Assembly: GCF_001273845.1 (NCBI RefSeq)
Contig: NZ_JHBW01000087.1
Location: 496,001 to 560,000 of the forward strand
Length of the DNA: 64,000 nucleotides
Reading direction: 5' to 3'
Origin: Leucobacter musarum subsp. musarum
GTDB taxonomy: Bacteria; Actinomycetota; Actinomycetes; Actinomycetales; Microbacteriaceae
A program made the translations under genes and the position numbers. Below, piece after piece: positions 1-64,000 of the stretch. Below the pieces are notes generated by a model that was not told where the DNA came from, made no database searches, and saw only the letters and a list, made by a program, of their open reading frames with translations. Every line of letters starts with the position of its first letter. Position 1 is the first letter of the stretch.

Positions 1-383
1 TCGATCAACAGTGACGCCGCGCTCATGGGGTTTCCGTCACGGGCGGCGGAGCGCGCCGCACCTTCTCGCTGCACCGGGATCTGACCCGAGGCACGCATCA
101 GCCAGCCGAGTACGGGCACCTTGAACAGGCTCGCCTTCGCCATGAAACGCGGCAGTCGACCGAGATGCCAGACGGCGGCACCCATCGCAATCGGATCGAC
201 TTCGCTGTAGTGATTGGGCGCGAGGATGAAGGGACCGCTCTCGGGCAGCTTCGACTTCGGCGTGAAGCGATAGCGAACCATCATCGACCAGAACGGCAGA
301 ATCAACGATGCGAGCGCCCAGAACGCTGAGGGCCGGCGTTTCTCCGCGGAAAGCCGGCTGCGGAATTTCACCGTGTCAGTCAT
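1..383 (-). CDS. plsC: 1-acyl-sn-glycerol-3-phosphate acyltransferase, N-terminal part
   Basis: This should transfer an acyl chain to lysophosphatidate in membrane phospholipid synthesis. The visible 127 residues contain NHYSEVD, the NHX4D catalytic motif of the PlsC/AGPAT family, preceded by a hydrophobic stretch. The 3' end lies outside the window. The ATG at 383 follows a GATAAT -10 hexamer (395-390) by exactly 6 nt, so the mRNA is probably leaderless. A strong hairpin separates it from murA upstream, so it probably has its own promoter. The family call is firm; the exact substrate is inferred. Confidence 0.85.
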   Translation of the reverse strand, partial: MTDTVKFRSRLSAEKRRPSAFWALASLILPFWSMMVRYRFTPKSKLPESGPFILAPNHYSEVDPIAMGAAVWHLGRLPRFMAKASLFKVPVLGWLMRASGQIPVQREGAARSAARDGNPMSAASLLI

Positions 384-400
384 ACGTCCATTATCCCGAA

Positions 401-441
401 GCGGCGGTGGCCCGGAAGCATACGCTCCGGGCCACCGCCGC
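401..441 (-). terminator. Hairpin between murA and plsC
   Basis: This is a perfect 15-bp GC-rich stem (401-415 with 427-441) and an 11-nt loop, placed 27 nt after the murA stop. There is no U-tract, as is common for actinobacterial terminators. It could end the leuCD-murA transcript. Confidence 0.6.
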
Positions 442-467
442 ATTCGCAGAAAATGATTGCTGCAGGA

Positions 468-1898
468 TCAGCTCTCGTAGACGAAATCTGCCCCGAGCAG
501 GTGCAGCTTCTCGATGAAGTTCTCATAGCCGCGAGAGATGATGCCGAGGTTCGTGACCTTCGATTGGCCTTCTGCAGTGAGCGCTGCGATGAGGTGGCTG
601 AACCCGCCGCGCAGGTCGGGAACCTCGATATCGGCGCCGCGCAGGTGCACGGGCCCGGTGATCACCGCGGCCTGCTCGAACTCGCGACGCTTGACGCGAC
701 GGTTCTCGTCGTGCAGACCCTCCTTGTACACCACGATGTCCGCTCCCATCTTCACGAGTGCGTCCGTGAAGCCGAAGCGGTTCTCGTACACCGTCTCATG
801 AATCGTCGACTCGCCCTGAGCGAGTGTGAGCGCGACCACCAGGGGCTGCTGCCAATCGGTCATGAAGCCGGGGTGCACGTCGGTCTCGATGACGACGGGC
901 TTGAGCTCTCCACCCGGGTGCCAGAAGCGGATTCCGTCGTCGTGGACGTCGAAATCGCCCCCGACCTTGCGGAACACGTTCAGGAAGGTCATCATCTCTT
1001 CCTGCTCGACACCGCCGACGAAGATGTCGCCCTTGGTCGCGAGCGCGGCAGCAGCCCAGCTCGCGGCTTCGTTGCGGTCGAAGATCGCACGGTGGTCGTA
1101 GCCGCGCAGCTCGGGAACGCCCTCGATGAAGATGACGCGGTTCGGCTCCATCGAGATGATGGCGCCCATCTTCTGCAAGATGCAGATGAGGTCAACGATC
1201 TCGGGCTCGATCGCTGCATTGCGCAGCTCGGTCTGGCCCTCGGCGAGCACGGCGGTGAGCAGCACCTGCTCCGTGGCACCGACGGACGGGTAAGGCAGCT
1301 CGATGTTCGCTCCCTTGAGGCCATCCGGAGCGGTCAGGCTGATGCCGCTCGGCAGCTTCTCGATGACGGCACCGAACTGGCGCAGCGCATCGAGGTGGAA
1401 GTCGATCGGACGGTCGCCGATGCGGCATCCGCCGAGGTCGGGGATGAAGGCTTCACCGAGGCGATGCAGCAGCGGCCCGCAGAAGAGGATCGGGATGCGC
1501 GACGAGCCCGCGTGCGCATCGATGTCAGCCTGATGCGCCACCTCGACGTTCGACGGGTCGAGGCGCCACTCCCCGGCCTGATCACCCTTGGTGATGAGCA
1601 CGCCGTGCAGTGCGAGCAGTCCGGCGACGACGCGAACATCGGAGATGTTCGGCACGTTGCGCAGCACGCTCGGCGTCTTGCCGAGCAGCGCCGCGACCAT
1701 GGCCTTGGTCGCGAGGTTCTTCGCACCCCGCACCTCGATGCGGCCCTTCAGCGGCCGTCCACCGTTGATGATGATCTCATCGGAGGTGAGGCCGACTCGG
1801 GCGCCGGCGCGCTGCGCGTCGAGCTTGCGCCCGGCGGCATCCGCGTCTTCAGTCGCGGTCTCGACCGCAGTGTCTTGGGTCGTGAGCTTCTCGGTCAT
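468..1898 (-). CDS. murA: UDP-N-acetylglucosamine 1-carboxyvinyltransferase
   Basis: MurA transfers enolpyruvate from PEP to UDP-GlcNAc, the first committed cytosolic step of peptidoglycan synthesis. The 476-residue product shows the EPT fold throughout, with [16 protein letters not shown] near residue 57 and the active-site loop [15 protein letters not shown] with Cys158. That Cys aligns with E. coli Cys115, the fosfomycin target, whereas M. tuberculosis carries Asp there. About 40 residues precede the core. The ATG at 1898 overlaps the leuD stop as ATGA, which fixes the start and indicates translational coupling to leuD. Confidence 0.95.
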
Positions 1899-2497
1899 GC
1901 GGCCTCCACGGGAGTCGTCGTCGGCATCCAATTCGGGCGTTTCGCCTCGAACTGGGTGATCGCATCCGCGTTGCGGAGCGTCAGGGAAATATCGTCAAGG
2001 CCTTCGAGCAGGCGCCAACGCGTGTAGTCGTCGACGTCGAACGCTACGGTCAGGTCGCCGACCGTCACCGTGCGATCCTCGAGGTTCACCGTGAGCTCGA
2101 TGCCCGGCTGCGCATCGATGGCGGCCCAGATCCGCTTCACGTCGTCTTCGGGAACAACCGCAGCGAGCAGACCCTGCTTGCCCGAGTTGCCGCGGAAGAT
2201 GTCAGCGAAACGCGGAGAGATGACCACCTTGAACCCGAAATCGCGCAGCGCCCAGACGGCATGCTCGCGCGACGAGCCGGTGCCGAAATCGGGGCCCGCG
2301 ACGAGGATCTGCGCACCCTGGAACGCCGGCTGGTTGAGCACGAACTGCTCGTCCTGGCGCCAGTGGTAGAAGAGCGCATCGTCGAAACCTGTCTTGGTGA
2401 CCCGCTTCAGGAAGACGGCAGGGATGATTTGATCCGTGTCGACGTTCGAACGCTGCAGTGGCGCTGCGATGCCCGTGATCGTGGTGAACTTATCCAT
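1895..2497 (-). CDS. leuD: 3-isopropylmalate dehydratase small subunit
   Basis: LeuD is the swivel subunit that, with LeuC, converts 2-isopropylmalate to 3-isopropylmalate in leucine synthesis. The 200-residue protein has the aconitase C-terminal domain signatures [10 protein letters not shown] near residue 18 and [17 protein letters not shown] around 67-83. It begins 3 nt after the leuC stop and ends in an ATGA overlap with murA, so leuC-leuD-murA is one coupled operon. Confidence 0.95.
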
Positions 2498-2500
2498 GGC

Positions 2501-4039
2501 TCAGGCTCCTGCCTGCTCGGAGACGGGCATGATCGGAATGCGTCGCCGCACCGGGAGTTCGGAGCCCTCAGGCGCGTCGTGCGACACCCCGTTCGCCGCA
2601 TCGTCCTGCAGATCCCACGGGCTCGAGAGCGTGCCGCGAATCGCGGTCGCCGCTGCGACCAGCGGTGAGACCAGGTGGGTACGACCACCCTTGCCCTGCC
2701 GGCCCTCGAAGTTGCGATTCGAGGTCGACGCGCACCGCTCACCCGGCGCCAGCTGATCCGGGTTCATGCCCAAGCACATCGAGCAGCCCGCGAAGCGCCA
2801 TTCACCGCCGAATGCCTCGACGATACGGTCGATACCCTCGGCTTCGGCTTCAGCTCGCACGCGAGCGGAACCGGGAACCACCATCAGTCGCACGCCCTCC
2901 GCCTTTTGCTTGCCCTTGATGAGCTCGGCGAAGGTGCGCAGATCATCGAGTCGGCTGTTGGTGCACGAGCCCATGAAGACCGCGTCGACCGGAATCTCTT
3001 TCATCGGGGTGCCCGCAGTGAGATCCATGTATTCGAGTGCGCGCTCGGCTGCGGCACGCTCGTTGGGATCGGCGATGAGCTCGGGGTTCGGCACCGTGTC
3101 GCTGAGGAGCACGCCCTGACCGGGGTTCGTGCCCCAGGTGACGAACGGCTCGAGCTCGTTCGCATCGATGAACACCTCGGCATCGAACACCGCGCCCTCG
3201 TCGGTGGGCAGCGTCTTCCAATATGCGACCGCGTCATCCCAATCGGCGCCCTGCGGTGCGTGCGGGCGACCCTTGACGTACGCGAAGGTCGTCTCGTCGG
3301 GAGCGACCATTCCGGCGCGCGCACCGGCTTCGATCGACATGTTGCACATCGTCATTCGGCCGTCCATTGACAGGCCACGGATTGCGGAACCGCGGTACTC
3401 GAGCACATACCCCTGCCCGCCGCCGGTACCGATCTTCGCGATGACTGCGAGGATGATGTCTTTCGCCGTCACGCCCGGGCGCAGTTCGCCGTCGACGTTG
3501 ATCGCCATGGTCTTGAACGGCTTGAGCGGCAGCGTCTGGGTCGCCATCACGTGCTCGACCTCGCTGGTGCCGATACCGAACGCGAGTGCACCGAAGGCGC
3601 CGTGCGTCGAGGTGTGGCTGTCACCGCAGACCACTGTGATACCCGGCATTGACAGACCGAGCTGCGGGCCGACGACGTGCACGATGCCCTGCTCGCGGTC
3701 GCCCAACGGATGCGCGCGCACGCCGAACTCAGCGACGTTGTGACGCAGCGTCTCGATCTGCAGACGGCTCGTCGGGTCTTCGATCTCACGGGTGATGTTG
3801 AGCGTCGGAGTGTTGTGATCCTCCGTCGCGATCATGAGATCGACGCGACGCAGCGGGCGGTCGGCGACACGCAGACCATCAAACGCCTGAGGGCTGGTGA
3901 CCTCGTGAATGAGGTGAAGATCGATGTAGATCAGGTCGGGCTCGCCATTTTCGCCCTTGACGACCACGTGGTCGTCCCACAGCTTCTCTGCCAGGGTCCG
4001 CGGCCGACCGGCCGCCTCCGTCGCATTCTGCTCGCTCAT
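2501..4039 (-). CDS. leuC: 3-isopropylmalate dehydratase large subunit
   Basis: LeuC is the [4Fe-4S] subunit of isopropylmalate isomerase. The 512 residues include [16 protein letters not shown] and the cluster cysteines in FMGSCTNSR and [12 protein letters not shown]. The ATG at 4039 is chosen over in-frame upstream codons because homology starts near [13 protein letters not shown] and a purine-rich GGGAAGAG lies just upstream. The upstream 130 nt hold a leucine leader peptide and alternative hairpins, suggesting attenuation by leucyl-tRNA supply. Confidence 0.95.
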
Positions 4040-4129
4040 GTGTGCTTCTCTTCCCGGTTCCGTGCACTCAGCACTGTGCTGTTCAACACCGCGCGGCACG
4101 AAACTATTTCGCAAGCTCTGACGCGGCGG

Positions 4130-4184
4130 ATCGACCATGCGCGAACTCCGCGACGGGCGGTCGATGGACTAGACCCCGTCGCGG
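4130..4184 (-). promoter_or_regulatory. Attenuator-like alternative hairpins of the leuC leader
   Basis: On the minus strand a perfect 10-bp stem (4184-4175 with 4157-4148) begins inside the end of the leader peptide. A second 7-bp stem (4165-4159 with 4136-4130) uses the loop of the first and encloses its 3' arm, so the two exclude each other. There is no U-tract, so control could be at translation or through Rho. The fold was made by eye. Confidence 0.5.
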
Positions 4185-4213
4185 CTGTGAAGAAGCAGAG
4201 CCCGCGAACGCAT
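4169..4213 (-). CDS. leuL: Leucine leader peptide upstream of leuC
   Basis: This 14-codon ORF encodes MRSRALLLHSRDGV, with three consecutive Leu codons (CTG CTT CTT, 4198-4190). It ends inside the 5' arm of a strong hairpin about 130 nt before leuC. The -10-like TAGACT (4225-4220) ends 6 nt before its ATG, so the ORF would be translated from the very 5' end of the mRNA. This is the layout of amino-acid leader peptides in other actinobacteria. Stalling at the Leu codons would change the downstream folding; this role is inferred. Confidence 0.65.
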   Translation of the reverse strand: MRSRALLLHSRDGV

Positions 4214-4219
4214 GCCGAG

Positions 4220-4225
4220 AGTCTA
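4220..4225 (-). promoter_or_regulatory. Probable -10 element of the leuL-leuCD promoter
   Basis: The hexamer TAGACT ends 6 nt upstream of the leader ATG. No good -35 is seen 17-18 nt farther upstream. The same hexamer and spacing occur before the HhH-GPD gene at 33436. Confidence 0.5.
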
Positions 4226-4277
4226 CCACCGCGCGACCCGAGCACCCTGCATTCGGTGCCGAGCCGCGCGCTGGCTC

Positions 4278-5330
4278 CTAATGGCGGTTCGCGCGATCGT
4301 GGTGCTGACTGTTCGATTCGTGCGGTTCGGCCATGCCGAGGTGGAGGTGCTCACCCTGCGCGCGCGCCTCGCGGTTGGCCTTGATGACGCTCGCGATCGT
4401 CGCGATCGCCATCGCCCCGACGATGAAGCCGAGTGAAACTCCGGTCGTGATCTCGGGAACGGGAACGTGCTCGCCACCGTTAATGAACGGCAACTCATTC
4501 TCATGCAGGGCATGGAGGATCAGCTTGACGCCGATAAAAGCCAGAATCGCGGCAATGCCGTACTTGAGGTACTCGAGACGTTCGAGCAACCCGCCCAGCA
4601 AGAAGTAAAGCTGACGCAGGCCCATGAGCGCGAACACGTTCGCGGTGAACACGATGAATGGGCTCTGCGTGATACCGAAGATCGCCGGAATCGAGTCGAG
4701 GGCGAAGAGCAGATCAGTGAATCCCAGGGAGATCAGCACGAGGAGGAAGGGAGTGAACATCCGCTTGCCATCGACGGTGGTGCGCAACTTGCCACCGTCG
4801 TAGTGATCGCTGAACGGCATGACCTTCTTGATCTGGCGAATGATCCAGCTGTCGCCCTCATCGTCGTGACCGCCGGGCTTGATCTGCTGCCAGGCCGTCC
4901 AGATCAGCCACGCACCGAACACGAAGAAGATCGCGATGAATCGTTCGATGACTGCGGCACCGACCAGAATGAACGCTCCGCGGAAGAGCAGTGCGAGCAC
5001 GATACCGATCATGAGCGCGCGCTGCTGGTAAGCACTGGGCACCTTGAAGCTCGCGAGGATCAGCACGAACACGAAGAGATTATCGATGGAGAGGCTGTAC
5101 TCCGTCAGCCAGCCTGCCAAGAATTCGGTGCCGTGCTGCACGTCGCCGAGCAGGAAGATCGCTCCGGCGAAGACGAGCGCGAGCAGCACGTAGAACCCGA
5201 CCCACAGGCTTGCCTCCCGCATCGACGGAACGTGGGGACGACGAATGATCAGGGCGAGATCGACGACGAGGATCACGACGAGCGCGACCATCGAACCGAT
5301 TTCGAACCAGAGCGGCAGAACTGAGGTCAC
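4278..5330 (-). CDS. TerC-family integral membrane protein, probable Mn2+ exporter
   Basis: This multi-spanning protein of about 350 residues belongs to the TerC/Alx/YkoY family, members of which export Mn2+. It has at least eight hydrophobic segments and the family motifs EYSLSIDNLFVFVL and LLFALDSIPAIFGIT, whose acidic residues sit in the membrane. A hydrophilic loop (PGGHDDEGDS) lies mid-protein and a His-rich tail at the end. I chose GTG 5330 because AAAGAAG lies 9 nt upstream and the in-frame sequence before it belongs to the riboswitch. The riboswitch supports manganese as the relevant ion. Confidence 0.85.
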   Translation of the reverse strand: MTSVLPLWFEIGSMVALVVILVVDLALIIRRPHVPSMREASLWVGFYVLLALVFAGAIFLLGDVQHGTEFLAGWLTEYSLSIDNLFVFVLILASFKVPSAYQQRALMIGIVLALLFRGAFILVGAAVIERFIAIFFVFGAWLIWTAWQQIKPGGHDDEGDSWIIRQIKKVMPFSDHYDGGKLRTTVDGKRMFTPFLLVLISLGFTDLLFALDSIPAIFGITQSPFIVFTANVFALMGLRQLYFLLGGLLERLEYLKYGIAAILAFIGVKLILHALHENELPFINGGEHVPVPEITTGVSLGFIVGAMAIATIASVIKANREARAQGEHLHLGMAEPHESNSQHHDRANRH

Positions 5331-5373
5331 CGGAGTGCACTTCTTTCGGCAGGGCGCGGCAGGCGCGCAAATG

Positions 5374-5488
5374 ACCGAAAGTCTCTCCCCGGTGCTCGAC
5401 ATGACGCCTGCAGCACCGCGCCCGCACCGGCGCCGCTACGGAGCGGCACGTATTGACGACACGGGCGAACCGGGATACTCCCCTTCGC
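5374..5488 (-). promoter_or_regulatory. yybP-ykoY family Mn2+ riboswitch
   Basis: The minus strand holds the two conserved blocks of this family: GGGGAGTA (5483-5476) and GGGGAGAGAC (5390-5381). They are closed by a P1 helix CGAAGG (5487-5482) with CUUUCG (5381-5376). It sits directly before a terC-family gene, the classic target, with its 3' edge about 45 nt from the GTG. Mn2+ binding would switch on terC expression. Motif recognition is by eye. Confidence 0.85.
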
Positions 5489-5495
5489 TCGCAAC

Positions 5496-5501
5496 AGTGT
5501 A
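5496..5501 (-). promoter_or_regulatory. Possible -10 box for the riboswitch transcript
   Basis: TACACT on the minus strand lies 8 nt upstream of the riboswitch P1 helix, a suitable place for the -10 of its promoter. No convincing -35 is visible. Confidence 0.35.
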
Positions 5502-5594
5502 CTCGCACAGGCGGGTCGCGTCGCACGTCGTTCACGAACGCTCAATCGCGCTGCGCTAGCATCATGCCATCCACATCCGCAGAGAGGGCCCCAC

Positions 5595-6377
5595 GTGAGT
5601 CAGCGACCCAACACCATCGAACGCAGCACCGAAGCCGGCCCCGGGGCCGCCTCTCGCACGCTCGCAGGATTCATCTTCGCGAGCCGCTGGCTGCAGGCGC
5701 CGTTGTATCTCGGCCTCATCGTCGCGCAGGCGGTATACGTCGTGCTCTTCTTCGTCGAGCTCTGGCACCTGGTCGAGAACGTCGTCGCGACCGGGCACAT
5801 CACGGAGACCGACGTGATGCTCAGCGTGCTCGCGCTCATCGACATCGTCATGATCGCGAACCTGCTCATCATGGTGATCATCGGCGGGTACGAGACCTTC
5901 GTGTCGAAGATTCGCGTCGAGGGGCACCACGACGAGCCCGAGTGGCTGTCGCACGTGAACACGAACCTGCTGAAGGTCAAGCTTGCGGTGTCCATCATCT
6001 CGATCTCGTCGATCCACCTGCTCAAGACCTTCATCGAGGTGGGGCGCATGGATGGCGGCGTGGTGCTGAATTCGAACGGCACTGTGCTGTACTCGTCGGA
6101 GGGCGTGATGTGGGAGGTCGCCATTCACCTTGCCTTCATCGTCTCCGCGATCGCGCTCGCCTGGATCGATCGGATGAGCCAGCACCACGTGCCGGCGGCC
6201 CCGAGCGGGCTGAGCGCCGGAGCCATCGAAGCAGGACTGCGCGGAGACGCACCTGCAGCTGCGCCGACGCCAGCGACGGTGACTGCGGCGCCCGCAGCCG
6301 ACGGCTTCGTCACCGTGCGACTGCCGGCAGGCGCACAACTGCCCGAGGGCGCCGAAGTGGTCTCGCACGACCGCTAA
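5595..6377 (+). CDS. YqhA family (UPF0114) membrane protein
   Basis: This is a 260-residue inner-membrane protein of unknown function. The first 180 residues match the YqhA/TIGR00645 family, with FIFASRWLQAPLYLGLIVAQ near residue 25, IANLLIMVIIGGYETFVSKI near 90 and KLAVSIISISSIHLLKTFI near 130, giving four likely membrane helices. The last 80 residues are an Ala/Pro-rich hydrophilic extension that the short enterobacterial proteins lack. The start is GTG 5595, with a purine-rich GAGAGGG upstream. It is divergent from terC. Confidence 0.8.
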   Translation: MSQRPNTIERSTEAGPGAASRTLAGFIFASRWLQAPLYLGLIVAQAVYVVLFFVELWHLVENVVATGHITETDVMLSVLALIDIVMIANLLIMVIIGGYETFVSKIRVEGHHDEPEWLSHVNTNLLKVKLAVSIISISSIHLLKTFIEVGRMDGGVVLNSNGTVLYSSEGVMWEVAIHLAFIVSAIALAWIDRMSQHHVPAAPSGLSAGAIEAGLRGDAPAAAPTPATVTAAPAADGFVTVRLPAGAQLPEGAEVVSHDR

Positions 6378-6407
6378 GGTGGTATTCGGCCGGGATTCCC
6401 GGCCCAC

Positions 6408-6489
<82 letters not shown>

Positions 6490-6498
6490 CGTGGCGTA

Positions 6499-7962
6499 TC
6501 AGCGCACCGACTCGGCCCCGGCAGATGTCCACATCGCCGAGATATCGGTGAGCGGCACCGTCGCGGGTCCCGCGCCGTGCACTTCTCGGAACGCTCGCGA
6601 GAACGCGGGCAGGTGCGCGTAGCCCAGATCACGGGAGATGCGCGATGCTGCCTGCCCTTCGTTGAGGCGGTTGCGTGCGCGGGTCATGCGCGCCGCACGA
6701 AGCCAGGTCGCGCTCGACTCCCCCGCGCGCTCGCGAACGAGCCGTCTGAGATCGCGCTCGCTGTCGTCGAGCAGCGCTGCGATGTCGGCAAAACTCCATT
6801 CGGGCCGCAGCGACACGGCGCTCGCAAGGGCTGCGAGCCGGTGGTCATCCGTGTCGGTGGGCGCAAGAGAGCCCTCGCGGAGCACCGAAGCGAATCCCGC
6901 CTCCACGCGCTCGGCTCCGGGTCCGGTCGCACTCGGCCGGGCATACGCATCGATCATCCACGCGATCGCCTCGATATCGAGCCGTGGAGCCACCTGCACG
7001 GGGGCAAGCGGCACCCCCACGGCACCCGCCCGGCCCGATCGATAGCCGATGGGCAGCATGAGCGACCCGGCCGGCACCGTGACTCGGTTGCGCAATCCTG
7101 CAGGGAGCACCACAGCGTCTCCCTCGCGCAGGCGCATCGGCCGCCCACCAATGGTCACGTCGACGACGCCGAGGGCTGCCCACACGGCGACGTGCGCGCC
7201 GTTCACCCGCTCCCAGGTGCGGGTCTCCGCCAGTGCGACCGTGGGAACGATCTGCGCCCGGGCGAGCTTGGCACCCGTCGCGGTACGTCGCCACTCGCCG
7301 GGCGGTGATCCGGCAATCTCACGAAATGCCCGCACGAACCCGGGCACGCTGCGAAAGCCGACTCGGTGCGCTGTCCATTCGAGATCACGGCCGCTCCGCA
7401 GGAGTTCGGCGGCAGCATGAATGCGGGAGCGACGCACCCAGGCGGTGAGCGACAGACCGGTTTCGGCGCGGAACCTCCGCTGCACGGAGCGCATGCTCCA
7501 GCCGGTAACCGCGGCATCAAGCGCGGCAGCGAGGTCGAGGTCGGGATTATCGGCCAGCGTGTCGGCGAGGTCGTGGAGTTCGGCCGAGACCGGCGCCGGA
7601 GGAGGCTCGAGCAGCGCAGACTCCTCAATACGCACGGAAACGCCGCGCGCCGAGCCGTCATCGAGATGCCCGAGCCCCCTCGAGAAGGCCTCGAGCAGCA
7701 CCGGCAGGTGTTCGATCGCGCCGGAAATCCGCGCAATGACCGCGGGCCCCGATGCGTGTCCGGGAACCGGGAGCACGATGCCGGTTACTGACGCTCGGGC
7801 CGCATCTACGATCGACCCCGCCGGCACCCAGAGCGCTTCACCCTCCGCAATACTGCAGGCGACGTCACCCACGGTGACCCTGCATGCACCGCGCACTGCG
7901 ACGTACAGCAACGGTTCGGCGAGGCGCCCGGTGGGTCCTGGTAACACGGTGTCGTTCTCCAT
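6499..7962 (-). CDS. Tandem-duplicated AraC-type regulator (two cupin, two HTH units)
   Basis: The 487 residues hold two successive AraC-like halves. Unit 1 has a cupin-like sensor at about 15-90 and a DNA-binding domain at about 145-225 (SVQRRFRAETGLSLTAWVRR, then FRSVPGFVRAFREIAG). Unit 2 repeats the plan with a cupin at about 245-315 and an HTH at about 385-470 (RRLVRERAGESSATWLRAAR, then YAHLPAFSRAFREVHG). ATG 7962 is preferred to the in-frame TTG 7974; neither has a good ribosome site. It is divergent from the siderophore operon across an iron box and most likely regulates it, as AraC-type siderophore-sensing activators do elsewhere. The ligand is unknown. Confidence 0.8.
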   Translation of the reverse strand: MENDTVLPGPTGRLAEPLLYVAVRGACRVTVGDVACSIAEGEALWVPAGSIVDAARASVTGIVLPVPGHASGPAVIARISGAIEHLPVLLEAFSRGLGHLDDGSARGVSVRIEESALLEPPPAPVSAELHDLADTLADNPDLDLAAALDAAVTGWSMRSVQRRFRAETGLSLTAWVRRSRIHAAAELLRSGRDLEWTAHRVGFRSVPGFVRAFREIAGSPPGEWRRTATGAKLARAQIVPTVALAETRTWERVNGAHVAVWAALGVVDVTIGGRPMRLREGDAVVLPAGLRNRVTVPAGSLMLPIGYRSGRAGAVGVPLAPVQVAPRLDIEAIAWMIDAYARPSATGPGAERVEAGFASVLREGSLAPTDTDDHRLAALASAVSLRPEWSFADIAALLDDSERDLRRLVRERAGESSATWLRAARMTRARNRLNEGQAASRISRDLGYAHLPAFSRAFREVHGAGPATVPLTDISAMWTSAGAESVR

Positions 7963-7975
7963 CAACAGATGCAAG

Positions 7976-7994
7976 TTAGGCTCTACTAACTTAG
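7976..7994. promoter_or_regulatory. DtxR/IdeR-like iron box
   Basis: TTAGGCTCTACTAACTTAG matches the 19-bp IdeR/DtxR consensus (TTAGGTTAGSCTAACCTAA) at about 13 of 19 positions, mostly the outer half-sites. It lies between the divergent double-AraC gene and the siderophore-uptake operon, over the likely promoter region. Iron-replete repression by a DtxR-type protein is inferred. Confidence 0.6.
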
Positions 7995-8048
7995 GTTACC
8001 GCGCGGCGATTCGACCGCGCTGAACTCGATTCCACGGAGGTGCGCCGC

Positions 8049-9047
8049 ATGGCGAAACCCCTTGCCCCGATCATTCTGGCCGCCGCGCTGACCGCGCTCC
8101 TCGCCGGTTGCAGCACGAGCAGCGCAGCGACTGATGCCGACGCCACCCAGGCCTCCGACTCCTCGGGCGACTGGCCGCGCACGATCACCCACGAATCCGG
8201 CGAGACCGAGATCGACGCGGCACCGCTGCGCATCGTCTCCACATCCCCCTCCATCACCGGCAGCCTGCTCGCCATCGATGCACCGCTCGTCGCCTCCGGC
8301 GCGACCACGGTCTCCCCATTGACCGACGACCAGGGGTTCTTCACCCAGTGGGCCGAGGTGGCCGAAGACCGCGGCGTCGAGATCGCGTACACCGATCTCA
8401 CCCTCGACGTCGATGCCGTCGATGCGTTCGAACCCGACCTGATCATCGGCTCCGCGAATGGCGGCGACGCCACCGCCGACGCCTACGATCAGCTTTCCGA
8501 GATCGCCCCGACCGTCATGCTCGATTACAGCAGCATCACGTGGCAGGAACTCACGACCGAGCTGGGAGAGATCACCGGGCTCGAAGACGCGGCGGCGGAT
8601 CGCATCGCCGAGTACGATGATTGGGTCGCCGACCAGGCCACCCGCATTGCGCTCCCGGAGCAGCCGACCACCGCCCTGGTCTACATGGGCGTCGACGGCT
8701 CGTGGGCCTTCACGGCCGACAGCCCGCAGGCAGAACTGCTCACGTCGCTCGGATTCACCTACGCACCGGTCGCCGAGAAGTACCAGACCGACGACGCGCA
8801 GGGACGCGGCGTCGACGTGCTCACCTCCGAGAACACGTCGGCCGGTCTTGCAGATGCCGAAACCGTGCTCGCTGTCGCCATGGGTGGCGGGGATCCTGCC
8901 GCAGACTTCTCCGGCGATCCGTTGCTCGCTAATCAGCCGGCCGTACAGAACGACCGCGTCTTCTCCATGGGTGCACAGGCGTTCCGCCTCGATTACTACA
9001 GCGCGAAACTGACCGTCGAGCTGTTGGTCGACACCTTCAGCAACTGA
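8049..9047 (+). CDS. Iron-siderophore ABC transporter substrate-binding lipoprotein
   Basis: This should bind a ferric siderophore outside the membrane and pass it to the permeases downstream. It has a signal peptide with lipobox LLAGC (Cys about residue 22), then a FepB/FhuD-type periplasmic-binding fold of about 300 residues with IVSTSPSITGSLLAIDAPLV and FEPDLIIGS. ATG 8049 is chosen because GGAGG lies 8 nt upstream; the GTG at 8040 overlaps that Shine-Dalgarno. It is the first gene of a five-gene operon preceded by an iron box. The specific siderophore cannot be told from sequence. Confidence 0.9.
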   Translation: MAKPLAPIILAAALTALLAGCSTSSAATDADATQASDSSGDWPRTITHESGETEIDAAPLRIVSTSPSITGSLLAIDAPLVASGATTVSPLTDDQGFFTQWAEVAEDRGVEIAYTDLTLDVDAVDAFEPDLIIGSANGGDATADAYDQLSEIAPTVMLDYSSITWQELTTELGEITGLEDAAADRIAEYDDWVADQATRIALPEQPTTALVYMGVDGSWAFTADSPQAELLTSLGFTYAPVAEKYQTDDAQGRGVDVLTSENTSAGLADAETVLAVAMGGGDPAADFSGDPLLANQPAVQNDRVFSMGAQAFRLDYYSAKLTVELLVDTFSN

Positions 9048-9052
9048 CCGCG

Positions 9053-10162
9053 ATGACCATCACCTCACCGGGGCGCCGCGCCGATGCGCACGGCGCCCCG
9101 GAGCAGCCCGGACAGCCCTCCGATGCCGCCCCGGCGAGCCCAACATCGCGTACCCGCCGCTCTCCGCGCGGGCGCACCGCGGCGATGCTCGGTGGCGGCG
9201 TCGCCCTGCTCGCCGCAGCGTCGGTACTCGGCCTGGGTCTCGGCTCCCACCCGGTGCCGCCCGGAACGGTCGTGCAGGCGCTCGTCGCGTACGACCCGAG
9301 CAATGATGCGCACCTGATCGTGGTGCAGTCTCGTCTGCCGCGCATCCTGCTCGGCGCGCTCGTGGGCGCCGCGCTCGGACTCGCGGGGGCGCTCATGCAG
9401 TCGATGACGCGCAATCCGCTCGCTGACCCCGGCATTCTCGGAGTCAACGCGGGTGCGTCGCTGTGCGTCGTCGTTGCGATCGCATATTTCGGAGTGCACA
9501 GTGTCACTGGGTACATCTGGTTCGCGTTCGCCGGCGCCGCACTCACCGCAGTGCTCGTCTACGCGCTGGGCACGGCACGACGGAGCGCCGCGACGCCGGT
9601 GCGCATCGCGCTCGCAGGCACCGCCGTCGCGATCGTCATCTCCGCGCTGACGCAGATGGTACTCATCAGCAACGAGACGAGCTTCACGATCTTCCGGTAC
9701 TGGGCGCTCGGCTCACTCCAGGGGCGCGGAGCGGATGTCATCTGGTCGGTGCTGCCGTTCATCGCGGTCGGATTGCTCGTGTCCGGTCTGCTCGCGGGGC
9801 CGCTCAACGCGCTCGCGCTCGGCGACGATGCCGCGAGTGCCCTCGGTACGCGCGTCGCAGGGACCCGGATCGGCGCCGCAGCAGTGGTCGTGGTGCTCGC
9901 CGGTGCCGCCACCGCGGCAGCCGGTCCGATCGGGTTCATCGGCCTGGGCGCCGCGCACATTGCTCGATTCGCTGCCGGCAACGAGCACCGTCGGCTCCTC
10001 CCCGCATCGATCGTCGTCGGCGCGGCCCTGCTGGTCACCGCGGATACGCTCGGTCGTGCGCTTGTCGCCCCCGCAGAGCTGCAGACCGGCCTCGCTGCGG
10101 CCCTGTTCGGCGCGCCACTCTTCATCGCACTCGTGCGCTCACGCCGGGTCGCCGCACTGTGA
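9053..10162 (+). CDS. FecCD-family iron-siderophore permease, first subunit
   Basis: This 369-residue membrane permease of the BtuC/FecCD type should form half of the channel of the siderophore importer. After a long charged N-terminal tail (about 45 residues, Pro/Ala rich) it shows the usual pattern of about ten helices, with RLPRILLGALVGAALGLAGA and RNPLADPGILGVNAGAS near residues 95-140. It begins 5 nt after the binding-protein stop and ends in a GTGA overlap with the next permease. Confidence 0.92.
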   Translation: MTITSPGRRADAHGAPEQPGQPSDAAPASPTSRTRRSPRGRTAAMLGGGVALLAAASVLGLGLGSHPVPPGTVVQALVAYDPSNDAHLIVVQSRLPRILLGALVGAALGLAGALMQSMTRNPLADPGILGVNAGASLCVVVAIAYFGVHSVTGYIWFAFAGAALTAVLVYALGTARRSAATPVRIALAGTAVAIVISALTQMVLISNETSFTIFRYWALGSLQGRGADVIWSVLPFIAVGLLVSGLLAGPLNALALGDDAASALGTRVAGTRIGAAAVVVVLAGAATAAAGPIGFIGLGAAHIARFAAGNEHRRLLPASIVVGAALLVTADTLGRALVAPAELQTGLAAALFGAPLFIALVRSRRVAAL

Positions 10163-11214
10163 GCGGGCAGGTGGTCGCGCAGCGCCGTGCTCCGCGGTCC
10201 CGGATCATCGCGCAACTCGGCAGCTGCACGTTTGTGATGCGGCGGCGTCTCGCACGCAGCGTGGCGATCCTCGCCGCCCTCGTGGTCGTCGTCGTGATCG
10301 CCGCAGTCATTGTGGGGAGTCAGCGACTCGAACTCACAGAGATCACGGCCGTGCTGACCGGAGACGCCCGACCAGCACTCGAACGCTCGGTGTTCAACCG
10401 GCGCCTGCCGCGCGCACTGACCGCCGCGCTCGTCGGCGCGCTGCTCGGAATGAGCGGTGCCGCGTTCCAGTCGCTCTCGCGCAACCCGCTTGGCTCCCCA
10501 GACATCATCGGGTTCACTTCAGGCGCGGCGACCGGCGCGGTCTTTCAGATCGTGGTGTTCAACGACGGAATGCTCGCCACCGCGGCCGCTGCCGTGCTCG
10601 GCGGTGTGCTGACAGCACTGATCGTGTACGCGCTGTCCCGCCGCGACGGCATCACTGGCGGCCTCCGGCTCGTGCTCGTCGGGATCGGCGTGGGCGCCGT
10701 GGTGAGTGCGATCACCGCCCTGCTCATCGCCCGCGCCGACGTCGACGACGCTCTGCTCGCGCAGGTATGGACGTCTGGCTCGCTCATCGGTCGCGGCTGG
10801 CCGCACGTGTGGGCCGCCACGGCGGCGCTCGCCGTCGTGCTGCCGTTGCTGCTCTGGCTCGGCCGCGATCTCGCACTCATCGAGATGGGCGACGACAGCG
10901 CACACGGGCTCGGGGTACGCGTCGAACGCACGCGATTTCTGGCGATGATCGTCGCCGTCATCGCCGCGGCGGTCGGCACCGCGGCGACCGGGCCCATCGC
11001 ATTCATCGCGTTCGCATCCGGGCAGATCGCACGCCGGCTCGCCCCGGTTCCCGGAGCCCTCATCGGCCTCTCCGCTCTCGTCGGCGCTGCTCTCCTCGTC
11101 GGCGCCGACCTCCTCGCCCAGAATCTCGACATCGGCCTGCGCACGCCGGTCGGGCTCGTCACCAGCGTGCTCGGCGGCGTCTACCTCCTGTGGCTCCTCG
11201 CACGCCGCGCTTGA
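10159..11214 (+). CDS. FecCD-family iron-siderophore permease, second subunit
   Basis: This is the second half of the importer channel, 351 residues. The motifs parallel those of the first permease: RLPRALTAALVGALLGMSGA and RNPLGSPDIIGFTSGAAT. The GTG at 10159 overlaps the preceding stop as GTGA, which sets the start; the open frame extends far upstream but only as a shadow of the first permease. Heterodimeric permeases are usual for catecholate and hydroxamate siderophore systems. Confidence 0.92.
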   Translation: MSGQVVAQRRAPRSRIIAQLGSCTFVMRRRLARSVAILAALVVVVVIAAVIVGSQRLELTEITAVLTGDARPALERSVFNRRLPRALTAALVGALLGMSGAAFQSLSRNPLGSPDIIGFTSGAATGAVFQIVVFNDGMLATAAAAVLGGVLTALIVYALSRRDGITGGLRLVLVGIGVGAVVSAITALLIARADVDDALLAQVWTSGSLIGRGWPHVWAATAALAVVLPLLLWLGRDLALIEMGDDSAHGLGVRVERTRFLAMIVAVIAAAVGTAATGPIAFIAFASGQIARRLAPVPGALIGLSALVGAALLVGADLLAQNLDIGLRTPVGLVTSVLGGVYLLWLLARRA

Positions 11215-11224
11215 ACGGAACTCC

Positions 11225-12085
11225 ATGCACCACGCACCCCCCACCCCACGGCTCGCCGCCGCGCACCTCGACGTCGACTACGGTCACCGGCAAATCATCT
11301 CGGACCTCACGTTCGCCGTACCCGACGGTGGGTTCACGGCCGTCATCGGCCCGAACGGGTGCGGCAAATCGACGCTGCTGCGATCCCTCGCCCGCATGAT
11401 GACGCCGAGCTCGGGAGCCGTCACCCTCGACGACGCCGATCTGTCGGCCATGCGGGTGAAGCAGGTCGCCCGCACCATCGGCACCCTGGCGCAATCTCCG
11501 GTCACCCCGGCGGCAATCACCGTGGCCGATCTCGTTGCGCGAGGCCGCAATCCGTATCAGTCGCTGCTGCGCCAGTGGTCTCCCGACGATCAACTCGCCG
11601 TCGACGGAGCGCTCGCCGAAGTCGGATTGACCAGTGATGCCGACCGCCTCGTCGAAGAGCTCAGCGGCGGGCAGCGCCAACGCGCGTGGATCGCGATGGC
11701 ACTCGCGCAAGAAACCCCGATCCTGCTGCTCGACGAGCCCACCACCTACCTCGACATCGCGCACCAAATCGACGTGCTCGATCTCTGTTCCGAGCTGCAC
11801 GCACGCGGTCGCACACTGGTCGCGGTACTCCACGACCTCAACCTCGCGGCGCGGTACGCCACCCACATCGTCGCGATGCGCGACGGCCGGATCGCCGCCG
11901 CGGGCTCCCCCGATGAGGTACTCACGGAACCGACCCTGCGCGAGGTGTTCGGGCTCGACGCGCGCGTCATCGATGACCCGGAGACCGGTCGACCGCTGGT
12001 GATCCCGCGCGACCGCCGGAGGCCTCAGAACCACACACCCATGACCGCTGCGGCACCCGTCGCGGCAGAACAGGAGCGCTCATGA
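11225..12085 (+). CDS. Iron-siderophore ABC transporter ATP-binding protein
   Basis: This 286-residue FepC-type ATPase should power the importer. Walker A is GPNGCGKST (about residues 43-51), the Q-loop region TLAQSPVTPAAITV, the signature LSGGQRQR and Walker B LLLLDEPTTYLD, followed by the switch His in VAVLHDLNLAARYA. It starts 10 nt after the second permease and ends in an ATGA overlap with the reductase gene. The last 25 residues are an Ala-rich tail beyond the usual end. Confidence 0.95.
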   Translation: MHHAPPTPRLAAAHLDVDYGHRQIISDLTFAVPDGGFTAVIGPNGCGKSTLLRSLARMMTPSSGAVTLDDADLSAMRVKQVARTIGTLAQSPVTPAAITVADLVARGRNPYQSLLRQWSPDDQLAVDGALAEVGLTSDADRLVEELSGGQRQRAWIAMALAQETPILLLDEPTTYLDIAHQIDVLDLCSELHARGRTLVAVLHDLNLAARYATHIVAMRDGRIAAAGSPDEVLTEPTLREVFGLDARVIDDPETGRPLVIPRDRRRPQNHTPMTAAAPVAAEQERS

Positions 12086-12927
12086 CGCAGCCCACCCCCG
12101 AAAGCTCGACCCCGCTGCAGGAGCGATCCGCCGTGCAGTCGTCTGACCACAACCGAGGCCTCGTGCTCGGCACCGCGACCGTGCGCAGCATCGACGACAT
12201 CACGGCGGAACTCGCCCGCGTCGTGCTGCACATCGAGGGTCTCTCCGACGAGCCCCTCTGGACCGCACCCAACGTCGCAATTCGTTTCTACCTCGACGAC
12301 CGATTCGAGGCGTCAACCCGCGTCTACACCGTACGGTCTGCCGATCTGCATGCCAACACGATCGAGGTCGATGTCGTGCGGCACGGTGCGCGCAGCCCCA
12401 TGATGCAGTGGCTGCAGACGCTGCGCGTCGGCGACACCGTCTCATTCGGCGGCCCCCGTCCACACTTCCCCATCCCGGAAACCGAGGGCCGTGCGGTCGC
12501 GATCTTCGCCGACGCGACCGCGATTCCGGCGCTCTACGCGATCCTGATGCAGGCGCGCCCAGGTCTGAGTGGAGTGGGCTGGGTAGCGACCGACGACGCG
12601 GTGGCCTTCGGCGAACTCCCCCAGCTACCAGGGCTGGAACTCACACGGGTGGCACCGGGCGCCGGGTTCTCGGAGCAGCTCACGTCGATCGACCTGCCCG
12701 GCGAGATGGTGGTGTGGGGCGCCGGCGAGCGCGACGAGATGCGCACCGTGCGGTCGTTCTTCCGTTCGGAGCACGGACTCGCGAAAGACGACGTCGCCGT
12801 GTTCGGCTACTGGAAGCGCGGCACGACCAATACGCAGATCGATGAGCAGCGCCTTGCCGCTTACGAGAAACTGCTGGCAGAGGGCGGCTCGCTCACCGAA
12901 CTCGACGACCTGTCGCTCGCCATCTGA
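12082..12927 (+). CDS. Siderophore-interacting protein (FAD-dependent ferric reductase type)
   Basis: This 281-residue ViuB/SIP-family flavoprotein probably releases iron from imported ferric siderophore by reduction in the cytosol. The FAD-binding domain shows STRVYTVRSAD near residue 75 and VRHGARSPMMQWLQTLRVGD near 98; the C-terminal NAD(P)H-type domain has GYWKRGTTN near 248. It overlaps the ATPase gene by ATGA and closes the operon. A hairpin follows 10 nt after the stop. Confidence 0.9.
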   Translation: MTQPTPESSTPLQERSAVQSSDHNRGLVLGTATVRSIDDITAELARVVLHIEGLSDEPLWTAPNVAIRFYLDDRFEASTRVYTVRSADLHANTIEVDVVRHGARSPMMQWLQTLRVGDTVSFGGPRPHFPIPETEGRAVAIFADATAIPALYAILMQARPGLSGVGWVATDDAVAFGELPQLPGLELTRVAPGAGFSEQLTSIDLPGEMVVWGAGERDEMRTVRSFFRSEHGLAKDDVAVFGYWKRGTTNTQIDEQRLAAYEKLLAEGGSLTELDDLSLAI

Positions 12928-12936
12928 CCCGTAACG

Positions 12937-12979
12937 CGCTGGTTCGGGCGCCTGCATTCCACGGACGCCCGAACTAGCG
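12937..12979. terminator. Bidirectional terminator hairpin
   Basis: A 9-bp stem GTTCGGGCG/CGCCCGAAC is extended by CGCT/AGCG around a single mismatch, with a 15-nt loop. It lies between the convergent siderophore operon and the ParBc_2 gene, so it can serve both. Confidence 0.7.
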
Positions 12980-12999
12980 GGTCAGCGCTGCGCTGCAGT

Positions 13000-14718
13000 T
13001 CAGTTCAGCGCTGCGCGGCGAATCAGTGCTGCGCAGCGCGTCGACGCAGCGCGTCGACGCAGCACGAGCGCGGTAGCACCCACGAGGAGCAGCGCGCCGC
13101 CGATGGCGAGCGCGTGCAGCGCCGACGTCGCACCAGTCTGCGCGAGCGCGGCCGTCGTTCCGGCGCCCGCGTTCGAGCCGGCGTCGGAGGCCGAGCCGGA
13201 AGCAGAGCCGGAAGCTGCGATGGTCACATCGCCCGACGCTGTTCCCGTCGTCGGGTCGGTACCGTCGGCGTTCACTGCACCGTTCGCCTGCTCACCGTCG
13301 ACCGGTGCGATCTCGACCGCCGCCCCACCGACCTCGACACCGTTGATCAGCAGCACGACGCGGTGCGCGCCGCTCAGCGACTCGGGCAGGGTCGCGGCCA
13401 TCGTGAATGCGCCGTCGGCATCGGTCGTCACGTCGGCCAGTTTGACCGGGTCGGAGTGCAGCTCCAGCGAGAATCCGCTCGTGGAGGGCGCAAACCCGGT
13501 GCCGTTCACCGAGATCGTGCCACCGGGCACCAGATCGCCCTGCACCGAGAGAGTACCGAGCACCGTCGCCGGGTCGGTGGGCTGCTCGGTTCCGGGCTCT
13601 TCCGTGCCGGGTTCTTCGGCCTCCGGCAGCGTCGCCTTGTACGCCATCGCGTAGGCAAGCTTGCCCGGCTTCGCGGCCTCGTACGGCTGCGAAAGCTTGT
13701 CCCACTCGCCCTTGTTCTCCTTCTTGCCGTCATTCCACTCGGCGAGTGCGCCGAGATCCGTGGCGGTGAAGCCGCTGTAGACGACGCCATCCTTCGGCAG
13801 GGCCACCTGCTGCTCAGAGAGCGCCCGCACGGTTGCGAGGTAGCTCTCGCGATCGCTGCTGTTCCAGCTCGCGAGGTAGTCGGGGTTGCTGTCGCGCAGC
13901 CATGCGCCCCAGTAGAACTCCTGGAACGGGATGGTGCCCGACGCGAATCCGATGTCGCGTGCGAAGTACAGCAGGCTGCGGTTCGGGTCGTCTGCGAAGT
14001 TCTTTATGCCCACCGCGGCCGGAAGCTGATCGGGGGTGATGGCCGAGCCGTCGACCTGCTCGAGCCACGTCCACTTGTTCGCGATCATCGTCTGCCAGAA
14101 CTGCTCGGGCGCCTGGTCGGAGAGGTTCGCGACCACGCGCAGACGCACGTGCAGGTCGAGCCCGCCGTCGGGCGTTTCCGTAAGCGACGTGAGGGTGTGG
14201 TGCCCGTCGGTGAGGTACGGCACCCCTTCGGGGCCGATGACGACGGTCTTCATCGCCGCCCGGCTCTTGTCGGTCTCGCCGCCCAGCGGCAGTTCGCAGG
14301 TGAACGACGCGGGATCGCGGAGCGTCGCCGTCGGTTCGGCGGCGACGGCATCCAACTGTCCGTTGGCCTCGCACCAGTCGCCAAAGCGCTTGTTCACGGC
14401 ATCCTTGCCCATGGTCGCGTCGTAGCGCCCGAGCTTGTAGTAGATCTCGTCGTAACCGATCGACGGCTGCGTCGGGTGTACGTCACCGATGCGCACGTCG
14501 AGCAGATCGCCCGCTTCGGCATCGGCGTAGCCACCCGCAGCGGCGGTCTCGAGAGTCGGCTCGGCAGCCTGCGACGCGCCGGAATCGGTGATGGGGTCGG
14601 CGAACGCCGGTGCGGCGACGCCCGCGGCGAGCGGTGCGGCCAGCAGCGCGGTGGCGACGCTGAGCGCCGCGAACCGGCGGCGCGCACGCGGAACGGCAGA
14701 ATTCGGGGTGGGGAGCAC
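13000..14718 (-). CDS. Secreted, wall-anchored ParB-like nuclease-family (ParBc_2) protein
   Basis: The 572-residue product begins with a Sec signal peptide (RARRRFAALSVATALLAAPL... ending near APAFA, about residue 42). It carries a ParBc_2-type domain at about 65-270: VRIGDVHPTQPSIGYDEIYY and YLTDGHHTLTSL. A Pro/Glu/Thr linker, an Ig-like segment and a Ser/Ala/Gly stretch lead to LAQTG, a transmembrane helix and an Arg tail, which is a sorting signal of the LAXTG type used by class E sortases. GTG 14718 has AGGAAAGG upstream. The tail after RRR is unusually long. Whether it is a nuclease is unknown; family members are uncharacterised. Confidence 0.75.
   Translation of the reverse strand: MLPTPNSAVPRARRRFAALSVATALLAAPLAAGVAAPAFADPITDSGASQAAEPTLETAAAGGYADAEAGDLLDVRIGDVHPTQPSIGYDEIYYKLGRYDATMGKDAVNKRFGDWCEANGQLDAVAAEPTATLRDPASFTCELPLGGETDKSRAAMKTVVIGPEGVPYLTDGHHTLTSLTETPDGGLDLHVRLRVVANLSDQAPEQFWQTMIANKWTWLEQVDGSAITPDQLPAAVGIKNFADDPNRSLLYFARDIGFASGTIPFQEFYWGAWLRDSNPDYLASWNSSDRESYLATVRALSEQQVALPKDGVVYSGFTATDLGALAEWNDGKKENKGEWDKLSQPYEAAKPGKLAYAMAYKATLPEAEEPGTEEPGTEQPTDPATVLGTLSVQGDLVPGGTISVNGTGFAPSTSGFSLELHSDPVKLADVTTDADGAFTMAATLPESLSGAHRVVLLINGVEVGGAAVEIAPVDGEQANGAVNADGTDPTTGTASGDVTIAASGSASGSASDAGSNAGAGTTAALAQTGATSALHALAIGGALLLVGATALVLRRRAASTRCAALIRRAALN
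13033..13063 (+). repeat. 13-bp tandem repeat in the 3' end of the ParBc_2 gene
   Basis: GCAGCGCGTCGAC occurs twice head to tail (13033-13045, 13046-13058) plus five more bases. The unit length is not a multiple of three, so expansion would shift the frame of the C-terminal tail. Confidence 0.8.
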
Positions 14719-14868
14719 GGAGGCCTTTCCTGATCGAATGTCGGATCGGCGCGACCGTTTCCAGCCGCAACCTCGACCATCATTCCGAGCGTGGATGAAC
14801 CAGAAGTGTCCCCCCTGCAACCCCGGGGTGAACGGAATCGTTCACCCGCGCGGCCGCTCCGAGTCTGG

Positions 14869-15819
14869 CTAGTCGCTCAGCACGAACTCCGCGCACACCC
14901 CCAGGTGGTCGCTCGCACCGAGGCGCTCGGTCGATGACGCGGTCGCGGTCAGGCCGCGCGTGAGTACGTGGTCGAGGCGGGTCACTGGAAACTCCTCGGG
15001 CCAGGAGAACCCGAAGCCACCGTTCGTCTGCCGCGGCTCGGTCAGCAGAGCGGCGATCGGCGCGAACGCGCGATCGTCGGTGCCGGCATTGAAGTCGCCG
15101 ACGGCGAGGATGCGGGCGCTCCCGTCTGCCCGCACTGTGTCGGCGAGTTCGGCGAGCATGCGATCCCGCGGCCCGTGCTCTCCGATGCGCGCCGACGCGG
15201 CGTGCACGACGTACACCTCGACGTCTCCGCCCGGAGCCGCGACCGTTGCGCGCAACGCACGATTCCAACCGAGCCCGAGATCAAGCGGTTCATCGGCGGT
15301 AATCGGGTATGCGCTCCACAGCGACACGGACCCCGCTCGCGAGAGATAGGGATACCGCTCGGCGAGCACCGCGTCGACCGCATCGCGCGAACCACCGTCG
15401 AGCTCCTGAAAGGCGATGAGATCGGGAGCCGCATCGAGCGCTGCCTGCGCCGTGCCCGCCGGGTCGCCAACGGCACCGTGCAGATTCTGGCTGATCACGC
15501 TGAGCGTTCGACCCCCCGCTGCGACGCTCGCGGCGGCGTCTGTGGAGACGCTGAGCGGCAGCACGCGCGGCACGAAGACGACGCACCACGCGATCGCTGC
15601 GGCGACGGCCACGATGACAGCAAGGGAGCGGCGGCGCACGAGTGCGGCGATCAGCACGAGCGCAATGGCAATCCCGAACCAGGGCAGTACGGCTTCGACC
15701 GCAATCGCCAGGCCGAGCGCATCCGGCAGGAGGTGCGGTACGGCGACGAGCACGCCGAGTATGCCTGCGAACGCAGCCAGAATGATGCCCGGCCGTCGCC
15801 GACGTGCGTTTTCGTTCAT
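14869..15819 (-). CDS. Membrane-anchored endonuclease/exonuclease/phosphatase family protein
   Basis: The 316-residue product has three membrane helices within about residues 10-90 followed by an EEP domain facing outside. The metal and catalytic motifs are visible: SQNLHGAVGD, FQELDG, VVHAAS, GDFNAG and ASDHLGV. Members cleave phosphodiester or phosphomonoester bonds in nucleic acids, lipids or inositol phosphates; the substrate here is not deducible. It is transcribed away from mgtE and stops about 150 nt before the ParBc_2 gene start. Confidence 0.8.
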   Translation of the reverse strand: MNENARRRRPGIILAAFAGILGVLVAVPHLLPDALGLAIAVEAVLPWFGIAIALVLIAALVRRRSLAVIVAVAAAIAWCVVFVPRVLPLSVSTDAAASVAAGGRTLSVISQNLHGAVGDPAGTAQAALDAAPDLIAFQELDGGSRDAVDAVLAERYPYLSRAGSVSLWSAYPITADEPLDLGLGWNRALRATVAAPGGDVEVYVVHAASARIGEHGPRDRMLAELADTVRADGSARILAVGDFNAGTDDRAFAPIAALLTEPRQTNGGFGFSWPEEFPVTRLDHVLTRGLTATASSTERLGASDHLGVCAEFVLSD

Positions 15820-15920
15820 GGCTGCTCCCTCCGCCCGGATCTCGGCGCGAAGCTCCCGATGCTACCAACGCGGCACAGGCAGTTCCTGGGCAGACGCGGA
15901 ATGCCTGACCCACACCGGGT

Positions 15921-15949
15921 TTGCCGATCGGCTGCCCTGCTGTTAGGGT
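15921..15949 (+). promoter_or_regulatory. Probable promoter of the mgtE leader
   Basis: TTGCCG (15921-15926) and TAGGGT (15944-15949) are spaced by 17 nt. Transcription from here would give a leader of about 225 nt before mgtE containing the short ORF and hairpins. Confidence 0.5.
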
Positions 15950-15992
15950 TCCCGTGGTCAGCACGACCCACAACCCAAGCGAGGTGAGCCCG

Positions 15993-16055
15993 ATGTCCAG
16001 TGACAGTAATAGTCAGCAGCCGGGCTCCGCGCTCCGGTTCTCGCACGCTCGCTAA
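15993..16055 (+). CDS. Short leader ORF (20 codons) upstream of mgtE
   Basis: The ATG at 15993 follows a good ribosome site (GAGGTGAG, 4 nt spacing). It encodes a Ser-rich 20-residue peptide beginning MSSDSNSQQPG and ending RFSHAR. Residues 3-7 use AGT and AAT codons, which are uncommon in this high-GC sequence, so translation could be slow there. It ends 130 nt before mgtE, upstream of two mutually exclusive hairpins. A role as a leader peptide sensing Mg2+ or ribosome state is inferred by analogy with mgtA/mgtC leaders. Confidence 0.5.
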   Translation: MSSDSNSQQPGSALRFSHAR

Positions 16056-16127
16056 CGGCACGTACTCCCCCGAGCACGTCTCCGCCGTTCGCTGCGAGGC
16101 TCCGCGTCTGCCCGGCTCCCATCCAGC

Positions 16128-16170
16128 CGCCCGACACTTCTCGGGCGCCGTGGCGCGTTTCTGCGCCCGA
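16128..16170 (+). promoter_or_regulatory. Mutually exclusive hairpins before the mgtE ribosome site
   Basis: TCGGGCG (16141-16147) can pair back with CGCCCGA (16128-16134), or forward, as TCGGGCGC, with GCGCCCGA (16163-16170). The second fold ends 3 nt before the GAAGGAG ribosome site of mgtE. The arrangement suits switching of translation or early termination. Confidence 0.5.
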
Positions 16171-16184
16171 GCGAAGGAGTTCTC

Positions 16185-17543
16185 ATGACCACTCAGCCGA
16201 TCCCCACCATCGATGACCGCTTCGCCGAGATCATCACGCATCTCGACGGCACCGACCTGCCCGCGCTGACGCACGACCTCACGTCGGTCTCAGTCGCGGA
16301 GCTCGTGCCGCTGTTCGAGCGCCTCGACCTGCGCCAGCGCGCGGTGCTGTTCCGCCTGCTGGCGAAGCCCCGCGCGATCGAGGTGTTCGAAGCGCTGCCG
16401 CCCTCACTCCAGGGCGATCTGCTCGACGGGCTGCAAGATGCCGAAGTCAGTCGGCTCTTCGCCGAGCTCGACCCCGACGACCGGTTGTGGCTGCTCGACG
16501 AGGTACCGTCGGTGCTCGCGACCCAGCTGCTGCGCGGGCTGCCCGCAGAGGATCGCGCGCTCACCGCATCCCTGCTGGGGTATCCGCAGGGCAGCGTCGG
16601 GCGACGCATGACCCCGGAGTACGTGTCGACCCGCGCCACGCTGACGGTCGCAGAGACCCTCCAGCGCGTGCAAGCGCACATCGATGACGCCGAGACCGTC
16701 TACACGATTCCGGTGCTCGACGGCACGCGCACTGTCGTCGGCGTGGTCAGCCTGCGCGAATTGCTCGCGGCGCACTCAGACGCCGTCATTTCGGAGATGA
16801 TGCGGCCCGTGCACACCGCGGCGGCGACCGAATCCGATGAGACGGCCGCGCGACGCTGCGCCGATCTCTCGCTGCTCGCGCTGCCGATCGTCGACAGCGA
16901 GGAGCGCCTCGTCGGCATGCTCACGATCGATGACGCGATCCGCATCCTCGAGAATGTGGAGAGCGAGGACGCCGCGCGTCAGGGCGGCTCCGAGCCGCTG
17001 CGCCGCCCCTACCTCTCGACCCCGGTGCGCACCCTGGTGCGCTCGCGCGTGGTCTGGCTGCTCGTGCTCGCGGTGGGCGCGACGCTCACGGTGCAGGTGC
17101 TCGAGATCTTCGAGGCGACGATCGAGCAGGTCACCGTACTCGCCCTGTTCGTGCCCCTGCTGATCGGCACGGGCGGCAACACCGGCAACCAGGCAGCGAC
17201 CACCGTCACCCGCGCACTCGCGCTCGGCGACGTGCGACCGCGCGACATCTTCCGCGTGCTCGCGCGGGAACTGCGCACCGGGGCACTGCTCGGGCTGCTG
17301 CTCGGAGCGCTGGGGTTCGGGATCGCCGGGACGCTCTACTCGCTGCCCATCGGGGCCGTGATCGGACTCACGCTGCTCGCCGTCTGCACGGTCGCGGCCG
17401 TGGTCGGCGGCTGCATGCCCCTGCTCGCGCGCGCCGTGCGGGTCGACCCTGCAGTGTTCTCGAACCCGTTTATCTCGACGTTCGTCGACGCCACGGGTCT
17501 GCTCGTTTACTTCGGCATCGCCTCGGCGGTGCTGCGGCTCTAA
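16185..17543 (+). CDS. mgtE: Magnesium transporter MgtE
   Basis: This 452-residue Mg2+ channel has the full MgtE layout. An N-terminal helical domain (about 1-125, ELDPDDRLWLLDEVPS) is followed by two CBS domains (about 135-255) that sense cytosolic Mg2+, a plug helix, and five membrane helices (about 285-452). The pore signature LLIGTGGNTGNQAATTVTRA lies near residue 325. ATG 16185 has GAAGGAG 5 nt upstream. The leader carries a short ORF and alternative hairpins. The stop codon lies in the loop of a long terminator hairpin. Confidence 0.95.
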   Translation: MTTQPIPTIDDRFAEIITHLDGTDLPALTHDLTSVSVAELVPLFERLDLRQRAVLFRLLAKPRAIEVFEALPPSLQGDLLDGLQDAEVSRLFAELDPDDRLWLLDEVPSVLATQLLRGLPAEDRALTASLLGYPQGSVGRRMTPEYVSTRATLTVAETLQRVQAHIDDAETVYTIPVLDGTRTVVGVVSLRELLAAHSDAVISEMMRPVHTAAATESDETAARRCADLSLLALPIVDSEERLVGMLTIDDAIRILENVESEDAARQGGSEPLRRPYLSTPVRTLVRSRVVWLLVLAVGATLTVQVLEIFEATIEQVTVLALFVPLLIGTGGNTGNQAATTVTRALALGDVRPRDIFRVLARELRTGALLGLLLGALGFGIAGTLYSLPIGAVIGLTLLAVCTVAAVVGGCMPLLARAVRVDPAVFSNPFISTFVDATGLLVYFGIASAVLRL

Positions 17544-17561
17544 ACCAGCCGCAGCACCGCC
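17525..17561. terminator. Bidirectional terminator overlapping the mgtE stop codon
   Basis: A perfect 15-bp inverted repeat (17525-17539 with 17547-17561) has a 7-nt loop that contains the TAA of mgtE. It lies between convergent mgtE and the fusion gene and can act on both transcripts. Confidence 0.75.
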
Positions 17562-17574
17562 ACGGGCGGCAGGG

Positions 17575-20500
17575 TTACCAGCCCTCGGTGAGCACGCGGT
17601 CGAGCGCCGACACCACGAAGTCGGCGCTCTCCGCGGTGAGGCAGAGCGGCGGCTTCACTTTCAGCACGTTCGACCGCTCCGAGGTCGTCAGCACAACGAC
17701 GCCCAGCTCTTTGAGCCGCTCGCAGATCGCCGCCGCCTCGGCCTTCGCCGGTTCGAGCGTCTCGCGATCCCGCACCAGCTCGACCCCGAGATACAATCCC
17801 TCGCCGTGCACTGGGCCGATGATGTCGTGCTGCTCGGCCAGCCCGCGGAATCCGTTCGCCAGGCGCTTGCCGACCACGCGCGCGTTCTCTTGCAGCCCCT
17901 CCTCGGCCATCGCGTCGAGCACCGCGATGCCGACGCGGCAGCTCAGCGGGTTGCCGCCGGCCGACGAGAAGAATTGACCCTGGCTCGCCAACGCGTCTGC
18001 GACGCGCTTCGACGTGATGACGCCGCCGATCGGAAAGCCGTTGCCCATCGGCTTCGCAATCGTGATGATGTCGGGCACCGCCCCCGACTGCTCGAAGCCC
18101 CAAAAGCTCGATCCCATACGACCGAAACCGACCTGCACCTCGTCGGCGATGCACAGGCCGCCGGCGGCACGCACCCGTGCATAGGCATCGACGAGATACC
18201 CGTCGGGCAGCAGCACACCACCCGCGTTGCCGAGCACCGACTCGCAGATGAACGCGGCGACGTCGCGACCGTCGGCCGACAGCTCGTCGAGATCTCGACC
18301 GAGATCTGCGGCGTACGCGGCGCCGGTGTCGTCGCCCCGATAGGTGCCGCGAAAGCGGTTGGGTACGTCGGCGACGTGTACCCAGTCGGGGCGGTTCTCG
18401 AGCGCAAACGGGTTGTCGTAGGCACTCGTCGTCACGGCATCCGACGCCATGGTCCAGCCATGATACGCCTCGCGCAGCGCGACCACGGTCTTGCGGCCGG
18501 TCGCCGCCTGCGCGAGTCGGAGGGCGAGATCGACGGCCTCGGAGCCGCTGTTGACGAGGAGCACCGTGTCGAGTTCGCTCTCCGGCGGCACCAGTGCGAG
18601 CAGCCGCTCGCTGTACTCGGCGAGCTCGCGGTACAGGAACCGCGAGTTGGTGTTGAGCACGCGGATTTGCCGGTTCACCGCGTCGGCGACGCCCGGGTGG
18701 CCGTGGCCGAGCCCGGTGACGTTGTTCACGATATCGATGTACGTGCGGCCCGTCGTATCGACGAGGTGGTGGCGCCAGCCGCGCTCGATCTGCATCGGCC
18801 GATCGTAGTAGCGCTCCTGCGCGCTCGCGAAGATCTGTTCGCGGCGGTGCAGCTCGTCACCGGACTCATCCCGCTGGGCGAGGCGCGGCAAGCCCAGTAC
18901 CAGTGCCGCGTCATGCGTGAAACGGCTCCATGCGGGTACCCTCTCCGGAGCCACGAGCGGGGCGCGACCGGGTTCGGGTTCAGCCACCGCGAAGATGGGC
19001 GGTTCGGCGCCGTCGAGCGCCTCGCTGCGACACAGGGTCACTGCGAGGGCGCGGGCGTCTCCGGAGGCGGCGAGGCGCCCGAGCGGGCCACCGGCTGCGA
19101 CCGCATCGCCCGCTTCGAGCGACGCAGCGACACCATCGATCGCGAGGAACCACCCGCCGTCGAGCTCGAGCAGCAGGCCTTGCTCGGTGGCGACCGCAAC
19201 CGTCCCTGAGACCGGGGCGGTCACGTCGAGGGCGTCGCCGCCGGCGACCCAGACCTCGGTCGCGATCGGCCAGGTCGCCGCGGCCTCAGTCGCGTCGATC
19301 GCTGCACGCGTTAGACGATACACCCCGTACGGGAGCACGGCCGCAGCGTTTCCGGCGCGCAGTGTTGCCGTCACCAGGCTCGCCTCGGCGTCGGGCTCGA
19401 GCCACGCGCCAGACGCGAGTGCTTCGGATTCGACGCCCGGATCCACGATCTCGACGTCACCGTCGAGTCCAGGCAAGAGCGCCCGCAGCGGAGCGCTCGC
19501 GACCGCCTGGGGCAGCGCCACGAGCTGCAACCCGCTCCCCTGCGCGACGCCCTGGAACCCAAGACGCGCCAGCACCTGCTCCGTCGCCTCGGCGAGCGGC
19601 ACCGAGGTTGCCGCGTCGAAGATGGCCTGCTCGCCGGCGATGCGGTCGCGGGCGTAGTCGTTGTCGCCGTCGATCTGCAGCTGCCGCCACCCGCTCGCGA
19701 CGAGCAGTGCGGCCCGCAGCACGACGAGCGGCCACACGGCGCGCGCCTCGGCGGCCGAGAGCGGTGCGTCGCGATGGAACGCGGCGATCGTGTCGAGCAA
19801 CCGCAGCGGCCGCTCGGGCTCGTGGTGCAGCAGCGAGCTCGCGGTGACCGAGAGCTCGGCGACGCGCCAGCCATACGAGAGGTCGCCGAGGTCGAGCACG
19901 GTCGACGGGTGCACGCGCGAGTCATCGCCGCGCACACCCGTCACGTTGTCGTCGGTGAGGTCGCCGTGGATCGCCTGCACCGGCAGCGCATCGACGAGCG
20001 GAGCGAGCGCTTCGTCAGCCGCGGTCGCGGCGAGCACTACGCGCTCGTGCAGGTCTTCGTCGGTGATCGCGTCGACCAGCTTCGAGGTCTCGGCGAACGC
20101 CACGCGCATGTCCCACATGTGCTCGCGATCGAGCCCGGGGTGGCGCAAGTCGGCGAGCGCATTCGCCGAGGCGGCCGCCAGCGCCCCGAATTCCTCGAGC
20201 ACGACGGGCGCAAAGTAGCCGAGGTCGACCATCGGCTCGCCTGCGGCGAACTCGCTGCGCCGCACGGCGAAGCCACCCCAGCGCTGCGTCAACTCGCCGT
20301 TCAGCCCCGGCAGTACCGGCGCCGCCTGCACGCCCGCAGCGCGATAGGCATCGATCGCCGCGTGCTGCGCGTCACGCGCGTCGTCGGCGAAGATCGGGTT
20401 GTCGATGCGCAGCACGCTGCGGGTGCCGTCGGCGGCGGTCAACGCGAAATTGCGATCTTGGTTGCTGCCGAGTTCTGAGGCGGTCACCTCGATCCCGTAG

Positions 20501-20577
20501 CAGTCGCGGGCAATCGTTACGGCGTCGGCCTCGGTCACAGCGGGTCGCACCAATCCACCCGGTGATGATTCAGTCAT
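17575..20577 (-). CDS. Kinase / M23-like / class III aminotransferase-fold fusion protein
   Basis: This is a 1000-residue three-part enzyme. Residues about 20-340 are an APH/choline-kinase-like domain (AIHGDLTDDNV, then VLDLGDLSYGW). Residues about 420-560 contain a degenerate M23-peptidase-like fold without its catalytic His residues. Residues about 585-1000 are a fold-type I PLP enzyme (NSGSEAVDLALRLAQ, ADEVQVGFGRMG, Schiff-base Lys in TIAKPMGNGFPIGG). The kinase and PLP parts match the pair that phosphorylates hydroxylysine or ethanolamine and then eliminates phosphate in animals, so a phospho-amine lyase route is plausible; the substrate is unproven. ATG 20577 starts the kinase homology. 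Confidence 0.8.
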   Translation of the reverse strand: MTESSPGGLVRPAVTEADAVTIARDCYGIEVTASELGSNQDRNFALTAADGTRSVLRIDNPIFADDARDAQHAAIDAYRAAGVQAAPVLPGLNGELTQRWGGFAVRRSEFAAGEPMVDLGYFAPVVLEEFGALAAASANALADLRHPGLDREHMWDMRVAFAETSKLVDAITDEDLHERVVLAATAADEALAPLVDALPVQAIHGDLTDDNVTGVRGDDSRVHPSTVLDLGDLSYGWRVAELSVTASSLLHHEPERPLRLLDTIAAFHRDAPLSAAEARAVWPLVVLRAALLVASGWRQLQIDGDNDYARDRIAGEQAIFDAATSVPLAEATEQVLARLGFQGVAQGSGLQLVALPQAVASAPLRALLPGLDGDVEIVDPGVESEALASGAWLEPDAEASLVTATLRAGNAAAVLPYGVYRLTRAAIDATEAAATWPIATEVWVAGGDALDVTAPVSGTVAVATEQGLLLELDGGWFLAIDGVAASLEAGDAVAAGGPLGRLAASGDARALAVTLCRSEALDGAEPPIFAVAEPEPGRAPLVAPERVPAWSRFTHDAALVLGLPRLAQRDESGDELHRREQIFASAQERYYDRPMQIERGWRHHLVDTTGRTYIDIVNNVTGLGHGHPGVADAVNRQIRVLNTNSRFLYRELAEYSERLLALVPPESELDTVLLVNSGSEAVDLALRLAQAATGRKTVVALREAYHGWTMASDAVTTSAYDNPFALENRPDWVHVADVPNRFRGTYRGDDTGAAYAADLGRDLDELSADGRDVAAFICESVLGNAGGVLLPDGYLVDAYARVRAAGGLCIADEVQVGFGRMGSSFWGFEQSGAVPDIITIAKPMGNGFPIGGVITSKRVADALASQGQFFSSAGGNPLSCRVGIAVLDAMAEEGLQENARVVGKRLANGFRGLAEQHDIIGPVHGEGLYLGVELVRDRETLEPAKAEAAAICERLKELGVVVLTTSERSNVLKVKPPLCLTAESADFVVSALDRVLTEGW

Positions 20578-20738
20578 CGCGTGGTCTCCATCTCTGATGT
20601 CGATGATGTCACTCGTGTGTTGGGTGCTCCATCGCGGTGCGGCGCGGATGCGCGTGCGGTGCGGGGCACTCGGGCTCGGGCCATGGGGCCGCACAAGCCG
20701 ACGTCGAAGATCGTGGGTGTCGCGGGCGCGGGCCTCCG

Positions 20739-21338
20739 CTACCCGGCGAGTGCCTGGATGGCCGGGGCCAGCGCCGTGAATGCACGGGTGCGGTGCGAGT
20801 GCGCGTCTTTCTCCGTGCTCGTCAGTTCTGCAGCGGATCGCGTCTCGCCCTCCGGCTGGAAGATCGGGTCGTATCCGAAGCCGTGCTCCCCCGCGGGTTC
20901 GCGCAGCACCGTCCCCTTCCAGACGCCGAGCTCGCACACATCGCCGTCGCGCGAAGCGCCGGGCAGGGCAAGCGCTGCAGCGCACACGAATCCGCCGGCG
21001 CGATGCTCATCTGCGACGTCCGTCAGCTGCCAGAGCAGCAGGTCGACGTTCGCACGATCGTTGCGTGCCGGGCCGCCCCAGCGCGCCGAGAAGATGCCCG
21101 GGCAGCCGCCCAGCACGTCGACCGCGATGCCCGAATCGTCGGCAATGGCCGGGAGCCCGGTGTGTTCGGCGGCAGCGCGCGCCTTAATGAACGCATTCTC
21201 CTCGAAGCTGAGGCCGTTCTCGACCGGTTCGGGCCCGTCGTAACCGATGAGCTCGATACCCGGGATCAGCGGGCCGAGAATGCGCCGCAGCTCCTCGAGC
21301 TTGTGCGCGTTGTGCGAGGCGAGCACGACGGTCGTCAT
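20739..21338 (-). CDS. rdgB: XTP/dITP diphosphatase, RdgB/HAM1 family
   Basis: This hydrolyses non-canonical purine triphosphates (ITP, dITP, XTP) to keep them out of nucleic acids. The 199 residues show ASHNAHKLEEL at the N-terminus, ENAFIKARAAA, ADDSGIAVD, FGYDPIF and SHRTRAF, all family signatures. The ATG at 21338 lies one base after the rph stop, the common rph-rdgB coupling. Confidence 0.95.
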   Translation of the reverse strand: MTTVVLASHNAHKLEELRRILGPLIPGIELIGYDGPEPVENGLSFEENAFIKARAAAEHTGLPAIADDSGIAVDVLGGCPGIFSARWGGPARNDRANVDLLLWQLTDVADEHRAGGFVCAAALALPGASRDGDVCELGVWKGTVLREPAGEHGFGYDPIFQPEGETRSAAELTSTEKDAHSHRTRAFTALAPAIQALAG

Positions 21339-21339
21339 C

Positions 21340-22080
21340 TCAGCGTCCTTCCGCCAGCGCCGCGCGCTGCAGCTCGGAGAGTTCGGTCGTGCTGACGAGC
21401 GCGAGATCGAGCAGCGCATCGAGCTCGTCTCGCTTGAACGGTGCGCCCTCGGCGGTGCCCTGCACCTCGACGAAGTCGCCGGAGCCGGTCACCACCACGT
21501 TCATGTCGGTCTCCGCGCGCGAATCCTCGACGTAGGCGAGGTCTGACAGCGGTACCCCGTCGACGATACCGACCGAAATTGCGGCGACGCTGTCGGTGAG
21601 CGGCTTCGCCTTCTTCGCGATGAAGCCGCGCTCGCGCGCCCACTCGAGCGCGTCGACGAGAGCGACATACGCTCCCGTGATCGACGCCGTACGGGTGCCG
21701 CCATCGGCCTGCAGCACGTCGCAGTCGATGACGATCGTGTTCTCGCCAAGCGCCTTCGTGTCGATGACGGCGCGCAGGCTGCGCCCGATGAGGCGCGAGA
21801 TCTCGTGGGTGCGGCCGCCAACCTTGCCCTTGATCGACTCGCGCTGCATGCGCTCGTTCGTCGAACGGGGCAGCATCGAGTACTCGGCGGTCACCCAGCC
21901 GGTGCCCTTGCCCGCGAGCCAACGCGGCACCCCAGGAGTGAACGACGCCGTGCAGAGCACTTTCGTGTTGCCGAATGAGATCAGCGCGCTGCCCTCAGCC
22001 TGCGCGCTCCACCCCCGCTCGATGGTCACGGGGCGGGTCTGCTGCGGGGTGCGCCCATCGGCGCGAAGGGTCTCAGTCAT
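21340..22080 (-). CDS. rph: Ribonuclease PH
   Basis: This phosphorolytic 3'-5' exoribonuclease trims tRNA 3' ends. The 246-residue length and the motifs [44 protein letters not shown] and GTAEGAPF are typical. The ATG at 22080 is 57 nt after murI and the stop abuts rdgB, so murI-rph-rdgB are probably co-transcribed. Confidence 0.95.
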
Positions 22081-22137
22081 CTGGGGCTCCCGGGGTTCAG
22101 GCGGATCGGATACGTGGGTACAGTCTGGCGCGGCTGC

Positions 22138-22977
22138 CTAGCGCGGCAGGCGAATCGCGCCGGTTTCGAGTCGGTCGACGGCATCGATGCCGATCCCGAG
22201 CATGCGCCTCGCGAGCTCGACGAATGCAGCGGTATCGGGCCCGGTCGCCTCGTAGCGCAGCTCGGGCTCACCCGACCCGGTTGGGCGCAGCAGCCCGCGA
22301 TCGGTGAGCACCTGGAAGACCTCGTTCGCAGTCTCGATGTCGCTCGATACAAGGGCCACATCGGGGCCGACGACCTGGCGAATCGCACCGCGCAGGAACG
22401 GGTAGTGGGTGCAGCCGAGCACGAGGGTGTCGATGCCCTCGGCGACGAGCGGCGCCAGGTATTGCTCAGCGACTTCGTGCACTCGAGCACCGCTCGTCTC
22501 CCCCGATTCGACGAGTTCGACGAACTGCGGGCACGCGGCAGAGGTGAGGGCGATCTCGGGCCGCATGGCGAAGAGGTCATCGTAGGCGCGCGATTGAATC
22601 GTGCCCTGTGTGCCGATGAGCCCGACGCGTTGATTGCGGGTGATCGATGCCGCGCTGCGCACGGTCGGGCCGATGACCTCGACCACGGGAACGTCGTATC
22701 GTTCACGGGCGTCACGCAGCACGGCAGCCGACGCGGTGTTGCAGGCGATCACGAGCATCTTGACGCCCTGATCGACCAGCCCGTCGAGAATTTCGAGCGC
22801 GAAGCGTCGCACCTCGGCGATCGGCCGGGGCCCGTAGGGGGTGCGTGCCGTGTCGCCGACATAGATCATGGACTCGCTGGGCAGCTGGTCTCGGATTGCA
22901 CGGGCGACCGTCAACCCGCCGACTCCGGAGTCGAACACCCCGATGGGCGCGAACGCGTCAGAAGCTTGCGAACTCAC
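22138..22977 (-). CDS. murI: Glutamate racemase
   Basis: MurI interconverts L- and D-glutamate for peptidoglycan. The 279 residues contain [21 protein letters not shown] with the first catalytic Cys and [10 protein letters not shown] with the second. The start is GTG 22977, 9 nt after the rnhB stop, consistent with one minus-strand operon. Confidence 0.95.
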
Positions 22978-22986
22978 TCGACCAGA

Positions 22987-23691
22987 CTACCCGAGGGGCG
23001 TCGAAGCCGGTGCGGGGGCCGAATCTCCGAGCGCGGCGAGTTTGATCCAGGTGTGCCGATGCAACTCGGTCAGACCCGCACTCGCGATACCCGCGTAGTG
23101 CGCTTTCGCGCCGTACCCCTTGTTCGACGCCCAAGCGTACTCCGGGTGCGCCTCATCCGCGTCGCGCATCAGGGCGTCGCGCGCCACTTTTGCTCGCACC
23201 GAAGCTGCAGCGACACTCGCGCAATCGCGATCGGCGCCTACTCGGGTGCGCACATCGAGCGGGGCGCGCAGCACGCCCGACAGCCAGTCGTGCGATCCGT
23301 CGAGCAGGATCACCGCTCGTTCGACCGGCACACCCGTCGAGCGCAGTTCGAGTAGCGCGCGCCGCGCCGCATGGCCCAGCATTGCGGTGATGCCCTGGGC
23401 ATCAATCTCTTCGGCGCTGGCGAACCCGACCGCCCCACTGCCCCACTCGCGTACGAGCGGTTCCAGAGCGTCGCGCCGCTTCTCGCTGAGCAGTTTGGAG
23501 TCACGCAGCCCGTCAGGAAAGCCATCGGTGCCCGCCGTGACCGCATGCACGCCCACGGCGACCGGGCCGGCGATCGCGCCTCGACCGACCTCATCGATAC
23601 CGATGACGATCTCGGCGCCCTCGGAGAAGTATGCGTGCTCGACATCGAGCGTCGGATCTTTCGATCGAGTCGCGGCAGCGTCGCCCGCCAA
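22987..23691 (-). CDS. rnhB: Ribonuclease HII
   Basis: This endonuclease cleaves RNA in RNA/DNA hybrids and at misincorporated ribonucleotides. The 234 residues include GIDEVGRGAIAGPVAV (catalytic Asp-Glu), LLDGSHDWL and SVAAASVRAKVARD. The start is TTG 23691, 3 nt after the lepB stop. The order rplS-lepB-rnhB is conserved in actinobacteria. Confidence 0.93.
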   Translation of the reverse strand: MAGDAAATRSKDPTLDVEHAYFSEGAEIVIGIDEVGRGAIAGPVAVGVHAVTAGTDGFPDGLRDSKLLSEKRRDALEPLVREWGSGAVGFASAEEIDAQGITAMLGHAARRALLELRSTGVPVERAVILLDGSHDWLSGVLRAPLDVRTRVGADRDCASVAAASVRAKVARDALMRDADEAHPEYAWASNKGYGAKAHYAGIASAGLTELHRHTWIKLAALGDSAPAPASTPLG

Positions 23692-23694
23692 CGG

Positions 23695-24414
23695 CTACTT
23701 CGCCTTCGCCGCGTCGACGCCGGTGAAGGTACCTTCGGGAGTACCGAGCCAGGTGAAGTGGTTGAGCGGCCAGTTCAGCACGAATGCGCGGCCGACGACC
23801 TCATCATCGGGCACGAAGCCCTTGCCCGGCTGGTCTTGGTTGTAGCGCGAGTCCTTGCTCTGATAGCGATTGTCACCCATGACCCAGAGCGAGCCCTCGG
23901 GCACGGTGACGTCGAAGTCGATCGCCGATGCTCGGTCTTCACCTTCGGGCTTCACGATGTAGGGCTCATCGATCGGCACACCGTTGACCATCACGCGGCC
24001 CTGGGCGTCGCAGCATTCGACGTGGTCGCCACCGATGCCGATGACGCGCTTCACCACGTACTCGTTGCTGGTGTCGGCTGCGAGGCCGACCGACTGCAGC
24101 ACGCGTTCGAAGCCCTGCGGAGGCTCCGTGCTGCGCGGGTAGAGCCACCCGCCAGGATCTTTGAAGACCACGATATCGCCGCGCTGCACGGGCACGAGGT
24201 CGGGAACGAGCTGGTTCACCAGGATGCGATCGTCGATCTGCAGCGTATTCTCCATCGACTCCGACGGAATGAAGAAGCTGCGCACGAGGAAGGTCTTCAG
24301 CAGGAATGACACCAGGAATGCCACGACCAGAATGACGAGCAGGTCACGGAGAAAACCGACGACGCCTCCCCGCCGGGTTCGACGCGTTGAGGTCGATGCC
24401 TCGGCTTCACTCAT
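23695..24414 (-). CDS. lepB: Signal peptidase I
   Basis: This membrane serine protease removes signal peptides from exported proteins. One membrane helix (about residues 22-42) is followed by the catalytic Ser in IPSESMENTL, the Lys region VVKRVIGIGGDHVEC and the GDNR box VMGDNRYQSKDSR. At 239 residues it is typical for actinobacteria. It lies downstream of rplS beyond a terminator-like hairpin. Confidence 0.95.
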   Translation of the reverse strand: MSEAEASTSTRRTRRGGVVGFLRDLLVILVVAFLVSFLLKTFLVRSFFIPSESMENTLQIDDRILVNQLVPDLVPVQRGDIVVFKDPGGWLYPRSTEPPQGFERVLQSVGLAADTSNEYVVKRVIGIGGDHVECCDAQGRVMVNGVPIDEPYIVKPEGEDRASAIDFDVTVPEGSLWVMGDNRYQSKDSRYNQDQPGKGFVPDDEVVGRAFVLNWPLNHFTWLGTPEGTFTGVDAAKAK

Positions 24415-24487
24415 GTGGGTGCCCCTGTCGATGGGTGTGGTGCTGCGGTGGTGCGGATACTCAGGTCTCGCCTACCGGTGAGACACT

Positions 24488-24521
24488 TCAGGCTCCCACC
24501 CTATTGCCGGGGGGAGCCTGA
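24488..24521 (-). terminator. Terminator-like hairpin after rplS
   Basis: A perfect 10-bp stem TCAGGCTCCC/GGGAGCCTGA (24488-24497 with 24512-24521) and a 14-nt loop lie about 45 nt after the rplS stop. It separates rplS from lepB and may cause partial termination. Confidence 0.55.
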
Positions 24522-24566
24522 GAGCGTGTCGGCATGCCGTGGACATGCCGTGAGTGAAGCGTTCGA

Positions 24567-24911
24567 TTAGAAGCGCTTCTCCTTGATCTTCGCCTTCTTG
24601 CCGGTGAGGCCGCGCAGGTAGTAGAGCTTGGCGCGACGCACGTCACCGCGGGTAACGACCTCGATCTTGTCGATCGCGGGCGAGTGCACGGGGAACTTGC
24701 GCTCCACGCCGACCTGGAAGCTGATCTTGCGAACGGTGAAGGTCTCGCGAACGCCCTCGCCGTGGCGGGAGATCACGATGCCCTGGAACACCTGGACACG
24801 CGAGCGGTTGCCCTCGATGATGTTCACGTGCACCTTGACGGTGTCACCGGCACGGAACTCGGGGATGTCGCTCTTGAGCGACGCGGCATCGACGTGGTCG
24901 AGCTTCTGCAT
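24567..24911 (-). CDS. rplS: 50S ribosomal protein L19
   Basis: L19 sits at the 30S-50S interface. The 114 residues contain [35 protein letters not shown] and [20 protein letters not shown], all highly conserved. It is preceded by a leader of about 120 nt with a -10-like CATAAT (25037-25032). In many actinobacteria trmD lies upstream; here a RibD-like gene does. Confidence 0.97.
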
Positions 24912-25031
24912 GGTTGTCTACTCTCTGCGCCCGCCGCAAGTCGGAACGCGGATATCGAAAAAGTACTGAGGTGTTCGGCTCACGGTTCGTGCGGACCCTC
25001 GCGGCAGTGCCGCACCGTGGCACAAGGATCA

Positions 25032-25037
25032 ATTATG
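25032..25037 (-). promoter_or_regulatory. Probable -10 box of the rplS promoter
   Basis: CATAAT on the minus strand lies about 120 nt before the rplS ATG, overlapping the end of the upstream reductase gene. It would give a 5' leader of about 115 nt. I see a small GTGCC/GGCAC hairpin in it but no recognised r-protein binding motif. Confidence 0.4.
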
Positions 25038-25632
25038 CCACACTTCGGGGGCCCGACGCACCGTCTGCCTGCACATCCTCACGCAGTCGGCCCACCACCC
25101 GGTGCCGCGCGACGACAAACCCCGCGTTTCGCGAGACCTCGAGCAGTTCGAGGTCGAGCCGCCTGGGCAGCAGCGGCCGGCCCGCCCCCAGGGTCACCGG
25201 GGCGATGGAGGTGAGCACCTCATCCAGTGCGCCGAGGTCGGCGAACTGCCCGGCCAGGTCTCCGCCGCCGACCACCCAGAGGTCGCGCTCCCCCGCCGCC
25301 GCGTGCAACTCTTCGAGCGCATCGGCGATGCTGCCGCGGCGAAACCGCACGTCGGGCGCGCCGCCATGACTCGTGCGGGTCGGCAGCGGAAGTTCGCGCG
25401 TCGTGAACACGAATGCGGGCAGGTCGTACCCCCACTCGCCGTTCTCGTGTGCCAACACCCACTCGTAGGTCGTCGAACCCATGACGATCGCGCCGACGCC
25501 GCCGAGGAACGTCGAGTAGTCGCCCGGGCCGCCCTCCTCCAGGTCTTGGCGCAGGAGCCAATCAAGCGAGTCATCGGGATCAGCAAGAAACCCGTCGAGG
25601 GTGGTCGCGGTGTAGAAGATCGTGCGGGTCAT
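25033..25632 (-). CDS. Dihydrofolate reductase family protein (RibD C-terminal-like)
   Basis: This 199-residue NADPH-dependent reductase belongs to the group that includes YyaP/RibD-C proteins. The visible signatures are TATTLDGFLADPDDSLDWLL at the N-terminus, IVMGSTTYEWVL near residue 50, and LWVVGGGDLAGQFADLGALD near 116. Substrates of these stand-alone proteins are mostly unknown. It ends just before the rplS promoter and no partner gene is evident. Confidence 0.8.
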   Translation of the reverse strand: MTRTIFYTATTLDGFLADPDDSLDWLLRQDLEEGGPGDYSTFLGGVGAIVMGSTTYEWVLAHENGEWGYDLPAFVFTTRELPLPTRTSHGGAPDVRFRRGSIADALEELHAAAGERDLWVVGGGDLAGQFADLGALDEVLTSIAPVTLGAGRPLLPRRLDLELLEVSRNAGFVVARHRVVGRLREDVQADGASGPRSVA

Positions 25633-25715
25633 GCGCGGCTCGTTTCACGGGAATGCGGGGTGTTCAGGGCGCTTCCAGTGTGACTCAGGCCACCGACATT
25701 GATAGATATTCATTC

Positions 25716-25737
25716 GACTGCGTCAGGACTGGCAGCC
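25716..25737 (+). repeat. 22-bp direct repeat, copy 1
   Basis: An exact copy of 25822-25843 in the intergenic region. It duplicates the last codons and stop of the downstream-lying Nei gene, 106 bp away. Confidence 0.85.
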
Positions 25738-25765
25738 ACGCGCGCGCATCACGCAACGCGCTGCA

Positions 25766-25786
25766 CGGATGCCGAGACGGCATCCG
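25766..25786. repeat. Small inverted repeat between the 22-bp repeats
   Basis: CGGATGCC and GGCATCCG form an 8-bp stem with a 5-nt loop. It may add to transcript termination after the Nei gene. Otherwise the 196-bp gap 25633-25828 shows no ORF. Confidence 0.5.
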
Positions 25787-25794
25787 GGGCTGCA

Positions 25795-25818
25795 TGAACG
25801 GCCAGAAATGGCCGTTCA
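25795..25818 (-). terminator. Hairpin after the Nei-type glycosylase gene
   Basis: A perfect 10-bp stem TGAACGGCCA/TGGCCGTTCA encloses a four-base loop (TTTC on the minus strand). It lies 10 nt past the stop codon, as expected of a terminator. Confidence 0.65.
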
Positions 25819-25821
25819 CCT

Positions 25822-25843
25822 GACTGCGTCAGGACTGGCAGCC
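25822..25843 (+). repeat. 22-bp direct repeat, copy 2
   Basis: Identical to 25716-25737. It covers the end of the Nei coding region including its stop codon. Confidence 0.85.
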
Positions 25844-26833
25844 CGGGCACCAATAGAGTTTGCGGGCGCCGAATTCCTCGAGCACGATGTTCGTGCCGCA
25901 TCGCTTGCAGGGCGTGCCCTCCAGCTTGTACACCGAGTGCCGCTCGTCGCGCTCCTCGAGCGCTCGCTGATACGCCTCACCGGTCAGCCCATCGATGGTG
26001 ATCATCTGCCCCACCGTGATGCCGATCTGCAGCAGGTGCGCCCAGTCATCCCACAGCGCTTCGAGCACCGTACGGTCGATCGCGTTCGCAGGCGTGTGCG
26101 GGTTCAGCTCTGCACGGAACAGCATCTCGGCCCGGTACACGTTGCCGATTCCCGCGATCACCGACTGATCCATGAGCACCAGACCGATGGGCGTCTTCTT
26201 GCGCAGTGCTCGCGCGACGAAACGCTCCCGCTCCTCAGGGGTGTTCGCATTCGCCGGGTCGGGTCCGAGCTTCAATACGACCGCGTCGACCTCGGCAGGA
26301 GTGAGCACCTCGCACGCGGTGGGGCCGCGCAGGTCGGCGCACACCCGATCGTTCAGCAGACGCACACGCACCTGACCGACCGGCTCGGGCGGAAACTCTG
26401 CGGAGGCATCGGATGCGCGATCCGACTCGGCCATGCGCACCCGACTGCGGCGCGGCGCCCCGATAGAGGTCACTGAGTCCTCGGCATCACGGTCGAGAGG
26501 CCGGGCCTGATCGGGCCGCGAGTACTCGCCGGTCTGACCCAGCTTGGAGTGCCCAGGGGTCTGGCCGTGAATCTGAATCGACGCGTCGACCCGCACGTCT
26601 CCGGCGAAGTCCCAGGCGCCGTAGATGCCGAGATGCACGCGCAGCCAGTGCCCGCCCGCAAATTCGAGGAACATCTGCTTGCCGACGGCGCGCGCATCGG
26701 TCATTTCACGGCCGCTCAACAACGCGGCGCCCTGAGCGAAGCGCCCTTGGGGGCTCGTCACCTCAGGCGCGGTGCCAACGAAGTTGACGGCGAACTGCCG
26801 AGCGATGCGGTGTACGGAGTGGCCCTCGGGCAT
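25829..26833 (-). CDS. Fpg/Nei-family DNA glycosylase (Nei2-like)
   Basis: This excises oxidised bases and nicks the abasic site. The N-terminal MPEGHSVHRIA supplies Pro2 (Schiff-base nucleophile after Met removal) and Glu3. The H2TH region lies near residues 180-260, with DQSVIAGIGNVYRAEMLFR. The C-terminal zinc finger is CKRC-X16-CPGC. At 334 residues it is longer than usual because of a hydrophilic insert around residues 95-150 (many Arg/Asp/Ser). The ATG shares one base with the rpiB stop (TAATG). Confidence 0.9.
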   Translation of the reverse strand: MPEGHSVHRIARQFAVNFVGTAPEVTSPQGRFAQGAALLSGREMTDARAVGKQMFLEFAGGHWLRVHLGIYGAWDFAGDVRVDASIQIHGQTPGHSKLGQTGEYSRPDQARPLDRDAEDSVTSIGAPRRSRVRMAESDRASDASAEFPPEPVGQVRVRLLNDRVCADLRGPTACEVLTPAEVDAVVLKLGPDPANANTPEERERFVARALRKKTPIGLVLMDQSVIAGIGNVYRAEMLFRAELNPHTPANAIDRTVLEALWDDWAHLLQIGITVGQMITIDGLTGEAYQRALEERDERHSVYKLEGTPCKRCGTNIVLEEFGARKLYWCPGCQS

Positions 26834-27324
26834 TAGAGGCTGTCGACCTGCTTGCCGACGATCTCACCCGTGCGCTCGTACTCGCCGAGCTGCCCGATGC
26901 GTCGCACGTGGCGCTCGTCTCCGGGGAACGGCGTCGAGATGAACAGCTCGATGAATCGAATCGCGTCGGCGACCTCGTGCTGGCGCGCGCCGATCGAGAT
27001 CACGTTGGCGTTGTTGTGCTCGCGCGCGAGCGTCGCCGTCGATTCGTTCCACACGAGCGCGGCGCGAATGCCCTCGACCTTGTTCGCTGCCATCTGCTCA
27101 CCGTTGCCCGACCCGCCGAAGACGACACCCAGCGCTTCGACACCTGCTCGCTCGTCGCGAGCGACTCCCACGGCGGCGTTGATGCAGAACGACGGGTAGT
27201 CGTCGAGCGCGTCGTACTCGGCAGGCCCGTGATCGATGACTTCGTGCCCCAGCCCACTCAAGTGGTGCTGCAACTGCTGGCTGAACTCGAGCCCGGCGTG
27301 GTCCGTGGCGACGTGAATACGCAT
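26833..27324 (-). CDS. rpiB: Ribose-5-phosphate isomerase B
   Basis: This interconverts ribose-5-phosphate and ribulose-5-phosphate in the pentose phosphate pathway. The 163 residues show RIHVATDHAGLEFSQQL and FGGSGNGEQMAANKVEGIRA; the Glu in GNGEQ is the catalytic base in the mycobacterial type, where E. coli RpiB uses Cys. ATG 27324 marks the start of homology. It is coupled to the Nei gene by a 1-nt overlap. Confidence 0.93.
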   Translation of the reverse strand: MRIHVATDHAGLEFSQQLQHHLSGLGHEVIDHGPAEYDALDDYPSFCINAAVGVARDERAGVEALGVVFGGSGNGEQMAANKVEGIRAALVWNESTATLAREHNNANVISIGARQHEVADAIRFIELFISTPFPGDERHVRRIGQLGEYERTGEIVGKQVDSL

Positions 27325-27381
27325 GGGGTCAATGCTACCGGTGCGCGGAAGCTCAACGGCCCCGCGCACCGGTGACACGAG

Positions 27382-28005
27382 TCAGAACTGCGGCCCCTGA
27401 GTACGACCGCGCTTCAGCTCGTAGAATCCCGGCACACTTGCCGCCGCAACAATGCCGTCCCAGAGCGTGAGCGCCTGCTCGCCCTGCGGAGCCGGCGTGA
27501 CGACGGGACCGAAGAAGGCCACGCCATTGACCGAGATCACGGGGACCCCAACGTCGGGCCCGGCGATCTCGAGTGCGTGCGCCGTGTTGCCGCGCACCTC
27601 GTCGTCGTACTGCTCATCGTCGGCGGCTGCAGCGAACGCCGCATCCAGGCCGAGTGCCGCAAGCGCATCGGTCAGGAGGGCGTCGAAGTCATCGCGGCCG
27701 CCGGGGTGAATCGCTGTACCGAACTCCGTGTAGAGCTTGCCGACCATCTCGGCTCCGTGCTCGCGACCGACGGCGACGGCGACGCGGCCCAAACGATGGC
27801 CGTGACGCATGGCCTCATCGTACGGCCCGGGCTCATTGCCCTCGTTAATCACCTTCAGGCTCACCGGATGCCAGACGACGTCGAAGCCGCGCTGCTCGGC
27901 GACACTCGAGACCCATCGGCTCGTCATCCAGCACCACGGGCAAATCGGGTCGAACCAGAATTCGACAGACGGCTGCGCTGACGGCGATGCGATTTCGGTG
28001 CTCAT
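27382..28005 (-). CDS. DsbA-like mycothiol-dependent nitroreductase family protein
   Basis: This 207-residue thioredoxin-fold protein resembles M. tuberculosis Rv2466c. The active site is CPWC in FDPICPWCWMTSRWV (near residue 24), followed by the inserted helical domain and cis-Pro loop GVPVISVNG. Family members are reduced by mycothiol and mycoredoxin, in line with an actinobacterial host. ATG 28005 begins the homology. It is 5 nt from the end of the aldo/keto reductase gene. Confidence 0.85.
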   Translation of the reverse strand: MSTEIASPSAQPSVEFWFDPICPWCWMTSRWVSSVAEQRGFDVVWHPVSLKVINEGNEPGPYDEAMRHGHRLGRVAVAVGREHGAEMVGKLYTEFGTAIHPGGRDDFDALLTDALAALGLDAAFAAAADDEQYDDEVRGNTAHALEIAGPDVGVPVISVNGVAFFGPVVTPAPQGEQALTLWDGIVAAASVPGFYELKRGRTQGPQF

Positions 28006-28010
28006 GCGGC

Positions 28011-28979
28011 TCAGCCTACTCGCGGGCCGACGGGAACCGGGAAGAGTTGTTCGATGCGTTCGCGCTGGGCGTGATCGGGGCGCCACCGCTCCCCTGCCCG
28101 GGCGTTCTGTCGCACCTGCTCAGGCGTCGTGGCCCCGGCGATGACGCTCGTGACGGGCGCATGATCGAGCAGCCAGCCGAGCGTTGCTTCCAGCATCGTG
28201 ACGCCCCATTCGGCGCAGTGCGCCCGATAGGCATCGAGCGCGTCCCAGTCGGCCTGTTCGGCGACGTGGGGGCGTTGCCGCATGATGCGACTGTCGGCGG
28301 GAAATCGCGTGCGAGTGAATTTGCCGGTCAGCAAGCCGTTGGCGAGCGGGAAGAACGGGAGAAACCCGAGGCCGAGATCGCGGGCCGCCGGCACGACGTC
28401 TCGGTCGGCGTCACGCTGCACGAGGCTCAGCTCGTTTTGCGCCGAAACGAACGCGCCCGTGCCGAGTTCAGTCGCGGCTTCAGCGGCGAGACGCATCTCG
28501 TCAGCGCTGAAGTTGGAGTGCCCGAACGCGCGAATCTTGCCCTCCCGCACCAGCTCGTCGAGTGCCGCGATAGTGACCGAAATGGGCGTCGACGGGTCAG
28601 GCACATGCAGTTGGTAGAGATCGATGCGGTCGGTCCGCAGGCGGCGCAGCGATCCTTCAATCGACGCACGAATGAACTCCCGCGAGCCGCGAGCACCGGC
28701 ATAGGGGGCGTCGGCGTCGGGGTGCCCAAACTTCGTGGCGAGCACGATCTCATCGCGCCTGGAGCCAAGCGCACGCCCCATCATCTCCTCGCTGCGCCCG
28801 AAGGCGTACCCGTAGAGATCTGCGGTATCGAAAAGGCTGATGCCTGCGTCGATCGCGGAGCCGATCACCGCGTCAGTGCCGGATTGCGTCTCAGTTGCGG
28901 CACCGGGACGCCCGAAGTTGTTGCAGCCGAGGCCGACGGTCGAGACGAACAGGTCAGAGGCACCGAGCTGGCGTTGCAT
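28011..28979 (-). CDS. Aldo/keto reductase
   Basis: This 322-residue NADPH-dependent oxidoreductase has a TIM barrel. The visible motifs are STVGLGCNNFGRPG at the start, the catalytic Asp/Tyr segment DTADLYGYAFGRSEEMMG near residue 52, and RTDRIDLYQLHVPD near 118; the C-terminal barrel includes GVTMLEATLGWLLDH. The ATG at 28979 is supported by the family start. The substrate is not deducible. Confidence 0.88.
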   Translation of the reverse strand: MQRQLGASDLFVSTVGLGCNNFGRPGAATETQSGTDAVIGSAIDAGISLFDTADLYGYAFGRSEEMMGRALGSRRDEIVLATKFGHPDADAPYAGARGSREFIRASIEGSLRRLRTDRIDLYQLHVPDPSTPISVTIAALDELVREGKIRAFGHSNFSADEMRLAAEAATELGTGAFVSAQNELSLVQRDADRDVVPAARDLGLGFLPFFPLANGLLTGKFTRTRFPADSRIMRQRPHVAEQADWDALDAYRAHCAEWGVTMLEATLGWLLDHAPVTSVIAGATTPEQVRQNARAGERWRPDHAQRERIEQLFPVPVGPRVG

Positions 28980-29158
28980 GGCTTCCACTGTAGAGGAGCG
29001 GCGAACGGCTGCGCGGGCGCACACGGGTGTCGGCGCCGACTTCTCCGGCGGCCGCATGAATTTCTTCAAACGCGCGTCACGATCCGCTCGTGCCTCCGTA
29101 TTACGAGTGACCACCGGGCGTTGCACGAGCCCGGTGACGACCGAACGAAGGAAGATCC

Positions 29159-29290
29159 ATGCACGCCACATCAGATGCCTCGCCAATGCAGACCACTCGC
29201 CGCACCCGCGGAAAGACAGCGGTGGCGATGCGCCGGCTCATCGATTGGGCCGTGCGCGATCGCGGTGACATCGTGTTCACGATCGCCTGA
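29159..29290 (+). CDS. Small hypothetical protein, 43 residues
   Basis: An ATG 5 nt after GAAGGAAG opens a 43-codon frame rich in Arg and Thr, with RRLIDWAVRDRGDIVFTIA at the C-terminus. It is not recognised. It is the only well-supported coding candidate in the 390-bp gap between the aldo/keto reductase start and pepN; the rest of that gap shows no feature. Confidence 0.4.
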   Translation: MHATSDASPMQTTRRTRGKTAVAMRRLIDWAVRDRGDIVFTIA

Positions 29291-29369
29291 GCCGCGTCGT
29301 TCCGAGCGGGATGATAGGCGCCGGGCCTAGGCTGGGCGCATTACGTATTCCCGATCGTCAGGAGCTTCA

Positions 29370-31955
29370 GTGCCAGGAACGAACCTCACCCGTGCGGAGG
29401 CGCAGGAGCGCGCCGCAGTCGTCTCGACGGATCGCTACGAGGTCGCCCTCGACCTCACGACCGGCGCGCAGAATTTCGCCGCCGTCACCACGATTCACTT
29501 CAGCGGCACCGCCGGGGCGTCCACGTTCATCGACCTCATCGCCGACTCGGTAGAGAGCGTCGAGTTGAACGGTGCCGCGCTCGACCCGGCCGAGGTCTTC
29601 GCCGATTCGCGCATCCAGTTGCCCGGTCTCGCCGCCGAGAACGTGCTCAGGATCGCCTCGACGCAGCGCTACACCAATACGGGTGAGGGGCTGCACCGCT
29701 TCGTCGATCCCGCCGATGGCGAGGTCTACCTCTACTCGCAGTTTGAGGTGCCCGACTCGCGCCGCATGTTCCCGGTCTTCGAACAGCCCGATCTGAAGGC
29801 AACGTTCGCATTCACCATCACCGCGCCCGCACGCTGGCACGTGGTCAGCAACCAGCCGACCCCCGAGCCCGCCGATGCCGGTGTCAAGGCCGCTGCGCAG
29901 GGCGAGGATTGGGCCGAGCAGGCCATCGCGACCTGGTCATTCGAGCCGACGCCCGTGATGTCGAGCTACATCACGGCGCTCATCGCCGGCCCCTACCACG
30001 TCGTGCGTTCCGAGCTCACGAGCCGAGACGGTCGCACCATTCCGCTCGGTGTCTTCTGCCGCGAGTCGCTCGCACCGCACCTCGATGCCGACTACATCTT
30101 CGACAAGACCCGCGAGGGTTTCGAGTTCTTCGAAGAGCAGTTCGACTACGCCTACCCGTTCGACAAGTACGACCAGCTGTTCGTGCCCGAGTACAACATG
30201 GGTGCGATGGAGAACGTCGGCGCGGTGACCTTCACCGAGGCGTACGTCTTCCGCAGCCAGGTGACCGACGCGATGCGCGAGCGTCGCGTGGTCACGATCC
30301 TGCACGAACTCGCGCACATGTGGTTCGGCGACCTGGTGACGATGCGGTGGTGGAACGACCTGTGGCTCAACGAGTCGTTCGCCGAGTACATGTCGACGCT
30401 GGGTGTCGCCGAGGCCACCGAATGGACCGACTGCTGGACGACGTTCGTCGCTTCGGAGAAGTCGTGGGCGTACCGGCAGGATCAGCTGCCCTCCACGCAC
30501 CCGATCGTCGCCCCGATCCGCGACCTCGAAGACGTGCTCGTCAACTTCGACGGCATCACGTACGCGAAGGGCGCGTCGGTGCTCAAACAGCTCGTCGCCT
30601 GGGTGGGTCGCGAGCCCTTCATGCAGGGCGTGCACGACTACTTCGTGAAGCACCACCACTCGAACACCGAGCTGCCCGACCTGCTCACGGAGCTCGAAGC
30701 CCGCAGCGGCCGCGACCTCACCGGCTGGTCGAAACTGTGGCTCGAGACCGCAGGCGTCAACACGCTGCGCCCGGAGTTCGAGCTCGATGCCGACGGCCGC
30801 TACGCGAGCTTCGCCATCGCGCAGTCGGCGATCGCCGAGTACCCCACGATCCGTCCGCATCGCATCGCCGTCGGACTCTACGAGGTCGAGGGCGACGTGC
30901 TGCGCCGTACGCAGCGCATCGAACTCGATGTGGATGGCGATCACACCGACGTCGCCGAACTGGTCGGAGTGGCGCAGCCTGCGCTACTGCTACTGAACGA
31001 CGACGATCTGACCTACGCGAAGATCCGCCTCGACGAGCGCTCACTCGAAACGGCTGCGGCGCACCTCGGCAGCGCCGAGGATTCGCTCGCACGCGCGCTG
31101 CTCTGGGGCACGCTTTGGGATGCGACGCGAGACGGTGAGTTCCCGGCGAGTCGGTTCATCGACATCGTGCTCGCGCACATCGGCCGCGAGACGGCATCGA
31201 CCACGCTGCGCACCCTGCTCGGCCAGCTGCTGCTCTCGGCGGCGAGCTATGTGGCGCGCGATCGACGCGAGGCGACCGGGGCGAAGGTCGCGGATGCGCT
31301 GTGGGAGCTCGCGGCGAACGCCGAGGCGGGTTCCGACCGACAGTTCCAGTTCGTGAAGTCGTTCGCGCAGGCTGCCACGAGCGCCGCACAGCTCGATATC
31401 GTGCAGGCTCTGCTCGACGGCGACCGTTCGCTCGACGGGCTGGCGATCGACACCGACCTCGGGTGGGAACTGCTCTATTCGCTCGCCGCGGGCGGCCGCG
31501 CCACCGACGCGCAGATCGATGCGCGACTCGCGGAGGATCGCACGGCGAACGGCAACCAGTCGGCAGCGCACGCGCGCGCGGCTCTGCCGTCGGCCGATGA
31601 CAAGGCACGCGCCTGGAGTTCGGTGTTCGACGATGCCGACAAACCGAACGCGATCGTACGCGCCACCGCTGCCGGGTTCACCCATGCGCACGACCTCGCC
31701 GTGCTCGAACCGTACGTCGAGCGCTTCTTTGCCGCGCTGCTGCCGATCTGGGAGTCGCGCAGCTACGCGATCGCTGAAGAGCTCGTCGAGGGCTTCTACC
31801 CGGCGGAGCTCGCGAGCGAGGCGCTCGCCCAGGCGACTCGTGCGTGGCTCGAAGCGAACGGCGATGCACCGGCGGCCCTGCGCCGCATGGTTTCTGAGCA
31901 CCTTTCGGGAGTCGAGCGCGCGCTGCGCGTGCAGGCGGCCGACCAGGAGGCCTAA
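29370..31955 (+). CDS. pepN: Aminopeptidase N (M1 family zinc metallopeptidase)
   Basis: This cytosolic zinc aminopeptidase removes N-terminal residues from peptides. The 861 residues carry the exopeptidase motif GAMEN (278-282), the zinc site HELAH (312-316) and the downstream Glu in WLNESFAEY, followed by a large C-terminal helical domain. The start is GTG 29370 with AGGAG upstream. The stop TAA directly abuts the ATG of the MscS gene, so the two are coupled. Confidence 0.95.
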   Translation: MPGTNLTRAEAQERAAVVSTDRYEVALDLTTGAQNFAAVTTIHFSGTAGASTFIDLIADSVESVELNGAALDPAEVFADSRIQLPGLAAENVLRIASTQRYTNTGEGLHRFVDPADGEVYLYSQFEVPDSRRMFPVFEQPDLKATFAFTITAPARWHVVSNQPTPEPADAGVKAAAQGEDWAEQAIATWSFEPTPVMSSYITALIAGPYHVVRSELTSRDGRTIPLGVFCRESLAPHLDADYIFDKTREGFEFFEEQFDYAYPFDKYDQLFVPEYNMGAMENVGAVTFTEAYVFRSQVTDAMRERRVVTILHELAHMWFGDLVTMRWWNDLWLNESFAEYMSTLGVAEATEWTDCWTTFVASEKSWAYRQDQLPSTHPIVAPIRDLEDVLVNFDGITYAKGASVLKQLVAWVGREPFMQGVHDYFVKHHHSNTELPDLLTELEARSGRDLTGWSKLWLETAGVNTLRPEFELDADGRYASFAIAQSAIAEYPTIRPHRIAVGLYEVEGDVLRRTQRIELDVDGDHTDVAELVGVAQPALLLLNDDDLTYAKIRLDERSLETAAAHLGSAEDSLARALLWGTLWDATRDGEFPASRFIDIVLAHIGRETASTTLRTLLGQLLLSAASYVARDRREATGAKVADALWELAANAEAGSDRQFQFVKSFAQAATSAAQLDIVQALLDGDRSLDGLAIDTDLGWELLYSLAAGGRATDAQIDARLAEDRTANGNQSAAHARAALPSADDKARAWSSVFDDADKPNAIVRATAAGFTHAHDLAVLEPYVERFFAALLPIWESRSYAIAEELVEGFYPAELASEALAQATRAWLEANGDAPAALRRMVSEHLSGVERALRVQAADQEA

Positions 31956-32867
31956 ATGGAGGGCGACGGTGTCGAGGAGGCAGTCGGGAGTGCGTTCCAC
32001 GACTTCCTGACCACGTATCAGGTGCCGCTCACGATCGCGCTCATCGTGATCGTGGCGGTGCTCCTGAACTGGCTGCTGCGCAAGCTCCTGATGCGCACGG
32101 TCACGCATGTGGTGCGCGGAGTCAAGAAAGCGCAAGACGTCGACACGACATCTGAGATGCGCGCGGCGCCCTACGTGAGCGCACGCGCCGTGCAGCGCAC
32201 GCGCACCCTCGGCACCGTCGGCCGCGCAGTGATCACCTGGGCGATCGTGGTGATCGCACTGATCCTGATCCTCAGTCAGCTCAACGTCGATCTGGGCGCG
32301 CTGCTCACCTCTGCGGGCATCGTCGCCGCCGGCCTCGCCTTCGGGGCCCAGAACATCGTGAAAGATATCTTGAACGGCGTCTTCATGGTGTTCGAGGATC
32401 AACTCGGCGTCGGCGACGTCGTCACGATCGGCACGGTGAGCGGCACGGTCGAAGACGTCGGCATCCGCGTGACACAGGTGCGCGCGATCGATGGCACGCT
32501 CTGGTTCATTCGCAACGGCGAAATCCTCACCCTGGGCAACGCCTCGCAAGGGTGGGGCCAGGCCGTCATCGACGTGACCGTTGACGCCCGACAGGATCTT
32601 GCGCACGTCACCGAGGTCACCCTCGATGCGGCGAAAGAGCTGCTGCGTTCCGAGCGCTACGCCCGCAAGGTTACCGGTTCGCCCGAACTGCTCGGCCTCG
32701 AAAGCATCTATGGCGACCGCGCGACGCTGCGACTCACTGTGCGTACGCGGCCCGAAGCGCAGTGGGAGGTGCAGCGCGGCATCCGAGCCGAACTGCGCCG
32801 CAAGTTCCGCGAGCACGACATCACCCTGGCAGACGAGCTACCGAAGCCGCCCGGAGGCGCAGCATGA
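31956..32867 (+). CDS. MscS-family mechanosensitive channel
   Basis: This 303-residue small-conductance channel has membrane helices at about 17-40 and 90-112 and a pore helix in LLTSAGIVAAGLAFGAQNIV near 120. The MscS beta domain follows (GVGDVVTIGTVSGTVEDVGI near 150) and then the C-terminal domain. It releases solutes on hypo-osmotic shock. Its ATG follows the pepN stop without a gap and its stop overlaps the globin start as ATGA. Confidence 0.9.
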   Translation: MEGDGVEEAVGSAFHDFLTTYQVPLTIALIVIVAVLLNWLLRKLLMRTVTHVVRGVKKAQDVDTTSEMRAAPYVSARAVQRTRTLGTVGRAVITWAIVVIALILILSQLNVDLGALLTSAGIVAAGLAFGAQNIVKDILNGVFMVFEDQLGVGDVVTIGTVSGTVEDVGIRVTQVRAIDGTLWFIRNGEILTLGNASQGWGQAVIDVTVDARQDLAHVTEVTLDAAKELLRSERYARKVTGSPELLGLESIYGDRATLRLTVRTRPEAQWEVQRGIRAELRRKFREHDITLADELPKPPGGAA

Positions 32868-33364
32868 CCAGCATTCCATTGACCCCCGGCGGCTCCGGCA
32901 CTCACTCCGCGCCGAATCCGCAGCAGGCCGCCGCACCCACTGCACCCGCGAAACTCACGCTGCGGTCGGGCGAGCATGGAGACGCGGTAACCGACACCGT
33001 GTGGGCTCAGGTCGGCGGCACTCCCACGTTCGAGATCATCGCCGAGGCGTTCTACCGCGGGGTGCGCACCGACGAGGTACTCGCCCCGATGTATCCCGAT
33101 GACGACTGGGAAGGTGCTACTTGGCGCCTGCGCGCCTTTCTCGAACAGTACTGGGGCGGGCCGACGACCTATTCCGAGCAGCGCGGACACCCGCGACTGC
33201 GCATGCGGCATCAGCCGTTCGCGGTCACTCCGGATGCGCGCGAGCGCTGGCTGCGTCACATGCACGCGGCGCTCGACGAGGCCGCACTGCCGCCGATGCA
33301 TGACGCTGCATTCCGCGACTACGTGGAACGCGCCGCGACCGCGATGGTGAACCGCTTCGAATGA
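32864..33364 (+). CDS. glbO: Group II truncated haemoglobin (GlbO type)
   Basis: This 166-residue heme protein has a 40-residue disordered N-terminus before the globin fold. It shows group II features: VGGTPTFEIIAEAFYRGV, LAPMYPDDDWEGATWRL, FLEQYWGGPTTYSEQRG and the proximal His in RLRMRHQPFAV. Such proteins bind O2/NO and protect against oxidative or nitrosative stress. ATG 32864 overlaps the mscS stop. Confidence 0.92.
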   Translation: MTSIPLTPGGSGTHSAPNPQQAAAPTAPAKLTLRSGEHGDAVTDTVWAQVGGTPTFEIIAEAFYRGVRTDEVLAPMYPDDDWEGATWRLRAFLEQYWGGPTTYSEQRGHPRLRMRHQPFAVTPDARERWLRHMHAALDEAALPPMHDAAFRDYVERAATAMVNRFE

Positions 33365-33423
33365 GCTGTTTACGGCCGCAATGTTTCGCATCGCGTCAGT
33401 CGAAATCCGGGCATCTGGCTTAC

Positions 33424-33429
33424 TAGACT
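33424..33429 (+). promoter_or_regulatory. Probable -10 box giving a leaderless mRNA
   Basis: TAGACT ends 6 nt before the ATG of the HhH-GPD gene, so transcription likely begins at the start codon. Confidence 0.5.
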
Positions 33430-33435
33430 GCAATT

Positions 33436-34014
33436 ATGAGCCTGCATCTCACCGACGATCCTGCAGCCGATGAGCTGCTGACGAACAATCCACTCGCACT
33501 CCTCATCGGCATGCTGCTCGATCAGCAGATCGCCATGGAGGTCGCGTTCGTCGGCCCGCTCAAGATTCAGCAGCGCGTGGGCGACGTCGATGCCCGCACT
33601 ATCGCGGCGACCGACCCCGACGTCTTTCTCGAGGCGTTCAAGCAAACTCCCGCGGTGCACCGGTTCCCCGGCTCGATGGCGACGCGCGTGCAGACGCTCT
33701 GTCAGACACTGGTCAACGATTGGGGCGGTGACGCGGCGGCGATCTGGACCGAGGGCGATCCTGACGGCAAGACCGTACTGAAGCGCCTCAAGGCCCTCCC
33801 CGGTTTCGGCGAGCAGAAAGCCAAGATCTTCCTCGCCCTGATTGGCAAGCAGCTCGGCTTCTCAGGCGCGGGGTGGCGTGAAGCCGCCGGCGCGTATGGC
33901 GAGGAGGGGTCACGACGCAGCGTCGCCGACATCACCTCGCCAGAAACGCTGCTCGAAGTGCGTGAGACGAAGCGCGCGGCGAAAGCCGCCGCGAAGCAGG
34001 GGCGCACTGCATGA
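33436..34014 (+). CDS. HhH-GPD-type base-excision repair protein
   Basis: This 192-residue protein matches the actinobacterial HhH-GPD family (TIGR03252-like). It has NPLALLIGMLLDQQIAMEVA near residue 20 and the helix-hairpin-helix KALPGFGEQKAKIFLALIG near 118, which grips the DNA backbone. The damage specificity is unknown. The C-terminus is Lys/Ala-rich. The mRNA is probably leaderless. Confidence 0.85.
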   Translation: MSLHLTDDPAADELLTNNPLALLIGMLLDQQIAMEVAFVGPLKIQQRVGDVDARTIAATDPDVFLEAFKQTPAVHRFPGSMATRVQTLCQTLVNDWGGDAAAIWTEGDPDGKTVLKRLKALPGFGEQKAKIFLALIGKQLGFSGAGWREAAGAYGEEGSRRSVADITSPETLLEVRETKRAAKAAAKQGRTA

Positions 34015-34051
34015 CGCGCGAATCAGTGCGGCGTCGAACGACGGAGCCGAC

Positions 34052-34996
34052 GTGCTGATGCCCGATGCACACGCGCTCAATGGCGCAACGACATTCACGC
34101 AATCGGCCGAACGCGTCGTCGCCTACCTACGCGAGCACACGCCACTCACCGACTGGTCGGTCTCACGCGTCGCGAACGGTGAGCAGATCCACGTGCACGT
34201 GCAGCATGACCAAGTGCTGTCGGTGGGTGACCGTGTCGACTGGAGCGAATCGTTCTGCAGTCGCATGTCGAACGGCGCCGCACACGTGGTTCGCGATTCC
34301 CGTGCCGATCCCGATTACGCCGACCTCACCGCAGCTGCCGATGTGGGCGCGTACGCTGGGTACACGATCCGTGATGACAACGGCGACCTGTTCGGTGTGC
34401 TCTGCGGGGTGCGGCCTGAACCGCTGCGCATCGAAGAGACGGTTGATGAAGAGCTGGTGCGACTCCTCAGCGAGCTGCTCTCCACACAGCTCGAGCTCTC
34501 GCGCAACATCGACCGCGAGCGTCGCAGTATCGCCATCGCCGACGCTCTCGCCCACTCCGATGCGCTCACCGGGGTGCTGAATCGTCGGGGTTGGGATCGG
34601 GTCGTCGCCGACGCTCAGGAGCGCGTCGATGCCTTCGGCGATCCTGTCTCGATTGCGATCATCGATCTGAACGGACTCAAAGCCGTGAACGACCGCGACG
34701 GCCATGCCGCCGGCGACCGACTGATCGCTCGAGCGGCCGAAGCGTTGCAGGCTGCCGCTTCGCCCGCGCACCGCGTCGCCCGCATCGGTGGCGATGAATT
34801 CGCGATTCTGGCGAACGGCGTCACGACGCATCAGCTGCCCGCGCACTTCCAACGTTTCAACGACGCGCTGAACGCGGCGGGAGTATCCGCATCGCTCGGG
34901 TGCGCCCCTGCGGTGCCGGGCGTCGCAACGGTCTTGGAGGCGATCTCGACCGCGGACGCGGAGATGTACGCACGGAAGCACGCGGTAGATATCTGA
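34052..34996 (+). CDS. GAF-GGDEF diguanylate cyclase
   Basis: The 314-residue cytosolic protein joins a GAF-like sensor (about 15-155) to a GGDEF domain (about 165-314). The active-site motif is canonical (RIGGDEFAI) and the Mg/GTP site DLNGLKAVND is present, so it should make c-di-GMP. The inhibitory RXXD site is missing (SPAH in its place). GTG 34052 has GGAG 5 nt upstream; ATG 34058 is an alternative. It has no membrane segment. Confidence 0.85.
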   Translation: MLMPDAHALNGATTFTQSAERVVAYLREHTPLTDWSVSRVANGEQIHVHVQHDQVLSVGDRVDWSESFCSRMSNGAAHVVRDSRADPDYADLTAAADVGAYAGYTIRDDNGDLFGVLCGVRPEPLRIEETVDEELVRLLSELLSTQLELSRNIDRERRSIAIADALAHSDALTGVLNRRGWDRVVADAQERVDAFGDPVSIAIIDLNGLKAVNDRDGHAAGDRLIARAAEALQAAASPAHRVARIGGDEFAILANGVTTHQLPAHFQRFNDALNAAGVSASLGCAPAVPGVATVLEAISTADAEMYARKHAVDI

Positions 34997-35082
34997 CCTC
35001 AATCGCGCGAGGCCACGAGCGTCAGTCACGACAGTGCCCGGTGCGTCGATGGCACCCCTGATCGGTGTACGCTCGTAGGGCT

Positions 35083-35155
35083 GCCCCCGTAGCTCAGTGG
35101 ATAGAGCAACGGCCTTCTAATCCGTTGGTCGCAGGTTCGAATCCTGCCGGGGGCA
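35083..35155 (+). tRNA. tRNA-Arg (anticodon UCU)
   Basis: The 73-nt cloverleaf has acceptor GCCCCCG/CGGGGGC, D-arm AGCTCAGTGGATAGAGC, anticodon loop CTTCTAA giving UCU, and T-loop GTTCGAA. The discriminator is A; CCA is not encoded. Confidence 0.95.
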
Positions 35156-35164
35156 CACATGAAC

Positions 35165-35210
35165 AACGCGCCCGCACCCCGTCGACCTGAGGGGTGCGAG
35201 CGCGTTTTCT
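35165..35210 (+). terminator. Intrinsic terminator after tRNA-Arg
   Basis: A long GC-rich stem (AACGCG.CCGCACCCC with GGGGTGCG.GCGCGTT, about 13-15 bp with one bulged position) is followed by TTTTCTT. It also faces the end of the convergent exporter gene. Confidence 0.85.
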
Positions 35211-35221
35211 TCGATCTCGAG

Positions 35222-36718
35222 CTAGCCGCGCGCGAGGTGCTTCGGGCGCTCGAGGAACAGCACCGCGACGACGCCGACGAGCATCACGATCGCGGGGAGC
35301 AGCAGCGTCTGCGACATCGCGTCGGAGAATCCGGGCACGATCTGTGCGGGCAGCTGCCCGCCACCGATGCCGCCCGACGCGTCAGCGTCCCCGGGCAGGT
35401 TCGCTTCGAGTCGCGCCTGGATGAACGCGGCGATCGCCGCCGAGCCGATCGCCGATCCGATGGTGCGGGTCGTGTTGTAGATGCCGGCTCCGGCTCCTGC
35501 CTGGCGCGGGTCGAGGTTGCGCGTCGCCGTGGTGGCGAGCGGGCCCCACATGCCCGAGTTGCCGACACCGATGAGCAACGACGGCAGCAGGTAGACCCAG
35601 ATCGGGGTGTCGGCGTTCATGAGCGCCGAGTACCAGAACAGCGCGCCCGAAACGAGCAGCAGACCGGGGACGAGCAAGAAGCGAGCGTCGACGCGATCGA
35701 GCAACCGACCGACGAGCGGCGAGAGCACGCCCGCAGCAACCGCCGTCGGCACCATGAGCAGTGCCGACTGCGTGGGGGTGAGACCCCGCGCGAGCTGGAT
35801 GAAGAACATCATCGGCAGCGTCATGCTGGTGACGACGAAGCCGACGACGGAGATACCGATGTTTGCGATCGAGAAGTTGCGGTCGGTAAAGAGTCGCAGC
35901 GGCACCAGGGGCTCGCTCCGCGTCTTCGCCTGCTGCCAGATGAAGAGCCCCATGACGATGACGCCCGCTGCGATCGTGCCCCAGATCCATGCGGCCCAGT
36001 CGTACTTCTCGCCCTCTTGGAGGCCGAACACGATGAGGAACAGCGAGACGGCCGAGAGGAGGACGCCGAACAGATCGAACTTGTGCTCGTGGGTGTCGAG
36101 TTGCGGCACGAGGATCGCGGCGAGTACGAAGCCGATGATGCCGACGGGCAGGTTGACGAAGAAGATCCACTCCCAGCCGAGGCCGTCGACGAGCAGTCCG
36201 CCGGCGAGCGGGCCGACGAGCAGCGCGACGCCAGAGGTGGCACCCCACAGACCCATGGCCGCGCCGCGCTGAGCGGGCGGGAAGGTGCGGGTAATCACGG
36301 CCATGGTCTGCGGCGTCATGAGCGACGCGCCGATGCCCTGCACCGCACGGAAGAAGATGAGCCACTCGAGCGAGCCCGAGAGCCCGCACCCGAGTGAGGC
36401 GAGGGTGAAGATGACGAGGCCAACAAGGTAGACGTTCTTCGGCCCGAAGCGGTCGCCTAGGCGGCCGGTGATCAAGAGGGGAACGGCGTACGCCAGCAGG
36501 TAGGCGCTGGTCACCCATACGACGTTGTCGAGGTTGTTGGTGTTGGGGTCGAGTGCCGCTTTGATCGCGGGATTCGCGACCGAGACGATCGTCGTATCGA
36601 CGAGGATCATGAAGAAGCCAATGATCATCGCCCAGAGCGCGGGCCAGGGGCTGCGCGGTGCGGTGTGCGACGCGCCGGTCGCCGCCGCAGGGGTCGCTGC
36701 GCTGGAGGTGTCGGTCAT
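35222..36718 (-). CDS. DHA2-family MFS drug exporter (EmrB/QacA type)
   Basis: This 498-residue proton antiporter has about 14 membrane helices. Helix 1 carries MIIGFFMILVDTTIVSVANP (the DHA2 D-T-T-I-V motif), motif A is GRLGDRFGPKN, and motif C is in VALLVGPLAGGLLVDGLGW. It probably exports toxic organic compounds. Its ATG overlaps the PadR stop as ATGA, so the regulator and pump form one transcript, a common arrangement in which PadR represses its own operon. Confidence 0.9.
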   Translation of the reverse strand: MTDTSSAATPAAATGASHTAPRSPWPALWAMIIGFFMILVDTTIVSVANPAIKAALDPNTNNLDNVVWVTSAYLLAYAVPLLITGRLGDRFGPKNVYLVGLVIFTLASLGCGLSGSLEWLIFFRAVQGIGASLMTPQTMAVITRTFPPAQRGAAMGLWGATSGVALLVGPLAGGLLVDGLGWEWIFFVNLPVGIIGFVLAAILVPQLDTHEHKFDLFGVLLSAVSLFLIVFGLQEGEKYDWAAWIWGTIAAGVIVMGLFIWQQAKTRSEPLVPLRLFTDRNFSIANIGISVVGFVVTSMTLPMMFFIQLARGLTPTQSALLMVPTAVAAGVLSPLVGRLLDRVDARFLLVPGLLLVSGALFWYSALMNADTPIWVYLLPSLLIGVGNSGMWGPLATTATRNLDPRQAGAGAGIYNTTRTIGSAIGSAAIAAFIQARLEANLPGDADASGGIGGGQLPAQIVPGFSDAMSQTLLLPAIVMLVGVVAVLFLERPKHLARG

Positions 36719-37329
36719 TGCCGTGCTGCCTTTCGGAGTTGCAAGTAGTGCTCAGTGTGTGGTGAGGCGCCAGGGCCCCAAGGGAATGCGGGATCAGCCA
36801 GACGCTGCAACAGCGTCTGCAACCACTGCAGGTCGGCGTGTCTCATCGCGGCCGTTCGCTCGATTTCGATCACGTATTGCATCGGCGCGTGCGCTGCCGT
36901 CGCCGCGTCGAGCGCCTGCTCGGCGTGCTTCAGGCTTTCGGCAAGTGCGGACCGTCGTTGGGTGAGCAGCATCAGGGCGTCTTCGCGCGTGAGGTTGTGC
37001 GCCTCGGCGAGAGCCACTCTGAAGTCGGTCGCGCGATCCACCCGCGGCAGCTGCTCACGCACCCAGGTCACCAGTGCTGCGTCGCCGCGGTCGGTCAGCG
37101 CGTAGGTCGTGCGCTCGGGCCGGTTGCCGTCGCGGTCTACCCCGATCTCTTCGAGAAGCCCGTGCTCGAGCAGTCGCGCCACCGTGTGGTAGAGCGTGCC
37201 ATTCGTGACTTTCAACAGCCGATCGCGCTCGCGGGCGCGCAGCAATCGCATCATCTCGTACGGATGCATGTCACCCTCGCGCAGCAGCGCGAGGAGCATC
37301 ACGCCGAGCGGCGTCAGCTTCGGATTCAT
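36715..37329 (-). CDS. PadR-family transcriptional regulator
   Basis: This 204-residue repressor has an N-terminal winged helix: LTPLGVMLLALLREGDMHPY, then KVTNGTLYHTVARLLEHGLL and the wing RPERTTYALTDRG. A C-terminal helical dimerisation region follows. Three ATG codons in a row (37335, 37332, 37329) follow GGGGG; the third gives normal spacing. The region upstream contains TCCA-TG-TGGA (37347-37356), a possible operator. It most likely controls the coupled exporter. Confidence 0.88.
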   Translation of the reverse strand: MNPKLTPLGVMLLALLREGDMHPYEMMRLLRARERDRLLKVTNGTLYHTVARLLEHGLLEEIGVDRDGNRPERTTYALTDRGDAALVTWVREQLPRVDRATDFRVALAEAHNLTREDALMLLTQRRSALAESLKHAEQALDAATAAHAPMQYVIEIERTAAMRHADLQWLQTLLQRLADPAFPWGPGASPHTEHYLQLRKAARQ

Positions 37330-37346
37330 CATCATCCCCCAATTAG

Positions 37347-37356
37347 TCCACATGGA
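37347..37356. promoter_or_regulatory. Candidate PadR operator
   Basis: A short inverted repeat TCCACATGGA, next to an AT-rich TATATT on the minus strand, lies between the divergent PadR and MFS genes. The position suits autoregulation. The repeat is short and the call is tentative. Confidence 0.3.
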
Positions 37357-37388
37357 ATATACCACTCCGAACAGCGAACCTCGACCAG

Positions 37389-37394
37389 TAGGAT
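37389..37394 (+). promoter_or_regulatory. Probable -10 box of a leaderless MFS gene
   Basis: TAGGAT ends 6 nt before the GTG start at 37401. Confidence 0.45.
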
Positions 37395-37400
37395 CCTGAG

Positions 37401-38621
37401 GTGCCCGTTCCCCAACGCCAGAAACTCCCCTTCGAGGTCTGGGCTTTGGTTGCCGGTGGGTTTACCGTGGCGCTCGGCTACGGCGTGGTGGCGCCCGCGA
37501 TCCCTCAATTCGCGCTCGAATTCGACGTGTCGAGCTTCGCCGCATCCGCCATCGTGAGTGCATTCGCACTGATGCGACTCGTGTCGGCACCGCTCGCGGG
37601 CTGGGTCGTCGGCAGACTCGGCGAGCGCAGCACCTACATCATCGGCATTCTGGTCGTCGCCGGCTCAACAGGTGCCGCCGCACTCGCCGTCAGCTACCCG
37701 CAGTTTCTCGTGCTCCGTGGCATCGGCGGCATCGGCTCCGCCATGTTCACCGTCGCGGCGACCGCACTGCTCATCAAGGTCAGCCCGCCTCACGCCCGCG
37801 GGCGCGTGGCGAGTGTGAACGCCGCCGGCTTCCTGCTCGGCGGGCTCCTGGGACCGGTACTCGGTGGGGCGGTCGCCGTATTCGGTCTCCGCGCACCGTT
37901 TGTCTGCTACTTCTTCACCCTGATCGCAGCGGCGACAGTCGTCGCGATCGCACTCCGTCGCTCTGCGACTGCCGGCCGCACCCCGCGCGGCTCCCACGAC
38001 GAACGCGCGGAGCTCACGCTGGGTGCGGCGCTTCGCATTCCGCAGTATCGAACGCTGCTCTGGTCGGTGTTCACCTTCGGATGGTCGTCGTTCGGCGTGC
38101 GCGTCTCGGTCATCCCGATCCTCGTCGCCGTCACCTTCCACGGAGACGCAACCATGGCGGCTTGGGTGCTCGCCGCCTACGCTGCCGGAAACGCGCTCCT
38201 GATCTTCCCCTCCGGGAAATGGAACGACACGGTCGGCCGCAAACCGCTGCTGGTCAGCGGAAGCGTCATCCTGACCGCCGCCTACGCCGCGTTTCCCGCC
38301 GCGCCCGTGCTGTGGGCTGCCATCGTCATCATGTTCGTCGCCGGCGCCGGGTCGGCTCTCGTGAATCCCGGACAGCAAGCGGTGCTCGCCGATGTGCTCG
38401 CAGGCCGACGAGGCGGCGCCGTCGTTGCCGGCTACTCGATGATGAGCGATCTGGGCGGCGTACTCGGCCCGCTGATCGCGGGCGCCATCGTCGACATCGC
38501 CGGTTTCGGCTGGGCGTTCGGCGTCACCGCTGCACTCATCGCCGTCGCGGCGATCGCATGGTCGCTGGCGCCGGCCTCACGACCACTGCTCGATGACACG
38601 GGGACGCCGGGACGAGCCTGA
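37401..38621 (+). CDS. MFS transporter, 12 helices
   Basis: This 406-residue carrier has about 12 membrane helices and the sugar/drug-type motif A in GWVVGRLGERSTYIIG. VAPAIPQFALEFDVSSFAAS in the first loop and GKWNDTVGRKPLLV in the central loop resemble DHA1-type multidrug or sugar-efflux carriers. The substrate is unknown. It starts with GTG 37401 directly after a -10 box. It is divergent from PadR and could share its control. Confidence 0.85.
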   Translation: MPVPQRQKLPFEVWALVAGGFTVALGYGVVAPAIPQFALEFDVSSFAASAIVSAFALMRLVSAPLAGWVVGRLGERSTYIIGILVVAGSTGAAALAVSYPQFLVLRGIGGIGSAMFTVAATALLIKVSPPHARGRVASVNAAGFLLGGLLGPVLGGAVAVFGLRAPFVCYFFTLIAAATVVAIALRRSATAGRTPRGSHDERAELTLGAALRIPQYRTLLWSVFTFGWSSFGVRVSVIPILVAVTFHGDATMAAWVLAAYAAGNALLIFPSGKWNDTVGRKPLLVSGSVILTAAYAAFPAAPVLWAAIVIMFVAGAGSALVNPGQQAVLADVLAGRRGGAVVAGYSMMSDLGGVLGPLIAGAIVDIAGFGWAFGVTAALIAVAAIAWSLAPASRPLLDDTGTPGRA

Positions 38622-38628
38622 CCTCGGG

Positions 38629-39192
38629 TCACCCCTCGAGGTCGTCGACCCCCGGAAGCCAGCTGAGCCCGGGCTTGCCCCACCCGTTCTTTCGCTGCGC
38701 CTTCTGGGCACCGCGATTCTCCGGGTGCACGAGTCGGTCGACGTACAGCAGCCCCTGCAGATGATCGAACTCGTGCTGCAGAATGCGCGCGAACCACCCC
38801 GATGCACTGACCTCGTAGCGCTCGCCATCGATGTCTTGTGCGCGCAGCAGTGCTCGCGGTGACCGGCGCAGGGCGAACCGCTCGCCCGGAAACGACAGGC
38901 ACCCTTCGATCTCGTCATCGTCGGGCAGTCCCGGTTCCGCGGGGGTGATCCAGAGTTCGGGATTGATCGCAACGCCTCGCTCGGGCGCCTCGTCCTGGTC
39001 CTCATAGATCCAGACGAACACCTGCTGGTCGACGCCCACCTGCGGCGCTGCCAGCCCGACTCCCGGAGCCGCAACCGTCGTCTCGAACATGTCGTCGACG
39101 AGCGTGCGCAGGGTGTCGTCGAATGCGGTGACTGGGGCGGCAGGACGATGCAGTACGGGCTCGCCAGAGATCACGATGGGAAGAACAGCCAT
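38629..39192 (-). CDS. def: Peptide deformylase
   Basis: This metalloenzyme removes the formyl group from nascent proteins. The 187 residues show the three motifs GVGLAAPQVG, EGCLSFPG and QHEFDHLQG (metal Cys and two His). The C-terminal 25 residues are a basic and Trp-containing tail. It runs convergent with the MFS gene, 7 nt apart, with no clear terminator between them. Confidence 0.95.
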   Translation of the reverse strand: MAVLPIVISGEPVLHRPAAPVTAFDDTLRTLVDDMFETTVAAPGVGLAAPQVGVDQQVFVWIYEDQDEAPERGVAINPELWITPAEPGLPDDDEIEGCLSFPGERFALRRSPRALLRAQDIDGERYEVSASGWFARILQHEFDHLQGLLYVDRLVHPENRGAQKAQRKNGWGKPGLSWLPGVDDLEG

Positions 39193-39274
39193 GCCCGCCA
39201 GTTTACGGCGTCGCCCGTGCCAGACGCGCCGCCCTCAAGCCCGCCAGGCGATCCAGCAGCCGAATGCACGCGAC

Positions 39275-39280
39275 TAGACT
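39275..39280 (+). promoter_or_regulatory. Probable -10 box of orn
   Basis: TAGACT lies 53 nt before the orn GTG, leaving a short leader that holds the GAGGAG ribosome site. Confidence 0.4.
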
Positions 39281-39333
39281 GGAGCGATTGCGAGCGATCA
39301 CCGACGCTCGCTACGCAGCAGCGAGGAGCAATC

Positions 39334-39987
39334 GTGCCGAACACGCCAGCGGACCAGATCGTCTGGATCGACTGCGAGATGACAGGCCTCGACGTCGATG
39401 CCGATGGGCTCTGCGAAATCGCGGTCATCGTCACTGATTTCGACCTGAAACCGCTCGACGCCGGGTTCGAGATCGTGATCAATCCCGGCGAAGCCGCACT
39501 CGCGCACATGAATGATTTCGTGCGCACGATGCACGAGAAGTCGGGGCTGCTGCCGAAGATCGCCAGTGGCGCGACCCTCGCCGACGCCGAGCAGCAGGTC
39601 ATCGACTATCTGAAGCGGTTCGTCACGGCCGGCCGTCGCCCGCTCGTCGCCGGCAACACGATCGGCATGGATCGCCGGTTCATTGCGAAGTACCTGCCGA
39701 CGCTCGAAGAGCGCCTGCACTACCGCAGCGTCGACGTATCGACCATTAAGGAGCTCAGCCGCCGCTGGTACCCGGCCGGATACTTCGCAGCGCCCGAGAA
39801 GCGCGGAGGGCACCGTGCGCTCGCCGATATCGCCGAGTCCATTCAGGAGCTCGCCTACTTCCGCGACGCCGTGATGGTCGCGCAGCCCGGACCCGACAAG
39901 GCGGCCGCAACCGAGCTCTCGCGCGCCGCGATCGAGCGCTACGCGAGCCTCATCGACACCGAGCAGACCGAGCCCGAACAGCAGTAG
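39334..39987 (+). CDS. orn: Oligoribonuclease
   Basis: This DEDDh 3'-5' exonuclease degrades 2-5-mer RNA, including pGpG from c-di-GMP breakdown. The 217 residues contain VWIDCEMTGLDVDADGLCEI, AGNTIGMDRRFI, and KRGGHRALADIAESI with the catalytic His. GTG 39334 has GAGGAG 7 nt upstream, which is preferred to in-frame upstream codons. Two c-di-GMP enzymes elsewhere in the window make pGpG turnover relevant here. Confidence 0.95.
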   Translation: MPNTPADQIVWIDCEMTGLDVDADGLCEIAVIVTDFDLKPLDAGFEIVINPGEAALAHMNDFVRTMHEKSGLLPKIASGATLADAEQQVIDYLKRFVTAGRRPLVAGNTIGMDRRFIAKYLPTLEERLHYRSVDVSTIKELSRRWYPAGYFAAPEKRGGHRALADIAESIQELAYFRDAVMVAQPGPDKAAATELSRAAIERYASLIDTEQTEPEQQ

Positions 39988-40057
39988 TCCCACTCCCCTG
40001 CGCCCACTACAGTTAAACCTGGATTGGGCAATGCGTGCCCACAGCATTGGGGGATGC

Positions 40058-42226
40058 ATGAGTGACAGCAGTACCGCCGCAACTCTCGCGGATGGATCGA
40101 CACCACGACGGAAACGGCAGTTCGGCGGGCTGAGTATTCAGTCGAAGCTGCTCATCATGCTGCTGGGCGTGAGCCTGATTTCATCGATTGTCGTTGGTGC
40201 GATCGGATTCGTGAATGGCCGGCAGTCGCTGCAGGATTCCGCGATCGATCAGGTCACGACGATCCGGTCGATGCGCGCTACGGAGATCGAGACCGCGATC
40301 CAGACGATCCGACTCGATGCGTCCCTGCAGTCGCGCAACTTGAGCGCACAGACGCTTTCGCGAGAGATGAACACTGCTTTCGACGAGTTGCAGGATCGCC
40401 CTGCCCTCACCGAGGCCCAGGATGCGCAACTCAGCGACTACTATCGCGACACGTTCATTCCCGAGCTCGAGAAGCGCGCCGATCACGCCTACGGCGACGA
40501 GGCGTTCATTCCCGATTCCACTGCGGGCAAGTATCTGCAGATGCAGTACACGATCAAGAACGAAACGCTCGATGACGCGGGTTACGATGCTCAGCTGCGC
40601 GCGAACGACTCGGGCGACGGTTCGAGCTACTCGGCCGCTGCCGACCGCTACGGCGACTATCTCACCCGACTCATCGATCAGGCCGGGTACGAGGACGCGC
40701 TCCTCCTCAACCTCGACGGCGACGTCGTGTATTCGGCCTTCAAGGGCGTCGAACTCGGCACCAACCTCAACTCGGGCCCGTATCGCGACACTTCATTCGC
40801 AGAGAAGTACCGCGCGGCCATCGCGACGAACTCAGTCGATACCGTGATGATGACCGACTTCGAGCGCTGGATTCCCTCACTGAACGTGCCCGCAGTCTGG
40901 GTCATCTCACCGGTCGGCAACGATACGGGTATCACGGGGGCGCTCGCCTACCAGGTCTCCATCGATCGCATCAATAACGTCATGACCGGCAACGAGCAGT
41001 GGAAGCAGCAGGGCCTCGGAGATACCGGCGAGGTCTACCTGGTCGGTCGCGACAACCTCATGCGCAGCAACTCGCGCCTGCTCATCGAGGATCCCGAGAA
41101 CTACGCTCAACTGGCCGTCGACGGGGGCAACTCCCCCGCGGTTGCCGAGCGCATCATCGACGTGGGCGGCACCACCATGCTGCAGGAGATCAACACCCCC
41201 GCGATCGAGGCGGCGAAGGCCGGCGAGAGCGGCGCCCTCGTCGGCCGCGACTACGTGGGCAAGGAGAGCATCTCGGCGTACGCACCGCTCGACATCGAAG
41301 ACGTCGACTGGATGATCGTCGCGCGCATCAACACGTCTGAAGCGTTCGCCCCAGTCGCCGCGTTCACCCGCAACGTGCTGCTCTCGCTGCTCGGCATCCT
41401 CGTCGCGGTGTCGCTTCTTTCGCTCGTGCTCGCGCAGGTATTCACCCGCCCGATCCGCCGCCTGGTCGATGCAACGCACCACATCGCCGAAGGCGACCTC
41501 GACGTGCGCGTACCCGATGCGTCCCGCGACGAGTTCGGCGGCCTCGGCAGCGCATTCAACGACATGGCGTCGAGCCTGCGCTTGAAGCAGGATCTGATCG
41601 ACGAGCAGCGCGTCGAGAACGAGAAGCTGCTGCACACCCTGATGCCCGAGAGCGTCGCCGCCCGTTACAAGCAGGGCGACGAAGCCATCAGCGAGGCGCA
41701 CGAGAACGTCTCGGTGGCGTTCGCGGAACTTGTCGGCTTCGACGAGTACGCTCGCGGCCTGACGCCCGAGGAGGAGATCAGCCAGCTCAACACGCTGATG
41801 CGCGCGTTCGATGAAGCGGCCGAGAAGGCCGGCGTCGAGAAGGTGCGCACGCTGCGCGGCGGCTACCTCGTCTCATCAGGTCTCGTCGTGCCGCGTGTCG
41901 ACAACGTGCGCCGCAGCGTGGAGTTCGCGAAGTCACTCTTGACGGTCGTGGAGCGCTTCAATGCGCAAAACCGTTCCTCGATCTCGGTGCGCGCCGGCGT
42001 CGACACCGGCACCGTGACGAGCGGCCTCGTCGCTCGCACAACCCTCGCCTACGACCTGTGGGGCGATGCCGTGAGCCTGGCCTACCGAGTGCGCTCGGTC
42101 ACGGGCGACCCCGGCGTGTACGTGAGCCAGACCGTGTACAACCGCACGCAGGAGATCTTCGAGTACGTCGAGGCCGGCACCGTCGAGTCGCGCGGCGAGC
42201 ACGAGACGGTCTGGAAGGTCGCCTGA
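40058..42226 (+). CDS. Membrane sensor with HAMP and degenerate class III cyclase-homology domain
   Basis: The 722 residues comprise TM1 (about 30-55), an extracytoplasmic dCache-like sensor (about 55-435), TM2 (about 439-461), HAMP (about 460-515), a coiled stretch and a class III nucleotide-cyclase homology domain (about 548-720). In that domain the first metal Asp is Glu (VSVAFAELVGF). The second is lost, as TIGDA is replaced by TLRGG near 600, and the transition-state Asn is Ser (LWGDAVSLAYRVRS, Arg kept). Cyclase activity is therefore doubtful. ATG 40058 follows TTGGGGGATGC. The stop is 1 nt from the MscS-cNBD gene. Confidence 0.8.
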   Translation: MSDSSTAATLADGSTPRRKRQFGGLSIQSKLLIMLLGVSLISSIVVGAIGFVNGRQSLQDSAIDQVTTIRSMRATEIETAIQTIRLDASLQSRNLSAQTLSREMNTAFDELQDRPALTEAQDAQLSDYYRDTFIPELEKRADHAYGDEAFIPDSTAGKYLQMQYTIKNETLDDAGYDAQLRANDSGDGSSYSAAADRYGDYLTRLIDQAGYEDALLLNLDGDVVYSAFKGVELGTNLNSGPYRDTSFAEKYRAAIATNSVDTVMMTDFERWIPSLNVPAVWVISPVGNDTGITGALAYQVSIDRINNVMTGNEQWKQQGLGDTGEVYLVGRDNLMRSNSRLLIEDPENYAQLAVDGGNSPAVAERIIDVGGTTMLQEINTPAIEAAKAGESGALVGRDYVGKESISAYAPLDIEDVDWMIVARINTSEAFAPVAAFTRNVLLSLLGILVAVSLLSLVLAQVFTRPIRRLVDATHHIAEGDLDVRVPDASRDEFGGLGSAFNDMASSLRLKQDLIDEQRVENEKLLHTLMPESVAARYKQGDEAISEAHENVSVAFAELVGFDEYARGLTPEEEISQLNTLMRAFDEAAEKAGVEKVRTLRGGYLVSSGLVVPRVDNVRRSVEFAKSLLTVVERFNAQNRSSISVRAGVDTGTVTSGLVARTTLAYDLWGDAVSLAYRVRSVTGDPGVYVSQTVYNRTQEIFEYVEAGTVESRGEHETVWKVA

Positions 42227-42227
42227 T

Positions 42228-43652
42228 ATGGCTGATCTCTTCGCTCAGGCCTGGACGTGGTGGATCATCGTTCTCGCCGTAGGTGTGCCCGTGGTACTTG
42301 TCGGACTCACGGAGCTCATCTCGTTCCTCACGCGTCGACGTCACCCGCTTGCGGGGCCGGTGCGGTTCTTTCGCAACTGGGTCATCCCGTCGGGTGCGCT
42401 CTTCGCCCTGCTCGCATTCGCGATCACCTCCCCCGCCGAACTCGTGTGGGTGCGCGTCGCTGCGACGGTCTTCGGCTTCCTGCTGATCCTCCTCGTGCTG
42501 TCGTCGTTCAACGCGGCGCTCTTCGCGAACGCGAAGCCCGGATCCTGGCGCGAACGTATTCCGTCGATCTTCATCGAGATCGCACGTCTGGTGCTGGTCG
42601 TCGTCGGCCTCGCAATTCTGTTCTCGTGGGTGTGGGAGGCCGACGTTGGCGGCCTGTTCGCCGCACTGGGCGTCACGTCGATCGTCATCGGCCTCGCGCT
42701 ACAGAACGCGGTTGGTGGTGTGATCTCGGGCCTGCTGCTGCTCTTCGAGCAGCCGTTCAAGATCGGCGACTGGCTCGACACCGGCAGCGTGCGCGGTCGG
42801 GTCGTCGAGGTCAACTGGCGTGCGGTGCACATCGAAACCGGATCCGGCATTCAAATCGTGCCGAACTCTACCCTCTCAGGTGCGTCGTTCACGAACCTCA
42901 GCGAACCCGCCGGCCCCTACTTCGCGACGTCCGCAGTGAAGTTCACGACGGATGATCCGCCTCACGAGGTCATGGCGCTCCTGGTCGAAGTGGCGAATGC
43001 GCTGCCCCTGAAACGCCGCAGCGAGAGCGCAACGGTCGAATACTCGGGCAACGCGGCGTTCGAGGTCTCGATTCCAGTCGATGGCCCCTCGGATGCGCAG
43101 CGAGCTCAGACGCTGTACCTGTCATGGCTCTGGTACGCAGCGCGCCGGCGTGGTTTCGCGCTCGACGGCGACTCCACGGATCCGATCGCCGAGCCCGAAC
43201 GCCTGGACGCTGCAATTGAGTTCGTTGCACCGACGCTGCATCTTCGCGAAGATGGTCGCGAACTCGTGCGGAAGACCGCGCGACTTGAACGCTACGGTGT
43301 GGGCGAGGTCGTTCTGCCGACCGGCGCGGTCCCCAATGCGGTGCAGGTGGTCGTGTCTGGCCGCGCATCGGTGGCGCTCGAGTCAGACGGCGGGCGCCTG
43401 GAGTTCACCTCTGCTGGGCCGGGAGACCTCGTCGGACTGACGGCATTGACGCGTGAGCCGTCTCACGCAGTTGTGGTCGCTGGTGAAATTCTGACGGTAC
43501 TGTCGCTGCCCATCGACACGATCGACGCACTCATCGCGTCACGACCGCGGCTGGCGGCCGAGATCGGCGAATCACTCGATCTCAAGCGCAAGCTGGCCGC
43601 CGAAGCCGCGCAACAGATCGGCATCAATCGCGGCATCATTCGACGCACGTAA
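42228..43652 (+). CDS. MscS-family channel with C-terminal cyclic-nucleotide-binding-like domain
   Basis: The 474 residues begin with about four membrane helices. The pore helix and beta domain are VTSIVIGLALQNAVGGVISG and FEQPFKIGDWLDTGSVRGRV (about 140-210). A cupin-like cNMP-binding fold occupies about 345-450 (RLERYGVGEVVLPTGAVPNA, VVSGRASVALESDGGRLEF). The layout is that of bCNG channels. The phosphate cassette is altered: GDLVGLTALTREPSHAVVV replaces the Glu and Arg that normally hold the ribose and phosphate. The ATG is 1 nt after the cyclase-like gene, so the two proteins probably work together. Confidence 0.85.
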   Translation: MADLFAQAWTWWIIVLAVGVPVVLVGLTELISFLTRRRHPLAGPVRFFRNWVIPSGALFALLAFAITSPAELVWVRVAATVFGFLLILLVLSSFNAALFANAKPGSWRERIPSIFIEIARLVLVVVGLAILFSWVWEADVGGLFAALGVTSIVIGLALQNAVGGVISGLLLLFEQPFKIGDWLDTGSVRGRVVEVNWRAVHIETGSGIQIVPNSTLSGASFTNLSEPAGPYFATSAVKFTTDDPPHEVMALLVEVANALPLKRRSESATVEYSGNAAFEVSIPVDGPSDAQRAQTLYLSWLWYAARRRGFALDGDSTDPIAEPERLDAAIEFVAPTLHLREDGRELVRKTARLERYGVGEVVLPTGAVPNAVQVVVSGRASVALESDGGRLEFTSAGPGDLVGLTALTREPSHAVVVAGEILTVLSLPIDTIDALIASRPRLAAEIGESLDLKRKLAAEAAQQIGINRGIIRRT

Positions 43653-43736
43653 CCGCGAATGCGGCCCCCGGTCTCGCGCAACACGCCGAGACGCCGTGGG
43701 GGCCGCACGGATTGGCGTTCGATCGCGGCATTGGGT

Positions 43737-43742
43737 TATGAT
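43737..43742 (+). promoter_or_regulatory. Possible -10 box of tRNA-His
   Basis: TATGAT lies about 42 nt before the tRNA; a TTGGCG 19 nt upstream is a weak -35. The rest of the 43653-43783 gap shows nothing recognisable. Confidence 0.35.
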
Positions 43743-43784
43743 GATACGGTTGCCTGGTTCGCTTCGGCGGGCCAGAACAGCATG

Positions 43785-43857
43785 GTGGCTATAGCTCAGT
43801 CGGTAGAGCACCGGCTTGTGGTGCCGGTGGTCGCGGGTTCAAGTCCCGTTAGCCACC
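43785..43857 (+). tRNA. tRNA-His (anticodon GUG)
   Basis: The acceptor is GTGGCTA/TAGCCAC with an extra G at 43784 opposite discriminator C, the identity mark of tRNA-His. The anticodon loop TTGTGGT reads GUG and the T-loop is GTTCAAG. CCA is encoded at 43858-43860. Confidence 0.95.
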
Positions 43858-43868
43858 CCAAGAAATAC

Positions 43869-43910
43869 GAAGCCCGTCTCGCACTGGAATCCAGTTGCAA
43901 GACGGGCTTC
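43869..43910 (+). terminator. Terminator after tRNA-His
   Basis: An 11-bp stem GAAGCCCGTCT/AGACGGGCTTC with an inner CACTGG/CCAGTTG pairing is followed by GTTGTGTGTTTT. It also faces the end of the convergent ThiF-family gene. Confidence 0.75.
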
Positions 43911-43980
43911 GTTGTGTGTTTTCACGCACACGCAGAGCGACGAGCGCGGGGGCCAGCTGATGACCTCCCCCGCGACTCGC

Positions 43981-44928
43981 TCAGCGCGCGGCCGAGCGAC
44001 GAGCGATATCGTCGTGCGTGTAACTCGCCAGCGGATTGCGGCCTGCCTTCTGACGCAGTGCTGCGCTCAGCAGGTGCCGCAGGTGCGACCACTTCCCCGC
44101 GCGCACGACCCGCGTGCGCAAATCGTACGTGTCCGTATACGCAACGCGAGGCGCCCAGATGGGTTTGCGTCGACGATTGCCGAGTTTCGACGTGAGATGC
44201 AGGAACACCTGGGTGCTCGCCAGCGCTGACGCCACGTCGACGCCGATCGAGATCGAGGGCAAAGACGCCGGAGCGTGCGCGTCGTCACCCTGCACCGTCG
44301 CGAGCGATCGCAGGTCGGTATATGCCGGAATATAGGGCAGGCATCGGGCGAAGTCGACACCGAGCTCGGCGATTTCGTCGAGCGGCGCCCGGTCGCTGAA
44401 GCCCCGGTAGCGTTCGAAGGTCCACGCGGAATGCGGATCGAACGAGGTGACCTGGGCCGCGAACCCGATGTTCATCGCAAGCACATCCGGGATACCGATT
44501 CGGCGGGCTTCGCGAGCGACGAGGGTTCCGATGTCGGGCATCGTCATCTCGGTCTCGTCGAGCACGACCGAGGCACCGTGCATGAATTCCTGCACGTTAT
44601 GGGCGTTGACGCCGTCGGTGAAGAGGTCGACCGCCGCATCAGGATTGATGTCGTGCAGCCGCTCACGAAACACCTCGGCCTTACTTCGCATGAACGTGGA
44701 GTGCACCGCGCCGTCAACACGGTTCACGTTCTCGGGCTCGAAGACTTCAGGGTCGGCGATACTGAAGCTGCTCACGCCCATGCGCGCGAGCTTCAGCCCG
44801 AGCTGAAAGCCGACGCCGCCCACGCCAGCGATCGCGACGCGGGATCTCGTCAGAGCCAGCTGCTCGTCTTCACTCCAGAACCCGTAATTACGCGCGAACT
44901 CGAGTTCGTGCGCAGCTCGATTCGTCAC
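43981..44928 (-). CDS. ThiF-family (E1-like) adenylyltransferase
   Basis: This 315-residue protein has a ThiF/MoeB/MccB Rossmann core. It shows the ATP loop VAIAGVGGVGFQLGLKLARM (about 31-50), ribose Asp in SIADPEVFEPENVNR with the Arg finger, Lys in FMRSKAEVF, and Asp in SVVLDETEM. All residues needed for adenylation are present. There is no CXXC zinc pair and no clear thioester Cys loop, so it may only activate a carboxylate, as MccB does. About 110 C-terminal residues are unique. It is coupled by ATGA to the acyltransferase gene upstream. Its substrate is unknown. Confidence 0.8.
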   Translation of the reverse strand: MTNRAAHELEFARNYGFWSEDEQLALTRSRVAIAGVGGVGFQLGLKLARMGVSSFSIADPEVFEPENVNRVDGAVHSTFMRSKAEVFRERLHDINPDAAVDLFTDGVNAHNVQEFMHGASVVLDETEMTMPDIGTLVAREARRIGIPDVLAMNIGFAAQVTSFDPHSAWTFERYRGFSDRAPLDEIAELGVDFARCLPYIPAYTDLRSLATVQGDDAHAPASLPSISIGVDVASALASTQVFLHLTSKLGNRRRKPIWAPRVAYTDTYDLRTRVVRAGKWSHLRHLLSAALRQKAGRNPLASYTHDDIARRSAAR

Positions 44929-45695
44929 AGCGCCGGCTCCGTGAGTACACGCTTCGGAGCACGCCCCACGAACAGCATGCCGGGTTCAGCCGCCCGATAC
45001 TGATCGATGAAGTCTCCACCTCGCGCATTGACGCGTTCAGCCGATGCCGGAATGTCGATCTCGATGGGCAGGTTGTAGTCAAGGTAGTGCTCCACGTAGC
45101 GAGGCTCACCGATGCGCGAAATCGCAATGGAACCGTGGAGATGCCGCTCAAGCCAAGGCTCGATGATGGCGAAGGTCCGCTCAAGACCGTGATTGGCGAC
45201 GTAGGCCAGCATGACGGCGAAGAGGTGCCACTGCGCCATCTCTTGCATCACGGCCTTTTCGTGCCGCGCAATCACTCGGGAGACCTCGACGCTCACGGTG
45301 TTCAGGTCGCCAGGGCTGAACGAATCAGGGCAGAAGTCTTCGACTGGCAGCGGGTGATCCTCACCGCGAATGATGAGTCTCGACACGCCGATCACACGCA
45401 CTCCGTCAGCGTGATTCTCGAACACGGCAAACGTGGCAGATCGCGCATCATCGGCATCTCGGTCGGTACCGTCCTCTTGGAGCTCGCTCGCATCAAGTTG
45501 TCCGGTCTGATCGACGTACACCCTGCGGCGCAGATCGAAGTGCGCGAGGTACTCTCGCTCGAACCCGGGAAGCGGCACGTCATGCACGGCGATGAGGCCG
45601 ACGGCCAGGCGCGATGCCGGGTTGTCAGCGAAGACGTCAGAATCGACGACGGGAATGACGTCGTGATTCGTGACAGAACGGTCGATATGAGACAA
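44925..45695 (-). CDS. LuxI/FeeM-like N-acyltransferase (GNAT fold)
   Basis: The 256 residues follow the pattern of autoinducer synthases and N-acyl amino acid synthases. They show FDLRRRVYVDQTGQLDASEL (Arg then Asp), an acidic loop, VRVIGVSRLIIRGEDHPLPV with the Arg-Leu, and VSVEVSRVIARHEKAVM with the Glu-X-X-Arg. These enzymes take acyl chains from ACP or CoA and place them on an amine. The start is TTG 45695 with AGGAGG 9 nt upstream. The stop overlaps the ThiF-family gene. The product is not predictable; an acylated amino acid or signal is the natural guess. Confidence 0.65.
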   Translation of the reverse strand: MSHIDRSVTNHDVIPVVDSDVFADNPASRLAVGLIAVHDVPLPGFEREYLAHFDLRRRVYVDQTGQLDASELQEDGTDRDADDARSATFAVFENHADGVRVIGVSRLIIRGEDHPLPVEDFCPDSFSPGDLNTVSVEVSRVIARHEKAVMQEMAQWHLFAVMLAYVANHGLERTFAIIEPWLERHLHGSIAISRIGEPRYVEHYLDYNLPIEIDIPASAERVNARGGDFIDQYRAAEPGMLFVGRAPKRVLTEPAL

Positions 45696-45884
45696 CGCCG
45701 GGGCCCTCCTGAGGCTACATAGCTGTGACGGCCATGGAAATCATGAATCCCCGGGCGATGACCGCGAACGACTCCTGTGTACTCTCATTTTGCACCAATT
45801 GCGATATCCAATGCACGGAATGCAATGTCCGGCGAGTCGCGATACGAGATACGGCGAACTCATGGCATAACGCGCGCGCCTGAA

Positions 45885-45911
45885 TTGACAGAAACACGCG
45901 AGTGATAGCAT
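45885..45911 (+). promoter_or_regulatory. Promoter of the TetR-type gene
   Basis: A consensus TTGACA (45885-45890) is followed after 15 nt by TAGCAT (45906-45911). The short spacer makes it a weak or activated promoter. The divergent intergenic region 45696-45945 is noticeably more AT-rich than its surroundings and contains TGCA-N5-TGCA at 45812-45824. Confidence 0.45.
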
Positions 45912-45945
45912 GTGGCAACTACGGTCGTCGACGATGGGGGGAACG

Positions 45946-46797
45946 GTGCAGGGAGAGAATTGGAACCGGGCGAGCAGTGTGCGCTCCCGCCCAGGCTTCG
46001 ATGACGCGCGTTCGAGAATGCTCTCTGCTGCGGTGCAGCACGTCGAGTCGGTCGGCCTGACCCTCGGTGTTACCGCTGGTTTGATCGAACAGATCGCGAG
46101 CAACGCCGGCGTCAGTATCAAGCAGTTCGCGCAGGCCTGGCCGACGCACGAGGCGTTCCTCGCCGATCTCTTCACCGAACTCGCGAATCAAGCGCAGATC
46201 GACCGAGCCGACACCGAGACGCTGCTTACGACGTGGCAGTACCTCAGCATGCGGGTCGGCGACCTGCGGTCGGTCGAAGGCCGACGCAGCGTACTCATCG
46301 ACATCATCCGCACCGCTGCGGAGTACAACTTCGATGTCATCACCGCCTCCAGCAAGTGGCGCACCTACGCCGCCCTCTCGACGACCATCACGGCGTGGCC
46401 AGATGGCGAAGCCCGTACGCGCGTGCTCGATGCGCTGCGCGCGAGCGAAATGTCGTTCGTCGAAACCATGGAGAATTTCTACCGCAATGTGCTGCCAACC
46501 GTGGGTTATCGACTCAAACCGATGTTCCACAACGACTACCAGCCGTTTGTCGTCGCCGCAGCTTCGGTCATCGAGGGCCTCGGCATCGTGCGTGCGACGG
46601 TTCCGTCGCTCGTACAGGCCCACTTCACTCGCGAGACCGAGACCGAAGCCGAATCGTGGTCGGTTTCCGCGCTCTCCTTCATGGGAGTCGTCGACGCATT
46701 CATCGAGCGCGACCCTGAGTTCGATGCCGATGAGGCGATTTCACGCCTGAGTTCCGGCGTCGACGTCACCCCGCCTTCAGAGAACAACTCCTACTGA
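45946..46797 (+). CDS. TetR-type transcriptional regulator
   Basis: This protein of about 283 residues has an N-terminal TetR-like HTH (ARSRMLSAAVQHVESVGLTL, then IEQIASNAGVSIKQFAQAWP and THEAFLADLF) and a long helical ligand domain. The HTH is divergent from the Pfam core and the protein is longer than the usual 200 residues. GTG 45946 has GGGGGG just upstream; ATG 45934 is an alternative, and ATG 45910 lies inside the promoter. It is divergent from the acyltransferase/ThiF operon and probably regulates it. Confidence 0.7.
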   Translation: MQGENWNRASSVRSRPGFDDARSRMLSAAVQHVESVGLTLGVTAGLIEQIASNAGVSIKQFAQAWPTHEAFLADLFTELANQAQIDRADTETLLTTWQYLSMRVGDLRSVEGRRSVLIDIIRTAAEYNFDVITASSKWRTYAALSTTITAWPDGEARTRVLDALRASEMSFVETMENFYRNVLPTVGYRLKPMFHNDYQPFVVAAASVIEGLGIVRATVPSLVQAHFTRETETEAESWSVSALSFMGVVDAFIERDPEFDADEAISRLSSGVDVTPPSENNSY

Positions 46798-46833
46798 CGG
46801 TGGGTGCCGCTCAGCGGCACTCACAATCGATGA

Positions 46834-49161
46834 TTAGGAGATGTCGGCGACCATGCCTCGGCGACGCAGTCGATCCAGCGTCAGCGCCAGGGTGACCGGA
46901 CGACCAAAGTAGTAGCCCTGCGCATCGCGCACGCCGAGGTCGATGAGAATCTCGGCCATTTCTCGACTCTCGATCCCCTCGACGATCACGCGATGCCCCA
47001 AGTTGTCGCCGAACGACTGGAATGCCTTGATGACCTCTCGCTGTCGCGCATCGTCGAGGTTGTCGATCAGGCCCTTGTCGATCTTGAGGATGTCCATCGG
47101 AAAGTGCACAAGTGCGCCGACGACGGAGTCGTCGGAGCCGTAGTCGTCGAGTGCGAGCAGCACTCCGGCGCGCTGCAGGCGCTCGGCGTCGCGCCGCAGA
47201 TCATCGGTCACGGTGCGCAGCGACCGCTCGTTGAGCTCGATGCACAGCTTGATATGCGGGTAGGCCTGCGCGGCTTCTCGGATGAACGGACCGAGCTGGT
47301 TCTCGCTGATCTGCCAGAGCTCGAGGTTGACCGTCATGCACTCGACCGAAGGTTCGATCGCGCGAAACTGCTCAGCGGCATCGAGCGCTTTGCGGATGAC
47401 CTGCTGCGTCAACTCATTCATGAGCCCGAGACTCTTCGCACGAGCGATGAGCGAGGGCGCCGAGATCGGGCCGAGTTCAGGGTCTACGTAGCGGGTCAGC
47501 GCTTCGAACGCCCACAGACGATTGGTCGACATGTCGACAATCGGCTGGAACGCGAGCATCAACCGGTTGTCTCGAATCGCACGCGCGACAATTTCGTTCA
47601 GACGCGTCGAACGATGCGAGGAGACACTCACGCTGCTGCTCTCAACGACGCTCCCCTGACGTCGCGTGCGCTTCGCGTGCAGCATTGTGCGATCAGCGTC
47701 TTCGACGAGTGACTGCGCATCGATCTCCCGGTGGCTGGAGAACGCCAAGCCAGCACTCACCACGGGCCGCATGAGGTGACCTTCGAGATCGATCTGTTCG
47801 CTGAGCGCAGCAACGATCTGATCGGCCGAATCTTTCGCCTGATCGATCGAGACGAGACCGGTGAGAATGACCACGAACTCGTCGCCGCCGACGCGTGAGA
47901 CGAAGTCGCCACCGCCGGCCGCACGCTGCAGTCGGCGCGCAATCGCGCACAGCAGTTCATCGCCGGCGCGGTGGCCGTAATTGTCGTTCAACTTCTTGAA
48001 GTTATCGAGGTCGAGGAAGAGTAGGGCGATGCCCTCGTGATAGGGACGGTGCTCGTTCGCTTCGACGAGCGCCTTCTGAAAGGCGCCGTAGTTGGGCAGG
48101 CCGGTCAGCGGATCGCTGTTCGCCCGCTGTTCGAGCGTGTCGACTTCCTCTTGCATGCGCGCCGCCTCGGTGGCGAGGTGTGCGAGCGTCGAGAGGGTGC
48201 GCTCGTCATCGCGACTGAACGTGCCCCCACCGACCTTGCCCGACGCGACGAGAAACTGATCGACGCCCGACTCAACGCGCACGGGCGCACCGATCTCTCG
48301 GCGCTCGGGGGCGCCACCGCGCAGTTCGACCTCGTCGGCGTGCACGATCGCCTGTGCGCGGTCGCGCAGCACCCCTGCAAGCGCTTCACCGCTTTGCCGG
48401 GGGAACTCGATGGCCGCATCGACAACGGCGTGCAGACGGGCCTCCACGTCATCGGAGCGCGAGCGCTGCGCGAGCACGTAGAAGATCGATCCGGCGAGCA
48501 GCACCACGAACGGGGTCAGACTCACGTTGGGGTCGCCTTCGAGCCAGGAGATCACGGACGCATCGAAGTAGTTGATGAGAATGGCCGCTGCGGCGACGAT
48601 GCAGATGACGACGACGACCCGCAACGGACGCACCGCCGAGGTGATGACGCTGCGGTCGGATGCGGATCGCGTGCGTTGGCGAACGAATTCGACGATTAAG
48701 AATACGGAGTAGTAGGCCGCCGTCGCCAGCACGAAAGCGACGATGAACCAGATGTCGAGCGCGGCGAGGCCGATCCGCACTCCCACGAATGCGCAGGCGC
48801 CGAGCGTGCTCACGCCGGTGAGGTAGCAAGCGTGCACGACGTTGCGCCGCATGATGGACTGCGAGATGAGCACGCCGATCGCCCAGACGGAGATGCCAAG
48901 GAACGGCGCGCCGTGCATCGGCTCGATCGCGAGCATCACAATGGACACGCCGACGACCGGGTATCCGCGGTCGTACCCGATGCGCAATTGGAACGGCCCG
49001 CAGATGATCACGCTGGCGATCACGGTGAGCACCAGCGTCCAGGATCTCGGCTCTGATCCGGCAAGCGCCACGACGCCGACGACGACCGCGACGATCGCGA
49101 TCACGATGAACGGCGCAGCGAAAACTCGGTCTCGCGCCGTCGTTGCTTCGCGTCCCACCAC
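46834..49161 (-). CDS. Membrane GGDEF-EAL protein
   Basis: The 775 residues start with about seven or eight membrane helices (1-235), then a short GAF-like region, GGDEF (about 345-510) and EAL (about 525-770). GGDEF is intact (RVGGDEFVVIL) but its I-site is GGGD in place of RXXD. The EAL residues are present: AFEALTRY, VNLELWQ, ELNERSL, ALDDYGSDDS, ILKIDKG, VEGIES and QGYYFGRP. It may both make and break c-di-GMP. The start is GTG 49161. It runs convergent with the TetR-type gene. Confidence 0.88.
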   Translation of the reverse strand: MVGREATTARDRVFAAPFIVIAIVAVVVGVVALAGSEPRSWTLVLTVIASVIICGPFQLRIGYDRGYPVVGVSIVMLAIEPMHGAPFLGISVWAIGVLISQSIMRRNVVHACYLTGVSTLGACAFVGVRIGLAALDIWFIVAFVLATAAYYSVFLIVEFVRQRTRSASDRSVITSAVRPLRVVVVICIVAAAAILINYFDASVISWLEGDPNVSLTPFVVLLAGSIFYVLAQRSRSDDVEARLHAVVDAAIEFPRQSGEALAGVLRDRAQAIVHADEVELRGGAPERREIGAPVRVESGVDQFLVASGKVGGGTFSRDDERTLSTLAHLATEAARMQEEVDTLEQRANSDPLTGLPNYGAFQKALVEANEHRPYHEGIALLFLDLDNFKKLNDNYGHRAGDELLCAIARRLQRAAGGGDFVSRVGGDEFVVILTGLVSIDQAKDSADQIVAALSEQIDLEGHLMRPVVSAGLAFSSHREIDAQSLVEDADRTMLHAKRTRRQGSVVESSSVSVSSHRSTRLNEIVARAIRDNRLMLAFQPIVDMSTNRLWAFEALTRYVDPELGPISAPSLIARAKSLGLMNELTQQVIRKALDAAEQFRAIEPSVECMTVNLELWQISENQLGPFIREAAQAYPHIKLCIELNERSLRTVTDDLRRDAERLQRAGVLLALDDYGSDDSVVGALVHFPMDILKIDKGLIDNLDDARQREVIKAFQSFGDNLGHRVIVEGIESREMAEILIDLGVRDAQGYYFGRPVTLALTLDRLRRRGMVADIS

Positions 49162-49280
49162 GACCCCATTCTCGAATATGCCTGTCGCAGCATTCTAAAT
49201 GCGAGTGGCAGCAGCTCATTATGGCATGCGTGGGATGTCGCGACTCACCTATTCGTCACCCGCGAATGAGCCGTTCTGTG

Positions 49281-49286
49281 TAGGGT
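49281..49286 (+). promoter_or_regulatory. Probable -10 box giving a leaderless mRNA
   Basis: TAGGGT ends 6 nt before the ATG of the metallopeptidase gene. Confidence 0.45.
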
Positions 49287-49292
49287 GAAGAC

Positions 49293-49640
49293 ATGCTCGA
49301 GATCTCACACGAGGACTTCGAATCTCTGGTCGCCGACGGCCTCGATTCGCTGCATGACGACATGCTCGCGCAACTCGACAACGTCATCTTTCTCATCGAA
49401 GACGAACCGGTAGACGGCAGCGATACGCTCGGGGTCTACGAGGGCTTCTCCTTGGCAGAGCGCGGCGTCTACGGGTATGGCGAAGAGCCGGATCGCATCA
49501 TTCTCTTCCGGGACAACCTGCTGAGGCACTGCGCCGACCATGACGAACTGGTGCACGAGATCCGGGTCACGCTGGTGCACGAGATCGCGCACTTCTACGG
49601 CATCTCAGAATCGCGCATCCACGAGCTCGGATGGGGGTGA
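49293..49640 (+). CDS. Zincin-like metallopeptidase family protein (PF06262 type)
   Basis: This small acidic protein of 115 residues is predicted to be a minimal zinc metallopeptidase. HEIAHFYGISESRIHELGW near the C-terminus gives HEXXH plus a downstream third ligand candidate. FLIEDEPVDGSDTLGVYEG is typical of the family. Its function is unknown. The mRNA appears leaderless. It leads a three-gene operon with clpS and a DUF2017 gene. Confidence 0.88.
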   Translation: MLEISHEDFESLVADGLDSLHDDMLAQLDNVIFLIEDEPVDGSDTLGVYEGFSLAERGVYGYGEEPDRIILFRDNLLRHCADHDELVHEIRVTLVHEIAHFYGISESRIHELGWG

Positions 49641-49642
49641 CC

Positions 49643-49930
49643 ATGCAGGCAACGGATGCGCAGCGCAGCGCAGAGCTGGCAACACGCCACGAGCCGATCT
49701 GGCAGACCGTGGTGTGGGACGATCCGGTGAATCTGATGTCATACGTCTCGTACGTGTTCCAGCAGTACTTCGGGTTCTCACGGGAGCGCTCGGAGGAACT
49801 CATGCTGCGTGTGCATCACGGTGGCAGCGCGGTGGTCGCCGAGGGCGCTCGCGAGGCGATGGAGATGCACGTCGAAGCGATGCACGGCTACGGTCTCTGG
49901 GCGACCGTGCGCCAGGGAGGAACCTCATGA
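49643..49930 (+). CDS. clpS: ATP-dependent Clp protease adaptor ClpS
   Basis: ClpS delivers N-degron substrates to ClpC/ClpA. The 95 residues contain VVWDDPVNLMSYVSYVFQQY and LRVHHGGSAVVAEGAREAME, the family's binding surface. ATG 49643 follows TGGGGGTG; GTG 49637, which overlaps the previous stop as GTGA, is an alternative start. The stop overlaps the next ATG as ATGA. Confidence 0.93.
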   Translation: MQATDAQRSAELATRHEPIWQTVVWDDPVNLMSYVSYVFQQYFGFSRERSEELMLRVHHGGSAVVAEGAREAMEMHVEAMHGYGLWATVRQGGTS

Positions 49931-50529
49931 AGCTCCTGCCGATCCCCGGTACAGGCTTGCGGCTGCTGCTCGACCACGACGAAGCCGCGATGCTCGACCA
50001 ACTCATCACGCAGCTCACACAGCTGCTGCAGAGCCACAGTAGCACCGCGCTCGATCCCGACCCACTGTTCGCGAGCCTCGAAGTGGGCGGATCGGACGAG
50101 ACTCCCGAGGATCCGGCGCTCGCTCGACTGTTTCCCGACGCCTACGAGGATTCAGACGAGTCAGGCACGTTTCGCAGCGTCACCGAACAGGGACTCATCA
50201 ATCGCAAACTGCAGGATGCGATGGAGGTGACCGCGGCACTCGGACTCGGCGCCGATGCCATCGACGAGACCTCCGCGGTCGAAGTGGAGATCACCCCTGC
50301 ATCGTTGCCCGCATGGGTGCGCACCGTCACCGCACTGCGGTTAGCGATCGCCGCCCGCATCGGTCTCGATGAAACGGAGGATCGCGAACGGCTGCTCGAG
50401 CATGAGGACTCGCGGGGTACCGTGCTCGTGTTCGACTGGTTGGCCGCGATCCTCGAATCCGTGCTCGCGATCTTCGCGTCGGTGACTGCGGACGCCGCGG
50501 GAGATCACAGCGACGACGAAGTCGAGTGA
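49927..50529 (+). CDS. DUF2017 family protein
   Basis: This 200-residue acidic protein has no known function. The family is restricted to actinobacteria and sits beside clpS. Visible features are LRLLLDHDEAAMLDQLITQL at the N-terminus, LARLFPDAYEDSDESGTFRS near 62 and LLEHEDSRGTVLVFDWLAAI near 160. The ATG is fixed by the ATGA overlap with clpS. The constant neighbourhood suggests a role in the ClpS/Clp pathway. Confidence 0.85.
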   Translation: MKLLPIPGTGLRLLLDHDEAAMLDQLITQLTQLLQSHSSTALDPDPLFASLEVGGSDETPEDPALARLFPDAYEDSDESGTFRSVTEQGLINRKLQDAMEVTAALGLGADAIDETSAVEVEITPASLPAWVRTVTALRLAIAARIGLDETEDRERLLEHEDSRGTVLVFDWLAAILESVLAIFASVTADAAGDHSDDEVE

Positions 50530-50535
50530 GACCGA

Positions 50536-51765
50536 CTATCCCTGATCAGGCCCCGGGGCTTCCAGGGAACGCGGGTCGACGACGGCCCCGCGCCCGGTGA
50601 GCAGGCTCGCCGAGGTGACACCGTCGGTACCGAACCGGCCCCGCACCTCATCCACCGCGTGATCGACCGCGCGCCAGCCGTCGTCGTCGCTCCACAGCGC
50701 CGCGAGATCGCTGCCTGCGGCGACGAGTTGTTCGGCACGCACGCCGATCAAGCGCACCGCTCGACCACCGCGGTCGACGCCCTCGAACAGTTCTTTCGCG
50801 GTCTGGAAGATGCGCTGGGTCGCGTGCGTGGCTTCTCCCAGCGTTCGGGAACGGGTGATGGTCTCAAAGTTGCCCCAGCGCACTTTGATCGAGATCGTGC
50901 GCGATTCGAGCCCGGCTGCGCGCAACCGCTCACCGGCGCGCGTCGACAGTCGCAGCAGTTCGCGGTGCAGCACGGCCACATCCGAAACGTCGTGGGCGAA
51001 GGTCTCCTCATGCCCGATACTCTTTTCGACTCGCGTCGTCTCGACCCGGCGGGCATCGCGACCGTTCGCGAGGTCGTGCAGGCGCTGCGCGCTGGCACGA
51101 CCGACGATGCGTTCCAGCGCTGAGAGCGGTTCACGAGCGAGCTCCCCCACCGTGTGGATCGCTCGCGCATGCAGCGCGCGTTCGGTCGCCTGCCCAACTC
51201 CCCACATCGCTCCGATCGGCAGGGGATGCAAGAACTCGAGCGTGCGCGCGGGAGGAATCTCGAGGATGCCATCGGGTTTCGCCCGCTGAGACGCGAGCTT
51301 CGCGATGAACTTCGTGCCGGCCAGCCCCACCGAGGCGGGGAGCCCCGTGCGCTCGCGCACGCGCTCACGGATCGCACGCGCGATCTCCACGGGAGCGCCG
51401 AAGAGCCGCACGGTGCCCGCGACGTCGAGGAACGCCTCGTCGATGCTCAGCGGCTCGACCAGGGGCGTGAACTCCTCGAACACCGCCATCACCGCGCGCG
51501 ATGCCTCGCGGTACTTCGCGTAGGTGGGCGTGACGAGCACGAGCTGCGGGCAGAGCTGCTTGGCGCGCGCGACCGGCATCGCCGACCGCACACCGAATTT
51601 TCGCGCCTCGTAGCTGGCACTGGACACCACGGACCGCGAGGTGTCGTGCGCCGCAGCGACCGGCAGACCGCGCAGCTCGGGGCGTTCGAGCAATTCCACG
51701 GAGACGAAGAACGAGTCCATGTCGACGTGCAGCATCGAGGCGATCTCACGCGGCGCTTCGAACAT
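50536..51765 (-). CDS. dinB: DNA polymerase IV (Y family)
   Basis: This error-prone translesion polymerase has 409 residues. The catalytic acids are in LHVDMDSFFVSVELLE and EPLSIDEAFLDVAG. YEARKFGVRSAMP and the HhH region PIGAMWGVGQATERALHARA are typical, followed by the little-finger domain. It ends 6 nt from the convergent DUF2017 gene. No LexA-type box is evident upstream. Confidence 0.93.
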   Translation of the reverse strand: MFEAPREIASMLHVDMDSFFVSVELLERPELRGLPVAAAHDTSRSVVSSASYEARKFGVRSAMPVARAKQLCPQLVLVTPTYAKYREASRAVMAVFEEFTPLVEPLSIDEAFLDVAGTVRLFGAPVEIARAIRERVRERTGLPASVGLAGTKFIAKLASQRAKPDGILEIPPARTLEFLHPLPIGAMWGVGQATERALHARAIHTVGELAREPLSALERIVGRASAQRLHDLANGRDARRVETTRVEKSIGHEETFAHDVSDVAVLHRELLRLSTRAGERLRAAGLESRTISIKVRWGNFETITRSRTLGEATHATQRIFQTAKELFEGVDRGGRAVRLIGVRAEQLVAAGSDLAALWSDDDGWRAVDHAVDEVRGRFGTDGVTSASLLTGRGAVVDPRSLEAPGPDQG

Positions 51766-51791
51766 ACGTACTATTTCACCACGTCAGCGGG

Positions 51792-52754
51792 TCAGCTGCC
51801 AGTCTCAAGCACGAGTCGCGCGAGTTCCTCGTCGACCACAAGCTCCGTCACGATTCGTGCGGCAAGCGCACCGCGCAGGCTATCGCGTTTCGCCGTACCC
51901 GAGACGACGCACAGGCGACGCGGAATCCGTCGCACGACGTCGAGCGACGGCCCGCTCGACCGTTCATTCATCGCGATTCCGTCAGTGCTGCCGTCGCTGC
52001 GGTAGAAGACCGTGCCGCAATCACCGACGACGCCCGATCGCACGAGATCCTGCAAATCATCACGGTCGAGGTATCCGCCGGAGTAGATACGGGATCTGGG
52101 GTCTCCGATCCGAGATCCCAGACCGAAGACGTACAGGTCGCTCGACGCCTGGAGCTCGAGCACCCGGCTCACGGATCGTTCGCGCCACATTGCACGACGA
52201 GTGTTCGGGTCGTCAAAGATTGCGGGAACCGAGAACTGATAGACCGAAGCGGCGAAGGCATTGCCGAAGCCGCCGAGCAGCTCGGCTGCGTACGACACCC
52301 CCGTCGTACGCACATTCGCCGCGCCGTTCATCTGCACGATGCGCGCCTCGTGCGCGGTCTTCGACGGCAGGTGCCGCGCCACGGCGCTCATCGTGGCGCC
52401 CCAGGCGACGCCGATGGTCGATCGATCGCCGACCGCTGCCGCGACCCGGTAGGCGGCCGTGCGCGCCGTGCGCTCCAAACGATCGGCCTCACTCGCGCGT
52501 ACGGGTGACGATACGACGTGCGCCGTGATGCCGTAGTGCTCGGACAGGCGCTGCTCGAGCTGGGAACGCGCCTCCTGGGGCGAGTGCACCTGAATCTCGA
52601 CGAGGCCGGTGTCGCGCGCATAGGTGAGGAGCCGCGACACCGATGAGCGAGAGACTCGCATCTCTTGTGCGATCGCCTCCATGGTGAGGTTCTGCAGGTA
52701 GTAGAGCTGCGCTGCACGCAATGCTTCCCGTGATTTGGACGGATTTGCAGACAC
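51792..52754 (-). CDS. SorC-family sugar-binding transcriptional regulator
   Basis: This 320-residue regulator has an N-terminal HTH (QLYYLQNLTMEAIAQEMRVS, then RSSVSRLLTYARDTGLVEI) and a C-terminal phosphosugar-binding domain with GVAWGATMSAVARHLP and the ERSSGPSLDVVRRIP region. GTG 52754 has AAAGGGG upstream. It is divergent from glpD-glpF-glpK, with a palindrome (52790-52803) between them, so it likely controls glycerol use in response to a phosphorylated metabolite. This is inferred. Confidence 0.85.
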   Translation of the reverse strand: MSANPSKSREALRAAQLYYLQNLTMEAIAQEMRVSRSSVSRLLTYARDTGLVEIQVHSPQEARSQLEQRLSEHYGITAHVVSSPVRASEADRLERTARTAAYRVAAAVGDRSTIGVAWGATMSAVARHLPSKTAHEARIVQMNGAANVRTTGVSYAAELLGGFGNAFAASVYQFSVPAIFDDPNTRRAMWRERSVSRVLELQASSDLYVFGLGSRIGDPRSRIYSGGYLDRDDLQDLVRSGVVGDCGTVFYRSDGSTDGIAMNERSSGPSLDVVRRIPRRLCVVSGTAKRDSLRGALAARIVTELVVDEELARLVLETGS

Positions 52755-52789
52755 CGGTGCCCCTTTCGTCGCATGAGATGAACACATAA

Positions 52790-52803
52790 TGCACATACGT
52801 GCA
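52790..52803. promoter_or_regulatory. Candidate operator between the SorC gene and glpD
   Basis: TGCAC-ATAC-GTGCA is a perfect inverted repeat in the 112-bp divergent region. A related half-site GTGCAC lies 20 nt farther toward glpD. It is the best candidate for the regulator's binding site. Confidence 0.5.
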
Positions 52804-52866
52804 ACGGTCTTGCAACTCAGTGCACGAGTGGAGGAAGCTGAGGCCAACGCTGAAAGGTTTGGAGCC

Positions 52867-54588
52867 ATGAACGATCGCACCACGACTATTCGCCCTGCTG
52901 TCACGCGACTGCAGGATCGCCCACACGCCGACGTGCTGATCATCGGCGGGGGCATCAACGGGATCGCGACTTTCCGCGAACTGGCACTCCAGGGCGTCGA
53001 TGTCGCGCTCGTCGAGCGCGGAGACTTCGTGTCGGGCGCGTCGTCGGCGTCGAGCCACATGGTGCACGGCGGGGTGCGCTATCTCGAGAACGGCGAGTTC
53101 CGGCTCGTGCAAGAGGCGGTGACCGAGCGCAATCGCCTGCTCCGCACCGCACCGCACTACGTGCGCCCCCTCAAGACGACGATTCCGATCTTCTCGACGT
53201 TCTCGGGCATCCTATCTGCCCCCTTCCGCCTGCTGGTCACGCACGGTCGCGGCAAGCCGAACGAGCGCGGCGCCGCGCTGATCAAGATCGGCCTCACGCT
53301 CTATGACACTTTCTCCCGCGATGGCGGCCAGGTTCCTCGCCATCAGTTCCACGGCAAGCGCCGCTCGCTGAGCGCGCTACCTCAGCTGAACGACGGCATC
53401 AAGTACACCGCGACCTACTACGACGCGTCGATGCACGACCCCGAGCGCCTCGCGCTCGACGTGCTGCACGACGGCGCCGTCGCCGGCGGTGACCGCGCAC
53501 GCGCGGCGAACTACCTCCCCGCCGTCGGCTTCGAGAACGGCGCGGTGCAGCTGCGCGACGAGACCACCGGCGACGAGTTCGATTTCACCGCCAAGGTGAT
53601 CCTGAACACCAGCGGCCCGTGGACCGACCTCACCAACGCCGCTCTCGGCGAGCGCACGCAGTTCATGGGCGGCACGAAGGGCTCGCACATCGTGCTCGAC
53701 CACCCCGAGCTACTCGCGGCCACCGGTGGCCGCGAGATCTTCTTCGAGCACTCAGACGGCCGCATCGTGCTGATCTACCCGCTGAAGGATCGCGTGCTCG
53801 TCGGCACCACCGACATCAACGCCGACCCGAGTACCCCGGTGAGCGCCACAGCCGACGAGGTCGATTACTTCTTCGACCTGATTTCGCACGTCTTCCCGAA
53901 GATCACCGTCGACCGATCGCAGATCGTGTACACGTTCTCCGGTATCCGGCCGCTGCCGCGCCACGATGATACGGCCCCCGGCTTCGTCTCGCGCGATTAC
54001 CGCATCGTCGCATCGGAGCGCGCAGGCGTGCCGCTCCTCAGCCTCGTCGGCGGCAAGTGGACGACGTTCCGTGCGCTCGCCGCGCACCTCGCGAACGATA
54101 CCCTTGCGCTGCTCGGAGTCGAACGCACCGTGGGCACCGAGACGCTCGCGATCGGTGGCGGCAAGAACTTCCCGCGCTCGCAATCCGCGCGCACCCGCTG
54201 GGTCGCCGAACACGCTGACGGCACCGACCGCGCGCGCACCGAGCAGTTGCTCGAACGCTATGGAACGCGCGCCGAGGAGATTCTCGCCGCGGCACCGGAG
54301 GACGCCACAGACCTCCCGCAGCTCCCGGGCTACACCGCCGCAGAGCTCGCGCACCTCGCGGCGACGGAAGACGTCGTACACCTCGACGACCTCCTGCTGC
54401 GGCGCACCTCGATCGCCTTCGTCGGCGGCCTCACGCTCGAGCGTGTGCGCGCCGCTGCCGAGGCGATCGCCGAGGCACTGAACTGGGATGCCGCGCGCGT
54501 CGAAGACGAAATCGCGCGCACGGTCCAACTGCTCCGCACCGCCCACCGTATCGACGTCGAACGCGGAGGCGTTGTCGTAGATATCTAG
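52867..54588 (+). CDS. glpD: Glycerol-3-phosphate dehydrogenase (FAD, aerobic)
   Basis: This membrane-associated flavoenzyme oxidises glycerol-3-phosphate to dihydroxyacetone phosphate and feeds the quinone pool. The 573 residues show the FAD fold VLIIGGGINGIATFRELALQ near the N-terminus, FVSGASSASSHMVHGGVRYL, TYYDASMHDPERLALDVLHD and the C-terminal GIRPLPR segment. ATG 52867 is chosen because the in-frame upstream sequence contains the operator. It leads the glpD-glpF-glpK operon. Confidence 0.93.
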   Translation: MNDRTTTIRPAVTRLQDRPHADVLIIGGGINGIATFRELALQGVDVALVERGDFVSGASSASSHMVHGGVRYLENGEFRLVQEAVTERNRLLRTAPHYVRPLKTTIPIFSTFSGILSAPFRLLVTHGRGKPNERGAALIKIGLTLYDTFSRDGGQVPRHQFHGKRRSLSALPQLNDGIKYTATYYDASMHDPERLALDVLHDGAVAGGDRARAANYLPAVGFENGAVQLRDETTGDEFDFTAKVILNTSGPWTDLTNAALGERTQFMGGTKGSHIVLDHPELLAATGGREIFFEHSDGRIVLIYPLKDRVLVGTTDINADPSTPVSATADEVDYFFDLISHVFPKITVDRSQIVYTFSGIRPLPRHDDTAPGFVSRDYRIVASERAGVPLLSLVGGKWTTFRALAAHLANDTLALLGVERTVGTETLAIGGGKNFPRSQSARTRWVAEHADGTDRARTEQLLERYGTRAEEILAAAPEDATDLPQLPGYTAAELAHLAATEDVVHLDDLLLRRTSIAFVGGLTLERVRAAAEAIAEALNWDAARVEDEIARTVQLLRTAHRIDVERGGVVVDI

Positions 54589-54693
54589 TCCGGTTCGGCC
54601 CGCGGGGGCGCCGCACTACTTTCGGCTCCCCCGCACTCCATCACCACCCGTGAACGCCACCAGCGTTCGCACTCCCGAAAGGTCAAAGACGAC

Positions 54694-55455
54694 ATGCCAG
54701 ATGTCAACCTCGGTCTGTATTTCCTCTCAGAACTCGTCGGCACGGGGCTCCTCGTGCTGCTCGGCTGCGGCGTCGTCGCGAACGTCGCCCTCGCCAAGAC
54801 GAAGGGCAACGGAGGCGGCTTCCTCCTCGTGAACTGGGGCTGGGGCCTCGCCGTGTTCGTCGGCGTGCTGGGTTCCGCATATTCGGGAGCGATCCTGAAC
54901 CCCGCTGTCGGCGTCGGCCTGGCGATCGCCGGCAAGATCAGCGTCGTGCAGTTCTTGGTCGCCACTGCGGCCGAGCTGATCGGTGCAATCATCGGCGCTG
55001 TGCTCTGCTGGGTCGCATACCGCTCGCACTTCGATGAGGAGCCGGATGCAGCCGCCAAGCTCGGCGTCTTCTCGACCGGCCCCGCGATCCGCACGCCCTT
55101 CGGCAACTTCCTCACCGAGGTCATCGGCACCTTCGTGCTCGTGTTCTCCGTCTTCGCCTTCGCCGACTACGGCGACATCCAGGTCGGTGTGCCCGGAGGC
55201 CTCGGGCCGCTCACCGCACTGCCCGTCGCGCTCGTCGTCGTCGGTATCGGCGCGTCGCTCGGCGGCCCCACCGGCTACGCCATCAACCCGGCTCGTGACC
55301 TGGGACCCCGTATCGCGCACGCGATTCTGCCGATCAAGGGCAAGGGCTCGAGCGACTGGGGCTACGCCTGGATTCCGGTCGCAGGCCCGCTCGTCGGCGG
55401 CGCGATCGCCGCACTCTCAGCCCCCGCACTGCTCGGATTCGTCGGCGCAGCCTAG
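54694..55455 (+). CDS. glpF: Glycerol facilitator (MIP/aquaporin family)
   Basis: This 253-residue channel admits glycerol. It has six membrane helices and the two NPA boxes, LNPAVGVG (near residue 68) and INPARDLGPR (near 195); the Asp after the second NPAR marks glycerol facilitators rather than strict aquaporins. A ribosome site GAAAGG lies upstream. It is 105 nt after glpD and 46 nt before glpK. Confidence 0.93.
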   Translation: MPDVNLGLYFLSELVGTGLLVLLGCGVVANVALAKTKGNGGGFLLVNWGWGLAVFVGVLGSAYSGAILNPAVGVGLAIAGKISVVQFLVATAAELIGAIIGAVLCWVAYRSHFDEEPDAAAKLGVFSTGPAIRTPFGNFLTEVIGTFVLVFSVFAFADYGDIQVGVPGGLGPLTALPVALVVVGIGASLGGPTGYAINPARDLGPRIAHAILPIKGKGSSDWGYAWIPVAGPLVGGAIAALSAPALLGFVGAA

Positions 55456-55501
55456 GCTCGCAGGCATCGACACGCAACGAAGCTGACCCGAAAGGAATCC
55501 C

Positions 55502-57016
55502 ATGTCCGAATACATCATCGCTATCGACCAGGGCACCACCTCGAGCCGCGCCATCATCTTCGACAAGAAGGGCTCGATCATCTCCGTCGGCCAGAAGGAG
55601 CATGAGCAAATCATGCCCCACGCCGGCTGGGTCGAGCACGACGCCTCCGAGATCTGGGGCAATGTGCAAGAGGTCATCGGCGTCGCCCTCGGACGCGCCG
55701 ACCTCACCCGCCACGACATCGCGGCGATCGGCATCACCAACCAGCGCGAAACCGCGGTGGTCTGGAACCGTAAGACGGGTGAGCCCGTCTACAACGCGAT
55801 CGTCTGGCAAGACACCCGCACGCAAGACATCGTCGACCGCCTCGCAGCCGACGGCGGCACCGATCGATTCAAGAGCATCGTCGGGCTCCCCCTCGCCACC
55901 TACTTCTCGGGTACGAAGGTCGCCTGGATCCTTGAAAACGTCGAGGGGGCTCGCGAAGCCGCCGATGCCGGCGATCTGCTCTTCGGCACGACCGACAGCT
56001 GGGTCATCTGGAACCTGACCGGCGGCGTCGACGGCGGCGTCCATGTCACTGACGTGACCAACGCCTCACGCACGCTCTTCATGGACCTCAAGACGCTCGA
56101 GTGGCGCGATGACATCCTCGAGGCCTTCGGCGTGCCGCGCTCGATGCTCCCCGAGGTCAAGTCGTCGTCCGAGGTCTACGGCGTCGCGAAGAACTCCTCG
56201 CTGTTGCGCGAAACTCCGATCGCGGGCATCCTCGGTGACCAGCAGGCGGCGACCTTCGGCCAGGCAGCGTTCACTGCCGGCGAGTCGAAGAACACGTACG
56301 GCACCGGCTGCTTCCTGATCTTCAACACGGGCGAAGAAATCGTCCACTCGAAGAACGGGCTGCTCACCACGGTCGGGTACAAGCTCGGCGACGGCCCCAC
56401 CCACTACGCGCTCGAGGGCTCGATCGCCGTGACCGGGTCGCTGATCCAGTGGTTGCGCGACCAGCTCGGGATCATCGAGAGCGCTCCCGAGGTCGAGCAA
56501 TTGGCGGATACCGTACCCGACAACGGCGGCGTCTACATTGTGCCGGCCTTCTCGGGGCTCTACGCGCCGTACTGGCGGCCCGACGCACGCGGTGCCATCC
56601 TCGGACTCACCCGATACGCCAATAAGGGCCACATCTCCCGTGCAGCTCTCGAGGCCGTGGCGTACCAGACGCGCGACGTGCTCGACGCGGTGAACGCGGA
56701 TGCAGGGGTGGACCTCACCGAGCTCAAGGTCGACGGCGGCATGGTCGCGAACAACGCGCTCATGCAGTTCCAGGCCGACATCCTCGGCGTTCCGGTCGTG
56801 CGCCCGGTGGTCGCCGAGACGACCGCGCTGGGCGCTGCCTACGCCGCTGGCCTCGCCGTGGGCTACTGGTCGGGCCTCGATGATCTCTCTGCCAACTGGC
56901 AGGAGGACCGTCGCTGGGAGCCGGAGCTCGATTCGGCCGAGCAGGAGCGCCTGCTGCGCCAGTGGCGCAAGGCCGTGACCAAGTCGATGGACTGGGTCGA
57001 CGAGGACGCTCGCTAA
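55502..57016 (+). CDS. glpK: Glycerol kinase
   Basis: This phosphorylates glycerol to glycerol-3-phosphate and so traps it inside. The 504 residues show [18 protein letters not shown] (phosphate 1 loop), [40 protein letters not shown] and the adenosine motif [27 protein letters not shown] lies 7 nt before the ATG. A strong terminator follows. Confidence 0.96.
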
Positions 57017-57030
57017 CCGCGTCTCCGCAC

Positions 57031-57077
57031 AACGAAACGGGCGGTCGGTGCTCCATGCACCGGCCGCCCGTTTCGTT
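57031..57077. terminator. Bidirectional terminator between glpK and gatB
   Basis: A 20-bp inverted repeat (57031-57050 with 57058-57077) with one mismatch and a 7-nt loop. The A/T-rich ends (AACGAAAC/GTTTCGTT) supply a weak U-tract on both strands for the convergent genes. Confidence 0.85.
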
Positions 57078-57092
57078 GTCTACCGGGGTGAA

Positions 57093-58610
57093 CTACTCGA
57101 CTTGAGCACGCTCGAGCACGAGTTCGCGCACGCGAGCCGCGTCGGCCGAGCCGCGCATCGCCTTCATCACGGCACCGATGATCGCGCCGGCGGCCTGCAC
57201 CTTGCCATCGCGGATCTTGGCGAGCACGTCGGGCTGCTCGGCAAGCGCCGCATCGACAGCCGCGACGAGTGCACCCTCGTCGGAGACGATCGCCAGCCCG
57301 CGGGCGTCCACGATCTCGGAGGCGGTGCCTTCGCCGTCAATGATGCCGGCGATCACCTGGCGCGCCAGCTTGTCGTTGAGGGTGCCGTCGTCGACGAGCG
57401 CGACGACGGACGCAACCTGCTCAGGTGTGATCAGATCGGCTGACGCGGCGGAGCGCTCGTTCGCGATACGGGCGATCTCACCCGTCCACCACTTGCGCGC
57501 GGTCTGGGCCGGCACGCCGGTGGCGACGGTCGCCTCGATCGTGCCGAGCAGACCCGCGTTCACGAGGTCCTGGAACTCGAGCGCCGAGAATTGCCAGTCG
57601 TCGCGGAGGCGGCGACGGCGCAGCGTCGGATGTTCGGGCAGCTGCGCGCGCAGCTCCTCGACCAGCTCGCGAGACGGTGTGAGCGGGGCGAGGTCGGGCT
57701 CGGGGAAGTACCGGTAATCGTCGGCGTCGCTCTTCGGGCGTCCGGGCGAGGTCTCCCCCGTGTCTTCATGCCAGTGGCGCGTCTCTTGCGTGATCGTGCC
57801 ACCCTCGGAGAGGATCTTCGCCTGACGCTGGATCTCGAATCGCACCGCTCGCTCGATCGAGCGCAGCGAGTTCACGTTCTTCGTCTCCGTGCGCGTGCCG
57901 AGCACTGACATACCGGCCCCCTCGTTGCCACGGGGGCGCAGCGAAACGTTCGCGTCGCAGCGGATGTTGCCGCGTTCCATGCGGGCATCCGAAATGCCGA
58001 GCGCCACGACGATATCGCGGATCGTCGACACGTAGGTGGCGGCGATCTCGGGGGTGTCGGCTTCGCCGCCGAAGATCGGACGCGTCACGATCTCGACGAG
58101 GGGCACACCCGCGCGGTTGTAGTCGACGAGAGAGTACTCGGCACCCTGGATGCGACCCGTTGATCCACCGATGTGGTTGAGCTTGCCGGCGTCCTCTTCC
58201 ATGTGCGCGCGCTCGATCGGCACGTGGATGACTCGGCCCGATGCGAGCTCAATCTCGACCGAGCCGTCGTGCGCGATCGGGTCGTCGAACTGCGAAATCT
58301 GATAGTTCTTGCCCATGTCAGGGTAGAAGTAGTTCTTCCGCGCGAAGCCCGAGACCTCGGCGATGTCGCAGCCGAGCGCGAGCCCGAGGCTGATGGAGTA
58401 GCGCACCGCCTCATGATTGAGCACGGGAAGCGAGCCGGGCAGACCGAGGCAGACCGGTGCAAGGTTCGTGTTCGGTTCCGAGCCGAATACGTTGGGCGCG
58501 GGCGAGAACATCTTGGTCTTCGTGTTGAGCTCGACATGCACTTCGAGGCCGATGACCGGTTCGAAGAGTTCGAGGGCTCGTTCAAAGTCGAGCACGGGCG
58601 TTTTCGCCAT
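57093..58610 (-). CDS. gatB: Asp-tRNA(Asn)/Glu-tRNA(Gln) amidotransferase subunit B
   Basis: GatB is the tRNA-binding and kinase subunit of the amidotransferase that makes Gln-tRNA(Gln) or Asn-tRNA(Asn) by the indirect route. The 505 residues include EPVIGLEVHVELNTKTKMFS, YFYPDMGKNYQISQFDDPI, DYNRAGVPLVEIVTRP and the C-terminal YqeY-like tail. Its ATG shares one base with the gatA stop (TGATG). Confidence 0.95.
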   Translation of the reverse strand: MAKTPVLDFERALELFEPVIGLEVHVELNTKTKMFSPAPNVFGSEPNTNLAPVCLGLPGSLPVLNHEAVRYSISLGLALGCDIAEVSGFARKNYFYPDMGKNYQISQFDDPIAHDGSVEIELASGRVIHVPIERAHMEEDAGKLNHIGGSTGRIQGAEYSLVDYNRAGVPLVEIVTRPIFGGEADTPEIAATYVSTIRDIVVALGISDARMERGNIRCDANVSLRPRGNEGAGMSVLGTRTETKNVNSLRSIERAVRFEIQRQAKILSEGGTITQETRHWHEDTGETSPGRPKSDADDYRYFPEPDLAPLTPSRELVEELRAQLPEHPTLRRRRLRDDWQFSALEFQDLVNAGLLGTIEATVATGVPAQTARKWWTGEIARIANERSAASADLITPEQVASVVALVDDGTLNDKLARQVIAGIIDGEGTASEIVDARGLAIVSDEGALVAAVDAALAEQPDVLAKIRDGKVQAAGAIIGAVMKAMRGSADAARVRELVLERAQVE

Positions 58611-60160
58611 CAGAGGGCCGCCTTTCCGGCCGCAGCCGCTGCGAGGGATGCCGTGTCGAGCGACGGGGCCTGCGCCCAGAAGGGTGAGCCGTCGCGGTCG
58701 GCGATGAGTCGTTCGATCGCACTGCCGGCGCGATAGAGCCGCGCGTCCTCGAACGCGGGAGCCATGAGCTGCAGCCCGACGGGCAGGCCGTCTTCTTCGG
58801 CGGTGCCGATCGGCAGGCTGATGCCCGGGATGCCGGCCAGGTTGGCGGGAATCGTCGTAGCGTCGTTCAGGTAGTCCTGCAGCGGGTCGCCGGCGTGAGC
58901 ACCCAGCGCCCAGGCGGTGGTGGGAGCGGTCGGCGAAGCAATGACGTCGACCTGGTCGAACGCTGCCGCGAAATCGCGCTGGATCAGCGTGCGTACCTGC
59001 TGCGCGCTGCCGTAGTAGGCGTCGTAGTAGCCCGCGGAGAGTGCATAGGTGCCGAGGATGATGCGTCGCTTCACTTCGGCGCCGAACCCTGCGGCTCGCG
59101 TCGCGCTCATGACGCTCTCGACGGTGCCGCCACCCTCGGGCGTGACGCGGAGGCCGAAGCGCACGGAATCGTACTTCGCGAGGTTGCTTGAGGCCTCCGC
59201 GGGAAGGATCAGGTAGTACGCGGCGACGGCGTACTCGAAGTGGGGTGCGTCGATCTCGACGATCTCGGCACCCTGGGCCTCGAGCAGAGCGAGCGCTTCT
59301 TCGAAGCGCTGCTTGACGCCGGCCTGTACGCCGTCGACCATGAGCTGCTTCACAACCCCGACACGCAGCCCGCGCAGCGATGCAGGGTCGGCACCGTCAC
59401 GAGCCGCCTGAGACATTGACGGCCAGGCGAAGTCGAGCGAGGTCGAATCGTGGTGATCGTGCCCCGCGATCACATCATGCAGCAGCGCCGTGTCGAGCAC
59501 GGTGCGGGCGCACGGACCGATCTGGTCGAGCGAGGAGGCGAGCGCGATCGCACCGTAGCGGCTCACGCCGCCGTACGTCGGCTTCACGCCGACGGTGCCG
59601 GTGAGCGCGGCGGGCTGGCGAATCGAGCCACCGGTATCGGAGCCCAGTGCCAGTGGCGCCTCGAATGCGCCGACGGCGGCTGCAGAGCCACCGCCCGAGC
59701 CTCCGGGCACTCGGTCGAGCTGCCAGGGGTTCAGCGTCGGACCGTAGGCCGAGTTCTCGGTGGATGACCCCATCGCGAACTCGTCCATGTTGGTCTTACC
59801 AATGGAGACCAGTCCAGCTGCACGGGCTCGAGCGACCGCGGTCGCGTCGAAGGGCGAACGATAGCCCTCGAGAATCTTGGAACCCGAGGTCGACGGCATG
59901 TCGGTGGTGACCAGTACGTCCTTGACCGCGAGCGGAACGCCGGCAAGTTCACCGAGCGATTCGCCGGCGGCGCGACGGGCGTCGATCGATCGCGCAGCCG
60001 CGAGCGATGCTTCGGCGTCGGTCGCGAGAAAGGCGTTCAGCGCGGGGTCAACCGCAGAAATACGGTCGAGGTGCGCACGCGTGGCCTCTTCCGAGGAGAT
60101 ATCACCCTGGGCGATCTTCGCTGCGAGGTCGGCCGCGGTCAGCTGTGTCAGTTCAGTCAT
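58610..60160 (-). CDS. gatA: Asp-tRNA(Asn)/Glu-tRNA(Gln) amidotransferase subunit A
   Basis: GatA is the glutaminase subunit, of the amidase-signature family. The 516 residues contain the catalytic Lys in [13 protein letters not shown] and the Gly/Ser-rich signature [20 protein letters not shown]. The two active serines are in [16 protein letters not shown]. It lies 8 nt after gatC and overlaps gatB. Confidence 0.96.
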
Positions 60161-60168
60161 GATGCGCC

Positions 60169-60489
60169 TTACTGCTCTTCACCGAGGATGGACGAGACTC
60201 GGAACATGCCGTCGGTTGCCTCGGGCGCGTTCTGCAAGGCCTCGTCGCGCGTGAGCACGTCTGCGACCTCATCGGGACGCGTCACGTTGTTCAGGGGAAT
60301 CGGGTGACTCGTGGTCGGCACATCGGGCGTGGTGACCTCGCCCACCTTCGCGATATTCGTGAGGATGGAGCCGAGGTCGCTGGTGAGCGACGTGATCTCA
60401 TCGGGGGTCAGGGCGATTCGGGCGAGGCCGGCGAGATGCTGCACGGTTTCAGCCGTGATCTCGGTGCTCGCCGCGCTGGGTTCAGGCAT
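60169..60489 (-). CDS. gatC: Asp-tRNA(Asn)/Glu-tRNA(Gln) amidotransferase subunit C
   Basis: This 106-residue clamp subunit stabilises GatA-GatB. It shows [20 protein letters not shown] and the proline-rich linker [19 protein letters not shown], ending in the conserved [14 protein letters not shown] 60489 is the family start. A TAGGAT on the minus strand about 45 nt upstream is a likely -10 box for gatCAB. Confidence 0.94.
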
Positions 60490-60573
60490 GCTGCTCCATC
60501 GGGAGTGGTCTTCTGGGAACGCGTTCCATCCTATCTGCGGCGGTCGCACCACCGGCTCAGGGTTCGCGTGCGG

Positions 60574-61230
60574 TCACGAGCCCGCCGAAGGCTCCTCTGC
60601 GCTCCACGGAACCAAAGGCAGCGGCGTATTCGCTCGGGTGCCGTCGACGTTCCAGAGGCCGGAGCACCCACGACGATGGCTCGTGATGAGATGGGCATCG
60701 GCGATGCCGATCGCCGTCATCAGCGCGTAGACCGTCGTCGGACCGACGAACGCGAAGCCTCGTCGTTTGAGTTCGCGAGCGAGCGCGACGGACTCGACTG
60801 ACGTGCTGGGCACGTCGGCATCGGTGACCGGCGCCGGCGATCGCTCAGGTCGAAACCCCCAGACGAAGGCGGCGAGCCCGCTCCCGGTCTCTGCGACCAG
60901 GCGCTGCGCGGCCCGCGCGTTCGCAATCGTGGCATCGATCTTGCGTCGATTCCGGATGATTGTCGCATCATCGAGCAGCCTCACGACGTCGGCATCGCCG
61001 AAATCGGCGACCCGGTCGATGTCGAACCCATCGAACGCAGCACGGAATGCTTCGCGCTTGCGCAGCACCGTCAGCCACGATAACCCCGACTGAAAGGCTT
61101 CGAGCGAAAGGCGCTCGAACACGCCGTTGTCGTCAAAACTCGGCATGCCCCATTCGCCGTCGTAGTACTCGGTCAACAGCGGATCTTGTGTTGCCCAGGC
61201 CGCGCGTCGCGGCGTCGGGGTGTCGCTCAT
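60574..61230 (-). CDS. tag: DNA-3-methyladenine glycosylase I
   Basis: This removes 3-methyladenine from alkylated DNA. The 218 residues match the Tag family: LLTEYYDGEWGMPSFDDNGV, LEAFQSGLSWLTVLRKREAF, and KRRGFAFVGPTTVYALMTAI with the GPT-type loop. ATG 61230 follows GGGAGC with normal spacing; the ATG at 61242 lies within that ribosome site's reach and is less likely. Confidence 0.93.
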   Translation of the reverse strand: MSDTPTPRRAAWATQDPLLTEYYDGEWGMPSFDDNGVFERLSLEAFQSGLSWLTVLRKREAFRAAFDGFDIDRVADFGDADVVRLLDDATIIRNRRKIDATIANARAAQRLVAETGSGLAAFVWGFRPERSPAPVTDADVPSTSVESVALARELKRRGFAFVGPTTVYALMTAIGIADAHLITSHRRGCSGLWNVDGTRANTPLPLVPWSAEEPSAGS

Positions 61231-61349
61231 GCAAGCTCCCATCTCATCGGAGGCGGAGTGCTCTCGCGCCTCCTGACGACGCTAGCGACCCGCTGGACAC
61301 TCCGAACACCGAACCGGGACATCTGTGGATAACTCGGGCAGCAGCCGGT

Positions 61350-64000
<2,651 letters not shown>

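Follow-up and report, generated by a model that had tools for sequence, protein, structure and literature searches.

The locus described here raises the question of what is made by a ThiF-like E1 enzyme and a LuxI/FeeM-fold acyltransferase (AT) that are encoded in overlapping frames beside a divergent regulator gene. It lies in a window, by which we mean the whole stretch of 64,000 nucleotides that was analysed, from Leucobacter musarum subsp. musarum (contig NZ_JHBW01000087.1, positions 496,001 to 560,000; genome G000, 3.44 Mb). An earlier note, made from the letters alone, had placed three open reading frames (E1, AT and a TetR-type gene) at this site, and all three were found there; it had given the overlap of the two enzyme genes as ATGA, and the overlap is real and conserved in the genus, although its letters are GTGA. 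The TetR-like frame diverges from AT and is followed by a convergent gene for a GGDEF-EAL enzyme (Table 1), a companion that the note had not foreseen. The same four genes are present in the L. celer and L. chromiisoli records. In the window, the stretch from the tRNA-His gene to the zincin gene showed neither a transporter nor a tailoring enzyme. Some 6–9 kb away from the AT-E1 pair there are two MFS transporter genes.

Table 1. Features of the AT-E1 locus (positions are those of the window).
Feature	Coordinates	Strand	Description
ThiF-like E1	43981..44928	-	315 aa, GTG start; predicted ATP-dependent cyclase of N-acyl amino acid
LuxI/FeeM-fold acyltransferase (AT)	44925..45695	-	256 aa, TTG start
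GTGA stop/start overlap of AT and E1	44925..44928	-	E1 GTG at 44928; AT stop 44925-44927
Divergent promoter region, AT/TetR spacer	45696..45909	.	Box ATTnTGC and -10-like TAGCAT
TetR-like regulator	45946..46797	+	Probable GTG start 45946; listed ORF from ATG 45910
GGDEF-EAL c-di-GMP enzyme	46834..49161	-	775 aa; PF00990 7.2e-37, PF00563 2.5e-52

The predicted structure of AT (pLDDT 91) has AHL synthases and FeeM as its best matches, in keeping with the LuxI/FeeM fold that had been expected of the 256-residue protein. The Arg/Asp...Arg-Leu...Glu-X-X-Arg pattern previously read from its sequence is retained, with R56, D80, D83, R106-L107 and E137-x-x-R140 invariant in 20/20 aligned orthologues. 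Fold and Arg/Asp/Arg/Glu-x-x-Arg core are thus shared with the LuxI-type AHL synthases BjaI, RpaI and LasI, and the fold is shared with the N-acyl amino acid synthase FeeM. The profile comparison suggested by the earlier note gave a divided answer: the window AT itself stays under both gathering scores (22.8 bits against 27 for the FeeM family PF21926; 17 bits against 24 for Autoind_synth, PF00765), but relatives pass, including the AT of locus L020 (66% identical; 29.1 for PF21926) and those of L117 and L102 (38.2 and 34.1, respectively, for PF00765). AT further differs from the LuxI-type enzymes in having a coupled E1, in the lack of a LuxR-type gene among the four genes of the block, and in Gln66, present in 20/20 AT orthologues, which aligns with a Trp of BjaI. 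The Trp at that position has a role in SAM binding.

E1 matches the ThiF family (PF00899) at 1.7e-27, above the cut-off, and its nearest NCBIfam model is PRK08223 (1.4e-51, under its cut-off), which stands for a family with no assigned function. The GxGGxG, Asp, Asn, Arg and Lys core of the ThiF/E1 superfamily is present, and residues G35, G37, G38, G40, D59, N67, N69, R70 and K83 are invariant in 18/18 E1 proteins of the genus. The claim that E1 has every residue needed for carboxylate adenylation therefore holds for this core, but not at Glu127, which by a placement made by eye sits where MoeB, ThiF and TrzS have Asp (Glu in 17/18 genus proteins, Asp in the variant). Zinc CxxC pairs and a thioester Cys occur only in some ThiF/E1 members. 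As had been noted, the window E1 has neither a zinc pair nor a clear thioester Cys: its only cysteine is C196, kept in 17/18 genus proteins and in 2/9 diverse ones. An assignment as a thioester- or zinc-type E1 was considered and is unsupported, given this single cysteine that varies in diverse relatives. When an E1 profile was compared with the PDB, TcdA ranked highest (6e-24), nearly tied with the ThiF-type entry 9egb (7.5e-24) and followed by ThiF, with MoeB, PaaA and MccB among the lower-ranked matches. TcdA, the tRNA threonylcarbamoyladenosine dehydratase, adenylates a carboxylate and then cyclises its substrate; it differs from the window E1 in acting on tRNA and in belonging to another sequence family.

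AT was found in 21/100 genomes searched, G000 included, all of them from its own genus. E1 adjoins it in 19 of these 21, a figure made up of 17 loci in which a window-type E1 was read after AT, G042 (E1 only 31% identical) and G028, where the two genes lie at opposite ends of one contig and would be adjacent if that contig is circular. The overlap is 1 or 4 bases in 18/18 contiguous genus pairs. The other two AT-bearing genomes, G013 and G029, have no E1 next to AT and none of the window type elsewhere, G029 showing only a partial, probably MoeB-like match; this absence of E1 was likewise not anticipated by the earlier note. A search of the family matched AT in 17/299 genomes, 14 of them from other genera, and in these AT and E1 are adjacent in 14/14, accompanied by a TetR-like gene in 13/14 and by GGDEF-EAL in 6/14. 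The note had said that it would count against it if the two genes were seldom adjacent, and in these AT-bearing genomes of the Microbacteriaceae they are not. Because the pair is conserved in this way, its pairing exceeds chance, and the view that AT and E1 belong together is supported. No AT match was obtained in a search of plasmids, and a search of phages returned eight partial E1 matches, none covering more than 53% of the query and the annotated ones MoeB/ThiF-like.

A search of the phylum with the AT profile matched only 1/396 genomes, that of the window itself; as it scored at most six candidates per genome, and as E1-led searching then uncovered distant ATs, this is not evidence of absence. 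For the latter search, distant relatives were drawn from genome scans with four E1 proteins as queries, the best 80 of 330 loci were taken, and the AT profile was refined on the same best 80 of 330. AT lies within 1.3 kb of E1 in 19/80 of these best loci, spread over many phyla, and the remaining 61/80 have no AT within the stretch covered. The arrangements include an AT-ThiF fusion in a single frame (L098, a Saccharimonadia MAG), two AT-E1 pairs separated by a DegV gene (Acetobacterium, L102) and an MFS transporter gene between E1 and AT (Pseudomonas, L162). In an E1 tree of 106 rows, 14 rows that include the window type form a clade with support of 100/97, every one of them beside an AT; seven were added for being AT-linked and seven came from the scan, and one added row is identical to a scan row (the same gene twice). 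This clade includes Saccharibacteria, Acetobacterium and other relatives, one with the fused AT, and leaves outside the AT-linked loci L094 and L096 as well as L114 and L115, which carry a flavin oxidase. The oxazolone cyclases are represented in the tree by three TrzS-like rows, which lie apart from the window E1 on a long branch. Even at an E value of 10 the AT profile matched none of the three corresponding loci, which means that TrzA is either encoded elsewhere or too distant for the profile.

Enzyme pairs of this kind have already been described, in papers from 2021 (as cited) to 2025. According to these papers, TyzA and TrzA transfer the acyl group of an acyl-CoA to the amino group of aromatic amino acids, and TyzB or the ThiF domain of TrzS then uses ATP to close the N-acyl amino acid into an oxazolone. 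The ring is desaturated last, by a flavin oxidase that each of the Oxz, Tyz and Trz pathways has; TyzA reportedly resembles FeeM and BjaI (PMC10404671, PMC12856293). The window pair shares with TyzACB, TrzAS and OxzAB the adjacency of an N-acyl amino acid synthase, here a predicted one, to a ThiF-like and, here by prediction, ATP-dependent cyclase (PMC10404671, PMC12856293), and with trzAS the neighbouring c-di-GMP genes (PMC12856293); two of our three TrzS-like loci also show GGDEF matches. The clusters for N-acyl dehydrotyrosines (stieleriacine, thalassotalic and kyonggic acids) are similar in that an NAS gene lies near a ThiF-family gene, within 10 bp or overlapping in two producers. They are different in that they include a nitroreductase gene, to which Stieleria adds methyltransferases (PMC12479983). 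Two frames of 205-220 aa matching PF00881 are present on other contigs of G000.

The window system differs from Oxz, Tyz and Trz in having a divergent TetR-like gene and no detected flavin oxidase. A TrzS-type flavin oxidase (FDO) was not found in G000 with queries that could miss a distant oxidase. Across 26 Microbacteriaceae genomes (G039 left out) the only matches were in G011 (26%, 1.9e-9) and, marginally, G168 (9.2e-4), while both positive controls, G421 and G655, were matched; near AT-E1 pairs an FDO was found at 2/37 loci, L114 and L115. We therefore consider that the system works like the Oxz, Tyz and Trz pathways without filing it as one of them, since their third part was looked for and not found. 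The literature searched contained no description of a Leucobacter AT-E1 system: word searches for Leucobacter, Microbacteri and ThiF gave nothing in the main text of either of two surveys that treat LuxI among Gram-positives and Actinomycetota (PMC5539150, PMC13136126), and PMC12856293 mentions neither Leucobacter nor Microbacteri. As far as searched, what is new is the clade without an oxidase and how far it spreads, together with the regulator, the swapping of alleles and the c-di-GMP companion.

The reading that we favour, and hold to be somewhat probable, is that AT and E1 are an N-acyl amino acid synthase and an ATP-dependent cyclase of the Oxz/Tyz/Trz kind minus the flavin oxidase. By analogy with the characterised relatives, we infer that AT takes an acyl chain from either acyl-CoA or acyl-ACP and puts it on the amino group of an amino acid, and that E1, probably translated through stop/start coupling with AT, adenylates the free carboxylate of the N-acyl amino acid. 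Attack by the amide oxygen would then give an oxazolone (azlactone) with a five-membered ring, or else a comparable product that is cyclic or transferred. Since the block has no flavin oxidase, the ring would not be desaturated and would probably be short-lived; acid and alcohols are described as opening oxazolones (PMC12856293). In favour of acylation followed by cyclisation are the AT fold nearest to AHL synthases and FeeM, TcdA as the top PDB match of E1, adjacency in 19/21 and 14/14 genomes, the nearby AT in 19 of the best 80 of 330 E1 loci together with the L098 fusion, the entirely AT-linked clade of 14 rows, and the fact that Tyz and Trz enzymes carry out both steps (PMC10404671, PMC12856293). 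Against it stand the missing Trz-type flavin oxidase of G000, the separation of E1 from TrzS-like proteins in the tree, the 61 of those best 80 loci that have no AT in the stretch covered, and the two genomes with AT and TetR and no adjacent or close E1, which suggest that AT alone may have a use. A further point against is Glu127, where TrzS has the Asp whose change to Ala abolished its products (PMC12856293). The earlier proposal of an acylated, adenylate-derived small molecule comes close to this published chemistry (PMC10404671, PMC12856293), but foresaw neither the oxazolone route nor the lack of an oxidase.

The region between AT and the regulator gene had been called AT-rich, and the spacer of 214 nt indeed has 56% GC compared with 66% for the window. 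It carries a box ATTnTGC (CATTTTGCACCAA at 45786-45798 in the window) and a -10-like TAGCAT at 45906-45911 ahead of the regulator, which overlaps ATG 45910 and makes the conserved start more likely to be GTG 45946. The box was found in 19/20 genus loci and stayed upstream of AT where this gene is inverted (G029; L021); outside the genus it is present in L039, from one other genus, and was not found in 12/12 further loci (L040-L051). Inspection of the spacer by eye revealed no conserved palindromic operator. Neither the window regulator nor its L040 orthologue matches TetR_N (PF00440), whereas a relative in L060 does so at 2.4e-6; the structural model resembles TetR proteins at a pLDDT of 53.8 with no Foldseek match reaching 0.001. 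The divergent frame noted earlier is confirmed, but the model is poor and the protein has no Pfam match of any kind, so that the case for TetR is built on structure-like matches and on the L060 relative. The protein would control the AT-E1 operon and may sense its product or a precursor.

The regulator and the GGDEF-EAL gene follow AT closely. A TetR-like gene is next to AT in 21/21 AT-bearing genus genomes, the two without E1 included, and is divergent in 20 of 21, AT being inverted in G029. The same 21/21 also have a close GGDEF-EAL orthologue, at 58% identity or higher, although in G026 and G042 it is split in two and the second piece is less similar. Of the other 33 genus genomes two have it, G001 and G017; it was not found in the remaining 31 of 54, five of which are less than 90% complete. 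The TetR-like gene is distributed alike, except that G002 gives a partial and weak match to it. AT presence was also mapped on a GatB tree of 57 genomes, four rows of which came from other genera; G017 was counted among the 26 genomes labelled as AT-bearing and G001 was not. The label has to change 11 times, whereas shuffled labels needed 19.1 changes on average and none of 500 shuffles was as low; on this one-gene, weakly resolved tree the label is clustered yet patchy. Natural variants were also found. In G017, TetR and GGDEF-EAL are kept and the place of AT is taken by another type of acyltransferase (PF21926, 29.8 bits, above the cut-off), whose gene overlaps a variant E1; G042 keeps AT with the E1 type of G017; G013 and G029 keep AT and TetR without an E1; and in G001 the contig ends inside the TetR-like gene, with the AT slot beyond its end.

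These patterns bear on what the product is for, and the physiological role of oxazolones is called a major unresolved question in the Trz study (PMC12856293). One alternative to the acylation-cyclisation scheme is a true autoinducer system, in which AT on its own produces the signal, either AHL-like or an N-acyl amino acid, E1 does no more than modify it, TetR is the receptor and GGDEF-EAL the output. We regard this as doubtful though credible: TetR accompanies AT more strictly than E1 does, G017 joins other AT and E1 types to the same TetR and GGDEF-EAL, G017 and G001 are the only genomes of the genus in which GGDEF-EAL does not track AT, and the distribution of AT is patchy, with its 11 changes. 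Elsewhere, AT-E1 has as neighbours a histidine kinase gene (L117), GGDEF-HD genes (L094-L096) or, in L052, a response regulator together with a kinase match that is weak and below threshold, and trzAS adjoins c-di-GMP genes (PMC12856293). However, physical linkage alone could account for the co-inheritance of the block, GGDEF-EAL is absent from 8/14 other-genus loci, and the BjaI Trp is Gln66 here. A fuller version, which we think unlikely, would be a self-contained quorum-sensing-like module in Gram-positive Actinomycetota, with a cyclic N-acyl amino acid signal from AT and E1, a TetR receptor and c-di-GMP output through GGDEF-EAL, in which synthase alleles are swapped around a constant receptor and output and the AT-E1 core is wired in other lineages to histidine kinases or other c-di-GMP enzymes; the regulator's ligand and the output via c-di-GMP are guesses.

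The product might instead be an antibiotic, surfactant or membrane lipid, with TetR an ordinary repressor. Stieleria N-acyl tyrosine derivatives are reportedly antimicrobial (PMC12856293), and the transporter gene in Pseudomonas L162 and the two MFS genes of the window may count in its favour, but no transporter or tailoring enzyme was seen in the block itself, and we judge this explanation improbable. That E1 activates the tail of a ubiquitin-like small protein or of a RiPP-like peptide, on which AT would act, is suggested by the E1 fold and by MccB and PaaA among the distant matches; it is very improbable, given that the AT/E1 overlap leaves no room for a gene between, that no Cys is conserved in diverse E1 relatives and that the L098 fusion fits a shared small substrate better.

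Acylation followed by cyclisation thus remains the reading we prefer, and the pair may make a signal-like small molecule. The locus places such a pair in another actinobacterial genus, with no oxidase detected and with a regulator of its own and a co-occurring c-di-GMP enzyme. Its natural variants, in which E1 is missing, E1 is swapped or both enzymes are swapped, make product sensing and c-di-GMP control testable within one locus, and the finding would add Leucobacter, Saccharibacteria and Acetobacterium to the groups with LuxI-fold chemistry.

Two tandem genes for the ThiF-like E1 were present in each of 13 of 80 E1 loci, these being the best 80 of 330 from the genome scan (L112, L121, L124, L126, L127, L128, L129, L131, L137, L138, L140, L169 and L173), and no gene for the LuxI/FeeM-fold acyltransferase (AT) was found near any of the 13. 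Their hosts included Thermoactinomycetes, Bacillus and Oscillatoria, among others, and the tandem loci are perhaps a different system from AT-E1. In the tree of 106 E1 rows, the E1s of Streptomycetaceae and Amycolatopsis at L141, L144, L148, L154 and L163, all without a nearby AT, formed a tight group whose sister comprised E1s that are linked to an AT, among them those of Pseudomonas and Bradyrhizobium. At the Pseudomonas locus L162 an MFS transporter gene separates E1 from AT, and at the Bradyrhizobium locus L147 an alpha/beta hydrolase gene precedes E1.

Acetobacterium dehalogenans carries two AT-E1 pairs flanking a DegV gene (L102:3181-8905), together with an additional AT split over two reading frames; DegV family proteins bind fatty acids. 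In the same-genus genome G029 (L021:1501-3484) the AT gene is inverted and has kept its upstream ATTnTGC box, with no E1 remaining next to it.

Features of the window near the AT-E1 pair.
Feature	Position	Remark
Two MFS transporter genes flanking a PadR-type regulator	35222-38621	~6-9 kb from AT-E1 pair
Adenylate cyclase (Cache and HAMP domains), then directly a gene for an MscS-type channel that includes a cyclic-nucleotide-binding domain	40031-43652	
tRNA-His gene	43785-43860	adjoining E1

The cyclase and the channel, the latter presumably gated by cyclic nucleotides, are likely to be a pair. A tRNA-His gene also lies inside or next to the block (in the window AT, E1, TetR-like and GGDEF-EAL genes) at L012, L021 and L056; because of this recurrence and its position beside E1 in the window, the block may be an insertion beside a tRNA.
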